DNA from: a virus
Reading direction: 5' to 3' (one strand)
IMG/VR virus record: IMGVR_UViG_3300025930_000004
Span: 1 to 53,472 of that record
Length of the DNA: 53,472 nucleotides
The notes beneath the pieces were generated by a model. The model was not told the DNA's origin. It saw nothing but the letters and a program-made list of their open reading frames with translations, and did not search any database. Below, piece after piece: positions 1 through 53,472 of this stretch (position 1 is the stretch's first letter; each line of letters begins with the position of its first letter). The translations under genes were made by a program, and so were the position numbers.

Positions 1-99
1 AGGGTTGCGTGGCGTATTATTTGATGGTACGATATTAGCGCCGGGCTCGTATTCAGCCAGGCACAGGTTTCGACTCGACTTGGGGTCCGGTCAAAACCA
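1..99. repeat. Terminal direct repeat, left copy (99 bp)
   Basis: Identical base for base to the last 99 bases of the window. Exact identity with this length is typical of a circular molecule opened during assembly, so the unique genome is about 53,373 bp. A true short terminal repeat of a linear virion genome is possible but less likely. The repeat lies within the gene-free region, and a probable promoter is inside it. Confidence 0.95.
5..33 (+). promoter_or_regulatory. Putative sigma70 promoter P1 of the non-coding region
   Basis: TTGCGT (5-10), a 17-base spacer and TACGAT (28-33). Transcription would begin near base 40 and run into the terminator hairpin at 109-153. No open reading frame with a ribosome site follows, so the product would be an RNA of about 115 bases. 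Confidence 0.4.
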
Positions 100-153
100 A
101 CCAGTATACCGGGGGACACAAGCTGCAGGGTCTGTGTCTCCCGGTCTTTTTTT
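40..153 (+). ncRNA. Putative small RNA, about 115 nt, ending in a rho-independent terminator
   Basis: The segment lies between promoter P1 and a strong terminator and has no convincing coding frame. It contains GTTTCGACTCGAC, a partly self-complementary stretch, and TTGGGGTCCG, which reappears almost unchanged near 278-287. The family is not recognised. It could instead be the 5' domain of a longer structured RNA that continues towards base 925. Confidence 0.35.
109..153 (+). terminator. Rho-independent terminator in the non-coding region
   Basis: A 12-base-pair stem (109-120 with 133-144, one G-U pair) with a 12-base loop is followed directly by TCTTTTTTT. The T-run is only on the plus strand, which supports plus-strand transcription of this region. 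Confidence 0.7.
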
Positions 154-435
154 GGTGCAAACACCGGCTTGTGCAGGGCGCACCGGCGCATTCATTGGTA
201 GGATAAAACACAAGCCGCTGATCCACAAATGAAGGATTAGCGGCTTGGTCCGTCCCAGCAGGGGCGGCGTTTATGATGATTGGGGTCCGTGCCTCGTCTT
301 GCGCTCCAAACTTGCCTAAAATAATTATCGTAAAGAATAGCCGTTTCCTTCACTTTCGCCTAATGAACTTGTCAGCAATTTGTAAGTATTGGGCCGGGCC
401 TTGACGCCAGCAAACTGACGTGCTAGACTGAGTAT
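154..435. other. Gene-free structured stretch
   Basis: No coding frame with a credible start is seen. It holds a near-perfect 13-base-pair hairpin (212-224 with 234-246, 9-base loop). On the minus strand that hairpin is followed by GTGTTTTAT, a weak terminator-like tail. A smaller hairpin of type CCGTCCC-AGCA-GGGGCGG follows at about 250-266. A-rich sequence lies around 316-340. I cannot say which strand is functional here. Confidence 0.5.
401..429 (+). promoter_or_regulatory. Putative extended -10 promoter P2 of the non-coding region
   Basis: TTGACG (401-406), a 17-base spacer ending TGC, then TAGACT (424-429). The end of the spacer and start of the -10, GACGTGCTA, also occur in the promoter at 5647-5675. 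The transcript would start near 436. Confidence 0.5.
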
Positions 436-542
436 GCCGGGCCGAACGGAAGCGACCGGCGGTGGTAGTACATAAAAAATCTCCAGAACACTCCCCGATT
501 TATCGGGGGGAGGAATGGTAGCTATCTCTCTATCTCCCCTAA

Positions 543-571
543 TTGCTCGAACTGTCGAAAAGTGGTATAAT
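543..571 (+). promoter_or_regulatory. Putative promoter P3 with perfect -10
   Basis: TTGCTC (543-548), a 17-base spacer and a perfect TATAAT (566-571), preceded by TG in the extended -10 position. The start would be near 578. The transcript would run about 345 bases to the terminator at 886-922 with no credible gene inside, so an RNA product is likely. Confidence 0.6.
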
Positions 572-577
572 TACTCC

Positions 578-925
578 TGTGCAAAGGCACCGTGCCCCCA
601 CGGACGTTTCGCACCTTAACAAGAGAAACTTACGGGTTGTCGGCCATAGGTCTGGGCCGACGTAAAAGTTCTCCAGCGTAGAAACCTTCAAGCTATGCTT
701 AGGATTCTACTAACATGCAGAGGGTGGTATATCCGTTCTCTGCGGGCGCTCACCAGTGCGCCTATCGTGTCGATGTCGGTCAACACCTCAGAGCATCGAG
801 GTTGCGACCGGGTTAGTCTTCAGATGCAAGCTCCCCAGCTTTAGCGGGGAGTAACTGACTTGAGTTCCTCCTGCTGGTTGTATAAAAAAGAGAGTCGGCG
901 CTGCATAGGCCGACTCTCTTTTATT
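578..925 (+). ncRNA. Putative structured non-coding RNA, about 345 nt
   Basis: Bounded by promoter P3 and the terminator at 886-922. It contains consecutive hairpins: GTCGGCC/GGGCCGAC near 638-660, a TAGAAnCC/GGnTTCTA pair near 678-709, CAGAG/CTCTG near 719-743, GGCGC/GCGCC near 745-764, a TCGATG/CATCGA pair near 769-799, and CTCCCC/GGGGAG at 831-851 with a UUUA loop. The last hairpin and its flanks (GATGCAAG before, GTAACTGAC after) resemble the right-end hairpin of IS200/IS605 elements, which is also the 3' end of TnpB guide RNAs. No TnpB or IscB gene is present. It may be a large ornate phage RNA of the GOLLD/ROOL kind, but no family motif was identified. Confidence 0.5.
886..922. terminator. 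Bidirectional terminator between the non-coding RNA and the repressor operon
   Basis: A perfect 14-base-pair inverted repeat (886-899 with 909-922) with a 9-base loop. It carries A-runs on one side and T-runs on the other, so it can stop transcription from both strands. It separates the plus-strand RNA region from the minus-strand repressor operon. Confidence 0.85.
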
Positions 926-1026
926 GGTAGCACGCACGTTCTTACTTTGTGGCTGCGTAGGCGTGGCAAGGCGGGGCTTTGGCGTGTGGGGCTGCTAGAT
1001 TGTGCGTTGGAACGATTGCGGGCGTT

Positions 1027-1236
1027 CTACGAGGCTTCTGTGGGCTTGGCGTCCGTTTTGGATACAATCCCGTAAATCAGCCGTTGCTCGAAACGCCAAA
1101 AATCGTCATCATCGCCCGTCACCTTCATAAGCGCCTCGATAGTATCCTCGTCAAACCAATGCGATTCAATTAGCTTGGCATAGCTCATCAAATACAACAA
1201 GGTGTCTAGATCGCACCTGATTTTGTAGATTCTCAT
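1027..1236 (-). CDS. Hypothetical acidic protein, last gene of the repressor operon
   Basis: The 69-residue protein is not recognised. It is rich in Asp, Glu and Tyr in its first half and has no membrane segment. The ATG at 1236 follows a GGGAGAG ribosome site located in the end of the upstream gene, 7 bases away. The junction (about 1231-1246) is nearly the same sequence as the junction in front of the preceding gene, and both proteins begin Met-Arg-Ile, which suggests that the two start regions were duplicated. Its position after the XRE repressor suggests expression in the lysogen. Confidence 0.65.
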   Translation of the reverse strand: MRIYKIRCDLDTLLYLMSYAKLIESHWFDEDTIEALMKVTGDDDDFWRFEQRLIYGIVSKTDAKPTEAS

Positions 1237-1243
1237 TGTGCGC

Positions 1244-1558
1244 CTACTCTCCCTGCATCATTTCCTTCATCAAATCTATCTCTTGAGCTACCATCGATAT
1301 AGCACTTCTCCATTCGTCTTTATCTACCAAAGTTCTCAAATCTTCTTTGTCCCACGCTGGCGCTGTGACAAGATATTGGATGCTTCCGAACAGCTCTCTG
1401 ATTGCCCTGGGAAAATGTTCGGGCCAAAAGATAGCGGCGTATGGCAGATCGGGGGCGTCATCGCTGGATTGCTCGGATAACTCGAAAATCCTGGCAATGG
1501 TGATCAATGCGTTAATCTTGTCATGGCTAGTCAATTCGGTTTCAATTGTGATTCTCAT
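1244..1558 (-). CDS. Hypothetical protein of the lysogenic operon
   Basis: A 104-residue soluble protein not matched to a family. It has a mixed helical pattern, an acidic stretch with several Asp and Pro near residues 32-40, and a Met-rich, Glu-rich C-terminus. A ribosome site lies just before the ATG at 1558, overlapping the end of the membrane-protein gene. Lysogeny genes in such places often encode superinfection immunity functions, but nothing in the sequence proves this. Confidence 0.65.
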   Translation of the reverse strand: MRITIETELTSHDKINALITIARIFELSEQSSDDAPDLPYAAIFWPEHFPRAIRELFGSIQYLVTAPAWDKEDLRTLVDKDEWRSAISMVAQEIDLMKEMMQGE

Positions 1559-1565
1559 CGTGTGC

Positions 1566-1751
1566 CTATCTTCCGGTGATCGTGAACGTTACCTGTGTAC
1601 TGAAAATAGCCACGATAACCAGAAGAATAAGTAGGCCGATACCAAGCGTGACTCCGCAGGCTGTGCTGCGTTTGCCTATCCGGTAAATGGCATAGGCGCA
1701 GGCGGCCAGGATTGCCACGAAGATCAGGGATGGAACTGGCGTGATGTCCAT
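1566..1751 (-). CDS. Small two-helix membrane protein of the repressor operon
   Basis: The 61-residue protein has two hydrophobic segments (about residues 8-24 and 34-52) separated by a short basic turn (RIGKRS), so it should sit in the inner membrane as a hairpin. AGGAGT lies about 7 bases before the ATG at 1751. Co-transcribed with the repressor, it would be made in the lysogen; a superinfection-exclusion role is possible, but this is inference. No family was recognised. Confidence 0.65.
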   Translation of the reverse strand: MDITPVPSLIFVAILAACAYAIYRIGKRSTACGVTLGIGLLILLVIVAIFSTQVTFTITGR

Positions 1752-1756
1752 TGTCT

Positions 1757-2005
1757 CTACTCCTGTCCTGGCGCATGACTCATCTTGGCGCGTAACTTCT
1801 TTTCCTCAGTGCCCCATGCCAACACATCGTTAGGCGTGCAGCCTAAGACCTCGACCAGTTTATCCAGATTGGTGGAAGCAAATGAGCCACCAGCAAACCA
1901 CGTCGATATAGTTTGCTTGCTCACGCCGATCTCCTCGGCTAGATGCGCAAAGCGTCTAATTTTTAGTTTGCGCATTTGGGCTTGCACCTTACCCTTTACG
2001 ATCAT
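1757..2005 (-). CDS. XRE-family phage repressor
   Basis: An 82-residue DNA-binding protein consisting almost entirely of a helix-turn-helix domain: AHLAEEIGVSKQTISTWFAGG (in part) at about residues 20-40 has the classic spacing of Cro/CI proteins. There is no cleavage or dimerisation domain, so it resembles single-domain XRE repressors rather than LexA-like CI. GGAGG sits 8 bases before the ATG at 2005; longer upstream starts would cross the promoter. The divergent promoters 40-125 bases upstream and the ATGTA-AA-TACAT inverted repeat make it the likely lysogeny switch regulator. It heads the four-gene leftward operon. Confidence 0.85.
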   Translation of the reverse strand: MIVKGKVQAQMRKLKIRRFAHLAEEIGVSKQTISTWFAGGSFASTNLDKLVEVLGCTPNDVLAWGTEEKKLRAKMSHAPGQE

Positions 2006-2042
2006 CACCCTTTCCTCCCTTCGTGATTGATGCCTCCTATCT

Positions 2043-2070
2043 ATTATAGTCAATCCGTATGAAATGTAAA
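2043..2070 (-). promoter_or_regulatory. Leftward repressor promoter
   Basis: On the minus strand: TTTACA (2070-2065), a 16-base spacer and a perfect TATAAT (2048-2043). The transcript starts about 30 bases before the repressor start codon. Confidence 0.75.
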
Positions 2071-2075
2071 TACAT
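2064..2075. promoter_or_regulatory. Candidate repressor operator
   Basis: The inverted repeat ATGTA-AA-TACAT overlaps the -35 box of the leftward promoter, where a repressor could control its own gene. CCGTA-type half sites recur at about 2056 and 2078, and CGTATGG at about 2098, so several related sites may exist up to the rightward promoter. Confidence 0.45.
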
Positions 2076-2100
2076 AGCCGTACTTCGTAGGGTAATCGTA

Positions 2101-2130
2101 TGGAACAGATTGAACAAAGTGTGCTATAAT
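2101..2130 (+). promoter_or_regulatory. Rightward early promoter
   Basis: TGGAAC (2101-2106), an 18-base spacer ending TGC, and a perfect TATAAT (2125-2130). It drives the early genes beginning at 2230. The leader contains an 8-base-pair hairpin, AACCGGCG (2166-2173) with CGCCGGTT (2191-2198), possibly regulatory. Confidence 0.65.
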
Positions 2131-2229
2131 TCAAGTGTACCAGAACGTTACACGAGCGAACAGAAAACCGGCGCCACCCTAGACAAGTTACGCCGGTTCT
2201 CCGAAACCCTAGCAAAAGGATTCAAAACC

Positions 2230-2535
2230 ATGTTAACCTACCAGTGGGCAGTAACACAAGAACAGCAGGCAATCAGTGACGGTGCGCTGCTGGCGGATGC
2301 ACAAGCGGGATGGGCACTCATTCGCAGTTTGGCCGCAGAAGCCGAGGCGGTGCGTATCGAGACGGACGGGCTATTCGATGCAGGCTGGCCGCTGACGGAT
2401 GCGCAGGTTACGGAGTTGATGGCCGATGCGCCGGCAGATTTTGCCGAAGCCGTGCAAGAGTACGAAGATAAGGGTGCGCAGTACGTGGCGCCGGGGATTG
2501 ACTGGGCAGCTGTTGAGGATGGGGAGTGGAACTGA
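2230..2535 (+). CDS. Hypothetical acidic early protein
   Basis: The 101-residue protein is not recognised. It is Ala- and Glu-rich, probably mostly helical, with a Trp-containing C-terminus. An in-frame start farther upstream (2059) is rejected because the promoter lies downstream of it. The ATG at 2230 has AAAGGA 9 bases before it. As the first gene of the rightward operon it would be made immediately after induction. Its stop codon overlaps the start of the next gene. Confidence 0.65.
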   Translation: MLTYQWAVTQEQQAISDGALLADAQAGWALIRSLAAEAEAVRIETDGLFDAGWPLTDAQVTELMADAPADFAEAVQEYEDKGAQYVAPGIDWAAVEDGEWN

Positions 2536-2777
2536 TGAACTGGCACATCACGAACCCCTACCGCAAGGACGACTGGACGGTAGACGCAAATGACTTTCTG
2601 GCGGCTGTCAGGTGGGAAGCGGACATGCACGAGGAGATAGCCGCCAAAGCCGCAAACATGGCCGGAGTGCAGCCGGAAGTGTTGGGAGCGATGCGCCTTG
2701 AGGCGGCTGAGTGGCGGAAGCTACAGGCGCAGGCGCAGGCAGGGTCCAGGTTCCACAAGGGGCTGGCGTGGTCGTAG
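2535..2777 (+). CDS. Hypothetical early protein
   Basis: An 80-residue protein without a recognised domain. It is probably helical, with Ala-rich segments and repeated Gln-Ala near the C-terminus. The ATG at 2535 overlaps the preceding TGA, with GGGGAG 8 bases upstream; a GTG at 2526 is possible but less well placed. It is translationally coupled to the upstream gene. Confidence 0.65.
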   Translation: MNWHITNPYRKDDWTVDANDFLAAVRWEADMHEEIAAKAANMAGVQPEVLGAMRLEAAEWRKLQAQAQAGSRFHKGLAWS

Positions 2778-2829
2778 GGTAAGCGGGGGCGGGCGTGGCT
2801 TGCCCCTTTGACGATAGGAGGATGGGAAG

Positions 2830-3066
2830 ATGGAAACCACAGCTACTGAGTACCCAACCAATCCGAAGTTTTATGCGCTGCGTGTCAACGGCAAAGCCAA
2901 TATTCGCAAAGTAGCCAAATCGCTGCTGGATGCGCAGATATATTTTCAGGTCAATCCAGTCTCAGACGTTGCCGTAATCTTTGCGGTGTTGGACTGGACG
3001 AATGGCAATGGCATCAATTGCCCGGAAGTTTTGCGCCAAGCCCTCCACAAGGCTGTTGGCGAGTAG
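2830..3066 (+). CDS. Hypothetical early protein
   Basis: A 78-residue protein of mixed composition, start supported by AGGAGG 8 bases before the ATG. No membrane segment, metal motif or known domain is visible. It lies directly before the promoter and hairpin that precede the recombination ATPase, so it ends the first early operon. Confidence 0.65.
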   Translation: METTATEYPTNPKFYALRVNGKANIRKVAKSLLDAQIYFQVNPVSDVAVIFAVLDWTNGNGINCPEVLRQALHKAVGE

Positions 3067-3071
3067 GGCTG

Positions 3072-3100
3072 TAGACGCCACAAACGCATTTTGCTAGAAT
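3072..3100 (+). promoter_or_regulatory. Putative promoter of the recombination ATPase operon
   Basis: TAGACG (3072-3077), a 17-base spacer ending TGC, then TAGAAT (3095-3100). It belongs to the same extended -10 type as other early promoters here. A GGGGGC/GCCCCC hairpin directly follows and ends just before the AGGAGG of the next gene, so it could mask or expose that ribosome site. Confidence 0.45.
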
Positions 3101-3134
3101 AGGGGGCCACTGTGCCCCCAGGAGGATAACTAAG

Positions 3135-4211
3135 ATGTTCCAGAAAGCCACAAAGAAAGCCGCAAAGCTCAGAATGTCTATCGCTGGGCCGTCTGGGTCG
3201 GGCAAGACATACACCGCCTTGCTATTTGCGCAGGCTCTTTCTCCGAGCGGCAAAATTGCCGTTGTGGATACAGAGCATGGTAGCGCAAGCAAGTACGCCG
3301 ACCAGTTCGATTTTGATGTAGTTGAGTTATCGAACTTCCACCCGGACAAGTACGTCAAGGCCATCAGCGCCGCTGTGTCTGGTGGATACGAGGTTGTGAT
3401 CCTTGACTCCATTACCCACGCATGGAATGGTCCGGGGGGCATCCTGGCGATAGTCAACCAGAATTTCGGCAAGTGGAAGGACGTACAGCCGGTTGAGCAG
3501 GCGTTCATCGAAGCTATCGTGGGCAGCCCGATCCATATCATTGCCACGATGCGTGCCAAAGTGCAGTATGAGGTTGAGAAGGATACCAACGGCAAGCCCA
3601 GCCCGAAGAAAATCGGAATGGGGGCCATCCAGAGAGACGGAATGGAATATGAGTTTGACATTGCCGCCATGATGGACGTGCAGAACACCATCACTGTCGA
3701 AAAGACTCGCTGTTCAGCCATCCAGGGCGTTGTGGTCAACCGGCCTGACGCATCGTTTATGACGCCCATTCTGCGATGGCTGGCTGCTGGGCCGGTCCAC
3801 CCTGAAGTGCAATTCATGGCCGATGGCCAGCCGCCCGCTGAAGATGAGCAGCCCGCCGAAACCAGACCAGGCCAAATCACTGAGGCGCAGCTTAATACGA
3901 TCCATGCGCTGGGCGTGGCCCTCTACGGTAGCTCGGCCACCTGGGATGCCAAGCGGCCCGGCATCGTGGACGCAACGAGCAGCCACCGCACCAAATCGAG
4001 CAAGGAACTTTGGCAGGCGGAAGCGACTAGCCTGATCACGGTCCTGGAAAAGCGAGTGGTTGCCGAGGCGAAGCGACTCGCCAAGCCGCTGGTTGGTAGC
4101 GGGCAGATTGCCACGGTTGACGAAATTGACCAGTCCTATGGCGTGGAGCTGGCGCAGTCGTTGACGAATTTGCGCAAGGTGATTGAGCAGGCGCAGCCGG
4201 TGACGGCGTAG
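3135..4211 (+). CDS. Sak4-like AAA ATPase (phage recombination mediator)
   Basis: A 358-residue RecA-fold ATPase. The Walker A motif GPSGSGKT is at residues 18-25, an acidic DTEHGS strand end at 45-50 is typical of phage RecA-like proteins, and the Walker B VVILDS is at 87-92. The AAA_24/Sak4 type promotes single-strand annealing or strand exchange in phage replication and repair. The C-terminal third (after about residue 230) is an acidic linker and a helical domain. It has an AGGAGG ribosome site. No exonuclease or single-strand binding protein was recognised nearby, so it may use host partners. Family assignment comes from motifs only. Confidence 0.8.
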   Translation: MFQKATKKAAKLRMSIAGPSGSGKTYTALLFAQALSPSGKIAVVDTEHGSASKYADQFDFDVVELSNFHPDKYVKAISAAVSGGYEVVILDSITHAWNGPGGILAIVNQNFGKWKDVQPVEQAFIEAIVGSPIHIIATMRAKVQYEVEKDTNGKPSPKKIGMGAIQRDGMEYEFDIAAMMDVQNTITVEKTRCSAIQGVVVNRPDASFMTPILRWLAAGPVHPEVQFMADGQPPAEDEQPAETRPGQITEAQLNTIHALGVALYGSSATWDAKRPGIVDATSSHRTKSSKELWQAEATSLITVLEKRVVAEAKRLAKPLVGSGQIATVDEIDQSYGVELAQSLTNLRKVIEQAQPVTA

Positions 4212-4219
4212 GAGGAACC

Positions 4220-4405
4220 ATGAACACTGAATACAGAATCAAGGTTGAAACACTTGCGGATGCAGTGAAAGACTGGCGAGCTGATTTGCTTGGACCTATC
4301 CCCCCTGCAGAGGCAGAGAGGAAACTAGACGAGATTCGGCAACGGTTGGCAGCGATAGAACACACATTACGGGCCATGCTGAGAGATGCGCCACGGCTGA
4401 GATAG
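4220..4405 (+). CDS. Small coiled-coil protein downstream of the ATPase
   Basis: A 61-residue protein, almost wholly helical, with heptad-like spacing of Leu and Ile between residues 33 and 57. AGGAGG lies 5 bases upstream of the ATG and the gene starts only 8 bases after the ATPase, so the two are co-translated. It might be an accessory of the ATPase, but no family is recognised. Confidence 0.6.
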   Translation: MNTEYRIKVETLADAVKDWRADLLGPIPPAEAERKLDEIRQRLAAIEHTLRAMLRDAPRLR

Positions 4406-4484
4406 CTTGACGGCATAGGGTGCAGGGCCGGGGCGACTCGGCCTTGCTATTTCAAGTTGGCATAAGGAAAAGGAGAAGGGCATC

Positions 4485-4700
4485 ATGGGTTATGACAACA
4501 AGATTACATTCTCTATCGTTGGCACCAGCGAGGAACCAAACTATCCTATCGGTGCGATTGTGTACGCTCTGGAGGACTTGATCAAGCGGCTGAAGGAAAT
4601 CCCGCAAGAGGGCAACGACACAACCGGCAGCCTCACAATGGAAAGCGAGTTCGTAAAGCTGAGATTTTCTTGCAATGATAGACGGTCATGGGTCAAGTAG
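4485..4700 (+). CDS. Hypothetical early protein
   Basis: A 71-residue soluble protein, probably alpha/beta, with no recognised domain. The start is supported by AAGGAGAAGG about 7 bases before the ATG. The preceding gap (4406-4484) contains a GGCCG/CGGCC hairpin. It continues the early operon. Confidence 0.6.
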   Translation: MGYDNKITFSIVGTSEEPNYPIGAIVYALEDLIKRLKEIPQEGNDTTGSLTMESEFVKLRFSCNDRRSWVK

Positions 4701-4744
4701 TTAGGGTTGAGAACGTCGATTCCCATTAGGAATAGGAGGGTAGG

Positions 4745-5032
4745 ATGTTAGACGTAACGATATGCGACAGATGTAGCACGGTCATTTTGGGCGAGGATGC
4801 AAATGACGGATTTGGTGCATTTGAGGGTGGTACGCTCTGCAATGATTGCCATTCAGCAATGTGGCTTGATTTATGGGGCAAGTGGGATTGCCCTGTCTGT
4901 GGCAAGACGCACAGAGATCCGAACAAGGTAAGACAGACGTGCTGCGGTAAGTGCGGCTCTATCGTCAAACTGACGGATACGAATACGGAAGGGTGGCGAG
5001 AGGCAAAACCTACGGGCGAGACGGTTGACTGA
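4745..5032 (+). CDS. Small zinc-ribbon protein
   Basis: The 95-residue protein contains four cysteine pairs or Cys/His clusters: CDRC (8-11), CNDCH (32-36), CPVCGKTH (about 49-56) and CCGKC (about 67-71). This is enough for two zinc-binding knuckles and suggests a nucleic-acid or protein adaptor role. AGGAGGG lies 5 bases upstream. The family is unknown. It is part of the early operon of small genes. Confidence 0.65.
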   Translation: MLDVTICDRCSTVILGEDANDGFGAFEGGTLCNDCHSAMWLDLWGKWDCPVCGKTHRDPNKVRQTCCGKCGSIVKLTDTNTEGWREAKPTGETVD

Positions 5033-5093
5033 CTTTGAAAACAGTCCGGCTCATAGAGCATAGCACGCCCAGCCAGGGCGGAAGGGGTGAGCG

Positions 5094-5381
5094 ATGGACG
5101 GGCGAATCGTTTACGATTGGGGGCAACCAATGGGCGTCAAGATTAGCACGGCGGATGACGATGTGAGGCGAGGAGCTAGGAGGGGTGAGGGGATGACAGG
5201 CAGCAAAACGATTTTGGAGCTTGAACGTATGGGGCTAGTGTCCACAGATGCCGAAATTGAACGGCTGCGGGCAGAGCGTGACGACCTCGCCGCCAAGCTG
5301 GAGGCGGCTAACGCTGAGTTGCACGAGCTGCGCATCAAGGCGGGGATGGGAGGGGCGAGGGGCAATCCATGCGAAATATAG
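5094..5381 (+). CDS. Hypothetical protein with C-terminal coiled coil
   Basis: From the ATG at 5094 the product has 95 residues. Residues about 53-83 form a clear coiled coil (repeated IERL/RAERDDLAAKLEA heptads). A second ATG at 5193 has a better ribosome site (AGGAGGGG, 7 bases), giving a shorter protein made only of the coiled-coil region. I keep the longer form with caution. It overlaps the next gene by 13 bases. Confidence 0.5.
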   Translation: MDGRIVYDWGQPMGVKISTADDDVRRGARRGEGMTGSKTILELERMGLVSTDAEIERLRAERDDLAAKLEAANAELHELRIKAGMGGARGNPCEI

Positions 5382-5626
5382 ACTGGCGGCAGGCCCAGGT
5401 CGGCTACTGGTATACGTGGTGCTGCCACCTGGATTTGTCTCAAATCGTGGATGAAACTGATTTGGCCGAATGCCTGGAGGAGTGGGAACTTGATAGCGAC
5501 CTTCCGCCTCACACGGTCTGGAAAACCAGGCGTGATGCGTTGTTGGATATACGAGATCAGTGGACACGTTACCCAGATGTGATAGCAGAAATCGATGCGC
5601 TGTTGGCGAATGACGCCGTTCCTTAA
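5369..5626 (+). CDS. Hypothetical acidic Trp-rich protein
   Basis: An 85-residue protein with many Trp, Asp and Glu residues and a helical C-terminus; no family is recognised. A GAGGGG ribosome site lies 7 bases before the ATG, within the preceding gene. It is the last gene before an independent promoter. Confidence 0.6.
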   Translation: MRNIDWRQAQVGYWYTWCCHLDLSQIVDETDLAECLEEWELDSDLPPHTVWKTRRDALLDIRDQWTRYPDVIAEIDALLANDAVP

Positions 5627-5646
5627 TGCAACGTTCAGGCAACGCA

Positions 5647-5675
5647 TTGACAGTCACGAACGGACGTGCTATGCT
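5647..5675 (+). promoter_or_regulatory. Strong extended -10 promoter
   Basis: A perfect TTGACA (5647-5652), a 17-base spacer ending GTGC, and TATGCT (5670-5675). The start site should lie near 5682, directly at a 13-base palindrome that is a likely operator. Confidence 0.75.
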
Positions 5676-5683
5676 AGGGTGCA

Positions 5684-5696
5684 GTACGCAGCGTAC
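5684..5696. promoter_or_regulatory. Palindromic operator at a transcription start
   Basis: GTACGC-A-GCGTAC is a perfect inverted repeat placed from about +2 to +15 of the promoter above, a classic position for a repressor. The sequence differs from the ATGTA-type repeat near the XRE gene, so a different regulator may act here. Confidence 0.5.
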
Positions 5697-5714
5697 ATAA
5701 GCGCCCTGCCAAAT

Positions 5715-5831
5715 ATGAACGCAGATAACGACGAGTTGCGGCAATTTTTGATTATACTTCGCCAAGCATTGCTGATGATTGTCTCGTGGATCGAGCGTAA
5801 ATATAACCTGAAACAGCCGACAGCTAAATAA
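5715..5831 (+). CDS. Possible 38-residue helical peptide
   Basis: A short reading frame between the 5647 promoter and the terminator at 5872. The peptide is amphipathic, with a hydrophobic core (QFLIILRQALLMIVSWI) that could insert into a membrane. No good ribosome site is visible before the ATG at 5715. The tight promoter-gene-terminator arrangement supports a real transcript; it might instead be a regulatory RNA. A longer in-frame start at 5595 would precede the promoter. Confidence 0.4.
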   Translation: MNADNDELRQFLIILRQALLMIVSWIERKYNLKQPTAK

Positions 5832-5871
5832 GTGCCAGTACCGTAAGGTCCCGGCAAAGAGTTTACACCAG

Positions 5872-5914
5872 TAGCTCCAATGTTCCCGGTGGGAATGTTG
5901 GAGCTATTTGTTTT
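5872..5914 (+). terminator. Rho-independent terminator ending the early region
   Basis: A 16-base stem (5872-5887 with 5891-5906) with a 2-base internal mismatch, loop GGT and the tail TTTGTTTT. It isolates the early transcription unit from the CHAT/EAD module. Confidence 0.85.
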
Positions 5915-5939
5915 CTGACTGGACCCCATTTTTCAGAAG

Positions 5940-5997
5940 GAGGGGATGTTACTAGCATCCCCTCCCCTGCCCGGTAGAGGGGACGAACCCCCACCGG
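5940..5997. other. Two hairpins upstream of the CHAT/EAD operon
   Basis: GAGGGGATG (5940-5948) pairs with CATCCCCTC (5956-5964) around a 7-base loop. CCGGT (5971-5975) pairs with ACCGG (5993-5997), with an inner GGGG/CCCC pairing. A weak -10, TATACT, follows at 6008-6013. This leader could control the module downstream. On the minus strand the second hairpin reads GGGGGTTCGTCCCC, like a tRNA T-arm, but no tRNA surrounds it. Confidence 0.5.
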
Positions 5998-6036
5998 ACA
6001 ATAACATTATACTCCTGCGCCGCCGCCAGCGAAATC

Positions 6037-7035
6037 ATGAAAACAGGTGACTATGCGGGCGATGCAGCGATGCAGCATAGGAGCCACCGGCCCTACCTGC
6101 GCCCGGTCGAATCATGTGCCCCGATACCCATGAGCAGTGCAGAGGCTGGACGTGTGATTATCGCAGCGCCATCCGAATACGATGCGGGTATATCAGTCCA
6201 GGCGCTGCCTCATCAGATAGATGAAGTATCCGAGTCTATCCGTTCCTTTTTTCACCCTGTGCCATTGCTAGGCCGGGTGACGGCAGAGAAGCTTTTCAAT
6301 GAGTTACGTAAGGGCGCCATCGGGTTCTGGTTTATCGGGCATGGTTTATCCGGCTCCTCTGGCGGGCTGGTGCTAAGTGACGGGATTGTGTCGCCTCGTT
6401 CCATCGGGCGCTATCTGGCCATCGCTCGAATCGAGTGGAGCTATCTCAACACCTGCGACAGCGGCGCACTCGTTGAAGCACTCCAGGCGGCGCATGCACA
6501 CGATATTTACGCCAATATTACAGCGGAGATTAACGACTCAGAGGCAACGCAGAACGGGGTGCTGATGTCGCAGGGGATAGCGGACCTCGGCAGCATCAAA
6601 CGGGCTTACAGGTGGGTGGTCAGCGGTGGCCCGTCGAAACTGAGAAGATTCCCCTCGCCAGATGGCGAGATTGCAGAGCAGGACATGGCGGAAAAAGAGC
6701 GAATGCCCCCATACATCCCCATTGATGAAAAGCTGAGAGGGCTGATTGTTGACCATGAAATCAAGCTCGCCCGCCTTGAAGATACGGTGCTTCACAATAA
6801 AGAGTTGACCCTGGATTTTGTTCGTGAGTTGCGGGGAGACATGGCGGCGCTGAAAGAGGAAACCAAGCCATTGGCGCAGGCTGGGCTGCTGGCGCAGTCG
6901 CAGCAAACAGGCAGCGGCGGCGGGAATAGCGCCCGATGGGTGCAGATTGTCGCCGTTTTGCTCATTACGATTCTTTTCGTCCTGGTAATTCTGCTGGTTT
7001 TTGCGGCTGTGGGCGGTGGTTTATTCAGAACATGA
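6037..7035 (+). CDS. CHAT/caspase-like protease with C-terminal membrane anchor
   Basis: A 332-residue protein. A caspase-like core spans about residues 38-200: a conserved first strand (GRVIIAAPSEY), the catalytic His in FWFIGHG (His102) and the catalytic Cys in LNTCDSG (Cys140), each in the expected position for CHAT-type proteases. A helical segment (230-285) and a single transmembrane helix (about 301-325) follow, so the protease should be held on the inner membrane facing the cytoplasm. Such proteases are executioners in bacterial conflict systems. The start is uncertain: no clear ribosome site precedes 6037, and ATG 6130 also leaves the core intact. It overlaps the next gene by ATGA. 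A phage carrying this domain is unusual. Confidence 0.7.
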   Translation: MKTGDYAGDAAMQHRSHRPYLRPVESCAPIPMSSAEAGRVIIAAPSEYDAGISVQALPHQIDEVSESIRSFFHPVPLLGRVTAEKLFNELRKGAIGFWFIGHGLSGSSGGLVLSDGIVSPRSIGRYLAIARIEWSYLNTCDSGALVEALQAAHAHDIYANITAEINDSEATQNGVLMSQGIADLGSIKRAYRWVVSGGPSKLRRFPSPDGEIAEQDMAEKERMPPYIPIDEKLRGLIVDHEIKLARLEDTVLHNKELTLDFVRELRGDMAALKEETKPLAQAGLLAQSQQTGSGGGNSARWVQIVAVLLITILFVLVILLVFAAVGGGLFRT

Positions 7036-7427
7036 CGAAGTACCTGAAGGGTCCAAACTCGTGGCCGCTCTTTCTGGCGTTACTCGCCGTCCCCTATTTC
7101 TTCAGCCCCAAATCCTGGTGGGTGACACTTTTGTTTGCCGAGCTATTTGCAATTTACCTGGCATGGGCTGTGGCTTGGCTTATCGAGTACAACCGCTTGC
7201 AGCGCAAACCGGCTACGCCTCCCTTTGTGATTGCTTTGGGGTCGTCAGGCGTGGCCTTGCTGCTGGGGTCGCTGGCGGTAGCTCCTGATGGGCTATGGAA
7301 TTTCGACGGGCTGCGCATCTATTCACGATGGCTCTGGGGTATCAGCCTGGGATTTATTGCCGTCGCTGTCTACATGGAGTGCTGGCGGGTTTACCTGGGC
7401 GTGCGTGCGCAGGTGGACCACGACTGA
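7032..7427 (+). CDS. Four-helix membrane protein of the CHAT/EAD module
   Basis: A 131-residue integral membrane protein with about four hydrophobic segments (roughly 11-26, 30-52, 63-84 and 99-121) and few charged residues between them. Its ATG overlaps the TGA of the protease gene, so the two are coupled. It may anchor, sense with, or be a substrate or pore partner of the protease. A holin-like role cannot be excluded from topology alone. No family was recognised. Confidence 0.6.
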   Translation: MTKYLKGPNSWPLFLALLAVPYFFSPKSWWVTLLFAELFAIYLAWAVAWLIEYNRLQRKPATPPFVIALGSSGVALLLGSLAVAPDGLWNFDGLRIYSRWLWGISLGFIAVAVYMECWRVYLGVRAQVDHD

Positions 7428-7449
7428 GATAAGGGAGGGGTAAAGCGCT

Positions 7450-8010
7450 GTGGAAAGCTGGAGCGTGTCCCATAAAGCCTTGCAGCTATTCTGTGCGTCG
7501 TTTTGGGAGACTGCGGACGATTGCCAGTTGATTCTGGATGAAATCGGCATCAGCGGCAGCAGAATCAACCTCTCCGAGCCTAGCATCATGCGCTGGCTCA
7601 GTATCATTCGTGAGTTGATGCGCAAGAACGACGGCTCGATGGGCCGTCTGGTCACTGTGCTGATAAAGCAATATCCAGAGAACAAACAATTGCTGGCCGT
7701 ATGTTCCCCCTGGATCGCAGCCGATCCAGCTATGCGTGGACAGTCTATGCAGCCGGAATCACCGGACGATGTACCACCCGGCGCTGTGCTGGTCAAAAAG
7801 TTCGTCAACGATAATTCTCTCGTGCCCGTGGTAGCGCCGCATGATTTTGCTGATGAGGCCGGGCTGGTTGTCCCACGAATCGACACGCTCTGGGAGGCGA
7901 TGGTTGAAACGGAGCGGCGGCTGAACGAACTGGAGCGGCGCTGGGATGAATTGTACCAGTGGAAAGATTCGCTATTTGGACAGCATACGTCCCAACAGGA
8001 AAACCCATGA
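7450..8010 (+). CDS. Probable EAD1-domain adaptor protein
   Basis: A 186-residue protein starting at GTG 7450, with GGGAGGGG about 10 bases upstream. Residues about 6-85 have the pattern of effector-associated domain 1: an N-terminal helix with aromatic residues, a central W-SII-EL helix, and the closing L-LIKQYPENKQL motif near 67-81. EAD domains are known to pair receptors with caspase-like or other effectors by homotypic contact. The middle is Pro-rich (100-130), and the C-terminus (145-178) is a charged coiled coil. Its place directly after a CHAT protease and a membrane protein supports this reading. The domain call rests on pattern recognition, so it needs profile comparison. Confidence 0.5.
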   Translation: MESWSVSHKALQLFCASFWETADDCQLILDEIGISGSRINLSEPSIMRWLSIIRELMRKNDGSMGRLVTVLIKQYPENKQLLAVCSPWIAADPAMRGQSMQPESPDDVPPGAVLVKKFVNDNSLVPVVAPHDFADEAGLVVPRIDTLWEAMVETERRLNELERRWDELYQWKDSLFGQHTSQQENP

Positions 8011-9554
8011 CAGAACCTACCATCGTAGCATCTTCTGACGAACTTCGCTCTGCGCTTTCCTCAGCCAAACCAGGCGCCGTCATCCAGTTGCGCACCGGCG
8101 CCTATCCTGGCGTCTACACCCTCAGCAAACCCGGCGTTACCCTTGAGCCCGTTCCCGGCGAGTCACCACGATTCACCGGCCCACCGAAACCCATCGCAGG
8201 CACAAAACCGATTTGGCTGAATCTCCAGTCAGCCGCCAAAGGTGCAACGGTGCGCTACCTGGCTTTCGAGCGCATGGGCAACATCGAGGGCGCCAAAGCC
8301 TATAACGACTTTGGCATCCAGATCGGCGCTCCAGACGTGACGATTGACACTTGTCGTCTCCAGGGCATGACGAAGGGCGTCCAGGTAGTCGGCAAGGCGT
8401 CAACCGGCGTAACCATCATTCGCAACCATATTGGCCCGACCTATCAGGCTAACATCGTTGTCGCCACCAGCTACGGCGTAGTGCGTAAGCTGCTCATCAC
8501 TCAGAACACCCTAGAGGCCAGCTATATCGAGGATGGGGTACAGACGATACAGGATTTCCAGGCGCCCAATACCGAGACGGACGTGTCGAATTTGGGCGTC
8601 ATTATCTACGGCAACACGATTGACTCGCACGGGGAAAACGCCCTTGATTTCAAGGGCGCCGCCCTGGTGGTGGCTGAGGGCAACCTGATACGCCACATTG
8701 CCGGGTCCAACGATGGGCCACTAGGCGGGTGGGATACCACGTCTGGCATGTCCATCATGCACGGCGCCAACGCCAGTAAGGGCCAAATCTGCCAAATCCT
8801 GGTGCGCAATAACGACATACAGGAATCTTCCGGGGGCATTCGAGTATTTGCCGGCTGGAAGGTGGTTCACAACGTCCTGGTCAGCAACAATTTCTCGATG
8901 GCTCCTGCGCCGCACGAAGGCGTTGGCATCTTGCAGAATGGCGACGCATCCAACGCCGCTATCAAAAACAACCTGGTCGCCGGGCACAAGGGCGGCGACC
9001 TCGTACTATCGGTGGACTCGCCAGAGTTCAAAAATAACCCGCCCTTTGTAGGGCCGGGCGTGGCATTGACCACGACGCTGGGCGATGGCAGCGGGCGCAT
9101 CGTGTTGCTGAAAGATGCAAGCTATTTTACAGACTGGTTTGGCCGCATGGACCTACCACCCGAAGTCCTCTATCTGAAGAATCAACGGTGCGTGGTGCAG
9201 GCTGTGGATTACTCAGCCAACACCGTCACACTGGACCGTGATGTAGAGTGGCAGGATGGCGACCCGGTGTTCTGGCGCAGCCCTGAGCCGGTTGTGGGCT
9301 TTCAGTCTGATGACTATATCCCGCCGACAGAACCGCCCGTAGAGCCAACAGAACCACCCGTGGAGCCTGTAGAGCCACCAGTCGAAACCGGCACGATTAT
9401 CTTGACGGTGACTATCGACGCAACGGCGGAACAGGCGCAGGCAATCAGAGATGCCATTGAGGATGGCGCTATCAGCATCGGCGTGGCTATTGGCGACGTG
9501 GTTGTACCGGGTGGTGTGGCCGTGGCAGGCGCTGTTGAGGACGACGAACTGTAG
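8007..9554 (+). CDS. Right-handed beta-helix tail spike-like protein
   Basis: A 515-residue protein. Residues about 5-400 show short repeated strands with N, G and I/V ladders typical of pectate-lyase-type parallel beta-helices, used by phages to bind or cut surface polysaccharide. A Pro/Glu/Thr linker (about 440-460, PPVEP repeats) leads to a small C-terminal domain (463-515). The ATG at 8007 overlaps the preceding TGA and has AGGAAA upstream. It is similar in plan to the much larger spike at 35179. The overlap couples it to the EAD gene, although its function looks structural. Confidence 0.65.
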   Translation: MTEPTIVASSDELRSALSSAKPGAVIQLRTGAYPGVYTLSKPGVTLEPVPGESPRFTGPPKPIAGTKPIWLNLQSAAKGATVRYLAFERMGNIEGAKAYNDFGIQIGAPDVTIDTCRLQGMTKGVQVVGKASTGVTIIRNHIGPTYQANIVVATSYGVVRKLLITQNTLEASYIEDGVQTIQDFQAPNTETDVSNLGVIIYGNTIDSHGENALDFKGAALVVAEGNLIRHIAGSNDGPLGGWDTTSGMSIMHGANASKGQICQILVRNNDIQESSGGIRVFAGWKVVHNVLVSNNFSMAPAPHEGVGILQNGDASNAAIKNNLVAGHKGGDLVLSVDSPEFKNNPPFVGPGVALTTTLGDGSGRIVLLKDASYFTDWFGRMDLPPEVLYLKNQRCVVQAVDYSANTVTLDRDVEWQDGDPVFWRSPEPVVGFQSDDYIPPTEPPVEPTEPPVEPVEPPVETGTIILTVTIDATAEQAQAIRDAIEDGAISIGVAIGDVVVPGGVAVAGAVEDDEL

Positions 9555-9557
9555 GCG

Positions 9558-10226
9558 ATGGCCACAATCACCTATTACCTGACCGATACGCTGGCATCCG
9601 GCAGCGCACACATGGCGCTACAGGAAGGCGGATCGGCGCCCACCACGGCCCGCATCTCTACCGGCTGGATTGTCGGCACCACAGCCGCCACGGTCTATTC
9701 TCGGATGGATGCGCAGACTGAGCGGGCCAATGCAACGTTGACATCGACCGTTCAGCCGAACGGCGGGCCGGATAACACACTAGGCGATTGTTTCCGCACG
9801 GCGACCACGCTCAACGGTTCATTTGCTGCCGGGAACTGGGCATTTGACTGGAAGGTACAGGGCGAGACCAGAGTAACCAGCACGACAGGCGGGCGTCTCC
9901 GCTTTCGCATGTGGCGCAGCGTCAACGCTGACGGCTCATCAGCCACAGAGATCACCGCCGCTACGCAGACATCAACACTGTTTGCTGCTCTAGCTAACAG
10001 CGCATCCCAGGCCATAGCCAAGACTTATGACCCAGGCGCTTTTACCCTAGCAAACGAATACCTATTCATTCAGCACGCCCTCAGCATCACCACGGCGGGC
10101 GATAACTCAACTGCTGACGTGCATTTGTGCGTCGGTACAGGCAATTCAATTGTAACGACCGACTTTACGGTGGCCACGTCCCTACCGCCATTGCCACGGG
10201 GCAGACTCTGGAGAAAAAGGCTATGA
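9558..10226 (+). CDS. Putative surface or tail structural protein
   Basis: A 222-residue Thr/Ala/Ser-rich protein with beta-strand patterns (GWIVGTTAATVYS, LRFRMWRSV) and a short basic C-terminus. It looks like a virion surface protein of the tail-fibre type; no exact family is recognised. It starts 3 bases after the spike gene with a weak ribosome site and overlaps the next gene by ATGA, so the three form one unit. Confidence 0.55.
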   Translation: MATITYYLTDTLASGSAHMALQEGGSAPTTARISTGWIVGTTAATVYSRMDAQTERANATLTSTVQPNGGPDNTLGDCFRTATTLNGSFAAGNWAFDWKVQGETRVTSTTGGRLRFRMWRSVNADGSSATEITAATQTSTLFAALANSASQAIAKTYDPGAFTLANEYLFIQHALSITTAGDNSTADVHLCVGTGNSIVTTDFTVATSLPPLPRGRLWRKRL

Positions 10227-10699
10227 ACGGGAAAATATACTCGATTATCCTACCCGCTACCGCCGTAACAACCGCCATCGACCTGTGCGAAATCCAGCCG
10301 GCAGACGACCGCCCTTGTCGCATTGTCGGCTGGGAGATTCTTCAGACCACCGATGTCGGTGATGCTGCTGAGGAAATTCTACCTATCCAGGTGATTCGTG
10401 GCTTTACCACTTCCGGCTCAGTGGGCGGCACGGCGCCGACGCCACGTGACATCAACCGCACAGGCGCAACAGCAGGCTTTACCGTGGAAGTGATGAACAC
10501 CACCGTTGCCAATACCGGCACGAGCCATACGCTCTATGAGGGCGGTTGGAATATCCGCATGTCGCACGTCTACTGGCCCGATGAGCAGTTGATGCCACAG
10601 GCAAGCCAGGCCGACGTAACGATGGTGGTGCGCTTGCCGTCAGCGCCTGCTGACTCTCTGACTATTCGGGGAACGGTCTACGTACTCGAAGAGGCATAG
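10223..10699 (+). CDS. Hypothetical virion protein
   Basis: A 158-residue protein, mostly beta. It starts at ATG 10223, which overlaps the preceding TGA, with GGAG further upstream and AAGG close to it. Features include several Thr/Gly-rich turns and an ordered strand near the C-terminus (MVVRLPSAPADSLTIRGTVY). I do not recognise the family. The surrounding genes suggest a structural or receptor-contact role. Confidence 0.55.
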   Translation: MNGKIYSIILPATAVTTAIDLCEIQPADDRPCRIVGWEILQTTDVGDAAEEILPIQVIRGFTTSGSVGGTAPTPRDINRTGATAGFTVEVMNTTVANTGTSHTLYEGGWNIRMSHVYWPDEQLMPQASQADVTMVVRLPSAPADSLTIRGTVYVLEEA

Positions 10700-10702
10700 T
10701 CA

Positions 10703-12310
10703 ATGCGTTTTATCAGGCGACCACGGCGAAAGGCGCTAAATCGTGGTTGGCGCTTTATACCGTCAAAGGCAGGCGGCACTCAGTTTAACCAGAGCGCAAC
10801 CGGCGGCGCTACACCAGCGGGGGCGCTTACTAAGCAGACCAGCACGGCCAAAACAGGCGCATTCGCATCCGCAGGCGCATTACTCAAGCGCATCAACACG
10901 AGTAAGACAGGGGGATTCACACCCGCCGGGGTATTACTCAAGCAGGCAGGTAAGGTTCTAACAGGCGGTCTAACATCCGCCGGGGCGCTGCTGAAGCGGA
11001 CGGCCAAAGCTTTTACAGGTGGGCTGACATCTTCCGGCGCTCTGCTCAATCAATTACAGCGGGCGCTTACCGGCTCAGTTGCAAGTGCAGGCACTTTAAC
11101 AAGACAGGCACAAAAGGTTTTATCCGGCGCTCTCACGTCATCCGGCGCATTGACCAAACAGACCCGCCGTGCACTCACCGGGGCAATGACCAGCAGCGGG
11201 GCGCTCGCAGCCATTCGCTTTATCCTGCTGGCCTTGACCGGAACACTCACCAGTTCGGGCGCACTGGCAAAGCAGACGGCTAGGGCGCTAATCGGGGCAC
11301 TCAGTTCGACGGGCTCACTGACCAGGCAAGCGGCCAAGGCGCTAACAGGGGCGCTCGATTCATCGGGTGCGCTTGCATCTATCCGCACTTTCTTGCTAGT
11401 CCTGGCCGGCAGCGTGGGCATGGCCGGGGCAATGGCTAAACAGGTCGGCAAAGCCTTTGCCGGGGCTGTATCGCCTATAGGGGCACTGGCCAAACAAGTC
11501 AGCAAGGCGCTCGTTGGTGTACTCAGTTCATCGGGTGCGCTGACCGTTATCAAGACGATCCTATTTGCGCTATCGGGCAGCCTGTCAATGTCGGGCGCAT
11601 TGACTCGGCAGGTGCGTACTTCGGTTGTCGGCTCACTTTCTGCGAGTGGGGGGCTAGTGCGTTCAGTCGGGCTACTGCTCTCTGGCGTGCTAGGTGCGGG
11701 GGGGCTGCTGGTCAGGCGCACCGGCAAAGGTTTATCTGGGGCGCTTGGGTCCGGTGGGGTACTCGCATCTATCCGTACAGTCCTGCTGTCCCTGGCCGGT
11801 ACTGTGCCAATCGCCGGGTCGCTTACCAAACAGGCCTATAGGGACTTCGTTGGGGCTGTAGCGCCTGTAGGTGCATTGGCGAAACAGGCTAACAAGATGC
11901 TTGCGGGCGCAGTGGCATCGTCAGGGGTCGTCACGACCCTGCGCCTGGTGATGGTGGTTCTAGCGGGCGTCGTCAGTTCAACGGGCTCACTAAGCGTCAG
12001 TATCGCCCGCTCACTGGCCGGCAGCCTTAGCCCATCCGGTGCAGTAGTTAAGCAGATTGGGCGCTCACTATCGGGCGTGGTGGATATAACCGGCACTCAG
12101 ATAGCCGTGTTCTTTGTGGAGTTGATTTATCGAATCGTGCGGCTGGCCGGTTCATTCGCCGGTAAAGTTGGATTGTCGGGCGTGTTTCAGAGCCATACGT
12201 CGCTTACAGGTGTATTCCGTAGTCAATCGTCGTTGCAAGGTGAGTTTCGTAATCGTGAATCGCTGGGGGGCGAGACTCGCCAGCGACATGATCTAGAGGG
12301 AGAGGTTTAA
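10703..12310 (+). CDS. Repeat protein with about 24 copies of an 18-residue unit
   Basis: The 535-residue protein has a basic N-terminus (1-25), then about 24 units of consensus G-x-L-T-S-S-G-A-L-x-K-Q-x-x-K-A-L-T from about residue 34 to 470. Every third or fourth unit is two residues longer and carries a hydrophobic IR-x-LL-x-L segment instead of KQ-x-x-K. This gives a higher-order period of about 56 residues. The end changes to short S-L-x-G-x-F-R units. Such regularity suggests a solenoid or a membrane- or fibre-associated rod. Its place among tail genes suggests a virion fibre. No family is named. Confidence 0.7.
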   Translation: MRFIRRPRRKALNRGWRFIPSKAGGTQFNQSATGGATPAGALTKQTSTAKTGAFASAGALLKRINTSKTGGFTPAGVLLKQAGKVLTGGLTSAGALLKRTAKAFTGGLTSSGALLNQLQRALTGSVASAGTLTRQAQKVLSGALTSSGALTKQTRRALTGAMTSSGALAAIRFILLALTGTLTSSGALAKQTARALIGALSSTGSLTRQAAKALTGALDSSGALASIRTFLLVLAGSVGMAGAMAKQVGKAFAGAVSPIGALAKQVSKALVGVLSSSGALTVIKTILFALSGSLSMSGALTRQVRTSVVGSLSASGGLVRSVGLLLSGVLGAGGLLVRRTGKGLSGALGSGGVLASIRTVLLSLAGTVPIAGSLTKQAYRDFVGAVAPVGALAKQANKMLAGAVASSGVVTTLRLVMVVLAGVVSSTGSLSVSIARSLAGSLSPSGAVVKQIGRSLSGVVDITGTQIAVFFVELIYRIVRLAGSFAGKVGLSGVFQSHTSLTGVFRSQSSLQGEFRNRESLGGETRQRHDLEGEV

Positions 12311-12312
12311 TC

Positions 12313-12948
12313 ATGCTTGGTGGAAACATGGCATTAGGCGGCTCAATGACCGCCAAGAAAGTGGGTGCGGTCGGCCCTGGCTTTGCATGGCACTTACGCA
12401 ACCGGATGCGCCGTAGCTACTGGCTGGGCTGGTTCTACGCTCAACTAGCATATCTGTTCAATCGCTTGACTGGTATTCCAACCATTACCAGCAACTTGGC
12501 AATTCGGGTGCGCCGCTCGACAGGCGAATGGATTGACTACGGCATTGTCAGTTATAGGCTAGTCACTGACGCAGGCGTAGCCTTCATCGTTGACGATTGG
12601 GACAACAGCGGCACGGACATCAGCACGTTGAATTATCACGGGTGTGGCACTGGCGGCACCGCTGAAGCGGCGGGCGATACTGCGCTCGTTACTGAAAGCA
12701 CCACGGCGCTGAATCCAGATAGTACGAGGGCCACCGGCACCCGCAGCCAGCCCACAGCGCCGCAATATCGCAGTGTTGGTACGCTGACCTTTGACGCCAG
12801 CGCCGCCGTAACCGAACACGGACTATTCAGCCAGGCAGCTACAGGCGGCGGCACGCTTTGGGATCGCAGCCTCTTTAGCGCCATCAATGTGGCCTCAGGT
12901 GACTCGATCCAATTTACGTACACCGTATCTCTCAGCAGTGGCGGGTGA
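12313..12948 (+). CDS. Putative tail fibre or virion surface protein
   Basis: A 211-residue protein. The first 10 residues continue the short G-G motif seen at the end of the repeat protein upstream; residues 20-55 are basic and aromatic; the C-terminal half is a Thr/Ala/Gly-rich beta domain of the kind found in phage fibre or head-decoration proteins (T-LTFDASAAVTEHGLF). It starts 3 bases after the repeat protein stop. Its C-terminal TGA overlaps the next start. Confidence 0.5.
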   Translation: MLGGNMALGGSMTAKKVGAVGPGFAWHLRNRMRRSYWLGWFYAQLAYLFNRLTGIPTITSNLAIRVRRSTGEWIDYGIVSYRLVTDAGVAFIVDDWDNSGTDISTLNYHGCGTGGTAEAAGDTALVTESTTALNPDSTRATGTRSQPTAPQYRSVGTLTFDASAAVTEHGLFSQAATGGGTLWDRSLFSAINVASGDSIQFTYTVSLSSGG

Positions 12949-12950
12949 GC

Positions 12951-13295
12951 ATGACGACCACAGCACAAAATGTCACCATGTGGGCCGGGGATACGATTGT
13001 ACTGGAATTCGCCATCACTGACTCGGCCACAGATGCAGACAAGAATCTAAGCGGCTCATCTATCCGCTGGGTGATGGTCGGCTACACCGGAATCGTGGTG
13101 GTGGACAAGTCGACCGGCGACGGCGTAACCATCACCAATGCCGTAGGGGGCGTGTTCCAGGTTGCGCTGGAGCCTGCCGATACTGAGGAATTGCCCGGTG
13201 GGGTATATACCCACGAGGCCGAGGTAACGGACAGTCTAGGCAATATCTCAACTGTGGCAACGGGTGAAATCATGCTCAAGGCAAGCTACGCATAG
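12951..13295 (+). CDS. Ig-like BppU-type tail protein
   Basis: A 114-residue protein made of a single beta-sandwich. The order AGDTIVLEFAI, an SSIRWVM strand, GVFQVALEP and GGVYTHEAEVTD matches the N-terminal immunoglobulin-like domain common in baseplate upper proteins and in small tail proteins of siphoviruses. The ATG at 12951 is used; GTG 12945 is an alternative overlapping start. It closes the surface-protein block. Confidence 0.6.
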   Translation: MTTTAQNVTMWAGDTIVLEFAITDSATDADKNLSGSSIRWVMVGYTGIVVVDKSTGDGVTITNAVGGVFQVALEPADTEELPGGVYTHEAEVTDSLGNISTVATGEIMLKASYA

Positions 13296-13304
13296 GGGGC
13301 ATCA

Positions 13305-13403
13305 ATGTGGACTCTGATCGCCACATATCTGATTTTCGCAACATGCGCCGCCGTTGCCGTCTACTGCGCCCTTGTCATAGGCGCCAGGGCAGAAAGGAGT
13401 TGA
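13305..13403 (+). CDS. Tiny single-helix membrane peptide
   Basis: A 32-residue peptide with one hydrophobic helix (about residues 3-26) and a basic-acidic tail (GARAERS). GGGGG lies 5 bases before the ATG. It is the first of a run of tiny membrane proteins that may include lysis functions. It is too short for confident family assignment. Confidence 0.6.
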   Translation: MWTLIATYLIFATCAAVAVYCALVIGARAERS

Positions 13404-13406
13404 ACC

Positions 13407-13565
13407 ATGTCATTGGGTACCATTTTGCTGATCCTGCTCATCGTTTTGCTGCTCTACTCGGTCCCGACCTGGCCGCATTCTCAGGGCTGGGGCTACGGTC
13501 CAAGCGGGCTATTGTTCATCGTTGTGATCGTTCTGGTCGTCTTGCTGCTCACGGGTCGCCTGTGA
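13407..13565 (+). CDS. DUF3309-like small membrane protein
   Basis: A 52-residue protein. It has the DUF3309 layout: a first hydrophobic helix (about 3-17), a conserved central PTWPHSQGWGYGPSG motif, then a second hydrophobic helix (about 34-49). The family is widespread in bacteria and has no known function. AAAGGAG lies 6 bases upstream of the ATG. In this place it could be a holin-like or membrane-stress protein; nothing proves that. Confidence 0.75.
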   Translation: MSLGTILLILLIVLLLYSVPTWPHSQGWGYGPSGLLFIVVIVLVVLLLTGRL

Positions 13566-13648
13566 TGGAAGCGTTTGCGAAGGCGGCTATGTGCGTGGCG
13601 GTGCTGGGTATTTTCTTGCTTTTCGCAGTATGGGCAGGTCGCACATGA
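13565..13648 (+). CDS. Tiny single-helix membrane peptide
   Basis: A 27-residue peptide with one transmembrane helix (about residues 8-24). Its ATG overlaps the TGA of the DUF3309-like gene and its TGA overlaps the ATG of the next gene, so it is embedded in a coupled four-gene run. Unknown function; possible holin or pinholin by size and topology only. Confidence 0.5.
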   Translation: MEAFAKAAMCVAVLGIFLLFAVWAGRT

Positions 13649-13896
13649 TGAGCCGCCGTCGCTTCCTGTCCCGCCTCCTGCGCTTTCTGCCTGCTGTGGC
13701 CGCTGCGCCGTTGGCACAATTCACGCCGCCTGAGCGTGAGCCGCAGACGCCGGAACAAAAGCGGCTGGACAAGGCAGAGGGGCAAATCTTTTACTTGCTC
13801 GATTCAGACCGCCGCCAGAATGGACGGCTGGACAGGATTGAACAGAAATTGCCGACGATGGACCCGTTTGGGCGCTACCGAAAGAAAACGATGTGA
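13645..13896 (+). CDS. Small protein with Tat-like signal and coiled coil
   Basis: An 83-residue protein. Residues 2-8 (MSRRRFL) match the twin-arginine pattern S-R-R-x-F-L, followed by a hydrophobic stretch ending in an AAAPLA cleavage-like site, so export by the Tat route is suggested. A Pro-rich linker and a charged helix (about 38-70) follow. Similar small exported helices next to membrane peptides can be spanins or regulators of lysis, but no such family is recognised. ATGA overlap with its upstream neighbour. Confidence 0.55.
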   Translation: MMSRRRFLSRLLRFLPAVAAAPLAQFTPPEREPQTPEQKRLDKAEGQIFYLLDSDRRQNGRLDRIEQKLPTMDPFGRYRKKTM

Positions 13897-15242
13897 TGCA
13901 GCCGGTTAATCAGCTTATTGACCTGGATGACTACGAAGGTCATCCAAGAAACTATAACCGCCATCCTGACCAGCAGATACAGCGCATCATGGCCAGCCTG
14001 CGCAAGTTCGGCCAGCCTCGCAGTATCGTAGTGCATCGGGGTCAATTCCTGGCCGGTCATGGGGTGGCGGAAGCGGCCAGGCGGCTGGGCTGGAAGCAAT
14101 TGCGGGCTGACGTGCTGCCTGATGACTACCCCGAACACCTGGCGCTGGCCTATGTGGTGGCAGACAATGAACTGAGTAGACAGAGCGACCCAGACCAGGC
14201 GGCGCTTGCGGCCATCTTGCAGGAGGTGGGCCGGGTTGATGCGGAGTTGGTAGAGGCGGCGGGCTTTGGCAAGAAAGAGTTAGCGGATTTGTTGGCGAGT
14301 TTGACGCCGCCGCAATTGACCGTTGCCGACCCTGGCGCACAAACAGACCGAGCCGAGGAGCTACAAGAAAAGTGGGAGACGGCAGACAACCAGCTATGGC
14401 GCATCGGGGAACATTTCGTTATCTGTGGCGATTGCCGTTCCCCTGACACCTGGGGCCGGTTACTTGATGCGGCTGATGTGGAGAAAGTCAACGGCGTGTT
14501 TACCTCACCACCCTACGCAGAACAGCGCAAAGAACAGTACGGGGGCATTCCGACCGCTGAGTATGTAGATTGGTGGGAAGCGGTGCAGGCGAATGTACGG
14601 GGCAATTTGGCCGGGGATGGGTCATTCTTTGTGAATATCAAGCCGCACTGCGAGGATGGGCAACGGGCGCTTTACGTGATGGACTTAGTAACGGCAATGG
14701 TAAGGCGCTGGGGCTGGCGGTATGTGGAGGAGGCTTGTTGGGTGCATCAAGGCTTCCCAGGTGAACCGCAACAAAGATTCCAAAATGCTTTTGAGCCAAT
14801 CTATATGTTCTCTCAAGGCAAGGTCAAGTTTTGCCCTGAGAATGTAGCTTATGAGAGTGATTCGGTAATGCAGTATGAGCCGGGATTGAATGTTAGGCAA
14901 CGCCAACGCTCTACCGGCGAATTAACGCCAATGGCAAACGTAAAACACAGTAAGGGTAAAGCCTACCCAAGAAATGTATTGCAGATAAGCAGTGCAACCG
15001 CCGATGTGCCGGAACACGCCGCCGCCTTCCCCGTCGCCCTGCCCGATTTCTTCATCCGTGCTTATTCCGATCCCGGTGACGTGTGGTGCGATCCGTTCCT
15101 GGGCAGCGGCACAACCATTGTAGCGGCCCACCAGAACAAGCGGCGGGGGCTGGGGATTGAGAAGTTGCCTAAATATGTAGCGGTCATTCTTGAAAGGCTG
15201 CAAGCGGTCGTGGGCCAATCGCCCGAACTAATGGATGGTTGA
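13896..15242 (+). CDS. ParB-domain / DNA methyltransferase fusion
   Basis: The 448-residue protein has a ParB-like domain in residues 1-100 (LAGHGVAEAARRLG motif) fused to a DNA methyltransferase. Catalytic motif IV is TSPPY (about 203-207), and the SAM-binding motif I is DPFLGSGTT (about 399-407), in the order IV then I, typical of the beta group that methylates exocyclic amines of adenine or cytosine. Such fusions are common in phages and mark phage DNA, probably against host restriction. The start overlaps the preceding TGA. Confidence 0.85.
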   Translation: MQPVNQLIDLDDYEGHPRNYNRHPDQQIQRIMASLRKFGQPRSIVVHRGQFLAGHGVAEAARRLGWKQLRADVLPDDYPEHLALAYVVADNELSRQSDPDQAALAAILQEVGRVDAELVEAAGFGKKELADLLASLTPPQLTVADPGAQTDRAEELQEKWETADNQLWRIGEHFVICGDCRSPDTWGRLLDAADVEKVNGVFTSPPYAEQRKEQYGGIPTAEYVDWWEAVQANVRGNLAGDGSFFVNIKPHCEDGQRALYVMDLVTAMVRRWGWRYVEEACWVHQGFPGEPQQRFQNAFEPIYMFSQGKVKFCPENVAYESDSVMQYEPGLNVRQRQRSTGELTPMANVKHSKGKAYPRNVLQISSATADVPEHAAAFPVALPDFFIRAYSDPGDVWCDPFLGSGTTIVAAHQNKRRGLGIEKLPKYVAVILERLQAVVGQSPELMDG

Positions 15243-15247
15243 ACATC

Positions 15248-15721
15248 ATGGCGCTGAACAATGCACAAGACGCCATCATTGACGACCGCCGCCGCCTGGT
15301 TGCATCGCTCATTCTGCGCAAGCGCACGCAGCGGGAGGTTGTGACTGCGCTGACTATACAAGGCTATCGCAACCCAGACACCGGCGAACCGTGGAGCCTT
15401 GCCACCGTCAATGCCGATGTGCAGGCGCTACGCAGGCAATGGCGCAAAGAGGCAAGGCAGGATACAGCCGAACACAAGACTCGCCAGTTTGCCGAGTTGA
15501 ACGAGGTGATGAAGCAAGGGTGGGTAGACAACGATTTGAATGCGGTGTTGCGGGCGATGAAACAGCAGGCGGAATTGCTGGGGCTGGATGCGCCGACCGA
15601 GGAGGATCAGTTCGTTGTGGGCATGACATTGCCGGAATGGGAGAAGCGCCAAGCGACCAGCCGCCAGCAGGCAGCCGAGACGATGGAATTGTTTGACGAT
15701 GAGTTGGACACCGAGGACTAA
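15248..15721 (+). CDS. terS: Small terminase subunit (probable)
   Basis: A 157-residue helical protein directly before the large terminase. Residues about 10-55 contain a helix-turn-helix-like segment (RTQREVVTALTIQGY), then a charged coiled region and an acidic C-terminus (DDELDTED). TerS proteins recognise packaging sites and regulate TerL. The call rests on position, size and HTH pattern rather than clear sequence identity. ATG 15248 is chosen; TTG 15239 is possible. It overlaps the TerL start. Confidence 0.65.
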   Translation: MALNNAQDAIIDDRRRLVASLILRKRTQREVVTALTIQGYRNPDTGEPWSLATVNADVQALRRQWRKEARQDTAEHKTRQFAELNEVMKQGWVDNDLNAVLRAMKQQAELLGLDAPTEEDQFVVGMTLPEWEKRQATSRQQAAETMELFDDELDTED

Positions 15722-18452
15722 ACGCTGTGCGTTCCTTATCGACAACCTTGACTTGCCAACGGCCACAGGCTACCCGGCGGCGGTGTGGGAGGGGTTTCAG
15801 ATAAGGCACCTTGAAGATGACAGCACATTCCGAGCCGAGGTCAAGAGCCGCCAGATTGCCTGGTCGTGGCTCAGTGCAGCGGAAGCGGTAGCGGTGGGTC
15901 TGCTGAACAGAGAAAGCAGCGTCTTTATCAGCATCAATTTAGACGAGGCGAAAGAGAAGATACGCTACGTCCACAATGTCATTGACGGTCTACCCCGCTC
16001 TATGCGGCCTAGACTGGTGACAAATAACAGAACCGAACTGGAATTCGACAACGGCGCCCGCCTGATGAGCTTACCGGCCATTCCGCCCAGAGGCAAGGCG
16101 CAGATGAACGTATACCTTGATGAGTTTGCGCACGTCAGAGAGGATAACGTGATATACACCGCAGCCCTACCGATGATTACAAAAGGCAACCGGCGGCTGA
16201 GGATGGCCAGCTCACCGATGGGGGCAAGCGGGCGATTCTGGGAGGTATTTAAGGAATCACTCAGGAAGTATCCCGGCTACACCCGCAAGTCGACGCCGTG
16301 GTGGGAGGTACAGGCGTTTTGTCTGGACGTGCGAGAAGCCAGGAAACAGGGCGGCGTGCTGACTACCGAACAGATGGTCGAACAATACGGCAATGAGCGG
16401 GTGAAAGCCATCTACGCCAATATGCCGATAGAAGATTTTATGCAGGAGTATTGTTGTCACCTGGCGAGTACAGAGGTGATGCTGGCGAATGGACTCACAA
16501 AACGGTTCATTGATTTAGATATTGGCGACCAGTTAGTGTATAATAATGGTTGTCAAGTCTCACCATGCACCGTTGAGGAGTTCAGGAGAATTGGAATGCG
16601 CAGCATCATCGAGATCACAATGGAGACAGGGGCAACCTTCGCAGCGAGTACAGGGCACAAGATGAAAGGTAGGCAGGGTAAAGAGCCTATCGACACAATA
16701 GAGGAGGTTAGCTATGTTTTTGCGCCTCACCGTGTTGATGGGGAGCAAGAGGCGCTTGCTCGTCTTGTGGGGATGAATTTGGGCGACGGAACGATAGCGC
16801 AACGCGCCGGACGATACAAGAAAAAGAGTGGCGAGGTGAGCCTGTATCCTTACTTCCAGGCGTCCTTTTACTCTCAGAAGCAAGAGGACTTAGAAGACGT
16901 TGCAAGTGATTTTGTCATGGCGGGATTGGCAGAAACAAAACCCAACGTGCTTTTCAAAAAGGGTAGCAGACTGGAATACGACGCCTTTCAATTGCATGTT
17001 TCCCAGAAGGCGGCGCAGCGACTGGTTGATGCTGGCTGCGTGGTGGGGAAGAAGATAGCGACGGATTTTGCTATTCCTGATTGGATTCTAAACGGAGGGC
17101 CGACTGTCAAGCGTGAGTTTTTGGCTGCATTGTTTGGCGCTGAAGGCTCTACGCCGCGAGACAAGAATCAAAAACAAAAAAACAAGTTGCCACAAACACT
17201 TTATCTGAGGATGTTCAAAACCGAGCCGATGCCCCGTTTCTTCGAGCAGGTGCAGGGGATGTTGCAGGAGTTCGGCGTACAGTCGACCTTGACCAGCCGA
17301 CAATTAGATGGGCGTGTGAGCTATTCGATCATGGTTCACTCGACAGCAGAAAACGCTTTGGTGTTTTGGAGAAACGTGGGCTATCGCTATGCGCGGCGCA
17401 AGGAGGAAATGGCGTTTCTGTGGTCTCACTATCTGCAAGCCTATCAGCACGAAAGAGTCATGCGCAAGCAAGAGGCGACCGCATTGCGGGCTGGTGGATT
17501 GACCTACAAAGCGATGGCCGATCATCTGGGCATTAGCGCGCAAGGGGCATATAACCTGACGAACAAGCCGATCATGCGCTCATCGTGGGACTTTCCACAG
17601 TTCGGTGAGTGGGTCGGCACTCGCTATCAAGATGGCACGCTCTACATTCGAGTAACAGACCGGCGCGTGATTGGCGAAGATGAGGTTTTTAATATCAGGG
17701 TCGACTCGCCTGATCACTCCTATTTGTTGGCAGATGGGCTCGACAATTACAACTGCTTATTCGTTGATGAAACCACCGCTTGGATTACCTGGGAGGAAAT
17801 CAAGGAAGCGCAGGCGCTGGTGCCCGACCTGGCCTGCTACCTGGCCAAAGCCACCGGCACGTTGACGCCGGAGATACACGAAGCCATTGAACACTTGCGG
17901 CGGGGGATAGCCGTCAGTCGCACAGAGCAAGCCTATACCGTAGGGGTGGACATTGGGCGCACCCGCAACACCACAGAGATATACGCCATTGGCTTGACCA
18001 CCACAGACACCTACCCGCTGAGGCTGGCGCTATCGCTGGATAACGTGACCTTTGACGACCAGCTATCGGTAATTGTGGAAGTGTTGGACCGGCTGCCAGT
18101 GGTGAGCATGATGATTGACGAAACCGGCATCGGGCGCAACCTGGCAGAGAACGCAGAGAAGTATCACCCGGCCAAAGTACAGGGCGTGACGTTCACCGGG
18201 CCGCTAAAGGCACTGTGGGCGACCAATGCGAAGATGCTGATACAGGGACACAAAACGCCGTTGCCAGTGGATAAAGACATGGCCTATCAGTTCCACAGCA
18301 TCAAAAAGCTGGTGACCGCCAGCCGTAACTTGGCATTTGATACAGCGACGAATGAGAAGCACCACGCCGACAAGTTTTGGGCCTGGGCGTTGGCACTAGC
18401 CGGGGCTCATGATGGACAGGGCGGCGGCGGCTTTGTGTTGAGGTATGCGTGA
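15699..18452 (+). CDS. terL: Large terminase with intein
   Basis: The 917-residue precursor has a packaging ATPase with Walker-A-like KSRQIAWSW (49-57) and Walker B VYLDEFA (138-144), and a RuvC-like nuclease in the C-terminal extein: GVDIG, MMIDETG and HHADKFW supply the three acidic residues. The extein motif QEYC/CLFVDE is interrupted at residues 253-685 by an intein. After splicing the enzyme would be about 484 residues, the normal terminase size. It pumps DNA into the prohead through the portal. The start at ATG 15699 overlaps terS by 23 bases. Confidence 0.9.
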   Translation: MSWTPRTKRCAFLIDNLDLPTATGYPAAVWEGFQIRHLEDDSTFRAEVKSRQIAWSWLSAAEAVAVGLLNRESSVFISINLDEAKEKIRYVHNVIDGLPRSMRPRLVTNNRTELEFDNGARLMSLPAIPPRGKAQMNVYLDEFAHVREDNVIYTAALPMITKGNRRLRMASSPMGASGRFWEVFKESLRKYPGYTRKSTPWWEVQAFCLDVREARKQGGVLTTEQMVEQYGNERVKAIYANMPIEDFMQEYCCHLASTEVMLANGLTKRFIDLDIGDQLVYNNGCQVSPCTVEEFRRIGMRSIIEITMETGATFAASTGHKMKGRQGKEPIDTIEEVSYVFAPHRVDGEQEALARLVGMNLGDGTIAQRAGRYKKKSGEVSLYPYFQASFYSQKQEDLEDVASDFVMAGLAETKPNVLFKKGSRLEYDAFQLHVSQKAAQRLVDAGCVVGKKIATDFAIPDWILNGGPTVKREFLAALFGAEGSTPRDKNQKQKNKLPQTLYLRMFKTEPMPRFFEQVQGMLQEFGVQSTLTSRQLDGRVSYSIMVHSTAENALVFWRNVGYRYARRKEEMAFLWSHYLQAYQHERVMRKQEATALRAGGLTYKAMADHLGISAQGAYNLTNKPIMRSSWDFPQFGEWVGTRYQDGTLYIRVTDRRVIGEDEVFNIRVDSPDHSYLLADGLDNYNCLFVDETTAWITWEEIKEAQALVPDLACYLAKATGTLTPEIHEAIEHLRRGIAVSRTEQAYTVGVDIGRTRNTTEIYAIGLTTTDTYPLRLALSLDNVTFDDQLSVIVEVLDRLPVVSMMIDETGIGRNLAENAEKYHPAKVQGVTFTGPLKALWATNAKMLIQGHKTPLPVDKDMAYQFHSIKKLVTASRNLAFDTATNEKHHADKFWAWALALAGAHDGQGGGGFVLRYA
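16455..17753 (+). mobile_element. LAGLIDADG intein within the large terminase
   Basis: The 433-residue insertion begins with Cys in block A (CHLASTEVMLANG) and ends YN before the +1 Cys (block G). The usual penultimate His is replaced by Tyr. Two endonuclease motifs, LVGMNLGDGT (about 354-363) and FLAALFGAEGS (about 474-484), mark it as a homing endonuclease intein. An additional helix-turn-helix (LTYKAMADHLGISAQ, about 600-614) lies between the second motif and the splicing end. It is inserted in a conserved terminase motif, as homing inteins usually are. Confidence 0.9.
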
Positions 18453-18586
18453 TGGGCTGTTGGAATGCTGGCGATATAGCAGTTTTGCTCATGGCCGCAG
18501 TGGTCTGTTCCTTCCCGATTATTGTTTTTGGCGGGATCATGCTTGTTGAAATTATCGAGGCGTTGAAATCATGTCGTGGCCGCTGA
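18452..18586 (+). CDS. Small membrane peptide after terminase
   Basis: A 44-residue peptide with one hydrophobic helix (about residues 8-35) and a basic C-terminus. The ATG overlaps the TGA of TerL, and the coding end overlaps the next gene by 16 bases. Not recognised. Part of a scatter of tiny membrane proteins in this genome. Confidence 0.5.
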   Translation: MGCWNAGDIAVLLMAAVVCSFPIIVFGGIMLVEIIEALKSCRGR

Positions 18587-18759
18587 TTATCGGGCTCACT
18601 CTGGGCCTCGTCTGGATAGCCTTGCAGCGTAGAGCGCCAGAGCCTACTCGCTGGATGGTGAGCGTGGAGCCGGCGAGTAGGCCCGCAGGGTGGGGCTGGG
18701 TGGGGCTGTTTCTGCTTGTTGACTTGATTGTATTGGCGTGGGTATGGATGGGAGCGTAA
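18571..18759 (+). CDS. Small two-helix membrane protein
   Basis: A 62-residue protein with two hydrophobic helices (about 3-18 and 42-60) and a Pro/Arg-rich loop between them. The topology would suit a holin-like protein, but no family motif is seen. It overlaps the upstream peptide gene, and its stop overlaps the start of the methyltransferase gene. Confidence 0.55.
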   Translation: MSWPLIIGLTLGLVWIALQRRAPEPTRWMVSVEPASRPAGWGWVGLFLLVDLIVLAWVWMGA

Positions 18760-19835
18760 TGAATCCATTGGCTCGTTTGTCTACAGCAACGACCGCTTTG
18801 GCGGAAGCAAAAAATCTGGACGACATTTTGCCGATCTTGAATCTGGCCGACGCCGCCCGCACGTATGCCAAAGCCGCCAAGCTAGGGCTAGAAGCGCAAA
18901 ACCACGCTGCCGAAATTCAGTTGAGAGCGGCACGCAAGGCGGGCCAAATCTTGCAGACGATGAAAAAGAACGGTGAATTAGATAAAGGCGGTCGGCCTTC
19001 AGAAAACCGATCACGTCTTGTTATCGGTTTGTCTGATCTCGGTGTCAAACCTATGCAGTCTCACCGTTGGCAAAAGGTGGCCGATGTGCCCGAAGAATTA
19101 TTCGAGACGCAGATCGCCACAGTGCCCGCACAGGGGAAGGAGTTGACTACCGCCGGTATGTTGAAAATTGCCAAAGCCAGTGAGCGAAACGGAAAGCCTG
19201 ACGCCATGGGGTCGGGCGACGGCTCTTTCGACTTGCTCCACAGCCCAATCGAGTCGCTTATCCTGCCCGCCGATTCCGTGGATGCCATTGTCACCGACCC
19301 ACCTTATCCGCAAGAGTATTTGCCGCTTTTCTCTGTGCTTTCCGATTTGGCAGCGCACGTGCTGAAGCCGGGCGGCTCTTTGTTTGTCATGGTTGGTCAA
19401 TCCTATCTACCAGAGGTGATTTGCCGACTCTCCGAGAAAATGTGCTATCACTGGACGCTTGCCTATATGACACCCGGGGGACAAGCGGTGCAACTATGGC
19501 AACGCAAAGTAAACACCTTTTGGAAGCCGATCCTTTGGTTCACCAAAGGCGACTATACCGGCTCGTGGCTGGGCGATGTAGCTAACAGCAAAGTCAACGA
19601 CAACGACAAGCGATTCCACGGCTGGGGTCAGTCGGAAAGCGGGATGATTGATTTGCTGCAACGATGCAGCGAGCCGCTTCAGACAATTCTCGATCCGTTC
19701 TGTGGTGGTGGTGCGACTGGTGTAGCGGCGCTTGCAACCGGACGTCATTTTATCGGGGCCGACAAAGAGGCTGAGTGTATCGAGACTTGTCGCTCTCGCC
19801 TGGTGGGAATGAGCCATGCAGACGTACAGCATTGA
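18759..19835 (+). CDS. DNA adenine methyltransferase with N-terminal helical domain
   Basis: The 358-residue protein has a helical N-terminal domain (about 1-130) with a basic linker, followed by a methyltransferase domain: catalytic DPPY at about 180-183 (TDPPYPQEY) and the SAM motif DPFCGGG at about 311-317. DPPY favours N6-adenine. The N-terminal part resembles DNA-binding regions fused to phage methylases. ATG 18759 has GGGAG 5 bases upstream. It overlaps a PD-(D/E)XK-like gene, so the two might act together. Confidence 0.8.
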   Translation: MNPLARLSTATTALAEAKNLDDILPILNLADAARTYAKAAKLGLEAQNHAAEIQLRAARKAGQILQTMKKNGELDKGGRPSENRSRLVIGLSDLGVKPMQSHRWQKVADVPEELFETQIATVPAQGKELTTAGMLKIAKASERNGKPDAMGSGDGSFDLLHSPIESLILPADSVDAIVTDPPYPQEYLPLFSVLSDLAAHVLKPGGSLFVMVGQSYLPEVICRLSEKMCYHWTLAYMTPGGQAVQLWQRKVNTFWKPILWFTKGDYTGSWLGDVANSKVNDNDKRFHGWGQSESGMIDLLQRCSEPLQTILDPFCGGGATGVAALATGRHFIGADKEAECIETCRSRLVGMSHADVQH

Positions 19836-20289
19836 CGGTGTTCGCCAGGAGCGCACCGGCTGGCGTGATCAGGAATTGAGCCAACGTCACCGGCTATGGG
19901 GCTTCAACTGCCCAGCGGTTGACCTAGACTTCCTGATGGTCGAGTACAACATGGGTTTACCCGTTGGATTGATTGAGTATAAGCATCATTGCGCGCAAGC
20001 GCCCAATCTGCGCCATGCCACCTATCGGGCACTGTGCGACCTGGCGGATGGCTATAGGGATGAAGGTTTGCCCTTCCTGATTGCATTCTATTGGCCCGAT
20101 CTGTGGGCATTTCGGATTACGCCGGTTAATCCATTGGCGCAAAAGCATTTTAGAACCAATGAGGAATTGAGCGAATACGATTTTGTATCCAGGCTTTACC
20201 GGCTGCGCCGATTCGTATTGACGGCGGCATTAGGGCAATCGCTCAACCGATGGCCTGTGCCCGAAACAGATAGGCCAGTTTTGGCCTAA
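19816..20289 (+). CDS. PD-(D/E)XK-like small nuclease candidate
   Basis: A 157-residue protein. Residues 36-58 contain DLDFLMVEY followed by GLIEYKHH; the Asp and the Glu-x-Lys on consecutive strands match the PD-(D/E)XK core, and GLPFLIAFYW (about 84-93) would be the next strand. Such proteins are phage nucleases or restriction-like enzymes. It overlaps the end of the methyltransferase gene by 20 bases. The catalytic assignment is tentative. Confidence 0.5.
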   Translation: MQTYSIDGVRQERTGWRDQELSQRHRLWGFNCPAVDLDFLMVEYNMGLPVGLIEYKHHCAQAPNLRHATYRALCDLADGYRDEGLPFLIAFYWPDLWAFRITPVNPLAQKHFRTNEELSEYDFVSRLYRLRRFVLTAALGQSLNRWPVPETDRPVLA

Positions 20290-20442
20290 GCGATGGGGAT
20301 ATATATGTATTTAGTAGTTGGGTGGGTGAGAAGGCCGGGGTGCCCACTTTCAGCCTTACGGCGCTTATGAGCCTGTTGGCTATTCGTGCCTGTACAAGCG
20401 CACGATATAGCCTGCCCGGTCTGTCTCAGGAGATAGGATACC

Positions 20443-20652
20443 GTGATTCCAAGAACGCCACAACTTATTTCGATTACCGAGCTACGCAAGGACATCGACG
20501 CCGCCCTAGAAATGGTCGAGAGAGCGCCGGTTTACATCGTGAAGCATAGCAAAATCATAGCTATCATGGTCGCCTATCGCACATGGGAACAGGTAACGGA
20601 AGATATAGCAGCCGCAGAGAAAGAACTGGCTGAAGCGAAGGAAAGCACATGA
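20443..20652 (+). CDS. Phd/YefM-like antitoxin, apparently orphan
   Basis: A 69-residue protein beginning at GTG 20443, with AGGAG 11 bases upstream. SITELRKDIDAALE and PVYIVKHSKIIAIMV (about 10-45) show the Phd/YefM fold: a DNA-binding N-terminus, the strand with conserved V-I-K-x-x-K, and a helical tail. Antitoxins of this family bind their promoter and block a Doc or RelE-type toxin. The following gene shows no recognised toxin motifs, so this may work as a regulator or protect against a host toxin. Confidence 0.65.
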   Translation: MIPRTPQLISITELRKDIDAALEMVERAPVYIVKHSKIIAIMVAYRTWEQVTEDIAAAEKELAEAKEST

Positions 20653-20879
20653 TTGACTTTACGCCGCTGCATGATGTATGCGACGAAGAAGATTACGAAT
20701 GGATGGGGCTACATGCGCCCGGCCATCTGAAGGTAATAGAGCGATTGGTGAGGGAAGGCGCTACAGCCGACCAGATCAAGCACCAGATGGGGCGGCGTGT
20801 TGGGCCGGAGCGTGAGCCGTTCGTCAAACGTTGCGAGGGTGCTGCGAGGTATTTGCGGGCAAATAAGGCGGAAGCATGA
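20649..20879 (+). CDS. Hypothetical protein next to the antitoxin
   Basis: A 76-residue protein, acidic at the N-terminus and basic at the C-terminus, probably helical. It overlaps the antitoxin stop by 4 bases and has AAGGAAAG before its ATG. A toxin role would fit the position, but no active-site motif of Doc, RelE or PIN proteins is present. Not recognised. Confidence 0.55.
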   Translation: MIDFTPLHDVCDEEDYEWMGLHAPGHLKVIERLVREGATADQIKHQMGRRVGPEREPFVKRCEGAARYLRANKAEA

Positions 20880-21124
20880 AAGCATCAAAGCGCAGATTGG
20901 TGATGTTGGACCGCAAGGGCAAGTTGAAGGCACGCACGGACTTACCACGCAAGGCACCCGGCGCACGGCGCGCACGGCGGCAAATGCTGGCTGATGAGAA
21001 GAATACAATCCTTGTCACAACCGGGGGTGAAATCATAGGCAAAGACGAGATTGTATCTTGCGATTCGGAAAAGGTGACATTCCTACACCATGCGCCGGTC
21101 ATATTTGGCACACAGGAACAATAA
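20876..21124 (+). CDS. Hypothetical basic protein before the portal
   Basis: An 82-residue protein; the first 40 residues are strongly basic (many Arg and Lys), the rest forms short beta strands. ATGA overlap with the preceding gene and TAATG overlap with the portal gene. It may bind nucleic acid. No family is recognised. Confidence 0.55.
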   Translation: MKASKRRLVMLDRKGKLKARTDLPRKAPGARRARRQMLADEKNTILVTTGGEIIGKDEIVSCDSEKVTFLHHAPVIFGTQEQ

Positions 21125-22566
21125 TGGCAATCAACCTGGCTGAGATGGCTTTTCTCTCCTGGCAAGCGGCTGAGGAGATGACCGTACAAAAGGACATCGT
21201 AACCGCCCGCAATTACTACGATGGCGAGCAGAACGCCATGCTCACCGCCCGCCTGCGGGAATTCCTCAACGTGCAAGGCGACCAGGAATTCAATCTCAAC
21301 GTCTGCCGCACAGTCGTGGAGGTCGTTGAGGAACGCCTACTGATGACCGGCGTTGACAGCAACGAGCAGGGCGAGGCCAAGCCCGTCGCAGCCTGGGCCG
21401 ATGACCTATTCGACCAGCAGAAGCTGGCCATCAACCAGAGCGCCGTACATGAGGGGGCGCTGCGTGATGGCCAATCCTTTGTGCTGGTGGATTGGGATGC
21501 AGACAACCAGCGCCCTAGATTCACTCCACACCCACGCTACGCCTGCGCAGAGGCGGGCGGCGATGAATTCGGCTGTAAGGCCCACTACCCCGACGATGAC
21601 CCATCCCAGCCTCTTCTGTGCGTCTCCAAGCGGTGGGTTGAGAAGCTAGACACAAAGGGCAAAACCCGTAAGCGTATGACCATTTACTACCCTGACCGGG
21701 TAGAGAAATACGAATCGGTTGGGTCTGATTGGGTGCAGTTTCGAGACGAGGGCGACACGTCCTGGCCTATCCCGTGGGTAGACAAGGCCGGTAAGCCGTT
21801 GGGAATCACGGCAATTCATTTTCCCAATACGCTCACCCTGCGCAGTGAGATTCGAGATGCCATCCCGGTGCAGAACGCCATCAACAAATCAGTGATTGAC
21901 TTGCTGGGCGCTGCTGATGTAGCAGGCTTTCGGATTTTCTTTGCAAGGGGCTGGATACCCACTACTGACGGGCTGGCGCTAAAAGACGACAAAAGCAACC
22001 AAGCCAAAATACAGCCGGGCAGTATTCTGGGCACCGCCAAAACAGACGCATCGTTTGATGCCATTGACGGGAGCGACCTGAGCCAATCAATCAATGTGGT
22101 TGAGGCATTTCTTGGTCAGCTCTGCGTAGTGACCAGCACGCCCGCCAGCCGAGTAACATTTAACAAACAGGTAGCGGCAGAGGGCACGCAAAAAGAACAG
22201 AAAGAGGGCTTGTTCGCCAAGACTCGCAAGCGCCAAATGCTCTATAATAACTCGTGGATAGAATGCTTCAACATGGCACGCCGTCTCGCCAATACGTTTG
22301 GCAATGCTGGCCTTGATGAGAAGCCCGCATTTGTCATGCGCTGGGAGCCCATACAGGCCAGGGACACAGCCACAGAGCAGAACGGATGGAAGGTCAAGAA
22401 AGAAATCGGCGTGCCCCTAGAGACTTTGCTTGGCGAAATGGGGTATTCGCCGGAGGAAATTGACGCCATCAAAGCCACCGACGAGTGGAAAGCCCGCATG
22501 GGCATGATGCAGACCGGGCTGGCGGTGAATCAGGCGGCGGTGACGAATGACGGAGCCGATGGCTAA
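21124..22566 (+). CDS. Portal protein, SPP1 Gp6-like
   Basis: The 480-residue protein has the order and length of Gp6-type portals: an N-terminal region with RNYYDGEQ, a central VEVVEERLL and VPVQNAINKS region, and an acidic-helical C-terminus. The portal ring forms the DNA channel of the capsid and the docking site for terminase and connectors. AGGAAC precedes the ATG, which overlaps the preceding stop. It is followed by the MuF-like minor head protein, the usual order. Confidence 0.8.
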   Translation: MAINLAEMAFLSWQAAEEMTVQKDIVTARNYYDGEQNAMLTARLREFLNVQGDQEFNLNVCRTVVEVVEERLLMTGVDSNEQGEAKPVAAWADDLFDQQKLAINQSAVHEGALRDGQSFVLVDWDADNQRPRFTPHPRYACAEAGGDEFGCKAHYPDDDPSQPLLCVSKRWVEKLDTKGKTRKRMTIYYPDRVEKYESVGSDWVQFRDEGDTSWPIPWVDKAGKPLGITAIHFPNTLTLRSEIRDAIPVQNAINKSVIDLLGAADVAGFRIFFARGWIPTTDGLALKDDKSNQAKIQPGSILGTAKTDASFDAIDGSDLSQSINVVEAFLGQLCVVTSTPASRVTFNKQVAAEGTQKEQKEGLFAKTRKRQMLYNNSWIECFNMARRLANTFGNAGLDEKPAFVMRWEPIQARDTATEQNGWKVKKEIGVPLETLLGEMGYSPEEIDAIKATDEWKARMGMMQTGLAVNQAAVTNDGADG

Positions 22567-22813
22567 CGACCACGACCGGGCCGTGAGAACAACGGTTTGG
22601 TATCAAGTATTGGCCTTTGATGAGGCTACGGGTACATTCAAAAGCCCGAAGGTTCCCTGTCGTATCCCCGGTAAAGAGGGTGAAATGGTTGAGTTAAAGC
22701 CGGGGCCATACGACACACCAGAGAGAGCGATCAACGATATGGAATGGTACGCTCAAGCCGCAAATTGCAAAATCACATTTGTTGTAATGCCGGTTTACAC
22801 TGCACATGGCTGA
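22559..22813 (+). CDS. Hypothetical small protein between portal and MuF genes
   Basis: An 84-residue beta-rich soluble protein (from ATG 22559; ATG 22547 gives 88 residues). No clear ribosome site separates the choices. It overlaps the portal gene end and the MuF-like gene start. Its location suggests a head or injected protein, but no domain is recognised. Confidence 0.5.
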   Translation: MANDHDRAVRTTVWYQVLAFDEATGTFKSPKVPCRIPGKEGEMVELKPGPYDTPERAINDMEWYAQAANCKITFVVMPVYTAHG

Positions 22814-23603
22814 TGAGCATGGGCGGGCGGTGCGATTAGCCCTGCGCACCAGCGCCGAACTGAAGCGCCTATTCGACAAGCTGGGCAACGCCGACCATCC
22901 CAATGGGCGCATACTGTCCGCCTATCGCCAGGCCCGCCGTGCGCTCAAGGGCAATATCGCCAATCAGATGGTCGTGCTGGACGTGTTGCGGGAGTTGCGC
23001 CGCTCTGTTGAGGAGACGACCAGAACGCAACTGGTTGAGGCCAGAGATATGGGCATCAAACAGGCGACCATCGAACTGGCCGTCTATGGCCTACCCAATA
23101 GCGCCGCCGTTGCGCTGCCTATCGCTGAACTTGGCGCTGTGCTGGCCGTCTACGATGCGCAGGCTGCCAACGTGCGAGGGCTGGCGCTACAGGGTGACGA
23201 GGCCATGATTTTGGGTGACGAAACCAGAGTTGGGGCGCTGGGGCCGGGCGTGGTTACCAGAGAGACGACCAAATGGCTGGCCGTGGCTGCCGTCAGCGCC
23301 TGGTCAAGAGTGACGACCGACAACGTAAGCCGGGTGAGCGGACAAGAGGACTTTCTGAGGCAGGCTGTAGCGGCGGTGGACAAGCGGACAACGGATTGCT
23401 GCCTGCGAGTCAATGGCCAGGTGGTGGCGCTGGATGAACCGTTCCACCTGACTGGTACACCACGCTACGCAGATGACCAGTTCTCACCACCTTTTCACCC
23501 TGCATGCCGAACAGCGCAGGCGCTGGTCAGGCGGGCTGATATGGGCGACGATGTAACGCAGCGGCTGAGGGCGACGGCTAAGGCTGAGTTGGGGAGGCGG
23601 TAG
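22806..23603 (+). CDS. MuF-like phage head morphogenesis protein
   Basis: A 265-residue minor head protein. The C-terminal part (about 188-240) contains the MuF pattern: a Cys pair with RVNGQ, then PFH, PPFHPACRT with conserved Pro, His, Cys and Arg. The N-terminal half is helical. MuF/SPP1 gp7 proteins bind the portal and may be ejected with DNA. Overlaps the previous gene by 8 bases. Confidence 0.75.
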   Translation: MADEHGRAVRLALRTSAELKRLFDKLGNADHPNGRILSAYRQARRALKGNIANQMVVLDVLRELRRSVEETTRTQLVEARDMGIKQATIELAVYGLPNSAAVALPIAELGAVLAVYDAQAANVRGLALQGDEAMILGDETRVGALGPGVVTRETTKWLAVAAVSAWSRVTTDNVSRVSGQEDFLRQAVAAVDKRTTDCCLRVNGQVVALDEPFHLTGTPRYADDQFSPPFHPACRTAQALVRRADMGDDVTQRLRATAKAELGRR

Positions 23604-23828
23604 GTGGATACTCCAGACAAGCCGGGGTGGTGGTGGTTTAGGGGAACACTGAGACACAATGTCACCAGAAGGCGTGTAGACGTTGATCGGCCCTGTCATG
23701 TTGCTGCCAAAAAATACAAGCGGGATAAGCCCCCGTTTATCGTTGCCATTTTTGACGATGTGTACGAGGCAAGCGAATTCGACGGTAAGTGGTGGCATAT
23801 TGAGCCGCCAGCGGAACCAGCACCATGA
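23604..23828 (+). CDS. Hypothetical Trp-rich protein
   Basis: A 74-residue protein with clustered Trp near the N-terminus (WWWF) and near the C-terminus (WWHI), many basic residues in between, and a Pro-rich end. Starts at GTG right after the MuF-like stop with GGGGAGG 7 bases upstream. Not recognised. Confidence 0.55.
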   Translation: MDTPDKPGWWWFRGTLRHNVTRRRVDVDRPCHVAAKKYKRDKPPFIVAIFDDVYEASEFDGKWWHIEPPAEPAP

Positions 23829-24025
23829 ACAATCCTACCCTATTGACGACACAGAACACATATGCTACGATAGAGCAGCCGGACACCGTACAGATGAGCC
23901 GGGCCGAGGTAAAGCGCATTCACGATCTGGCGCTGGCCGTGGCGCAGATGTGCAGGGGGATTCTAGGGTGGGAGCCGATACCAACCAGGGCAACAGAGCG
24001 CCGGACGCCGAGGACGGAACGGTAA
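23825..24025 (+). CDS. Hypothetical small protein
   Basis: A 66-residue protein overlapping the previous gene by 4 bases, with GGAAC before the ATG. A short helical segment is followed by a basic C-terminus (RATERRTPRTER). No domain is recognised. It overlaps a following gene in another frame. Confidence 0.5.
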   Translation: MNNPTLLTTQNTYATIEQPDTVQMSRAEVKRIHDLALAVAQMCRGILGWEPIPTRATERRTPRTER

Positions 24026-24225
24026 TAGACGTTAGGCTTTTGGCGAAAGCAATAATAGAGACCGCTACATTCACGACTATCGACAATCAGGACGGCACTT
24101 ATAAGCATTCATTTACATTTGCGACAGACCCGCCTATTGCGGGGAGCGTTACAACTCGTGAGCGTTCACTTACTCCGCAGATTTTGCAATCGATAGGGCA
24201 GAGACTTAGCGAACTGATAAAATAA
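23968..24225 (+). CDS. Hypothetical protein, last gene before a terminator
   Basis: An 85-residue protein starting at GTG 23968, chosen because AGGGGGA lies 7 bases before it. It has a soluble N-terminus, a helix (about 21-33), then beta strands and a C-terminal helix. The first 58 bases overlap the preceding gene. A strong terminator follows. Coding is likely but unproven. Confidence 0.5.
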   Translation: MGADTNQGNRAPDAEDGTVIDVRLLAKAIIETATFTTIDNQDGTYKHSFTFATDPPIAGSVTTRERSLTPQILQSIGQRLSELIK

Positions 24226-24260
24226 CCGAATAACCCGCCCAACCAAGTTACTATCTTTTG

Positions 24261-24307
24261 ACAGGCGACCTTCAGCCATAACCGGCTGATAGTCGCCTGT
24301 TTTTTTA
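24261..24307 (+). terminator. Rho-independent terminator before the scaffold gene
   Basis: A two-part stem, ACAGGCGAC (24261-24269) with GTCGCCTGT (24292-24300) and TCAGCC with GGCTGA inside, ends in seven T residues. It separates the portal/MuF unit from the scaffold/capsid unit. Confidence 0.9.
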
Positions 24308-24329
24308 TTGGTTTTTTCCGAGGTGCGCA

Positions 24330-24398
24330 ATGGATGAATACGGACGCCCAGCCACACAGAAGGGCGACAAAAAGAATCCATTTCCATTTAACCGCTGA
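24330..24398 (+). CDS. Possible 22-residue peptide resembling part of the capsid protein
   Basis: A very short frame with GAGGTG 4 bases before the ATG. Its first residues DEYGRPATQK nearly copy DEYGRAPTQK in the major capsid protein encoded about 1.3 kb downstream; only A and P are exchanged. The DNA agrees in pattern as well. It may be a duplicated fragment, a capsid-binding peptide or chance. There is no other evidence of expression. Confidence 0.35.
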   Translation: MDEYGRPATQKGDKKNPFPFNR

Positions 24399-24426
24399 AC
24401 TTATCGAGTAAAGGAAGGAAGGCGAG

Positions 24427-25035
24427 ATGCCTATCAGGAATTTATGGCGTGATGCCATTTTGTTTGACAACGAAGGCGCCGGGGGATCTGGCGACGATAG
24501 CGGCAATGAGCAGGGCGGCAGCGAGACGCAGACGCCAGAACAGCTTAAAGCCGAGTTGGAACAGGTACGCAAGGCACTGAAATTAGCCAACAAAGAGGCG
24601 CAGGACAGACGCAAGCGGCTAGATGAAATCGACGCCGCCGAGAAAGAGCGTCAGACCAAAGACCTTTCCGAGCTAGACCAGCTTAGAAAGAAGTTCGAGG
24701 AATCCGAGCGCAAGGCGCAGGAACTGGCGCAGCGCCAGCGGGAAAGCGCAATTCGTCACGCCGTTGAGATGGCGGCAACGAATAGCCGTTTCCATGACCC
24801 GCTAGACGCCTACCGGCAGGCCGACTTGTCAGGGATAGAGGTTGATGACCAGGGCACTGTAAGCGGCGTAGATGCTGCGATCAAGGCACTTGTCAGCAAA
24901 AAGCCCTACCTGATTAAGCCAGAATCCGGCGGCGGCGACATCAACGCAAGCGCCCGTGGGCGGTCTACAGCGCCAAGTATTGACGAGGTGGTCGCCCAGA
25001 AGCGGGCCACCGACCCTATGTATATACCATTCTAG
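24427..25035 (+). CDS. Capsid scaffolding protein
   Basis: A 202-residue acidic protein. The N-terminus (15-40) is Gly/Ser/Glu-rich and disordered; residues about 38-115 form a long coiled coil, and the C-terminus is helical and Pro/Ile-rich. This profile and the place just before the decoration and capsid genes match GP20-type scaffolds, which guide prohead assembly and are then removed. AAGGAAGG precedes the ATG. Confidence 0.75.
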   Translation: MPIRNLWRDAILFDNEGAGGSGDDSGNEQGGSETQTPEQLKAELEQVRKALKLANKEAQDRRKRLDEIDAAEKERQTKDLSELDQLRKKFEESERKAQELAQRQRESAIRHAVEMAATNSRFHDPLDAYRQADLSGIEVDDQGTVSGVDAAIKALVSKKPYLIKPESGGGDINASARGRSTAPSIDEVVAQKRATDPMYIPF

Positions 25036-25043
25036 GAGTATCT

Positions 25044-25445
25044 ATGGCACTCGTAACTCGTGCGACAACCGCCAGTCTGGACGCATCGACCGGCATGTAC
25101 GCACCGCAAATTACCGGCCTTATTGCCGGGGAGGATTTGGACGTGGCCGCCCCCTGCTACATCAAAACCAGCGACGGCAAGGTCTACATGTCCAACGGCA
25201 CAGCCGCCACCGAACCGGCTGAAATCGTCGGCTTTACGCCAAGAGCGGTCAAGTCCACCCAGCCCTGCACCCTGATTGGCAAGGGCGCACGGTTCAGCTA
25301 TGGCACCGGCTTGACGATTGGCGACAAGTTGTACATTGGCGCCACCGCTGGCCGTCTGGACACCGCCGCCACCACTGGCGATGCTCTGGGCGTGGCCCAG
25401 GTCATCACGGCTACCGACATCCGCATCACGCGGGATAGTTTCTAG
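25044..25445 (+). CDS. Capsid decoration (cement) protein
   Basis: A 133-residue beta-rich protein. The C-terminal pattern GDKLYIGATAGRLDTAA followed by GVAQVITATDIRI is characteristic of small head-decoration/DUF2190-like proteins that clamp capsid hexamers. Located between the scaffold and capsid genes with AGGAG 6 bases before the ATG. Confidence 0.7.
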   Translation: MALVTRATTASLDASTGMYAPQITGLIAGEDLDVAAPCYIKTSDGKVYMSNGTAATEPAEIVGFTPRAVKSTQPCTLIGKGARFSYGTGLTIGDKLYIGATAGRLDTAATTGDALGVAQVITATDIRITRDSF

Positions 25446-25457
25446 GAGAGATGAGAA

Positions 25458-26510
25458 ATGACTACAGGCACACATGATATTTCGACTCTCCTGGCGTCCC
25501 GCAACACTTCCGTTGCCGATTTCGGCATGGAAAACATTGTTCCGGTACTTCAGAAAGAGCTTGCAGCGCACAACCAGATCGTGACCACCCTGGTCAACGA
25601 CCTGGCCGAGTTCACCACCGACCGCCAGCGCAAGTATGGCATTTCGGTGGCGGGCGATATGTACGAAGTTGACGAGTACGGACGGGCGCCTACTCAGAAG
25701 GCCAAGCCGGGGGACACCGGCGGCTTCCCGCTGAAACTGTTTCAGTACGCTTTGGGCTGGACCGCCAAATGGTTCGACCTGCACACGCCCGCTGATATGG
25801 TCATTGCGACCCAGGCGGCGGAGCGGGCGCACCTGCGCATGATTCAGCGGGAAATCAAACGGGCATTCTATACCGAGGCCAACTACACCTGGAATGATTT
25901 CCTGGTGGACGGTGTGGACATTGCCGTCAAGCGGCTGGTCAACGCCGACAGCGCATCCATTCCCGAAGGCCCGAACAACGAAACCTTTGACGGCGCAACC
26001 CACACCCACTACATCGGGGAGGCCAGCCTTACCGCTGCCTTCCTGCAATCCTGGATCAACGACCTTGTGGAGCATGGGCAGGGGAACAACGTCAAGATTG
26101 CCATCAGCACCACCGATGAGGCGGCTGTACGTGCCCTGACCGGCTTCACTGCCTACACCGACCCTCGCCTGATTCAGCCCAACACCGCCGTACTCGCCAC
26201 TACGCCGCTGGATACCACCCGACTGAACAATCGGGCGATTGGTGTGTTTGGCGGCGCTGAGGTGTGGGTCAAGAGTTGGGCCATCGCCAACTACGTTTTC
26301 ATCTGGGACGCTGGCAGCCCCAAGCCGCTGGTCATTCGCCAGCGCAGCGCCACGTCAATGCAGGGTCTGCGCATCGCAGGCGAGAACCGGGCCTATCCGC
26401 TCCTGGCGCAGTTTATGGAAGCGGAGTTTGGCGTTGCTGTGTGGAATCGCACAAACGGTGTTGTCGGATATTTTGCCAACGCCACTTATTCGAGCCCAAC
26501 GATCACCTAG
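25458..26510 (+). CDS. Major capsid protein
   Basis: A 350-residue protein of the usual capsid length and place. It has an N-terminal helical segment, a probable E-loop region (about 60-95, containing DEYGRAPTQK), a long helix with REIKRAFYTEAN (about 133-145) and a beta-rich P/A-domain end. Specific motifs are not strong, but position after scaffold and cement genes and before connector genes makes the call secure. It assembles the icosahedral shell, probably with an HK97-like fold. Confidence 0.8.
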   Translation: MTTGTHDISTLLASRNTSVADFGMENIVPVLQKELAAHNQIVTTLVNDLAEFTTDRQRKYGISVAGDMYEVDEYGRAPTQKAKPGDTGGFPLKLFQYALGWTAKWFDLHTPADMVIATQAAERAHLRMIQREIKRAFYTEANYTWNDFLVDGVDIAVKRLVNADSASIPEGPNNETFDGATHTHYIGEASLTAAFLQSWINDLVEHGQGNNVKIAISTTDEAAVRALTGFTAYTDPRLIQPNTAVLATTPLDTTRLNNRAIGVFGGAEVWVKSWAIANYVFIWDAGSPKPLVIRQRSATSMQGLRIAGENRAYPLLAQFMEAEFGVAVWNRTNGVVGYFANATYSSPTIT

Positions 26511-26550
26511 CATTTGTCCTGTCCGATACAGGATTCAAGGAGCCTAAATC

Positions 26551-26850
26551 ATGGCTGAAACAGTAGCGGGCGGGGTGTACGAAGATGCCCCCAACGCAGG
26601 AACCTACCACGACGCCAATGGTAAGCCGGTAAGCAAGGAAGCCGTGGCCGAACACCTGAAACTCGTGGCCGAGCGTGCCAAGAAAGCGCAGGAAGCGGAA
26701 GCGGAATTGGTGCGCCAGCAAGCGGCCCAACTCGCCGGATTGCGTCAACTGATGACGCCCACCGTTGCAGCGCCACAAGCCGTTAAGCCACCGGCAGTAG
26801 TCACAGAGACGGAAACCGACAGCGAAGGCCGGCGCATTCGACGGAGCTAG
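26551..26850 (+). CDS. Hypothetical capsid-region protein
   Basis: A 99-residue protein with a short N-terminal domain, a central charged coiled coil (about 28-65) and a basic C-terminus (EGRRIRRS). AAGGAG lies 9 bases upstream. It sits where small head-region proteins commonly occur. No family is recognised. Confidence 0.6.
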   Translation: MAETVAGGVYEDAPNAGTYHDANGKPVSKEAVAEHLKLVAERAKKAQEAEAELVRQQAAQLAGLRQLMTPTVAAPQAVKPPAVVTETETDSEGRRIRRS

Positions 26851-26853
26851 GCT

Positions 26854-27237
26854 ATGGCCTTTACTTACGCACTTGGCAGCAGCGACCCTGACACCCTAGC
26901 CCTATCCAGGGTGCGCCTTGAGTTGGGCGACCAGGTTGAAGGTAACGGCGTGCTGCCAAGTGGCGCCAACCTGCAGGACGAGGAAATCGGCTTTTACCTG
27001 ACCCTCAACGCTAATGACATTGCAGTCACGGTCGCAGCCCTGGCGGGTGTTCTCTCTCGCCAGTGGGCCGGGGCCGCTGACGTGCAGGTTGGGCCACGCA
27101 GGGAGAGCCTTAGCCAGGTCAGCGCACGCTGGGCAACCATCGCAGGCGACCAGGCGACAGCCGATTCTCTGGATGGCGGCTCATCGTTCGTGACCACGCT
27201 TGGCCGGGTGGATGGGTATACACCCAATGGCACTTGA
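26854..27237 (+). CDS. Head-tail adaptor-like protein
   Basis: A 127-residue helical protein with the profile of small connector proteins: an N-terminal SDPDTLALSRVRLELGD, a helical bundle and a C-terminal tail. The location after the capsid gene supports a gp15/gp6-like adaptor that sits under the portal. It overlaps the next gene by 11 bases. Family assignment is tentative. Confidence 0.6.
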   Translation: MAFTYALGSSDPDTLALSRVRLELGDQVEGNGVLPSGANLQDEEIGFYLTLNANDIAVTVAALAGVLSRQWAGAADVQVGPRRESLSQVSARWATIAGDQATADSLDGGSSFVTTLGRVDGYTPNGT

Positions 27238-27637
27238 CATTTACGAGTATGTGGGCGGCCAGATTCGCACACTGCGCGAGCAGATGGGGATCACTCAGAA
27301 GTCAATGGCGAAAGCGATTGGCGTCAGCGCCAATACTGTTTCCAGGTGGGAGACGGCGACCTACAAGCTAAGTGTCAAGGACTTGCAGACCGTCGCTCAA
27401 TTCTTCGGCGTGCCTATGTCGGCCATGTTTCCAGATTCGCCAAAACCTGACGATGGGGAAGCGAAGCCAGTTCGAGAAGAAGGATTGATCATGCTGCGTG
27501 AAATCAGATGGCACCTCCGGCAATTGTTGCCCTTGACCTACCGCTCGCACTACGAAGACGGTCAGGGTAAGCGACATTTCTGTGTTTGGAATATGTGGCT
27601 CGGAAAGTGCTTCAACGTCGAGGATGTGATCGTTTAA
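27227..27637 (+). CDS. XRE-family regulator inserted among connector genes
   Basis: A 136-residue protein. Residues about 10-62 form an XRE helix-turn-helix (QMGITQKSMAKAIGVSANTV, then SRWE). A Pro/Asp-rich linker and a C-terminal domain rich in Trp and His follow. Such a regulator between head connectors is unusual. Its start, MALDI, shares nearly the same DNA (ATGGCnCTTGACAT) with the start of the next gene, as if the gene had been inserted at that point. It could control late genes or act on the host. Confidence 0.75.
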   Translation: MALDIYEYVGGQIRTLREQMGITQKSMAKAIGVSANTVSRWETATYKLSVKDLQTVAQFFGVPMSAMFPDSPKPDDGEAKPVREEGLIMLREIRWHLRQLLPLTYRSHYEDGQGKRHFCVWNMWLGKCFNVEDVIV

Positions 27638-27969
27638 TGGCGCTTGACATCAGAGAGGGCGATCTATACGTAGTCGGCGGCAACGAATACCCGATCCGCT
27701 CCTGCGCTGAATGGTCCTGGCGCTATGGCCGGGCAATGCGCAGGTTCTGCACCGTGACCGCCAGCACCAAGCGGGCGCCGGGGATGAGCGGCGGCAAACG
27801 AGGCGCACCTACCGTCAACCTAACGGCGCTCAAATCGACGCCGATAGACCCGGTGGACCCTGAGATTCGCCAACGCCTTGCACTCAACACGCCAAACGAG
27901 TTGATGCAGACCTACGTGGACGGCGGCGACGTGTTCTATGCGCTCATCCTAGAGGAGTTAAAACGATGA
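27637..27969 (+). CDS. Putative head-closure or connector protein
   Basis: A 110-residue protein, ATG overlapping the preceding TAA. It has mixed beta and helical segments (LYVVGGNEYPIRS; a basic middle; a C-terminal helix). The position between the adaptor and gp10-like tail genes suggests a head-completion (stopper) protein. No clear family motif. Confidence 0.55.
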   Translation: MALDIREGDLYVVGGNEYPIRSCAEWSWRYGRAMRRFCTVTASTKRAPGMSGGKRGAPTVNLTALKSTPIDPVDPEIRQRLALNTPNELMQTYVDGGDVFYALILEELKR

Positions 27970-28343
27970 GCGCCCGCATTCGAGGCATCCAAGAGGCGCA
28001 GGACGGCATGTTGCGCACGGCGGCAGCTTTCCGGCCTAACGGCGCATTTGGCGATGCGGTCAAAGAAGCAACCATCTACCTGCATCGCTACGCCGTCTCG
28101 ATAACGCACGTCGATTCCGGCGCACTCAGAGCAAGCCATCACATCGAGCTACGGGGGCGCATGGGGGCCATCTACATCAGCCCGTCAGCGGTGCGCAGTG
28201 ATGGGGGCAGGCCGAGCGTCTACGGCCCCTACGAACACGCCAGGGGCGGCTCACATGCGTTCTATGCCCGAACACTAGCCGAAGCAGGCCAACGTGCAGC
28301 ACAGGCCGGTTTCGTGCGTCTGAGAGGGGCGCTGCCACGATGA
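27966..28343 (+). CDS. HK97 gp10-like tail component
   Basis: A 125-residue protein. The segment VDSGALRASHHIELRG (about 50-65) followed by YGPYEHARGG (about 85-94) is the typical pattern of HK97-gp10/tail-completion proteins, which join head and tail. ATGA overlap with the upstream gene. The gene stop is followed one base later by a heptad-repeat element. Confidence 0.75.
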   Translation: MSARIRGIQEAQDGMLRTAAAFRPNGAFGDAVKEATIYLHRYAVSITHVDSGALRASHHIELRGRMGAIYISPSAVRSDGGRPSVYGPYEHARGGSHAFYARTLAEAGQRAAQAGFVRLRGALPR

Positions 28344-28449
28344 GTAGACGGCATACAGTAGACGGTAGTAGGGGAATTCGTTGGAGCCATCTTCGCCACG
28401 GCGAAGCCCTCCCTGTCTACTGTCCGGGTGCCCTCTGGGCGACTACTGG
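28344..28449. repeat. Heptad-repeat hairpin element, copy 1
   Basis: The left arm is made of GTAGACG/GTAGACA-type heptads (28344-28372); the right arm contains TGTCTACTGTC and ends CTACTGG. The core shares GGGGAA and GGCGAAGC with copies 2 and 3. It fills the whole gap between two tail genes and ends 9 bases before the next ATG. Right-arm heptads are more decayed than in the other copies. Confidence 0.75.
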
Positions 28450-28458
28450 ATACCGCTT

Positions 28459-28908
28459 ATGAGCGTTTCCCGTGACCCGATTCGCAAAGCGTTCGCCGCG
28501 CTGCTGAACACCGCATTGGTGGGGAGCGGCAAGCCCGTTGAGGCGGTCTACGACTATCAGATTGGCGATATTAGCACCTACAACCCGGTCGTTATGGTGT
28601 ACAGCGGGCCGATTCAGCGTAGGCGGGTGTACGGCTGTGAGGATGTGGATATAACGCTCTATGCCGATGTCTATGTGCTGTACGCTGACAGTACCAGCGG
28701 GTGGACGAAAGCCGACGCAGAGGACGCCATAGACGCCATAGAATCGGCCATTGCTGCGGTCGTGGCCGACCCTAACCATACGCTCAATCAGTCCGGCCAC
28801 TCAATTAGTTACGCTGAGGAACCAACACGCATGGAAGGTGTGGAAATCGGCGGCGTTGAGTATTGCCGGGAAGTTATTAGCATCACCGTACAGGTGAGAG
28901 GGCAATAA
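28459..28908 (+). CDS. Tail terminator-like protein
   Basis: A 149-residue protein. Beta strands PVVMVYSGP, DVDITLYADVYVLY and EVISITVQVRG and two helices match small tail-terminator proteins, which cap the tail tube and join it to the head. The ATG at 28459 directly follows the repeat element, so its ribosome site (TGGA) is weak. It precedes the tail tube gene as expected. Confidence 0.6.
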   Translation: MSVSRDPIRKAFAALLNTALVGSGKPVEAVYDYQIGDISTYNPVVMVYSGPIQRRRVYGCEDVDITLYADVYVLYADSTSGWTKADAEDAIDAIESAIAAVVADPNHTLNQSGHSISYAEEPTRMEGVEIGGVEYCREVISITVQVRGQ

Positions 28909-28910
28909 CC

Positions 28911-29201
28911 ATGCACTTTTTTATAGGGGACGGATCGCATTACATGATCGGCGTCCCGATGCGAGACCTATCGAATCCAGAGTGGGAGGCGTTAGACGAA
29001 ACGACCCGACAGGCGCTGCATGATGCCAAGATGTTCACAGGCAAGCGGCCAGAGGGTCACATCGACACGCACCCCGACAAGGTGGCAGAGGCGGCAGAGG
29101 CTCAGACCCGCAAAACCGAAACGGGGGCAGCCGGGCCTTTAACGCCTGTTACTGAGATTGTCGAAGTGCCGGCGGCTGCTGCTCCGGCGAAAGGGGGCTG
29201 A
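28911..29201 (+). CDS. Hypothetical tail-region protein
   Basis: A 96-residue protein with a short ordered N-terminal domain and an Ala/Pro/Glu-rich, probably disordered C-terminus. It starts 2 bases after the preceding stop. It may be a linker or tail accessory; no family recognised. Confidence 0.55.
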   Translation: MHFFIGDGSHYMIGVPMRDLSNPEWEALDETTRQALHDAKMFTGKRPEGHIDTHPDKVAEAAEAQTRKTETGAAGPLTPVTEIVEVPAAAAPAKGG

Positions 29202-29206
29202 CACTA

Positions 29207-30178
29207 ATGCCTCTCGCAATGACATCAGAGGTACGTGCCCAGGCGGGCACGCAAGTGGACTATACGACAGCCGTCACGCCAACCGTTTCGTTGCGTGGTA
29301 TTGAGGAATTGACGCTCAACCCAGCCAACGAGGTTGAGGTGTTGATGGACATGACCACCGGCATGGCTGGTGGCTCACAGGCCGTTATGAAGGGCATCTC
29401 CGGGGCTGGCTCTATGTCGGGCTGGGGCAGCTACGAACATCTAGCCTACTGGCTGGACAACCTGCTGGGTCAGGCCACACCTACCGGCGCCTTTATCCGC
29501 TCCTACGCCGTTCCCGTCACCACAGCGCCCACACCTCGCATTCTCAGCCTGGTTAAAGGCACCAGCGCAGTAGGCGCTTATCAGTTGGTCGGCGCCCTGC
29601 TCCAAAGCTTCACCATGCGATTCGAGCAGCGCAGCCAACTCCAAATCAGCGGCGACCTGATCGGCGTGAAACTCCAGGCCGATACGCTGGAAGCGCTTGC
29701 CATCCCCGCCGTAAACCCGATTATGAGCCAGCACCTGAGCGGCTTCAAATGGGATGCCTGGACCGGCACGATGGGCACCACAGCCCTGGATGACTGCTAC
29801 ATTCGCTTTGCCGAGTTCGTCATTACACCCGACCGTCAGAGTAGACCCTGTTTCGGCACGCTCTCGGCTGACCAGTACATCGAGAATCCGTGGGAGGGTA
29901 CGCTTGAGTTGGGGCTGGAGTTCAACAGCACCACCAAAGCCGATGTTGACGCCATTGTCGGCGGGCTGACTCAACGCCAGGTGCAGATGACCGCCACCGA
30001 CACGGCAGCCAGAACGCTCAAGCTGCAATTCGCCGGAACGGTGGTAGATGATGTCAACATTTTTGACGATGATGACGGCGTGGTGACGGTGAACGTCAAG
30101 CTGCAAAGCACCTATCACACGACCTTTGCCAACTGGTTTAAGGCTGTTTTGACCAATGCCGTGGCGACCCTGACATGA
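29207..30178 (+). CDS. Major tail tube protein
   Basis: A 323-residue beta-rich protein with a long acidic C-terminal section. Its size, its position between terminator-like and chaperone genes, and strands such as EEVEVL, GLEFNSTT and VTVNVKLQSTY indicate the tail tube subunit. It polymerises along the tape measure to form the tail. The stop overlaps the chaperone start by ATGA. Confidence 0.75.
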   Translation: MPLAMTSEVRAQAGTQVDYTTAVTPTVSLRGIEELTLNPANEVEVLMDMTTGMAGGSQAVMKGISGAGSMSGWGSYEHLAYWLDNLLGQATPTGAFIRSYAVPVTTAPTPRILSLVKGTSAVGAYQLVGALLQSFTMRFEQRSQLQISGDLIGVKLQADTLEALAIPAVNPIMSQHLSGFKWDAWTGTMGTTALDDCYIRFAEFVITPDRQSRPCFGTLSADQYIENPWEGTLELGLEFNSTTKADVDAIVGGLTQRQVQMTATDTAARTLKLQFAGTVVDDVNIFDDDDGVVTVNVKLQSTYHTTFANWFKAVLTNAVATLT

Positions 30179-30459
30179 CAAATCCGATTATCACGATTAA
30201 GCCGCCGCCCAAGAGTAAACCGGGCTGGGCACGCCGTCAGCGTGAAGTCGTCCGCATTCAAGAAGTTCTCAGCAAAGGGCCGAATCTGGCCGCATTTGAT
30301 GAAATGCTCGACCTGATGCTGAAAGAATGCGAGGTGACTGTACCTGACGGTGTTGACCCACGTGAGGCGCTACTGGACCTATCCGAAGAAGATTTCGATA
30401 ACGTTATGACCGCCATGCGGGGTGACAAAAGTACCGTGCCCCCTACGAACGGCGCTTAG
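30175..30459 (+). CDS. Tail assembly chaperone (gpG-like)
   Basis: A 94-residue helical protein just before the tape measure. Its termination at TAG 30457-30459 is followed by an open frame in -1, which carries a second helical domain. This is the typical gpG/gpGT arrangement, where a fraction of ribosomes shift frame to make a longer chaperone needed for tail assembly around the tape measure. Confidence 0.75.
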   Translation: MTNPIITIKPPPKSKPGWARRQREVVRIQEVLSKGPNLAAFDEMLDLMLKECEVTVPDGVDPREALLDLSEEDFDNVMTAMRGDKSTVPPTNGA

Positions 30460-30653
30460 TTCGTGACTGGCTGAAAGGCCACAGCAACGAAGCGCCGTTC
30501 TGGGTGGCGGTAATGGAAGCAGCCGAGGAATGGCATATTCCACCCTGGCAGGTGGAAGAACAAGCCACGCAAGAGTGGTGGGATAGGTGGGTAGTCATGC
30601 GCCAAGAGAGAGCGAAAACGAAACAACCTAAAGGCGGCTTTCCGAAGGGCTAA
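30444..30653 (+). CDS. gpT-like part of the frameshifted tail chaperone
   Basis: An open frame in -1 relative to the upstream chaperone runs to TAA 30651-30653, with a strongly protein-like Trp-rich sequence (APFWVAVMEAAEEWH, WWDRWVVMRQER). It lacks its own start and ribosome site. In the -1 frame a TGA lies at 30424-30426, so the shift must happen between it and TAG 30457. CCCCCT (30439-30444) allows a Pro-tRNA to slip back by one, giving a fusion of about 159 residues. The exact site is inferred. Confidence 0.75.
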   Translation, partial: YERRLVRDWLKGHSNEAPFWVAVMEAAEEWHIPPWQVEEQATQEWWDRWVVMRQERAKTKQPKGGFPKG

Positions 30654-30655
30654 TC

Positions 30656-33600
30656 ATGGCGCAGACATATACACTTCGCCTGGAAGTTGAAGGGAAAGAC
30701 AAGGGCGCCGCCGACATGCTGGACGGGCTCAAGGGCGACATGAAAAGCGCCGGAGACGCCGCCGGTCGCATGGGCGACAGCATGGCAGCCGGTTTCAAGA
30801 ACGCCGAATCCGCCGCCTCTAGTCTGGGCTCCAAAATCAGCGCCGGTATGAAAAGCGCCGGGGAGTCTGCGCAACGTTTGGGCGCTGGCCTTACCGCCGG
30901 TGTGACCCTGCCTATCCTGGGTTTTGCCGCCGCCGCTATCAAGGGCGCAGCGGACGCTGAACAGTTGGAAGTCTCTTTTACCACCATGTTGGGGAGCGCA
31001 GAGAAGGCGCAGACCCTAATCGCCCAGCTCTCCAAATTCGCCGCAACCACCCCATTCGAGACGCCAGAGATCGCCAATGCGGGCAAGCAGTTGCTTGCTT
31101 TTGGCGTCTCGGCTGACGACATTATCCCCACCCTAACCAAACTAGGCGACATCTCAGCCGGACTCAACATCCCGCTCGGTGACATGGCCTACCTATTCGG
31201 CACCAACCGGGCGCAGGGTAAGCTGATGACGGGCGACCTCAACCAGCTTGCCAGTCGTGGCGTGCCCATCATTGCGGCCCTTGCCAAAACGATGGGCGTG
31301 GCTGAAAGCTCCATCAAGGACATGGCCAGCGAGGGCAAAATCAGCTTTGACGACTTCAACAAGGCGCTGGACTCATTGACCGAAAAGGGCGGTCAGTTCA
31401 GCGGGTTGATGGAGGCGCAGAGCGGAACATTTAGCGGCCTACTGTCTACGATGAGTGATAACGTCGGCCTGACCATGACCGAGATTGGCAAAGCGATTAT
31501 CGAGGGCTTTGACCTAAAAGGCGGGCTGCTAAAGTTTATCGGCTTTCTCGAAAAGGCCAAGAACGCCATTATCGGCCTAGCTAAGTCCAACCCGGCCCTA
31601 TTCAAGATGGGATTGATTATAGCAGGCGTGGCGGCTGCAGCCGGGCCGCTACTCATAGCGTTTGGCACACTGTTGACCGTGCTGGCACCGTTGGGTCCAG
31701 CATTCGCTGTGATGGTCGGCCCTGTGGGGCTGGTGGTTGCTGGTATAGCAGCATTGGTTGCGCTCAATTGGGACAGCATCACGGACGGGCTGTACAACTT
31801 CAGCCAATACCTGCGCTATGTGGTTGTTGATGGTGACTCATATAACGATTTCCTGAAAAATCTACCTCAATTTATCCAGCCGGCGGCGCAATCAGTCGGG
31901 CAGCTGGTTGACGGCTTTCTCAAGTACAGAGACGCCGTAAGCAAAACCCGCTTCGGCTCGATTGAGGCGCAAACGGCCATCGGGCGCTTTCCTGAGCCAT
32001 TACGAAATGCTATCAGTTTCCTAGATAGAACAGCCGAGGCGTTTCTTAGCTACAAAGACGCCGTATCTAAGGCCGGCGTTGATTCTGATCTAGCCAGGGG
32101 GAAAATAGCCCTATTCCCGCCAGCCCTTCAGGGGGTGGTCAAGGCGTTCAGCGATGCCAAAACCACGTTTGATAATGTTGGTGGAGGCATACAGGGGGCT
32201 GTTGCTGCGTTGGGGGCTGTGACTGGCGGAACGGTTAAGTTTAACGCCGTAATCACCCATGTTGATTGGACGACCCAGGTCGGCAACATCGACTACACCT
32301 ACAACAAATTAGCCCAGATCACCCGTATAGACTGGACCGGCAGCGTCGGCAACCTCAGCTATCTCTATAATGCCACAACCGCCATTACGTGGGTCTACTG
32401 GAAAAGCGAAAAGCTAGGCAACGGCAGCTTTGTTTACAATGCCAACGCCGGCATTTTGAATATTGATTGGACGGGAAAACTTGGACCGGAAAGCCGGGTC
32501 GCATTTTCCTACGACTCAGTAACGGGCATCAAGCATGTATTTTGGGACGAACCTCACTTTCACGGCTACTACGAATCAACTACCGGCATTATCGACGTTG
32601 ATTTTGGGGAAGGTTTCTACACCGCCACGTACAGCACCAAAGCAAAAATGTTTACGGCGCAGAGCGTGCTATGGGGCGGATGGACACATACCTACGATGC
32701 CGAGTCAAAAATTTCCGAAACGGGTGTAGGGTGGGGCTTTTGGCACCACACCTACGATGCCGGGGCGAAGGTGGAGACGGCAGAGAGTGTATGGTGGGGA
32801 GCCTACAAACACACCTACGACGCCGGGGCGAAGGTACAGACATCCCTGGATGTCGCTTGGGGCGGTTGGACCTGGAAATACGATGTAGGTGCAAATGTCC
32901 TAGAACAAAGCGTCGTCTGGGGGGCGTGGTCATACAAATACGATGTAGGCGCCCAGGTGCTGTACAACAGAATCTTCTGGGGGGCATTCGGCTATATCTA
33001 CGATGTGGGGGCGAATGTCACGACCTTTACGATCATGGGCAAGCCGGCCCAACAATTTTTCAACGACCTGTTTGCTGGCTTAACCCTCGGCTTCAACCGG
33101 CCCAACCTCGCAGGACTCAACAAAGAAGACCCGGCCCGTGACATTGTTACCACGCCAAGTTGGGTAACTTCGCTCCTCAACTGGCAATTCCCGTCACCCG
33201 CCGCACTCTTGGAATGGGCTTTTCCGTCGCCGTCCGACCTGCTGGGCTGGGGCTGGCCAAAGGATTTGGGCGGCTTGACGGGCTGGCACTGGCCAAAAGA
33301 TTTAGGCGGCTTGAGCAGTTGGGATTGGCCGGATATGTCCATGCCGGGCTGGGTGAGCAGCCTGATCGCTGCACTCAGCGCCGGTAGCGGCGCCGGCGGC
33401 GAGAAAGTAACCGATGCCGATATATACAGAAAGGCCGCCGGCAACGCCACCGGCACAAGCAATTGGCGGGGTGGTATGACTTGGGTAGGTGAACGTGGGC
33501 CGGAACTTGTCAACCTACCTCGTGGCAGCCAGGTTTACACCAACCAGCAATCAATGGCGATGGCGAGCGCCAGCGGGCCACCTGTCATCGTCTACGCCAC

Positions 33601-33673
33601 AGTAGCCAGCCCCATCGACGTGGAAAGCCTCGCCTACCGCATAGCCGACATTCAACGGCGGAAGGTGCGCTAA
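30656..33673 (+). CDS. Tape measure protein
   Basis: A 1005-residue protein. The N-terminal coiled helical region and segment 95-250 (TMLGSAEKAQTLI, TTPFETPEI, GVPIIAALAK) match phage tape-measure domains. Hydrophobic helices (about 318-375) probably insert in the host membrane during DNA entry. Residues about 535-795 are unusual beta repeats of about 20 residues of type WGGW-x-T-Y-D-A-G-A-K-V. Residues about 835-900 are Trp/Pro-rich with repeated WPKDLGGL. At three bases per residue, 1005 residues suggest a tail of about 150 nm by the usual 1.5 angstrom per residue rule. Confidence 0.85.
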   Translation: MAQTYTLRLEVEGKDKGAADMLDGLKGDMKSAGDAAGRMGDSMAAGFKNAESAASSLGSKISAGMKSAGESAQRLGAGLTAGVTLPILGFAAAAIKGAADAEQLEVSFTTMLGSAEKAQTLIAQLSKFAATTPFETPEIANAGKQLLAFGVSADDIIPTLTKLGDISAGLNIPLGDMAYLFGTNRAQGKLMTGDLNQLASRGVPIIAALAKTMGVAESSIKDMASEGKISFDDFNKALDSLTEKGGQFSGLMEAQSGTFSGLLSTMSDNVGLTMTEIGKAIIEGFDLKGGLLKFIGFLEKAKNAIIGLAKSNPALFKMGLIIAGVAAAAGPLLIAFGTLLTVLAPLGPAFAVMVGPVGLVVAGIAALVALNWDSITDGLYNFSQYLRYVVVDGDSYNDFLKNLPQFIQPAAQSVGQLVDGFLKYRDAVSKTRFGSIEAQTAIGRFPEPLRNAISFLDRTAEAFLSYKDAVSKAGVDSDLARGKIALFPPALQGVVKAFSDAKTTFDNVGGGIQGAVAALGAVTGGTVKFNAVITHVDWTTQVGNIDYTYNKLAQITRIDWTGSVGNLSYLYNATTAITWVYWKSEKLGNGSFVYNANAGILNIDWTGKLGPESRVAFSYDSVTGIKHVFWDEPHFHGYYESTTGIIDVDFGEGFYTATYSTKAKMFTAQSVLWGGWTHTYDAESKISETGVGWGFWHHTYDAGAKVETAESVWWGAYKHTYDAGAKVQTSLDVAWGGWTWKYDVGANVLEQSVVWGAWSYKYDVGAQVLYNRIFWGAFGYIYDVGANVTTFTIMGKPAQQFFNDLFAGLTLGFNRPNLAGLNKEDPARDIVTTPSWVTSLLNWQFPSPAALLEWAFPSPSDLLGWGWPKDLGGLTGWHWPKDLGGLSSWDWPDMSMPGWVSSLIAALSAGSGAGGEKVTDADIYRKAAGNATGTSNWRGGMTWVGERGPELVNLPRGSQVYTNQQSMAMASASGPPVIVYATVASPIDVESLAYRIADIQRRKVR

Positions 33674-33680
33674 TGACAAG

Positions 33681-33791
33681 GGTAGACGGTAGAACGGTAG
33701 ACAGTAGTAGGGGGGGCTTCGCCGCGTTGAAACCAGATTGTTTGCGGCGTGGCTGTTCCCTGTCTACCGTCTACCTGCTACCGTCTACTGG
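33681..33791. repeat. Heptad-repeat hairpin element, copy 2 (inverted core)
   Basis: Left arm 33681-33710 and right arm 33760-33791 are complementary and built from GTAGACG/A heptads; together they form a long hairpin. The core is in the opposite direction to copy 3: its complement carries GGGAAC and TTTCAACGCGGCGAAGC. It occupies the gap between the tape measure and the distal tail gene and ends CTACTGG 11 bases before the ATG. Confidence 0.85.
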
Positions 33792-33802
33792 AGCGCAGCG
33801 CA

Positions 33803-35182
33803 ATGGCACATAGGCTTGGCTTCCGCCGCTACATCTCAGAAACAGAATGGATAGAGATTAACCTATTGGCCTGGCGCACCAATGTGCAATCCTACACGCC
33901 GCAGGCGCCCACGCTGAAGCAAGACGGCAGCTACAACGACGTCACCGAAACCATTGAACTGACCTTCATTTCAACATCCAGCACGCTAGAAGTACAAACC
34001 GACGTCAACGCCATCCAGCGGTGGATGGCACTCGCAGCGGAGAGGCAGGCCAGGGGCACAGGCGACCGCATTTTCATCATTATCAGCCTAGACGGTGAAA
34101 CAGATTACGTATGGCGCAGCGAGATATTAGGCGGCGCTGTGAACCTGGCTGACGGGGCGCTCCAAACCTGGGGGCAGCGCAAGCTCATCAACCGTATCAC
34201 GTTTACCCGGCGCTACTTCTGGGAGGGCGGCGAATTCGAGATTCCATTGTCCAGTCAAACGCAGTCGGCCATCGTGACGGGCGGGCGACTTGTCCAGAAT
34301 CGGCGGGGCATTGCCAACGGTGTGATGGGTGGCAATTGGGTAGAAATAGGCGTCAGTCAAATAGGCGGCGTACTACCTACACCAGCCAAGATTATGATTG
34401 CGGCCACCACCGGCAGCAATGAGGCACAAGACCCATTGCGAGACATCTACATCGCCTCCAGCGGGGCCGTCCGCTATCCTACTTCACTAACAACCGTGCT
34501 TGAGGGTGAGGATGCACTTTCTAGCACCGGCACCGTTCGGGGCGCTTCCAGCGGCGACGCCACGCTTGATCTCAACTTTTCCGGCGCTCAGTCCATCAGC
34601 AAGCAGTGGATTATCCCCTATCAAACCACAAGCCTCATCGCCGGGCGCACCGTGCGGCTGTTCACTCGCCACGCCTTTATCCAGGGTGGGGCGCTCTTTA
34701 TGAACGCCAGCCTCAAGGCGAATGACGGCACGGCAGGCGTGGCGGCCAGCTACGACAGCGAGGTACGAGTCTTGGCTACTGAGCAGCTTCAGGACATCGG
34801 CGCCATTACGTTCCCGTCTTCGGGCTCCAACAGTATGGACGCCCTGCGCCTGCAAATAGATTTTCGCTCGACAGCCACGGCGCTGATTGAACTGGACTAC
34901 ATAATGATGCTGGTCGGCAATGTGCGCACACTTTACAACCTCAAGCAAGTTTTGGCGCCGGGGCGGTTCATCGTAGATGACGGGCCTAGAGGGATTAGCT
35001 ATCAACTCTACAGCACACTGGAGGATATGACCGTACAGGGCAAGGGGCAGCCAATCATGCTCTATCCCGATCAGTATTTCTCCCAGCGCCTATTTTTCCT
35101 GTTCAACGGCGGGGCCGATGCGCTGCCTAGAAAAGAGTACAAGGTGAGAGTCCTCTACCGTCCACGGAGGCTCACCGTATGA
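33803..35182 (+). CDS. Distal tail-like protein
   Basis: A 459-residue beta-rich protein after the tape measure. The N-terminal half (about 1-150) has strands with WIEINLL, TETIELTF and RITFTRRYFWEGGEF resembling Dit-type tail-tip proteins; the rest is probably a carbohydrate-binding-type insertion or C-terminal domain. ATG 33803 with GGAGCG upstream is chosen over 33749, which lies in the repeat element. The stop overlaps the spike gene start. Confidence 0.65.
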   Translation: MAHRLGFRRYISETEWIEINLLAWRTNVQSYTPQAPTLKQDGSYNDVTETIELTFISTSSTLEVQTDVNAIQRWMALAAERQARGTGDRIFIIISLDGETDYVWRSEILGGAVNLADGALQTWGQRKLINRITFTRRYFWEGGEFEIPLSSQTQSAIVTGGRLVQNRRGIANGVMGGNWVEIGVSQIGGVLPTPAKIMIAATTGSNEAQDPLRDIYIASSGAVRYPTSLTTVLEGEDALSSTGTVRGASSGDATLDLNFSGAQSISKQWIIPYQTTSLIAGRTVRLFTRHAFIQGGALFMNASLKANDGTAGVAASYDSEVRVLATEQLQDIGAITFPSSGSNSMDALRLQIDFRSTATALIELDYIMMLVGNVRTLYNLKQVLAPGRFIVDDGPRGISYQLYSTLEDMTVQGKGQPIMLYPDQYFSQRLFFLFNGGADALPRKEYKVRVLYRPRRLTV

Positions 35183-38100
35183 CGATTAGATACGTCCACC
35201 CAGGGACAGGCGCCAACACCGGCGCAGGGGGCACTGGCGCACCGTGGAACACGCTTGGCTATGCAGTGGGCGGCGCATCGGCCACAGCGCCCGGTGACAT
35301 TATCCGGCTGCGTGGCACCACCTACACGGAACGGGTTGTCTTTGGCGTCAGCGGCACCGCTGGCAACCCGATCACAATCGAGGCTGATACGGGTTACAGC
35401 CCGACCATCGAGGGTATCAGCACGCAGACGGGCATTATCGTGATGCCAAACGGTACGAAATACATCACATTTGGCGACGGAATCACCGTCTCCTATGGCC
35501 ACGCCGCACCGGGGGGAAATCACCGTTTCTCGCTGGTCGCCGTCACAGGCGTCGACAGCGAATTCGTCACCATTCTCAACCTGACGGTCCATCGTGACTA
35601 CTCAACCGACCTATCGGTATTGGCTGCATCCGTATGGCAGGAATTTGGCATCACGATCACGGACGCCACCGATTGCACGGTCGATAGCTGTACCGTTCGG
35701 GGCATCTGCAAAGGGATTAACCTCAACGACCAGTGTATGAGGGCGACGGTCAAAAATTGCCTGACCGAATACACCGTTCAAAGCGGCTGCGTCATTGGCT
35801 CCAGTGCAGGCGTCATCCGTGGCATCGTCATCTATCGCAACCGTTTCGGCTTGAGCGGCAGAGAGGACGGCTTACAGTTCATCCCGCCAAACGGCTTGAC
35901 GGATGCGCAGAAAGCGGCGGACGACAGCAACCAGGGCACGCTGCTGCTGTACAACGAAATATTTTTCAATGGCGAGGGCGGCTTCGATATGAAGTCCACC
36001 AAGCATGTGGTTATCGAGGGTAACATTCTGCACGGCATGGCCGGCAGCAATGACGGCTTTCACCCGACGCTAGGCCAAAACACCGGCAGCCCTGGCTGCA
36101 TCAATGCCGGGGCCAACACCAACAGCGAAGCGCCGGTGATCTTCCGCAACAATATCTTCTACGATTGCCAGAGCGGGCCATCTACCCGCATCGGCTGGAA
36201 ATTTCACAATAACACGATCCTCAACATGCGCCGCACCTGGGAAGGTACACCGGAACCGCTGGCGAAGGGCGTAGGCATCGGGCAGGCCCGCAGTTCCAAC
36301 CCGGCGCTTGGCGTGCGTAACAACATTTTCGCAGGCAACGCCGCAGATGCTGAACTGTTCGCCGGTCAGAACCAGCCCGGTAACGAATGCGACCTTGATT
36401 ACAACCTGTACGCCAGCGGTGCATGGAGTGATGCCACATCGGGCAACACCTACACGACGCTGGCGGCATGGCAGGGTCGATTAGCAGCAAACAACTGGCG
36501 CTATGGCAAGGACGGTCACAGTATCTACGTGGGCGGGGCAACCCCGACAGCCCGGCACAACGCCATCAAGTTCGTGAGCGTGACGGCCTACCCAACCGGC
36601 GACCCAGATGATTACGATTTCGGGATAGCGGATGACAGCCCGGCGAAGGGCACAGGCGGCTATCTATGCCGCATCACAGGCGGCGCAGGCTCAGGCACAG
36701 CCGTGCCCGTCGAGGATGCCAACTGGTTTGCCACCAACTACGGGCGAGACGATTACCAGGACGACCAGCGCATATTCTTCAACGGCCAGGAACGCACCAT
36801 CACGGCGGTCAACTATGCCACCAATACGCTCACAATCAACGCTACGGCCACCTGGGGCAACCTAGAGCCGATTTATCACGTATTCCCCGGCCAGGTCGCC
36901 AGCGCCACACCCGACATAGGGGCACTCAATTACCTGGAGGCAGACGGCGGGGGCACGCCGCCCCCACCGACAGCGGGCGGACCGGGCGGGCGGGCGTCTG
37001 TGCGGGGGGCGCTGATTACAACTACCGGCAACCAGACCTTTACCTTCGCCACGCCATTGACCGGCCAGCCTATCGCCTGGCGCTTCACGATTACTGAAGC
37101 CACCGCAGACGACAACGCAACGGATAACGCCGTCATCGGGCGTGGATGGGCCTGGGACAACGGGGGAACGATTGTACAGCACGCCTGGTCCACCCGTAGC
37201 AGGCACGGACAGGCCACCAGCGCCACCAGCGGACGCACCATCACAGATGGCTGTCTGATGCTCAACAACCCGACCAGTACGGCAATTGACGGCCAGGCGT
37301 CCTTTGTGTCTGGCGATGCCAACGGCGTGACCATCAATATCACCGACGCCTTTTCCGCCGGATTCCTGGTGACGATTACGGCATTTATGGCGACAAACGC
37401 CTATTTCAGCACATTCGCCATTCAGCAGACCGTAAATACCTACACCACCGTTACCCCTGGCTTCACTCCAAATTATATCGAGGTTGTCACGTTCAACCGA
37501 GCAATCCCGGCCACCACGGGCGGCGTGCGTATCTCGCACGGCTTCGCCACCTATGACGGGGCAACCATCACTCAGCAGTGTATGTACATCGGGGAACGCA
37601 CTACCTCCGCACCAAGCGAGGTGGTTGCTCATCTGCGCAATGACTATGTAGGCATCGAGGCGACTGACGGGGCGGCGGCGCTGACCAACGGGCTGCAAAT
37701 CAGCGACATGGGCAGCACTGATTTTCGCATTAACACGAAGGTCGCCAATCATACCCAGACTGACGCCGAAGGCTTTGTGTTCTGCCTCCTGTTCGACCAG
37801 GAGGTCTATTCAGGCGTCATCACCACACCCACAGCGACCAATAGCGCCTATGACTACGCCGTTGGCTTCGAGCCCGGCAGCGCCGATGTAATCGCCAGCA
37901 CGTTGACGGCTGTCAACACCGCAGATTCTACCGGGTTGGCGGGCGCTTATGCAGCCGGGTCGTGGGATGGCACCCTGCAATTTTCAGCCTCAATAGCCGA
38001 TGAGGATGCAGCGGCCACGACCAACACGCAGTCAAGGTCGGATGACAGGTTTGTCAACCTGGACAAGCACGATGGCTCGGCAGGCCACATAGCGACGGTG

Positions 38101-38562
38101 GTCGGCGCATCCGGCAACAATCTGCAACTCAATCATTCGACTGTGACCGGCTCGGCTAATAAGTGGATTTTGGTCGCCATCGGGCAGCCGTTCGTAGCCA
38201 CCGCGACGGCTGCATTCAGCGGCACGCCGTTGACAGGTATTCGCCCGGTCACCGTGGCCTTCACCGATGCGTCAACAGCAGACGGCACGACGATTACCAG
38301 CCGGGCTTGGGATTTTGGCGACGGGTCCACCAGCACCAGCACCAATCCTACCCACGAGTACACCACAGCCGGCAGCTACAGCGTGACCCTGACGGTCAGC
38401 GACGGCACGGCCACCAGCACGCTTGTCAAGTCCGATTACGTGGTAATCAGTGACCCACCGGACGCCACATTGCCGGTTACGTCGCTGGTGCTGGCAAGCG
38501 CCATTCCTGAACCGTTGCAGCCGTACAACGATGTCCTAGCAAGTGCGGAGGTGGTCCCGTGA
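35179..38562 (+). CDS. Large beta-helix tail spike with C-terminal PKD domain
   Basis: A 1127-residue protein. Residues 1-350 form a right-handed parallel beta-helix (PGDIIRLRGTTYTE; IEGNILHGMAGSNDG; FRNNIFYDC), the common fold of depolymerase spikes. Middle domains (about 600-950) are beta-sandwich-like. A PKD domain with AWDFGDGS at about 1042-1049 lies at the C-terminus. The protein likely binds and cuts host surface glycans. It shares layout with the 8007 protein, including NT-x-T coil turns and a closing strand region. A linker of Gly/Pro residues lies near 595-610. Confidence 0.75.
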   Translation: MTIRYVHPGTGANTGAGGTGAPWNTLGYAVGGASATAPGDIIRLRGTTYTERVVFGVSGTAGNPITIEADTGYSPTIEGISTQTGIIVMPNGTKYITFGDGITVSYGHAAPGGNHRFSLVAVTGVDSEFVTILNLTVHRDYSTDLSVLAASVWQEFGITITDATDCTVDSCTVRGICKGINLNDQCMRATVKNCLTEYTVQSGCVIGSSAGVIRGIVIYRNRFGLSGREDGLQFIPPNGLTDAQKAADDSNQGTLLLYNEIFFNGEGGFDMKSTKHVVIEGNILHGMAGSNDGFHPTLGQNTGSPGCINAGANTNSEAPVIFRNNIFYDCQSGPSTRIGWKFHNNTILNMRRTWEGTPEPLAKGVGIGQARSSNPALGVRNNIFAGNAADAELFAGQNQPGNECDLDYNLYASGAWSDATSGNTYTTLAAWQGRLAANNWRYGKDGHSIYVGGATPTARHNAIKFVSVTAYPTGDPDDYDFGIADDSPAKGTGGYLCRITGGAGSGTAVPVEDANWFATNYGRDDYQDDQRIFFNGQERTITAVNYATNTLTINATATWGNLEPIYHVFPGQVASATPDIGALNYLEADGGGTPPPPTAGGPGGRASVRGALITTTGNQTFTFATPLTGQPIAWRFTITEATADDNATDNAVIGRGWAWDNGGTIVQHAWSTRSRHGQATSATSGRTITDGCLMLNNPTSTAIDGQASFVSGDANGVTINITDAFSAGFLVTITAFMATNAYFSTFAIQQTVNTYTTVTPGFTPNYIEVVTFNRAIPATTGGVRISHGFATYDGATITQQCMYIGERTTSAPSEVVAHLRNDYVGIEATDGAAALTNGLQISDMGSTDFRINTKVANHTQTDAEGFVFCLLFDQEVYSGVITTPTATNSAYDYAVGFEPGSADVIASTLTAVNTADSTGLAGAYAAGSWDGTLQFSASIADEDAAATTNTQSRSDDRFVNLDKHDGSAGHIATVVGASGNNLQLNHSTVTGSANKWILVAIGQPFVATATAAFSGTPLTGIRPVTVAFTDASTADGTTITSRAWDFGDGSTSTSTNPTHEYTTAGSYSVTLTVSDGTATSTLVKSDYVVISDPPDATLPVTSLVLASAIPEPLQPYNDVLASAEVVP

Positions 38563-39269
38563 TACAGGGTGAGGGCTATACGCTATATCAGGGCGATTGT
38601 CTCAACGTGTTGCCGACCTTTCGGGATCGGCAATTTGACCTTGCTTTGACCGATCCGCCCTATGGCATAGGCGAATCAGCAGCACGAGTTGCGTCGCGAG
38701 TGAACCTCGCGACGCCCATTGATTATGGTGCGTTCAGTTGGGACAGTGAACCGGCCTCACCTGTAGCCATAGAGCATATCCGGCGCATATCTCAGAAGCA
38801 AATTATCTTTGGTGGCAATTACTTTGACCTTCCACCGTCAAAATGCTGGCTTGTATGGGACAAGCTAAATAGTGGCGATTTTGCCGATTGCGAACTGGCT
38901 TGGACGAATCTTGACAAGGCTGTTCGCATCTTTCGCCATATGTGGAATGGCATGTTGCGGGCGTCCGAACGTGACTGCAGGCGAGTCCATCCAACACAAA
39001 AGCCCGTCGCCTTGATGCGCTGGTGCATCGAACAGGCTGGACACCCGCAAACCATCATTGACCCATATATGGGTTCTGGCTCTGTGGGTATAGCGACAAT
39101 CCAGAGCGGTATTCATTTTGTTGGCATCGAAAAGGATGCACGTTACTTCGCCATCGCCCACAAACGCATTGCGGACGCAGCCAGAGCCGTCGCAGGGCTA
39201 CCCAAGCAGTTATCGGGCCGGGTTGAGGATTACAGCGAAAGCCCGCTATTCGCAGGAGTAACACCGTGA
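38559..39269 (+). CDS. DNA adenine methyltransferase (third)
   Basis: A 236-residue compact methyltransferase. The catalytic DPPYGIG is at about 32-38, and the SAM motif DPYMGSGS at about 168-175; a His-Pro-Thr-Gln-Lys-Pro motif near 147 is typical of beta-group enzymes. It starts with GTG overlapping the spike gene stop; GGAGGTGG lies 6 bases upstream. Its location inside the tail operon means late expression, fitting modification of newly made DNA. Confidence 0.85.
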   Translation: MIQGEGYTLYQGDCLNVLPTFRDRQFDLALTDPPYGIGESAARVASRVNLATPIDYGAFSWDSEPASPVAIEHIRRISQKQIIFGGNYFDLPPSKCWLVWDKLNSGDFADCELAWTNLDKAVRIFRHMWNGMLRASERDCRRVHPTQKPVALMRWCIEQAGHPQTIIDPYMGSGSVGIATIQSGIHFVGIEKDARYFAIAHKRIADAARAVAGLPKQLSGRVEDYSESPLFAGVTP

Positions 39270-40051
39270 CCGACAATCGGATTCGCTGGAAGGGCCATAG
39301 TCAAGCCATTTCCGGCACGAATTACAAAATATATTCTGACAAGACGACGCCCAACGATTTCACCGGAACACCTGTTACACAGGCCGCCACCAGCCCCTAT
39401 GCGCCGGTCAACACGACGCTAGCAGAGAATATCCTGGCCGGGGCAACGTCTGTTCCGCTGGTCTCTGCAACCGGCTTCGCCAATGGGAATTACGGGAAAA
39501 TCGGGCGAGAGACTTTTCTGTTTGGCGGCTTGACCGGCGCTACCTTCGCCACCAGTCTGGGCGGGCAGCACAACACCATCAAACAGGACCACGCCGCCGG
39601 TACAGTGGTCTATAAAATGCACGAAACCTATCTCGATACCGGAGTCACTTACGGTACTCGCCATGTCATCCGCTATCGGGTGACGGCCACTATTGGCGGC
39701 GTTGAACTGGTAGCAGCTGAGGCTGTGACCGTAAAGCCATCGCTGCCAGATACGAATGACAAAATCGTCATCTGGGGCATTCAGGACAAGGCCTGGGGCG
39801 TGCCACACGCCGGGGCTGTAGTCACGCTCGGCATTGACAACCCATTCTCTTTTGCGCAGGGGCTGGCTGAAACGATTGACACCGCTACCCAGCAGGCCGT
39901 CACAGACGCATCGGGCTATTGGGAACTGACGGCGCATCGGGATATTGCCAGGGCTGGCGGCGGGTCGTTCGTGCTGACGATTGACAATGCGCGCTACGCC
40001 ATTGTAAGCCTGCCCGACCAGGACAATGTTTGCTACCTGGAGTGCATCTGA
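39266..40051 (+). CDS. Putative tail-tip protein with fibronectin-like domains
   Basis: A 261-residue beta-rich protein of the tail-tip region, starting at GTG that overlaps the methyltransferase stop, with AGGAG 8 bases upstream. The segment IRYRVTATIGGVELVAAEAVTV resembles a fibronectin/Ig-like strand pair (shown only in part here). It is probably structural. A heptad-repeat element follows after 3 bases. Confidence 0.55.
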   Translation: MTDNRIRWKGHSQAISGTNYKIYSDKTTPNDFTGTPVTQAATSPYAPVNTTLAENILAGATSVPLVSATGFANGNYGKIGRETFLFGGLTGATFATSLGGQHNTIKQDHAAGTVVYKMHETYLDTGVTYGTRHVIRYRVTATIGGVELVAAEAVTVKPSLPDTNDKIVIWGIQDKAWGVPHAGAVVTLGIDNPFSFAQGLAETIDTATQQAVTDASGYWELTAHRDIARAGGGSFVLTIDNARYAIVSLPDQDNVCYLECI

Positions 40052-40054
40052 AAA

Positions 40055-40170
40055 GGGGTAGACAGTAGACGGTAGACAGTAGAAGGGGAACTGTATCATG
40101 TTGACAATCAAATTTCAACGTGGCGAAGCAACCCCCTACTACTGTCTACCTACTACCTACTACCCCCTAC
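40055..40170. repeat. Heptad-repeat hairpin element, copy 3
   Basis: Left arm: GTAGACA GTAGACG GTAGACA GTAGAAG (period 7). Right arm: CTACTACTGTCTAC followed by CTACTAC repeats, complementary to the left. The core contains GGGGAAC and TTTCAACGTGGCGAAGC in the direct orientation. It fills the gap between two tail genes and ends 12 bases before ATG 40183. Confidence 0.85.
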
Positions 40171-40182
40171 GAAAAGCGATTG

Positions 40183-42219
40183 ATGACGAATAACGACTTT
40201 TACATCCAACTAGATGACCTGACCCTGATCACCACCAACATGGTGGTCAAGGTCAAAAATTTTAGTTGGAACGTCACCGGCGGGCCGCACCTGGCGGAAG
40301 TAGAAATCACGGGGCCGGATGTCTGGTCGACACTGCATTGGCTTGCCAAGCGCATAGAGATTCGCAACCGCAATCAACGCCGGGTCTGGTGGGGCTTTGT
40401 CGAGGAGGTGTTCGTCAATGACGGCGTAAACAGTTACGGACTCTCGATTAAGGAGATGTTCAACCGGGTGCGAGTGGCCTACACCTACGAAGTATTTGGC
40501 GTGCCTACCAGCGGCACAACCACTTGGGCATTCAACCAGGCCGCAATAGATGCGATTGGTTTCATCAAAGAGAAAGAAGTCACTCAGGAAGTCAACGCAT
40601 CGCCAGAGATGGCGGCGGCTTACCGTGACAACATCTTGACGCAAGTCGCCAAGCCTGTGCCAGTCACCCGTTCCGGTTCGAGTAGGGGCAAAGAGCTTTC
40701 CGCTACGCTCTACCTGGCCGGTGATATCCACTCTTTTGAGTGGCGGCTTTATAGCCAATTAGCGGGCCTGGAGGCGAATCAACCAGATGGCGGGGGCGCT
40801 GACCAGCTAATTGGACAGGGCTTCACGTCCAGTCGGATAGGCTTCGTCCCGTCCGGTAAGATTAGCGCAATTGATGGCGAATTCACCAACTTTGTGAGCG
40901 GTAGCCAGGTACGGATAAGCAATGCTAGGGCGGGGGACAATAATGGTACATTTACCATTTCCTCGGTGGACAGCCGCCCGCCGATTGCTCAGGATATGAA
41001 CGTTGCCGGGTGGAATTTCGACCCGAACGACGATATAAAAAGCAACCCGACGCCCACCGACCTTGACGCCGACGACATTGACATTGACTCACTTTTGGAG
41101 ACCGACGATTACATTCGGATTAACAATGTGCCGCTCAATCCAGGCAATCGGGGCTTCTTCCGCATCCGTGAAACCGGCGAAAATGCCGTTGTCGTCATCA
41201 ACAAAACCATCGTTAGCGAAACGCCGCCGGTAGGTAGCATCCTCTATCGTGGCAACTACATCATGGTTGGCGACTCGCTTGTGCGGGAGTTTCCGCTGAA
41301 CAGCATCACGATTACCACAGTCGGCACACGGGTGGCGCAGCGGGTACTGAACGGCACCGGCAGCGCCTGGACGGTTGATGCTATTGAAATACCCATCCGC
41401 AGAGTCAACAGCCCGTCTGACAGTATCCGCCTGCTGTTCATGGCCGACAATGGCGGCACCCCTGGCACAGTGCTGGAGACGGTGGACATTGCCGGAACGG
41501 ACGTTAGCGACCAGGCCGGGAATACTGAACTGTTCAAGCTCTCCAATACCCGCACCTTCCAGCCCGGCGTCTATTTCTGGATTCATCTTCAGCGCACGGG
41601 CGCCCATGACCCTGGCAACTATTACGTGGTGGAGGTGGATGAGGACCAGGGCTACACACGGGGCAACCTGTTGGTGTGGGACGGAACCGGCTGGATAGCC
41701 CGCACGCCGCAGGCTGATCTCATCTTCCGCATGTTGGGCGCCGTGGAGACTACCAAGCAAATCGCCACACTGGTGGATGTGGTCGGGCAGCTTGTCGGAC
41801 AGACGGACATTCGAGTCACGACCGTGACCAGCAGCAATCAGTACAGGGACGGCACCACCTACGCTTACGATGAGCTAATGGGGCTGCTTGAGGCAGGGCG
41901 CACGGCAGCCGGGCGGCGCATCATTGCCGTCTGCACGGCTGACCGCTATTTGCGCATCACTGAGGCACCCATCAACACGGCCAAAAATTACTACTACACC
42001 AGGGACGGCGAATTCCGATTCTGGAATAATGGCAGCGCATTGGAGCCGGGTATCCTTCCGGTGGGTGAGTGGATTTGGATGGACGGACTACCGCCTGTGA
42101 TAGCTTCCGCATACCCGTTCTCTCCCAAGTTTTTGGAGGAGGCCGAGTACGACTGTGAGAGCGGAGAGATTCGCCCGACCTGGCAGGGTGAGAAGAATGT
42201 GTGGGAGTCGATGGGGTGA
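40183..42219 (+). CDS. Tail hub or tail-associated protein
   Basis: A 678-residue protein. The N-terminal part (FYIQLDDL, VVKVKNFSW, AEVEITGP) looks like the hub-type tail protein placed between Dit and the fibres. Further beta domains follow, with a carbohydrate-binding-like segment (about 390-530). ATG 40183 is used because the repeat element lies directly upstream; an earlier in-frame start at 40120 would be inside the element. The ribosome site is poor. Confidence 0.6.
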   Translation: MTNNDFYIQLDDLTLITTNMVVKVKNFSWNVTGGPHLAEVEITGPDVWSTLHWLAKRIEIRNRNQRRVWWGFVEEVFVNDGVNSYGLSIKEMFNRVRVAYTYEVFGVPTSGTTTWAFNQAAIDAIGFIKEKEVTQEVNASPEMAAAYRDNILTQVAKPVPVTRSGSSRGKELSATLYLAGDIHSFEWRLYSQLAGLEANQPDGGGADQLIGQGFTSSRIGFVPSGKISAIDGEFTNFVSGSQVRISNARAGDNNGTFTISSVDSRPPIAQDMNVAGWNFDPNDDIKSNPTPTDLDADDIDIDSLLETDDYIRINNVPLNPGNRGFFRIRETGENAVVVINKTIVSETPPVGSILYRGNYIMVGDSLVREFPLNSITITTVGTRVAQRVLNGTGSAWTVDAIEIPIRRVNSPSDSIRLLFMADNGGTPGTVLETVDIAGTDVSDQAGNTELFKLSNTRTFQPGVYFWIHLQRTGAHDPGNYYVVEVDEDQGYTRGNLLVWDGTGWIARTPQADLIFRMLGAVETTKQIATLVDVVGQLVGQTDIRVTTVTSSNQYRDGTTYAYDELMGLLEAGRTAAGRRIIAVCTADRYLRITEAPINTAKNYYYTRDGEFRFWNNGSALEPGILPVGEWIWMDGLPPVIASAYPFSPKFLEEAEYDCESGEIRPTWQGEKNVWESMG

Positions 42220-42365
42220 ATCAGGGGGAAATCAGGGGTGAACTTTAGGGGTGAACTTGGGGTGAAGTTTAGCCCAAAAGGTGAAGTTTAAACTTCACCC
42301 CCCCCCTTGTTGCCTCAGGTGAATCATGGGTGAACTATGGGTGAACTATGGGTGAACTTTAGAGA
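42220..42365. repeat. Tandem GGGTGAACT repeats with a perfect palindrome
   Basis: Imperfect tandem repeats of GGGTGAACTWT(G/A) before and after a 20-base perfect palindrome (42280-42299, GGTGAAGTTT and its complement). A run of nine or more C follows. It fills the gap between hub and fibre genes and has no coding capacity in itself. It is a second repeat family, unlike the heptad hairpins. Confidence 0.8.
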
Positions 42366-44816
42366 ATGACGACTCCGCAGCAAGACGCCGCCAAACTTAG
42401 ACCTATCTGGCTCAAGGACATCGAGCGGGCTATTGCTCGTGTGCCCACTATCCGCCAGTTGGTCGGCAGTTCCACCACCACCATAACGGGAGGCGGGGGG
42501 CTGGTGGCGCATGACCTGGGCGGCGCCTACCATACCGGCAATTTGGATTGGAACAGAGTCAACAAGGCCGGGTCGTCACTCTCCGATATTGCCACCCGGC
42601 CACACTCGGCACTCACCAATCTGACCAACGCTGATGACCACAGCCAGTATATGCACGTCCAGAATAGCCGCAACGTCACGGCCCGCCATACGTTCAACCC
42701 AACCACGACGAATTCACCGTTTATCATCGGCGCCAATGCCAGCGGGCAGCTCGTCACAGGGCTGAATGCGCAGTATGTGGGCGGTCAACTTGAGTCGGTA
42801 ATGATGCGCAAGTCGGCAAATTCCGACCTTGACATGAACGCTTTCACCATCACCAGTGACGACGATGACCTGCCCTATTCACTTGGCAAGCTAGTTATCA
42901 GCAACCAGTCCTATGGCGGCTTCGTGGGGCTGCGCCATAGGACGCTGGGGAGTGGGACAGGGAATTACATGCTGCTGGGCAGTGGCAGCGGGCAAACGTT
43001 CCTCAACGCCGCCACAGGGCAAAGCATTTACTTCCGCAATAACAACATAGACAAAATGTCGTTGGATACCGACTCGCTTGATTTTATGTCAGCGGTCGGT
43101 GTAGGTAGTGATGACTACGCCAGCCAGGTCAGCGGGTGGAAAATCACCTATGCGGGCGCAGGCGATTTCAGGTACATCTACACCGACGAGCTACACGCCA
43201 AAGCGTTCATTGCTGACCTGGAGCAAGCGCTTGCGGGTGGGCAGATTATCAGCAAGTCTGTTTCTATCCTTAGCCGAGACTTCACCGTGCCAGCGGCGGG
43301 CGCAGCGGCTACCCTGTATGTCAAGGATTTGCCAAGCGCCGCTAATATGTCCGTGTTTCAGTCGGGTGACATCATTCGCCTGCGCCAGTTCAGCCGGGCG
43401 AGTGGCAGCCTGAGTATTACCAACGCATGGGGCGTGGCCACCAGCTACACCGACCTGGCAAACGGTGAGCAGAGTTGGACATTTACCCGCTCATCAGCGC
43501 CCAACGCTGGGGCAATGACGGCAGGCGCTGTCATCAACAAAGACGCCATTGTGCTGGACTACGGCACAACGGGGAATGGGTTTTACGAAGTCAATGCCAT
43601 TGATGGGCTCTACGCTGTCAATAGCCCGTACAGTCAAATCGTCACCTGGACAACGCACCCATCGACCGGGCAGACGGTGATGGTGCGCACTGGCAACCTA
43701 ACCGGCATTGGCTTTACTGGTGAGTATGGTATGTATGCTCGAGGCGGCGCCGCTGGGCAGTATATCAAGGCGTCAGGGGCTGGGCTGCTCCTGCGTGGCG
43801 CCGACATTGACGGCTACAACGGCAGTACGCATACCGTCCACATTGACAGCGGCGACGGCTCCATGCAGCTAGGTGTGGACCTGGCCGACCTGGACGATGC
43901 AAGCCTACGCTTTTTCGGCTCGGCTGGCGACCTGCGCATCGGGGCGGTGGGAGTGGGCAAGGCGTCTTTGCTGTGGGATGAAAGCGCCGGGGAGTTGAGT
44001 TTAAGAAACAATATCACGAAGAAAATCATCTTCGACAATAGTGGCAACAGCTACTTTGCCGGCGTGATGACCATCGGCTCATCAGGGGAAATCAGGCAGG
44101 GCACCGGCACGCTGGGAACGAACTTTAGCGGCTTTCGGCTGCGCAACGTGTCAGGCATAGGACGCTTCAGCCTGCTCTCTGGCGACGACGAAGATGTGAT
44201 TCTCGACGATGACGGTATTGATTTGCAGGGTGATAGCGCAGGCGGCGGGGCGATGAGTCGTCAAATCAACTGGTGGGAAGATTTGAGCGTCCGCACAGGC
44301 GATCCGATGCTGTCTATCCAGGCTCGCAGCAATGGCGTGTTTTTCTCGAAAGACGCCACCATTATTGCACAGGGCACGACCGCCTACCCGAATAGTTTCA
44401 TCTATTTGCAGGCCAGGGACAGTACCGGCATAGGCGGCGTATCGCTGGCGCTTGACAGTGACGGCGGGATGGCGCTCAGTGGCGAACTAAGGCTATCCAG
44501 TAATGCGCCAAGCCTGGGCAGCGGATGGGCAGCACATGGCGGTGGCGACGTTACCCTGACCAGCTATCGGTTCGCTAACCTCGTTTGGGTGACAGGTATC
44601 ATTGACGGCAGTGGCACGCCAGCCACCACCATAGCCACGCTCTCGGCCGCCTACAGGCCCACAACCCGGCAGATAGCCCATGCTATGGTTCTGACCGGCG
44701 GCACAACCACGGCCAGACGGGTGGACATTGAAACCGATGGCGATGTCACGACGCAGAACTGGACGCCGGCGGCGGGCGATGTGGTAAGTTTCTGCATCAT
44801 GTACTTCATTACATAG
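42366..44816 (+). CDS. Tail fibre / receptor-binding protein
   Basis: An 816-residue Gly/Ser/Asp-rich protein. The N-terminus (HLGGAYHTGNLDWNRV-like, around 48-66) and the long series of short beta segments (FRNNNIDKMSLDTDSLDF; IIFDNSGNSYFAG) are typical of trimeric tail fibres. The C-terminus has a globular beta domain (FANLVWVTGIIDGSG; MVLTGGTTTARRVDIE) likely to bind receptors. Last large gene of the rightward late operon. No good ribosome site precedes the ATG because the repeat block lies directly upstream. Confidence 0.7.
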   Translation: MTTPQQDAAKLRPIWLKDIERAIARVPTIRQLVGSSTTTITGGGGLVAHDLGGAYHTGNLDWNRVNKAGSSLSDIATRPHSALTNLTNADDHSQYMHVQNSRNVTARHTFNPTTTNSPFIIGANASGQLVTGLNAQYVGGQLESVMMRKSANSDLDMNAFTITSDDDDLPYSLGKLVISNQSYGGFVGLRHRTLGSGTGNYMLLGSGSGQTFLNAATGQSIYFRNNNIDKMSLDTDSLDFMSAVGVGSDDYASQVSGWKITYAGAGDFRYIYTDELHAKAFIADLEQALAGGQIISKSVSILSRDFTVPAAGAAATLYVKDLPSAANMSVFQSGDIIRLRQFSRASGSLSITNAWGVATSYTDLANGEQSWTFTRSSAPNAGAMTAGAVINKDAIVLDYGTTGNGFYEVNAIDGLYAVNSPYSQIVTWTTHPSTGQTVMVRTGNLTGIGFTGEYGMYARGGAAGQYIKASGAGLLLRGADIDGYNGSTHTVHIDSGDGSMQLGVDLADLDDASLRFFGSAGDLRIGAVGVGKASLLWDESAGELSLRNNITKKIIFDNSGNSYFAGVMTIGSSGEIRQGTGTLGTNFSGFRLRNVSGIGRFSLLSGDDEDVILDDDGIDLQGDSAGGGAMSRQINWWEDLSVRTGDPMLSIQARSNGVFFSKDATIIAQGTTAYPNSFIYLQARDSTGIGGVSLALDSDGGMALSGELRLSSNAPSLGSGWAAHGGGDVTLTSYRFANLVWVTGIIDGSGTPATTIATLSAAYRPTTRQIAHAMVLTGGTTTARRVDIETDGDVTTQNWTPAAGDVVSFCIMYFIT

Positions 44817-44822
44817 GGGACT

Positions 44823-45032
44823 ATGAGCAAAGCGCAATTGGCTAGACTATTGGAGAGTATCAACCAAGAGGGCGCCAGCCTAGACTATCGGCGGCTGGCT
44901 TTGGAGCGTCAAATTGTGGAAGTGCAGGCGGAAATCGGCGCCGTCCGGCTGAAGATGGCAAGTCTGCAAGGGCAAGCCGACTTGCTGGCGCAGTTGATGG
45001 AAGGCGAGGGGGACGAAAAGCCCGGCGTGTGA
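44823..45032 (+). CDS. Small coiled-coil protein after the fibre
   Basis: A 69-residue protein; most of it (about 20-60) is a long charged helix with Leu/Ile spacing of a coiled coil. AGGGGA 3-7 bases before the ATG. Could be a fibre accessory or chaperone. A GC-rich hairpin (CCCGGC/GGCCGGG) lies at the stop and may end the operon. Confidence 0.6.
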   Translation: MSKAQLARLLESINQEGASLDYRRLALERQIVEVQAEIGAVRLKMASLQGQADLLAQLMEGEGDEKPGV

Positions 45033-45048
45033 GGCCGGGCCGGGTTGA

Positions 45049-45273
45049 TTAATACCCTGCGCTCTGTAGCGCACGCTTGGCTGCACCCAGCGACCCGAAC
45101 GACTCCGAGGCATACTTGACTCCCGCCTCAGTATTGGGCGCAACGGTTGACCCCCATTCGACTTGTCCGCTCTGCACTGTTAGACGATGCGGCCAAAATT
45201 TGCCGTCCATTTCTGCGACCCGATTCTTTCTACCCGAATAGACTTGTGATTCCTGCTCAAAAACAATGTTCAT
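45049..45273 (-). CDS. Lone small gene with its own promoter
   Basis: A 74-residue protein (starting at 45273 with AGGAGG 9 bases upstream) with a mixed alpha/beta pattern and no known domain. It is convergent to the late operon and has its own promoter, like a moron (an accessory gene expressed from the prophage). Not recognised. Confidence 0.6.
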   Translation of the reverse strand: MNIVFEQESQVYSGRKNRVAEMDGKFWPHRLTVQSGQVEWGSTVAPNTEAGVKYASESFGSLGAAKRALQSAGY

Positions 45274-45313
45274 CGGTGTATCCTCCTGTTGAACGACTGA
45301 CTGTCCTAATTCC

Positions 45314-45342
45314 ATTATACTGACCAGTTGGAAAATTGTCTC
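45314..45342 (-). promoter_or_regulatory. Leftward promoter of the 45049 gene
   Basis: Minus strand: GAGACA (45342-45337), a 17-base spacer, and a perfect TATAAT (45319-45314). The transcript would begin about 30 bases before the gene start. Confidence 0.6.
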
Positions 45343-45503
45343 TACGTGAACCACGCCAGCAGCCACGCAATAACCTGCATGACGGCGAAAAACATCAGCC
45401 CTGGCACGATGTAGCCTAGCAGGTATTGCAGCCAGGGCGGTCTGCTAGGCTTCGGTTTGGACGGGGTAGGCACAGTGTAGAATCCGAATGGTCCATCTGC
45501 CAT
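45342..45503 (-). CDS. Small single-helix membrane protein
   Basis: A 53-residue protein. The first 24 residues are Pro/Lys-rich and soluble; one hydrophobic helix (about 27-52) follows. GGAGG lies 8 bases before ATG 45503. Topology (long helix near the C-terminus) is compatible with a holin or a membrane regulator; no family assigned. Confidence 0.6.
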   Translation of the reverse strand: MADGPFGFYTVPTPSKPKPSRPPWLQYLLGYIVPGLMFFAVMQVIAWLLAWFT

Positions 45504-45506
45504 AGT

Positions 45507-45752
45507 TTAATCCTCCGAAGCAACACGGTAAACCTTTCGCTTGGCGAAACTGAAGCCAAATGCGCTTGACAGAACGAACACAATCGGCCCGGTGCAACAG
45601 AGTCCAGGCAGCAAGGCCACCAGGAAGCCCGGCCAGTCATCCAAGCCGAGGGCCTCAGCCAGCCCGATACCCGCAATGGCCGCCACTACTACCAAGCCGA
45701 GGTTGAGCGATAGCGCCGCCTCGTTGATTCTCCACGGTCCTTTGACGATCAT
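45507..45752 (-). CDS. Small two-helix membrane protein
   Basis: An 81-residue protein with two long hydrophobic segments (about 13-36 and 41-68), the second with a CC pair, and a basic C-terminus. GGGGAGG precedes the ATG. Size and topology are holin-like. It is followed 3 bases later by another membrane protein gene. Confidence 0.6.
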   Translation of the reverse strand: MIVKGPWRINEAALSLNLGLVVVAAIAGIGLAEALGLDDWPGFLVALLPGLCCTGPIVFVLSSAFGFSFAKRKVYRVASED

Positions 45753-45809
45753 AGTTGTCCTCCCCTATCCATCACACATGCCCCCCTTATTTTTTTCTCT
45801 CTCCTATAT

Positions 45810-45861
45810 GGTCTCGGTCTGGTCGATAAGCGAGACCACGACCGAGACCGCAACCGAGACC
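45810..45861. repeat. ACCGAGACC repeat cluster
   Basis: GGTCTCGGTC (45810-45819) pairs with GACCGAGACC (45840-45849); ACCGAGACC occurs again at 45853-45861 and GCGAGACC between them. It can form a hairpin downstream of the 45863 gene and may slow transcription. No T-run follows on the minus strand, so it is not a standard terminator. Confidence 0.6.
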
Positions 45862-45862
45862 A

Positions 45863-46306
45863 TTAGCGGTAGCAGATAGGCATCCGCCAGCGCACCACAT
45901 CAAGGCCGTCACGCTCTACCCGCTGGCGTCCTACCACTACTGCCCGCTCGAATTCTTCGGGCGTTACCTCGTCAATGCGCCGGCCATCGTGAATTCGAGC
46001 AACCCTCAGTAGTGCGATAGCCCGATGCCAACGCCGTGGGCCGATACCGCACGCGCCACACGCCCGCCGGCTGGTACTCTGCTGGGCAAAGTAAAGCGCA
46101 CCGATCAGGTAGGCGTCCGTTTCAGCCCTACGCAATAGATTTAACTCGGTATCCTTCAACCTGCGCCGCAACTGTCTATTCTCGTGGCGTAGCTGGGCGT
46201 TTTCCTTGCGCAATCGGTCAATGATAAGGCGCTGCTTGGCGATGACCGCTCTCAGTTTTGCCGGGTCATTGTGGGCGGCGAAGGCATCAATCAACTGGCG
46301 AATCAT
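45863..46306 (-). CDS. Coiled-coil protein with basic C-terminal domain
   Basis: A 147-residue protein. Residues about 15-60 form a coiled coil rich in Arg, Leu and Gln; a CGACG motif with basic neighbours and a winged-helix-like basic segment follow. It could bind nucleic acid. The ATG overlaps the preceding TGA. Not recognised. Confidence 0.6.
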   Translation of the reverse strand: MIRQLIDAFAAHNDPAKLRAVIAKQRLIIDRLRKENAQLRHENRQLRRRLKDTELNLLRRAETDAYLIGALYFAQQSTSRRACGACGIGPRRWHRAIALLRVARIHDGRRIDEVTPEEFERAVVVGRQRVERDGLDVVRWRMPICYR

Positions 46307-46800
46307 CAGTCACGCTCCAAATGGCGGATATAGGCATCCAGCGCCTTCTCTGCCAAGCTGTGATCGTCGGCCAGCTTCTGGCTTGCCAAGTCATGCGCCA
46401 GGTCTGCTTTGTGGCGCTCCAAGCCGCTGGCGCTGTGACGATACTCCTGCTGATTGAGCGCCCATATCGTACCAGCGGTCAGGCCAGCAAAAACGAGCAA
46501 GGGCACCAACGGGTCATCCAGCACGTACAGGATACCAAAGCAGATGACCAGCCAGGGCACCAGCCAGGGCAGGGCACGGATGGCCAGCCCTATTGCCCGC
46601 TGGATGGGTGTAGCCGTCTCCCGTAGACTCTCCAGAGCGGCTAGGTGGCTCTCTGTGAGCGTTTGGCCGTTACCGTGGCTGATTGGATAGGCCATTGGGT
46701 TGGGTTGCTTTGCGGGCAGGTTGGGCACCCATGAATCACCCTGTTTGAGCAGGTCGATTTCTTCCCACGGCCCGGTGTTGACTTCGCCTGATTTCTTCAT
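46306..46800 (-). CDS. Membrane protein with helical cytoplasmic ends
   Basis: A 164-residue protein with soluble ends and two hydrophobic segments (about 73-92 and 96-115). The C-terminus (about 118-160) is a charged helix. Unknown function. GGCGGTGA precedes the ATG. It belongs to the minus-strand run of small genes. Confidence 0.6.
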   Translation of the reverse strand: MKKSGEVNTGPWEEIDLLKQGDSWVPNLPAKQPNPMAYPISHGNGQTLTESHLAALESLRETATPIQRAIGLAIRALPWLVPWLVICFGILYVLDDPLVPLLVFAGLTAGTIWALNQQEYRHSASGLERHKADLAHDLASQKLADDHSLAEKALDAYIRHLERD

Positions 46801-46804
46801 GGTT

Positions 46805-46957
46805 TCACCGCCCTCGCAGAACGCCGATGAACACCATCAGCGCCAGCGCCGCTGGCCGAACTGGTTTGACGTGGTAGCCTTCGGCGTGGCGCTGAAACAG
46901 GCAACCCAAAGCAATGCCGGCCATGCAGGATAAAACGGTCACGGTAATGAAGTTCAT
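46805..46957 (-). CDS. Small exported or membrane protein
   Basis: A 50-residue protein with an N-terminal hydrophobic segment containing Cys (about 2-20, LSCMAGIALGCLF), a short polar middle and a second hydrophobic patch (36-46). The strong GGAGGAGG site before ATG 46957 supports it. A lipoprotein-like signal is possible. Confidence 0.6.
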   Translation of the reverse strand: MNFITVTVLSCMAGIALGCLFQRHAEGYHVKPVRPAALALMVFIGVLRGR

Positions 46958-47163
46958 GGTAGCGCCTCCTCCAGCCAATGGTGCGGGGGCTGGCGCCGCT
47001 GATTGGCTCCGTTGATGTAGATAACGCCGCTCTCCAGGTCTACGGTGTTGCCGTGCATCTCCTGTTGCAAGATGAATGCCGGACGGTATTTCAGCTTAAC
47101 GCCGCTGGCCTCCAAATCCTTCAACTCCTGCAATGCCTGCACCAAATCGTTGATTGTCTGCAT
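46954..47163 (-). CDS. Hypothetical soluble protein
   Basis: A 69-residue protein: an N-terminal helix, then a beta-hairpin (GNTVDLESGVIYING) and a His/Pro/Arg-rich C-terminus. AGGGGG lies 6 bases before ATG 47163; its stop overlaps the next ATG. No family recognised. Confidence 0.6.
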   Translation of the reverse strand: MQTINDLVQALQELKDLEASGVKLKYRPAFILQQEMHGNTVDLESGVIYINGANQRRQPPHHWLEEALP

Positions 47164-47189
47164 ATTGCCCCCTGTTGAATGTGGAGGGC

Positions 47190-47236
47190 AAATAAAAGCA
47201 CCCTCCAGGCGATTGAATTACCGCTGGGGGGTGCTT
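47190..47236 (-). terminator. Minus-strand terminator before the 46954 gene
   Basis: AAGCACCC (47229-47236 on the minus strand side) pairs with GGGTGCTT (47196-47203 side), followed on the minus strand by TTTTATTT. It isolates the downstream small-gene operon from transcription coming from the replication region. Confidence 0.7.
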
Positions 47237-47586
47237 AGCTGTATGATATGCGCAGCCTGCACCGCTGCCTTTCTTAGGGCTCCAGCGGCTGTATGGTGAG
47301 CAGGGGGGTGACGGAGTAATCGTCATCTCCCTGCGTTCGTTTATGGTGCCCGGCTGGATTGTTCCACCAGCCGGGGCTTTGTTTGCCGACACAGCGCCAG
47401 CCAGTCGGCATAGATTGAATGTCCTATTGTGGCTTTAACAACCGTTCAGTTGTTAAAGTTCGGCAACTTCCCAATACTTCTCCTTGCAACCATCCTTTCA
47501 CACACATGATACGGTACAGGATGCGGCCCCGTGGTGTGCGACGGGTGATATTCAGTTATGTCAACGCCCAGATTCGGCGGATTGAC
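47237..47586. other. Intergenic region with several inverted repeats
   Basis: No credible gene in about 350 bases. It holds a plus-strand terminator-like hairpin (GCCCGGCTGG 47348-47357 with CCAGCCGGGGC 47367-47377, then TTTGTTT), a TGCCGAC/GTCGGCA pair (47384-47410) and a perfect 10-base inverted repeat CTTTAACAAC/GTTGTTAAAG (47433-47458) that may be an operator. A TTGACA on the minus strand (about 47563) lacks a good -10. Possible regulatory island or RNA gene. Confidence 0.5.
47433..47458. promoter_or_regulatory. Perfect 10-base inverted repeat, candidate operator
   Basis: CTTTAACAAC and GTTGTTAAAG separated by CGTTCA. The A/T-rich symmetric arms suit a dimeric HTH protein such as the LuxR-like regulator encoded nearby. 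No T-run follows, so it is not a terminator. Confidence 0.4.
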
Positions 47587-47763
47587 CTACTCATCATCGT
47601 CCTGCGCCTTGCGCAAATCGTCCCGGTATTCGTCCCGGTGGCCCTCGTCGTCCTGGCGCTTCTGTAGCCGCCATTGCCAAAACCACAGGACGCCAAACAG
47701 GACACAGAATGCTCCGATAATGCCCAGCCCCCAGACGACAGGCCAAAATTGTGACGTTTGCAT
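47587..47763 (-). CDS. Small membrane protein with acidic tail
   Basis: A 58-residue protein with one transmembrane helix (about 7-30) and a strongly charged C-terminus (DDEGHRDEYRDDLRKAQDDDE, 38-58). The arrangement resembles i-spanin or holin-like small proteins but no family is confirmed. ATG overlaps the TAA of the upstream gene. Confidence 0.55.
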   Translation of the reverse strand: MQTSQFWPVVWGLGIIGAFCVLFGVLWFWQWRLQKRQDDEGHRDEYRDDLRKAQDDDE

Positions 47764-47852
47764 TAGCGATCCCGCTCCTCATACCATACTCGCACGACCA
47801 CGTAGACCACGACCAGGGCGATGGAGATGCCCAAGAAAGACAATTCGAGCAT
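47763..47852 (-). CDS. Tiny single-helix membrane peptide
   Basis: A 29-residue peptide, mostly one hydrophobic helix (about 3-22) with a charged end (YEERDR). GGAGG lies 7-8 bases before ATG 47852, a good translation signal for such a short gene. Its TAA overlaps the start of the next gene. Confidence 0.55.
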   Translation of the reverse strand: MLELSFLGISIALVVVYVVVRVWYEERDR

Positions 47853-48112
47853 TAGCCGTCCTCCTCTGGCGGGGACTCTCCGAGCGTATAGCCGTGGCGC
47901 CATGCCCAGAGAATCAGGTCGGCCATGTTGTGCCCGCCGATTTTGTGGTATATGCGGGAAATATCCGTCCGAACTGTACCTTGCGTCACTCCCAGCCGCT
48001 GGGCTATTGCCGCATAGGTGGTATATCCGGCCAGGATAGCGCACAATATGCGCTCCTCTGGCGGGTCTAATAGGGGCACCAGTCGATAGCGGGATGGGGG
48101 CTTTAGGATCAT
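47852..48112 (-). CDS. LuxR/GerE-type HTH regulator
   Basis: An 86-residue protein. Residues about 18-75 form a LuxR-type helix-turn-helix: PEERILCAILAGYTTYAAIA, then LGVTQGTVRTDISRIYHKIG, with the usual conserved Leu, Gly, Val and Lys positions. It lacks a receiver or sensor domain, so it probably acts as a constitutive or partner-dependent regulator. Possible sites are the inverted repeats just downstream. Confidence 0.75.
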   Translation of the reverse strand: MILKPPSRYRLVPLLDPPEERILCAILAGYTTYAAIAQRLGVTQGTVRTDISRIYHKIGGHNMADLILWAWRHGYTLGESPPEEDG

Positions 48113-48309
48113 CGGTGTATCCTGCGCCTCGGCACGTCCAGCAGCACCGCCTGTTCCGGTTGCACTTCCAACACGCTGGCGAGTGCTGCGCCTAGCAGTT
48201 GCAAGTCTGCCAGGGCTTGGCGGTCACGTTCTGGCGACATCGGGGTTGGGCGCTGGATGTAGTTTTGTAGGCGCCGGTACGCCGCCCTCAGTTCGTCTCG
48301 GTTGGTCAT
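48109..48309 (-). CDS. Hypothetical helical protein
   Basis: A 66-residue protein, helical, with basic ends. The start at 48309 (AAGG upstream) gives an ATGA overlap with the LuxR-like gene. Not recognised. Confidence 0.55.
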   Translation of the reverse strand: MTNRDELRAAYRRLQNYIQRPTPMSPERDRQALADLQLLGAALASVLEVQPEQAVLLDVPRRRIHR

Positions 48310-48512
48310 GCGTCTACCTTCGCAGGGGGGAGTGGAATATCCTTCTGCCACGCTTCAAGCAATTTAAGAAACTCCTCCGGGCAATCTTCTATTTCCATCG
48401 TGCCCGCACGCACACCGTATGCTGTCACAGTCAACGCAAATAAAGCTACTACTACCTCTCTCGTAATAGGCACAAGCAAAACTGGTTCGCCTTGTCGTTT
48501 CCAATCGGTCAT
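48306..48512 (-). CDS. Hypothetical protein with hydrophobic centre
   Basis: A 68-residue protein; a hydrophobic stretch (about 20-35) might be a membrane segment, followed by an acidic helix. GGGGGC precedes the ATG. ATGA overlaps on both sides link it to neighbours. Confidence 0.55.
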   Translation of the reverse strand: MTDWKRQGEPVLLVPITREVVVALFALTVTAYGVRAGTMEIEDCPEEFLKLLEAWQKDIPLPPAKVDA

Positions 48513-48607
48513 CGGTGCCCCCAGGCGTAATCAATCAGCGCCACCAGAATCGAGACGATGACCCAACTCGCCGCCACCAGGAAGGCCCAACGTGCGATAC
48601 AGGTCAT
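48509..48607 (-). CDS. Tiny single-helix membrane peptide
   Basis: A 32-residue peptide with one hydrophobic helix (about 6-27). GGTGAGG lies just before ATG 48607 within the end of the preceding gene. One of at least seven such tiny membrane proteins in the genome. Confidence 0.5.
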   Translation of the reverse strand: MTCIARWAFLVAASWVIVSILVALIDYAWGHR

Positions 48608-48828
48608 GGCCTCACCATCCCCGGCAGCCGCACGCCTATCGAATAGGCCAGTTCTACCGTTTCCCGCCTGCACAGCCAGCGTTGCGCCGGGCGGCTCAAT
48701 CGAGCCTCTTTTTTCTTGGCATCCCGCCACGCCTGCAACAGCACAGCGCAGAGTAGCAGGCGGTAGTTCTCGGATACAGGGTCGGCGGTGTAGGTTGGCC
48801 CTCCGGTGAGGTTGTGGGTTGTGATCAT
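48604..48828 (-). CDS. Hypothetical basic protein
   Basis: A 74-residue protein beginning at ATG 48828, which overlaps the TGA of the Rmf-like gene. A helix (about 20-36, with AWRDAKKKEARL) and a basic middle are visible. A longer start at 48960 is in frame but would overlap the Rmf-like gene widely, so the short form is preferred. Not recognised. Confidence 0.5.
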   Translation of the reverse strand: MITTHNLTGGPTYTADPVSENYRLLLCAVLLQAWRDAKKKEARLSRPAQRWLCRRETVELAYSIGVRLPGMVRP

Positions 48829-49040
48829 GGTTGCGCCGTCACTTTCGGATGATAGCCCCAACTGGACGGTGGCCCCAGGTCCGTTCCGTTTACTTCCCAG
48901 AAACGTTCCCACCATCCGCCGCACCAAACCTTTTCCCATTCGGTGTATGGATAGGGGCATTGCGCGGCGTTCAGCCCCCTGTCGTAACCTTTGCGCCCGT
49001 CCTGATGGGCGACGGATTTGGTCAGTCTCTTTCCGCTCAC
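48825..49040 (-). CDS. Rmf/CrpP-like small protein
   Basis: A 71-residue protein starting with GTG 49040. GRKGYDRGLNAAQCPYPYT followed by W-x-x-GWW resembles the ribosome modulation factor / CrpP fold: Gly, Asn, Pro-Tyr and the W-x-x-G-W end are aligned. Rmf pairs ribosomes into inactive dimers; CrpP relatives occur on plasmids and phages. Direct homology is not proven, but the motif order is distinctive. It could tune host translation. Confidence 0.55.
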   Translation of the reverse strand: MSGKRLTKSVAHQDGRKGYDRGLNAAQCPYPYTEWEKVWCGGWWERFWEVNGTDLGPPSSWGYHPKVTAQP

Positions 49041-49135
49041 GGTTTAGCCCCCAAACGACACGCCGCCCAGACGACCAGGCCAGCGAGTGAACCCAACACG
49101 AAGTAAATGATTGCGGCGGCGAGTAGAATTGTCAT
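49037..49135 (-). CDS. Tiny single-helix membrane peptide
   Basis: A 32-residue peptide with one hydrophobic helix (about 2-26). GGTGGGGGC precedes ATG 49135. GTGA-type and ATGA-type overlaps with both neighbours show a tight operon. Confidence 0.5.
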   Translation of the reverse strand: MTILLAAAIIYFVLGSLAGLVVWAACRLGAKP

Positions 49136-49344
49136 GCCCCCACCGTCTCTTTCTCCACCGTCTGCACGATAGCCGGCCTCTCGCCAGGATAGGCAGCGTC
49201 AAATGCCTCTCGGCTCTCGAATGCTGGCAGAAAGCCGATGCTGCCATCCGGCGACTTCATATCCACCGTGACAGAAAACGGCAAATTCGCCGTCAACTCT
49301 ATCGACTCCCATGCGATGACCGCCATGCGCATGTAGTAGGTCAT
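49132..49344 (-). CDS. Hypothetical small protein
   Basis: A 70-residue alpha/beta protein with no recognised domain. It follows the helicase loader gene with an ATGA overlap and GGCGGGAG before its ATG at 49344, so it is co-translated with replication genes. Confidence 0.55.
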   Translation of the reverse strand: MTYYMRMAVIAWESIELTANLPFSVTVDMKSPDGSIGFLPAFESREAFDAAYPGERPAIVQTVEKETVGA

Positions 49345-50216
49345 ACTCCCGCCTTCGCCGGCTGGCTGTCATCCCACTGGTTGAACGGTCGCATATCCGG
49401 CCCGGCCAGGTTGACCACCTGCGCCCGGCCATCCTGCAAGCGCGAAAACACGTCACCCGGTAGGCGCTCCAGCTTGGCATTGGTCGCCAAGAGCGTCAAC
49501 AGGTTTCCCATGCTGCGCCAGCGTTCGTCAATCAAGCGGCTGAAGCGCTCAAGCGCCCACTCGGTTGTATTGAACTTTTCGAGTTCATCCACGGCCAGCA
49601 CTTCGGCGCTGGTGAGCAGGTTCCAGCGTTCGTCTATGTCCAGCTCTGCGCCTGGTTTGTACGCTTGGCGTAGATGGTCCATTAGATGCGCCGTGGTTGC
49701 GTAGACGGCGGGTATACCAGCGTTGCGGGCCTTGTTGACTGCGCAGGTAAGCAATTCGGTTTTGCCCATCCCCCAGCCGCCGGTAAGGGTAATCATCCCT
49801 CTACGCTTCGTAATCGCCTCCGTGACCGCCTGATATGCCCTGCGGTTGTCATCTGAGATCACAAAGTTCTCAAACTTGCGCAGCCGTTCGTCCGGCTGCA
49901 AACCGTCAATCTTCAGCAGGTGCTGGCGGCGCCGCTCGGCAAAATCATGCGCCTTGCACTCACAGGGAAACACCTTACCGAACTCTGGATGCTTCGGGTT
50001 ATCGGTCGTATACACCCAGCCCATGTCCCGGCAACGGTGGCAGGTATAACCCACCACGAACACCGGCGGATTAGGCTGGGGGGATGTGGCGACCGTTGCG
50101 GGATTGCTGCTCGGCAAGCTCAGCGGCACGCTGATTGGCGTTGGCTTTGAATCGCTCACGGAAATAGGCGGCTTGTTCGGGGCTGACGGTAACGCTGGTG
50201 CTGTTTGCTTGCTCAT
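49341..50216 (-). CDS. DnaC-like replicative helicase loader
   Basis: A 291-residue AAA+ ATPase. A disordered Pro/Ser-rich N-terminus (1-50), a Cys-rich segment (Cys59, 62, 85, 87: likely zinc), the Walker A motif GGWGMGKT (146-153), Walker B VLAVDE (206-211), and the sensor-like LLATN follow. DnaC/DnaI-type loaders place the replicative helicase on the origin. It begins inside the 3' end of the initiator gene (146 bases overlap), the same order as lambda O and P or the DnaD/DnaC pair. Confidence 0.85.
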   Translation of the reverse strand: MSKQTAPALPSAPNKPPISVSDSKPTPISVPLSLPSSNPATVATSPQPNPPVFVVGYTCHRCRDMGWVYTTDNPKHPEFGKVFPCECKAHDFAERRRQHLLKIDGLQPDERLRKFENFVISDDNRRAYQAVTEAITKRRGMITLTGGWGMGKTELLTCAVNKARNAGIPAVYATTAHLMDHLRQAYKPGAELDIDERWNLLTSAEVLAVDELEKFNTTEWALERFSRLIDERWRSMGNLLTLLATNAKLERLPGDVFSRLQDGRAQVVNLAGPDMRPFNQWDDSQPAKAGV

Positions 50217-51120
50217 TAGATTCCTTGCTCAAAATACCAAACTCGCGACGGCCGTTGCTTGCAGTGCCAGGGCGCCCAGGTGGGCCACCAGCACGATACC
50301 AATCCAGATGGCCAAATGTCCTCCAGCCATCGCCGTAAAGCTCTGACCATCGTTCGCATATCGTTCGCCATAGCGCCAAGTCGGTCGCCGTTTCTCGAAT
50401 CATCGCCATCTGGCGGCTAGTCATTGACCGGGCGGTGTATTCTCTCAGAATCCAGTAGGCGTCAATCCCGGTTCCCGGCTTTACCAGCCTACCCGGTGCA
50501 GCCGTTCCCGCGTCAACCTCAGCAGCGCCATTCGCATAGTTACTCTTTTGGCGTTTTTGCATGTCCAACTCTGTTGGCGGGTTGGGTAACTCCAAATCAA
50601 TAACAGGTGTTGGCACAGTGGGGGGGGGCTGTGCGACCTTGACGGCTGGCGGTTGCGTGATAACGGGATCAAGATACTCTCTCGCGGTTGTAGTTGGTTC
50701 TGTTGTTGTAGTTGGTTCTATATATAGAGAGGATGTCGAAACTTGCACCCTTTCTTCGTCGTAACTTGCACCCTTTCCGTTGAAACTTGCACCCTTTTGA
50801 ACGCCAGAACCCTGCAAGACTTGCACCCTTTTGGCATCAAACCCTGCAAGACTTGCACCCTTTAGTATCAGGCGGTATGTAACGACATGGCCGCGTCCGT
50901 CGCCGCCTGATACCTGTTCGATGTGTTGGCCTTCGATAAGGTTTTGGATGGCGTATTGGGTGGCACGAATCGATAGGCCGGCTTCGCGGGCGATAGTTTC
51001 TTGTCCTGGCCAAGCCAGGCCGCTATCGTCCGCATAATCAGCCAGGATAGACAGCACATGCCGGGCGCTGCGCCGGGGGCCATTATAGGAACGCACAAGA
51101 TCACGGTACTTTCTACCCAT
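50071..51120 (-). CDS. Replication initiator with winged-helix domain and internal origin
   Basis: A 349-residue protein. The first 85 residues form a winged-helix (ARHVLSILADYADDSG; TIAREAGLSIRATQYAIQNL), typical of phage initiators. The middle (85-200) is low complexity and is encoded by iteron DNA plus a TTTTEPTTT segment. The C-terminal part, with WRTFGHLDW, resembles DnaD-like or O-type partner-binding regions. It probably binds the iterons and recruits helicase through the overlapping loader gene. It heads the replication pair. Confidence 0.75.
   Translation of the reverse strand: MGRKYRDLVRSYNGPRRSARHVLSILADYADDSGLAWPGQETIAREAGLSIRATQYAIQNLIEGQHIEQVSGGDGRGHVVTYRLILKGASLAGFDAKRVQVLQGSGVQKGASFNGKGASYDEERVQVSTSSLYIEPTTTTEPTTTAREYLDPVITQPPAVKVAQPPPTVPTPVIDLELPNPPTELDMQKRQKSNYANGAAEVDAGTAAPGRLVKPGTGIDAYWILREYTARSMTSRQMAMIRETATDLALWRTICERWSELYGDGWRTFGHLDWYRAGGPPGRPGTASNGRREFGILSKESNEQANSTSVTVSPEQAAYFRERFKANANQRAAELAEQQSRNGRHIPPA
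50680..50870. other. Probable phage replication origin with five iterons
   Basis: Five exact copies of ACTTGCACCCTTT start at 50741, 50764, 50785, 50819 and 50851, so spacings are 23, 21, 34 and 32, close to two and three DNA turns. The last two are part of an exact 24-base repeat that includes the palindrome TGCAAG-A-CTTGCA. An A/T-rich stretch with TATATATAG lies to the left (50719-50727), suitable for melting. This is the lambda-type origin within the initiator gene. Confidence 0.8.
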
Positions 51121-51123
51121 CGT

Positions 51124-51525
51124 CTACGCCCGCCCTTCCGCCGTCACCGGCTGCATCCGTTGTTGGGCGAACGATGAAAATTCAGCCGCCCAGCAATCGT
51201 CACACAGTTCAGGGTGGTCGTCTGTTCCTTCAGCGCAGCAAACCGTCTTGCCGCATCGGTCGCACGTCCACGGGTCGCCGTAGCAGGGGCCGGGGTGGTC
51301 ACTCTGGCAGCAGGGATTGCGCCCAGGCTGCGCATTGGGCGTCAACAGCGCATCGGGTATCGGCGTGTCCGGCTCGGCTTGCATCAAAAATGTGGTATAG
51401 CCTGCCCTCTCTAGGGATCGCATGTGGAGAACGGTATTGGCGATTCCGCAATGCGTGGCTGTAATACACTCGCCGTTGCGGTCGCCAGCTAGAATCATCC
51501 AACGTTGCGTGTCAATGGGAATCAT
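51124..51525 (-). CDS. Cys-rich zinc-binding candidate
   Basis: A 133-residue protein. Cys and His cluster in the C-terminal half: NPCCQSDHPGPC, WTCDRCGKTVCC and LCDDCW, a ribbon or RING-like arrangement able to bind two zinc ions. The N-terminal part (1-45) is a small alpha/beta domain. The role is unknown; it may be a replication or regulatory accessory. ATGA-type overlap with the upstream gene. Confidence 0.6.
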   Translation of the reverse strand: MIPIDTQRWMILAGDRNGECITATHCGIANTVLHMRSLERAGYTTFLMQAEPDTPIPDALLTPNAQPGRNPCCQSDHPGPCYGDPWTCDRCGKTVCCAEGTDDHPELCDDCWAAEFSSFAQQRMQPVTAEGRA

Positions 51526-51794
51526 GCGGCCACCGCCTCACCACGCAGGGCCGTATTCATCAGGTGTTCAACGTAGGCCAGGCCGGGCTGATTGGGCGTA
51601 TCGTGGAGCAGATGGAGCAGCCAGTCATTTTGGCGCTTGGTGATGTCGAGCGGAATGCGCTTGCTGTAAGTGTCCAGCAGGTCGATAATTTCCAGCATGT
51701 TGAGACAGCTGGTCGGAGTGCGGAGCCTGTATGCCGCTTCATAGGCGGCGGCTAATGCGTTGCGTGGAGTGTTGCTGATGATCGTATTCATCAT
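51522..51794 (-). CDS. Hypothetical helical protein
   Basis: A 90-residue protein with several helices and no known domain. AAAGG lies 6 bases before the ATG at 51794 (a second ATG follows directly). It is the first gene of the replication group after integrase. Between it and integrase, ACACCGC and GCGGTGT form a hairpin (51814-51834). Confidence 0.55.
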   Translation of the reverse strand: MMNTIISNTPRNALAAAYEAAYRLRTPTSCLNMLEIIDLLDTYSKRIPLDITKRQNDWLLHLLHDTPNQPGLAYVEHLMNTALRGEAVAA

Positions 51795-51840
51795 CGGAGC
51801 CTTTCTATGAATCACACCGCTGCAGGGGCGGTGTCCGTCA

Positions 51841-52857
51841 CTATTCGTATCGGCGTGTCCAGGGCAGATGTAGCCTACCCGCTGCCTCTTTCTTCGCCCG
51901 TTCGCCTCGTCGGTCGTATCCGGCGGTCGTGTTGGCGCTGGAGTGGCCCATCAGTTTTTGCACAGTCACCAGGTCCACGCCAGCATCTAGTAAGTCACCT
52001 GCGAAGGTGCGGCGCATGTCGTGCGGGCCAAACGCTTTGACGCCTGCCACTGCCGCCCGGCGCTGTACCATCTTCCAGACTGAGCCCGGCGTGATGGGCC
52101 GATTGATGATGTGCCCGTTGCGGACGGAGCGGAACAGCGGCCCGTCGCCGGAGCCTCGCACATGCAGCCAGTCGGCCATAATGTCGTCAACCGGCGTTGT
52201 GTAAAGCGTGCGCTGCTTTCGTCCTTTGCCGAACACGATCAGTTGGCTGATCTCCCGGCTGTAGTCGGCTAGTTCCAGGTTGGCGATTTCCGCCCTGCGC
52301 AGCCCGCAACAGACGCCCACGCCGATAATTGCCCCATCTCTGGGTCCGGCTGGGCCGGAGTCATCCCGGCAGGTATTCATCAGCGCCGCAATTTCTCCGC
52401 TGGTCAGCGCACGCCCGGCGGCCTGGTCTGGGCCTTCGCCTCGGATAGACGGCACTAGAAGCGCCCGCTGCATCGACTCTGCATCCATCAAGCCGAGTTT
52501 CCATGCTGCCGTCATCACGCCACGCAGCGCAGACATATACTTTCTGCCCGTCGCCGGGCTGTAGTGTTCGGTGAGCTTGGCACGGACAGCGTTGACGTGC
52601 TGCCATTTGAGTTGGTGCCACGGAATCGCCGCCGGGCTGCATTCGCCATTTGTCAGGATGGCGGCAATAACGCCCAACGCAGCGCCCATCGAGCGGCGTG
52701 ACGACTTGCCCAGCCCTGCAAGATAGGCCAGGGTCGGCTGTTCGGCTGCGTGGCTGCTGAGAACTGGCAGTAGCCGGTCGTTCGGTAGTATCTCTACATA
52801 CATTGTCGGAAGGACGGTGAACACGCAATTGACATCGAAACCAATATCCTGTACCAT
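51841..52857 (-). CDS. int: Tyrosine site-specific integrase
   Basis: A 338-residue recombinase. The N-terminal SAM-like DNA-binding region (about 40-130) precedes the catalytic domain: Arg187 in GLRRAEI, Lys in FGKGRKQR (211 or 214), HDMR (His279, Arg282), His305 in MGHSS and Tyr314 in AGYDRRG. It integrates phage DNA between attP and attB. AAGGAG lies 11 bases upstream of the ATG. The adjacent excisionase-like gene completes the module; the attachment site itself was not identified. Confidence 0.9.
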   Translation of the reverse strand: MVQDIGFDVNCVFTVLPTMYVEILPNDRLLPVLSSHAAEQPTLAYLAGLGKSSRRSMGAALGVIAAILTNGECSPAAIPWHQLKWQHVNAVRAKLTEHYSPATGRKYMSALRGVMTAAWKLGLMDAESMQRALLVPSIRGEGPDQAAGRALTSGEIAALMNTCRDDSGPAGPRDGAIIGVGVCCGLRRAEIANLELADYSREISQLIVFGKGRKQRTLYTTPVDDIMADWLHVRGSGDGPLFRSVRNGHIINRPITPGSVWKMVQRRAAVAGVKAFGPHDMRRTFAGDLLDAGVDLVTVQKLMGHSSANTTAGYDRRGERAKKEAAGRLHLPWTRRYE

Positions 52858-52884
52858 TGTGGTGCGCTCCTTTTGGGGTGCTGG

Positions 52885-52923
52885 AAAACCGTCAGGGCTT
52901 TCGCAAGAACTGCTGACGGTTTT
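52885..52923. terminator. Terminator between excisionase and integrase genes
   Basis: AAAACCGTCAG (52885-52895) pairs with CTGACGGTTTT (52913-52923), with T-runs in both directions; CTTTTGGGG and CCCCAAAAG extend it outside (52870-52940). It may limit read-through from the excisionase promoter into integrase. Confidence 0.75.
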
Positions 52924-52977
52924 ATTTTATCCCCCAAAAGTTCAAGGGCCGATAATGAACATTCTAGCCCCATGAAA

Positions 52978-53235
52978 TCATCGTTTTGCGGTCAATTTGG
53001 CAGCCAATTCCTCATCGAAATCAAAGTTGTGTAGCCGGGAAAATCGGCGTAACTCATCGACTGAAATGCGAAAAGTCCCTTGCGGGCCAACACGACGATG
53101 ATCGATAAGTCCCTGCTTGCACCAACGCCAAATATTTTCCCGGCTCTGGCCGATGACCTGGCTAGCCTGGGTTAAAGAAAGTTCTGGCATACAGCGCAGT
53201 CTCATTGATGGGTGCTGCGTAAGCGTTGCAATCAT
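52978..53235 (-). CDS. Excisionase-like HTH protein
   Basis: About 85 residues from ATG 53235. A MerR/excisionase-type helix-turn-helix (LTQASQVIGQSRENIWRWCK, then GPQGTFRIS) is followed by a short helical tail. The -10 box ends 7 bases before ATG 53235, so the mRNA may be leaderless or nearly so. A shorter start at 53190 is possible. Location upstream of integrase supports an Xis role, though a general regulator is an alternative. Confidence 0.7.
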   Translation of the reverse strand: MIATLTQHPSMRLRCMPELSLTQASQVIGQSRENIWRWCKQGLIDHRRVGPQGTFRISVDELRRFSRLHNFDFDEELAAKLTAKR

Positions 53236-53242
53236 GAAATTT

Positions 53243-53271
53243 ATTATAAGCCTGTTCCGGCCAAATTGCAA
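53243..53271 (-). promoter_or_regulatory. Leftward promoter of the excisionase gene
   Basis: Minus strand: TTGCAA (53271-53266), exactly 17 bases, perfect TATAAT (53248-53243). Transcription would start at or next to the first base of the ATG at 53235. Confidence 0.75.
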
Positions 53272-53373
53272 TAGGCAAACATTAAAAACTTGTGAAGAAC
53301 CTATGAAGTTTACCCTACGACATTTTGCGCCGTAGTTGTAACGCCACTAGTGGAATTTTTCACGTACCCTTAG
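53272..53373. other. Gene-free segment joining the non-coding region
   Basis: No gene. It continues through the circular junction into bases 1-860, giving more than 1 kb without coding. A CCACTAGTGG palindrome is at about 53344-53353. Nothing else definite is seen. It may hold attP, which usually lies near the integrase/excisionase genes. Confidence 0.4.
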
Positions 53374-53472
53374 AGGGTTGCGTGGCGTATTATTTGATGG
53401 TACGATATTAGCGCCGGGCTCGTATTCAGCCAGGCACAGGTTTCGACTCGACTTGGGGTCCGGTCAAAACCA
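53374..53472. repeat. Terminal direct repeat, right copy (99 bp)
   Basis: Exact copy of bases 1-99. It should be counted once when closing the circle. Confidence 0.95.

Follow-up and report, generated by a model that had tools for sequence, protein, structure and literature searches.

The window, meaning the whole 53,472-nucleotide stretch of IMG/VR record IMGVR_UViG_3300025930_000004 that was analyzed, is a circular phage genome whose ends share a 99-nt assembly overlap. It encodes head, tail, terminase, and integrase proteins along with an excisionase-like HTH protein. Relatives of the large terminase were found on viral contigs and on four contigs from MAGs, each of which is labelled as Anaerolineales or Chloroflexi; therefore, the Anaerolineae-type class and one order around those genomes were searched for homologues of the region described below. 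The large terminase gene itself (15693-18452, + strand) carries at roughly codons 256 to 686 an intein with a LAGLIDADG domain, which is missing from the terminase's five closest relatives. Elsewhere, 7450-9554 (+ strand) encodes a protein that weakly matches the effector-associated domain EAD1, below the cut-off, followed by a right-handed beta-helix protein.

Because the circle is closed by the 99-nt overlap, the largest gap between genes spans 53272-53373 plus 1-1026, approximately 1.13 kb. An earlier note on this DNA had described the gap as gene-free and structured, and both descriptions held up. No open reading frame of at least 30 amino acids within 53272-1026 scores as coding under a codon model trained on this phage, and the neighbouring gene (1027-1236, - strand) scores 16.2 on the same model. 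Compared with dinucleotide shuffles, the gap folds with z scores of -4.4 (570-930) and -4.1 (1-420). Better-than-shuffle folding also occurs at several other places in the genome, and the gap is not unique in this respect. The genome's strongest fold lies at 40051-40170 (z of -9.7), where GTAGACAGTAGAC-type repeats and inverted copies surround a gene start, and a very stable intergenic fold at 5832-6036 (z of -6.2 and -5.6) contains a hairpin that resembles a terminator as well as a second, GC-rich structure.

The two terminators proposed for the gap were likewise recovered: a perfect 14-bp inverted repeat at 886-922 (+ strand) and, by sequence and fold, a 13-bp stem followed by a T run at 109-153. 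Since A and T runs flank the stem at 886-922, this terminator is usable in both directions. The terminator at 109-153 is strong on the plus strand and could close a short RNA of about 110 nt at position 153; it is followed at 211-247 by a perfect 14-bp hairpin that lacks a T run, and no homologue was found for window positions 1-250. The three proposed promoters fared unequally. The one at 543-571 (+ strand) looks real, with a poor -35 box (TTGCTC) and a perfect extended -10 box (TGG-TATAAT); a single site like the one at 401-429 is what chance alone would give (1.4 expected), and the one at 5-33 is weak. No tRNA or tmRNA was detected in the window.

DNA searches returned no real homologues of the region in phage and plasmid records, and terminase- and integrase-related phages have no counterpart region. 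Searching 396 genomes of the class at the DNA level gave weak short matches, with the repeated ones at query positions of about 490 to 517 and 821 to 867. Two CTCCCC...GGGGAG hairpins, at 491-512 and 831-851, are the ends of a transposable element, which the earlier note had missed. Locus L130 has a TnpB gene between the two, with the first hairpin a short distance ahead and the second immediately after; the second hairpin also adjoins the TnpB end in L128, L132, and L134, and the TnpB identity in L128, L130, and L134 was confirmed by Pfam. The left-end hairpin of the window (481-521, + strand; inner stem 491-498/503-512 and short outer stem 481-485/516-521) shares 93% identity across 28 nt with the left ends that precede TnpB in L130 and L129. 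A right-end pattern occurred four times in the 396 genomes, in all four cases at TnpB ends. A slightly looser pattern hit five places in IMG/VR, among them L158, a full-length homologue of the window element. In another pattern search, L158 was the only real match, and its four other hits had none of the surrounding structure.

These shared ends delimit a mini element of 386 nt at 474-859 (+ strand). Left ends start after CAT, and the element start is therefore placed at 474; right ends with the shared hairpin diverge after TGAC, and the element end is therefore placed at 859. The CAT, which is the presumed TAM and left cleavage site (471-473, + strand; exact tip inferred), precedes the left end in L130, L145, L150, L153, L154, L156, L157, L158, and the window, as well as in TnpB-less (solo) elements with a visible left flank. 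Delimited TnpB-bearing elements measure 1237 to 1274 nt and other solo elements 283 to 383 nt. Neither the codon model nor TnpB searches revealed a TnpB or coding open reading frame inside the window element, and TnpB was found neither in this phage as a whole nor in the L158 record. Homologous subterminal hairpins are present at both ends, and a fixed left target without target duplication is indicated by CAT in 10/10 solo elements and by joined flanks that restore a start codon, as in non-autonomous members of the IS200/IS605 family. On these sequence comparisons, the identity of 474-859 as a TnpB-less IS200/IS605-family element is well supported. A second copy or an empty site of the element was not found, and its recent mobility is therefore unproven.

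The insertion sites follow a consistent rule. When the flanks are joined, CAT becomes the ATG of an opposite-strand reading frame in all 10 delimited solo elements, and most of the restored ATGs lie behind a plausible ribosome-binding site, as in the window (CAGGAGGAACTCAA-ATG), L158 (CTAAGGAGAAGTT-ATG), and L167 (GGGGAGGGGAAGCC-ATG). The restored frame runs without a stop for 30 codons or more in every case but two: L166, which meets a contig end, and the window, where joining the flanks gives a 16-codon frame, MYYHRRSLPFGPAYSV (423-473, - strand), whose ATG abuts the left end of the element. The ribosome-binding site of this frame, AGGAGGA (about 866-872, - strand), lies on the far side of the element. 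An outward-facing AGGAG is located just inside the left tip of L166, L167, and L175, and AAAGGA in the TnpB element L130. The element may therefore supply a ribosome-binding site to the interrupted gene and may thereby replace the one that its insertion displaces.

IStrons also have IS605-type ends with structured RNA inside, through the combination of an IS605 element with a self-splicing group I intron. The window element has the same kind of ends and a structured RNA, but its RNA begins some 100 nt in from the left end, and no group I intron appears among the Rfam matches at any reported level. Moreover, the insertion is antisense to the gene, and splicing would therefore not mend the message. 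An IStron is thus a very improbable description of this element.

The promoter at 543-571 links the mini element to its TnpB-bearing relatives. The same promoter arrangement precedes TnpB in L130 and L141, and the promoter is also present in L158 and L167. Window positions 566-581, TATAATTACTCCTGTG, are identical over 16 nt to the promoter/start region of L141, where GTG starts TnpB; thus, the mini element kept a tnpB-type promoter without the gene. The RNA would start near 578. A predicted solo omegaRNA scaffold of 282 nt (578-859, + strand) is supported by 5'-domain covariance models R1 and R2, scaffold model R3, and the fold. It consists of a conserved 5' domain at 578-674 (+ strand), predicted stems P3 (679-683/705-709) and P4 (717-727/733-743), which are found in the same places in L158 by eye (679-743, + strand), and a TnpB-type omegaRNA scaffold at 744-859 (+ strand).

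The 5' domain contains P1 (579-582/611-614), P1b (590-594/599-603), a lower P2 (623-631/666-673), an upper P2 (639-645/655-661), and the conserved motifs GGGUU (634-638) and GUAAAA (662-667), all on the + strand. Between the window and L158, 10/10 tested P2 pairs are kept, six of them through changes on both sides. A model built from these two sequences identified members in 2/46 genomes of one order, and eight members have 95.8% of cells paired with a covariation of 0.812 (0.270 when shuffled). The improved model identified 31 places in 15/396 genomes of the class, with up to six per genome, and the domain occurs in two other viral contigs (L158 and L161). Across 33 members, 89.5% of cells are paired and covariation is 0.848, versus 0.239 when shuffled; sliding the pairing by one column reduces it to 0.08. 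The upper P2 is 97.8% paired, with 7/7 pairs changed on both sides. Covariation among homologues, which the earlier note had named as a check, thus supports the structure. No 5'-domain member has a match in Rfam 15, and the homologue regions gave only tRNAs, in L180.

A tblastn search with one TnpB of this family found none in the 5'-domain loci, L161 included, and the domain was not found in 54 TnpB loci, of which 24 came from viral contigs and the class survey and 30 from carrier genomes. The exception is the carrier contig L176, in which a divergent TnpB-like coding fragment lies directly behind the 5' domain, which suggests how such elements arise or recombine. With the open reading frame gone, the domain might protect the RNA or aid TnpB recruitment. 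Roughly nine members, L177 to L181 among them, lack recognizable ends of the IS605 type. Downstream of the domain, L177, L178, L179, L180, and L181 share GGCGAAAACCAAGCC and CGCCTGTGGAGA-like motifs.

The earlier note had interpreted the gap as the source of a large ornate phage RNA with GOLLD and ROOL as precedents, on the premise that phages rarely devote so much DNA to this unless an abundant RNA is made. From this interpretation, a putative large structured RNA that has a promoter of its own and is followed by a terminator is retained, and the size, structure, and intergenic phage setting would suit a GOLLD- or ROOL-like RNA. However, an Rfam scan yielded no family at threshold, and neither covariance model is among the four weak matches (E values of up to 10). 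The transposon ends at 474 and 859 contradict such an RNA, the same RNA is found between transposon ends in bacterial chromosomes, and the element ends and omegaRNA scaffold already explain it. We therefore consider a GOLLD/ROOL-like identity to have hardly any chance of being correct. The premise on phage DNA economy fails as well, because the RNA belongs, as solo guide RNA, to an intergenic insertion of a TnpB-less IS200/IS605 element.

The 3' part of the RNA is a TnpB-type guide-RNA scaffold. Covariance model R3 was trained solely on 13 TnpB-bearing elements, and its sole match in the whole phage genome is window 744-859 (48.5 bits, E value of 1.7e-10); it also matches 9/33 other loci without a TnpB match alongside. 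Within this scaffold (+ strand) are P5 (745-749/758-762, loop 750-757), the right-end (RE) hairpin (831-836/846-851), after which the right end closes in TGAC, and a pseudoknot joining 754-757 with 854-857. The pseudoknot covaries among TnpB elements, with all 6 pairs formed in 13/13. For TnpB and solo elements together, 105/108 pairs form, compared with 88.1 +/- 2.6 after right ends were exchanged among elements; for solo elements alone, the values are 51/54 and 44.3 +/- 1.5. L158 retains 5 pairs and the window 4/6, a partly degenerate state, and this copy may therefore be decaying.

Such decay would be expected of a dead transposon relic that moved earlier with proteins supplied in trans and whose RNA is now without use in the phage. 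An interrupted frame of just 16 codons also looks decayed, and the phage has neither TnpB nor a further copy of the element. Against this, the promoter, P1, P2, and P5 are intact, as are the hairpins at either end, and the window ranks among the better members of the family (73.7 bits with R2 in addition to its R3 score). Covariation demonstrates selection on the RNA in the family, not necessarily in the window copy. A relic is an unlikely account, yet the strongest of the competing explanations.

Directly behind the TGAC lies the predicted guide, TTGAGTTCCTCCTGCTGG (860-877, + strand), its position given by the insertion flank and by the end of right-end conservation and its length taken from the 16 to 20 nt of ISDra2-like guides. 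It equals the DNA flanking the right end, with the presumed TAM CAT on the left, and flanks differ between elements. The guide is complementary to a ribosome-binding-site region, and phages carry TnpB-derived guide RNAs as regulators (PMC13418256), which raises the alternative that the RNA was co-opted by the phage, for example as a TldR-like or antisense regulator at ribosome-binding sites, and is no longer mobile. However, a TldR- or TnpB-like protein is absent from the phage, including any nuclease-dead TnpB homologue beside the guide RNA. The guide is the insertion flank, as in an unmodified transposon; no second target for it exists inside the phage; and the guide of L158 is another sequence and lies in another gene. 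Co-option is accordingly improbable.

We favor, with a probability of roughly 0.7, the reading that window 474-859 is a non-autonomous TnpB-less IS200/IS605 element with a solo omegaRNA used in trans by host TnpB. The element, carried on a temperate phage, would transcribe this RNA from its own promoter: the conserved 5' domain first, then the usual scaffold of a TnpB guide RNA, and last a guide taken from the DNA of the right flank. The terminator at 886-922 would end the transcript. With the nuclease gene lost and the promoter and guide RNA kept, the element probably borrows a host-made nuclease; TnpB, and for movement TnpA, would be supplied in trans by the host. TnpB was seen in 12/15 carrier genomes and not in the other 3/15, whether these are incomplete or not. 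Host TnpB loaded with the window RNA would cut element-free phage copies at CAT followed by TTGAGTTCCTCCTGCTGG, giving CATTTGAGTTCCTCCTGCTGG as the predicted target and GTACATTTGAGTTCCTCC as the predicted uninterrupted site in sister phages. Repair of the cut phage copy would then re-install the element, amounting to selfish retention or a gene drive. TnpB has been proposed to act against element-free copies on behalf of its own element (PMC8612924) and was shown to do so for plasmids (PMC11870625).

Parts of this arrangement are already known, namely ends-only IS605 derivatives (palindrome-associated transposable elements [PATEs]), TnpB guide RNAs, and phage-borne TldR guide RNAs. Like the window element, PATEs have left and right hairpin ends, lack a transposase gene, and are expected to move by means of proteins supplied in trans, and one described PATE keeps the tnpB end together with the right end (PMC7290912). 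Unlike PATEs, the window element has a promoter and a long conserved RNA between its ends, and its 5' RNA domain is not recognizable as a tnpB remnant. The omegaRNA (reRNA) of ISDra2 TnpB is similar in having a scaffold of about 116 nt that ends at the right end. Its solved pseudoknot joins -105 to -103 with -5 to -3 (PMC10097598), close to the -106 to -103 and -6 to -3 of the window. As in ISDra2, the guide is the right flank and the TAM the left flank (PMC8612924). In contrast to ISDra2, the window element has no tnpB in cis, approximately 166 nt of extra structured RNA before the scaffold, its own transcription unit, and a presumed TAM of CAT instead of TTGAT. Prophage TldR guide RNAs are also TnpB-derived guide RNAs on phages, but those systems include a TldR protein, whereas the window element has none, keeps its transposon ends intact, and uses its insertion flank as guide.

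In most accounts, a TnpB guide RNA comes from the very element that carries the TnpB gene; for IscB, omegaRNAs that stand alone have been reported. No description of a TnpB-less element equipped with a conserved 5' RNA domain of its own was found in Rfam or in the open-access literature searched, outside which relevant papers lie, and novelty is therefore not proven. Tentatively, and with somewhat less than even confidence, we propose a new RNA class in which a conserved RNA domain replaced tnpB in Anaerolineae-type genomes and phages. This would be a guide-RNA gene in its own right, capturing TnpB that is produced elsewhere, and elements a third of the usual size would spread between start codons by RNA-guided homing, also from phage to phage. 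If true, guides and nucleases separate in transposons and phages carry such guides; a split between guide and nuclease has been proposed on the way to tracrRNA and CRISPR RNA (PMC10097598). The element offers a compact natural test case for a trans-acting omegaRNA, with the prediction that TnpB from a carrier genome together with the window RNA should cut CAT-flanked empty sites. The start-codon rule, in which CAT is an antisense ATG, is directly checkable across elements. As a separate observation, another phage contig (L157, 10088-10353, + strand) carries a further TnpB-less member of the family, distinct from the window element and 266 nt long; it retains remnants of both tnpB ends, and its insertion point is the start codon of a portal-like gene.
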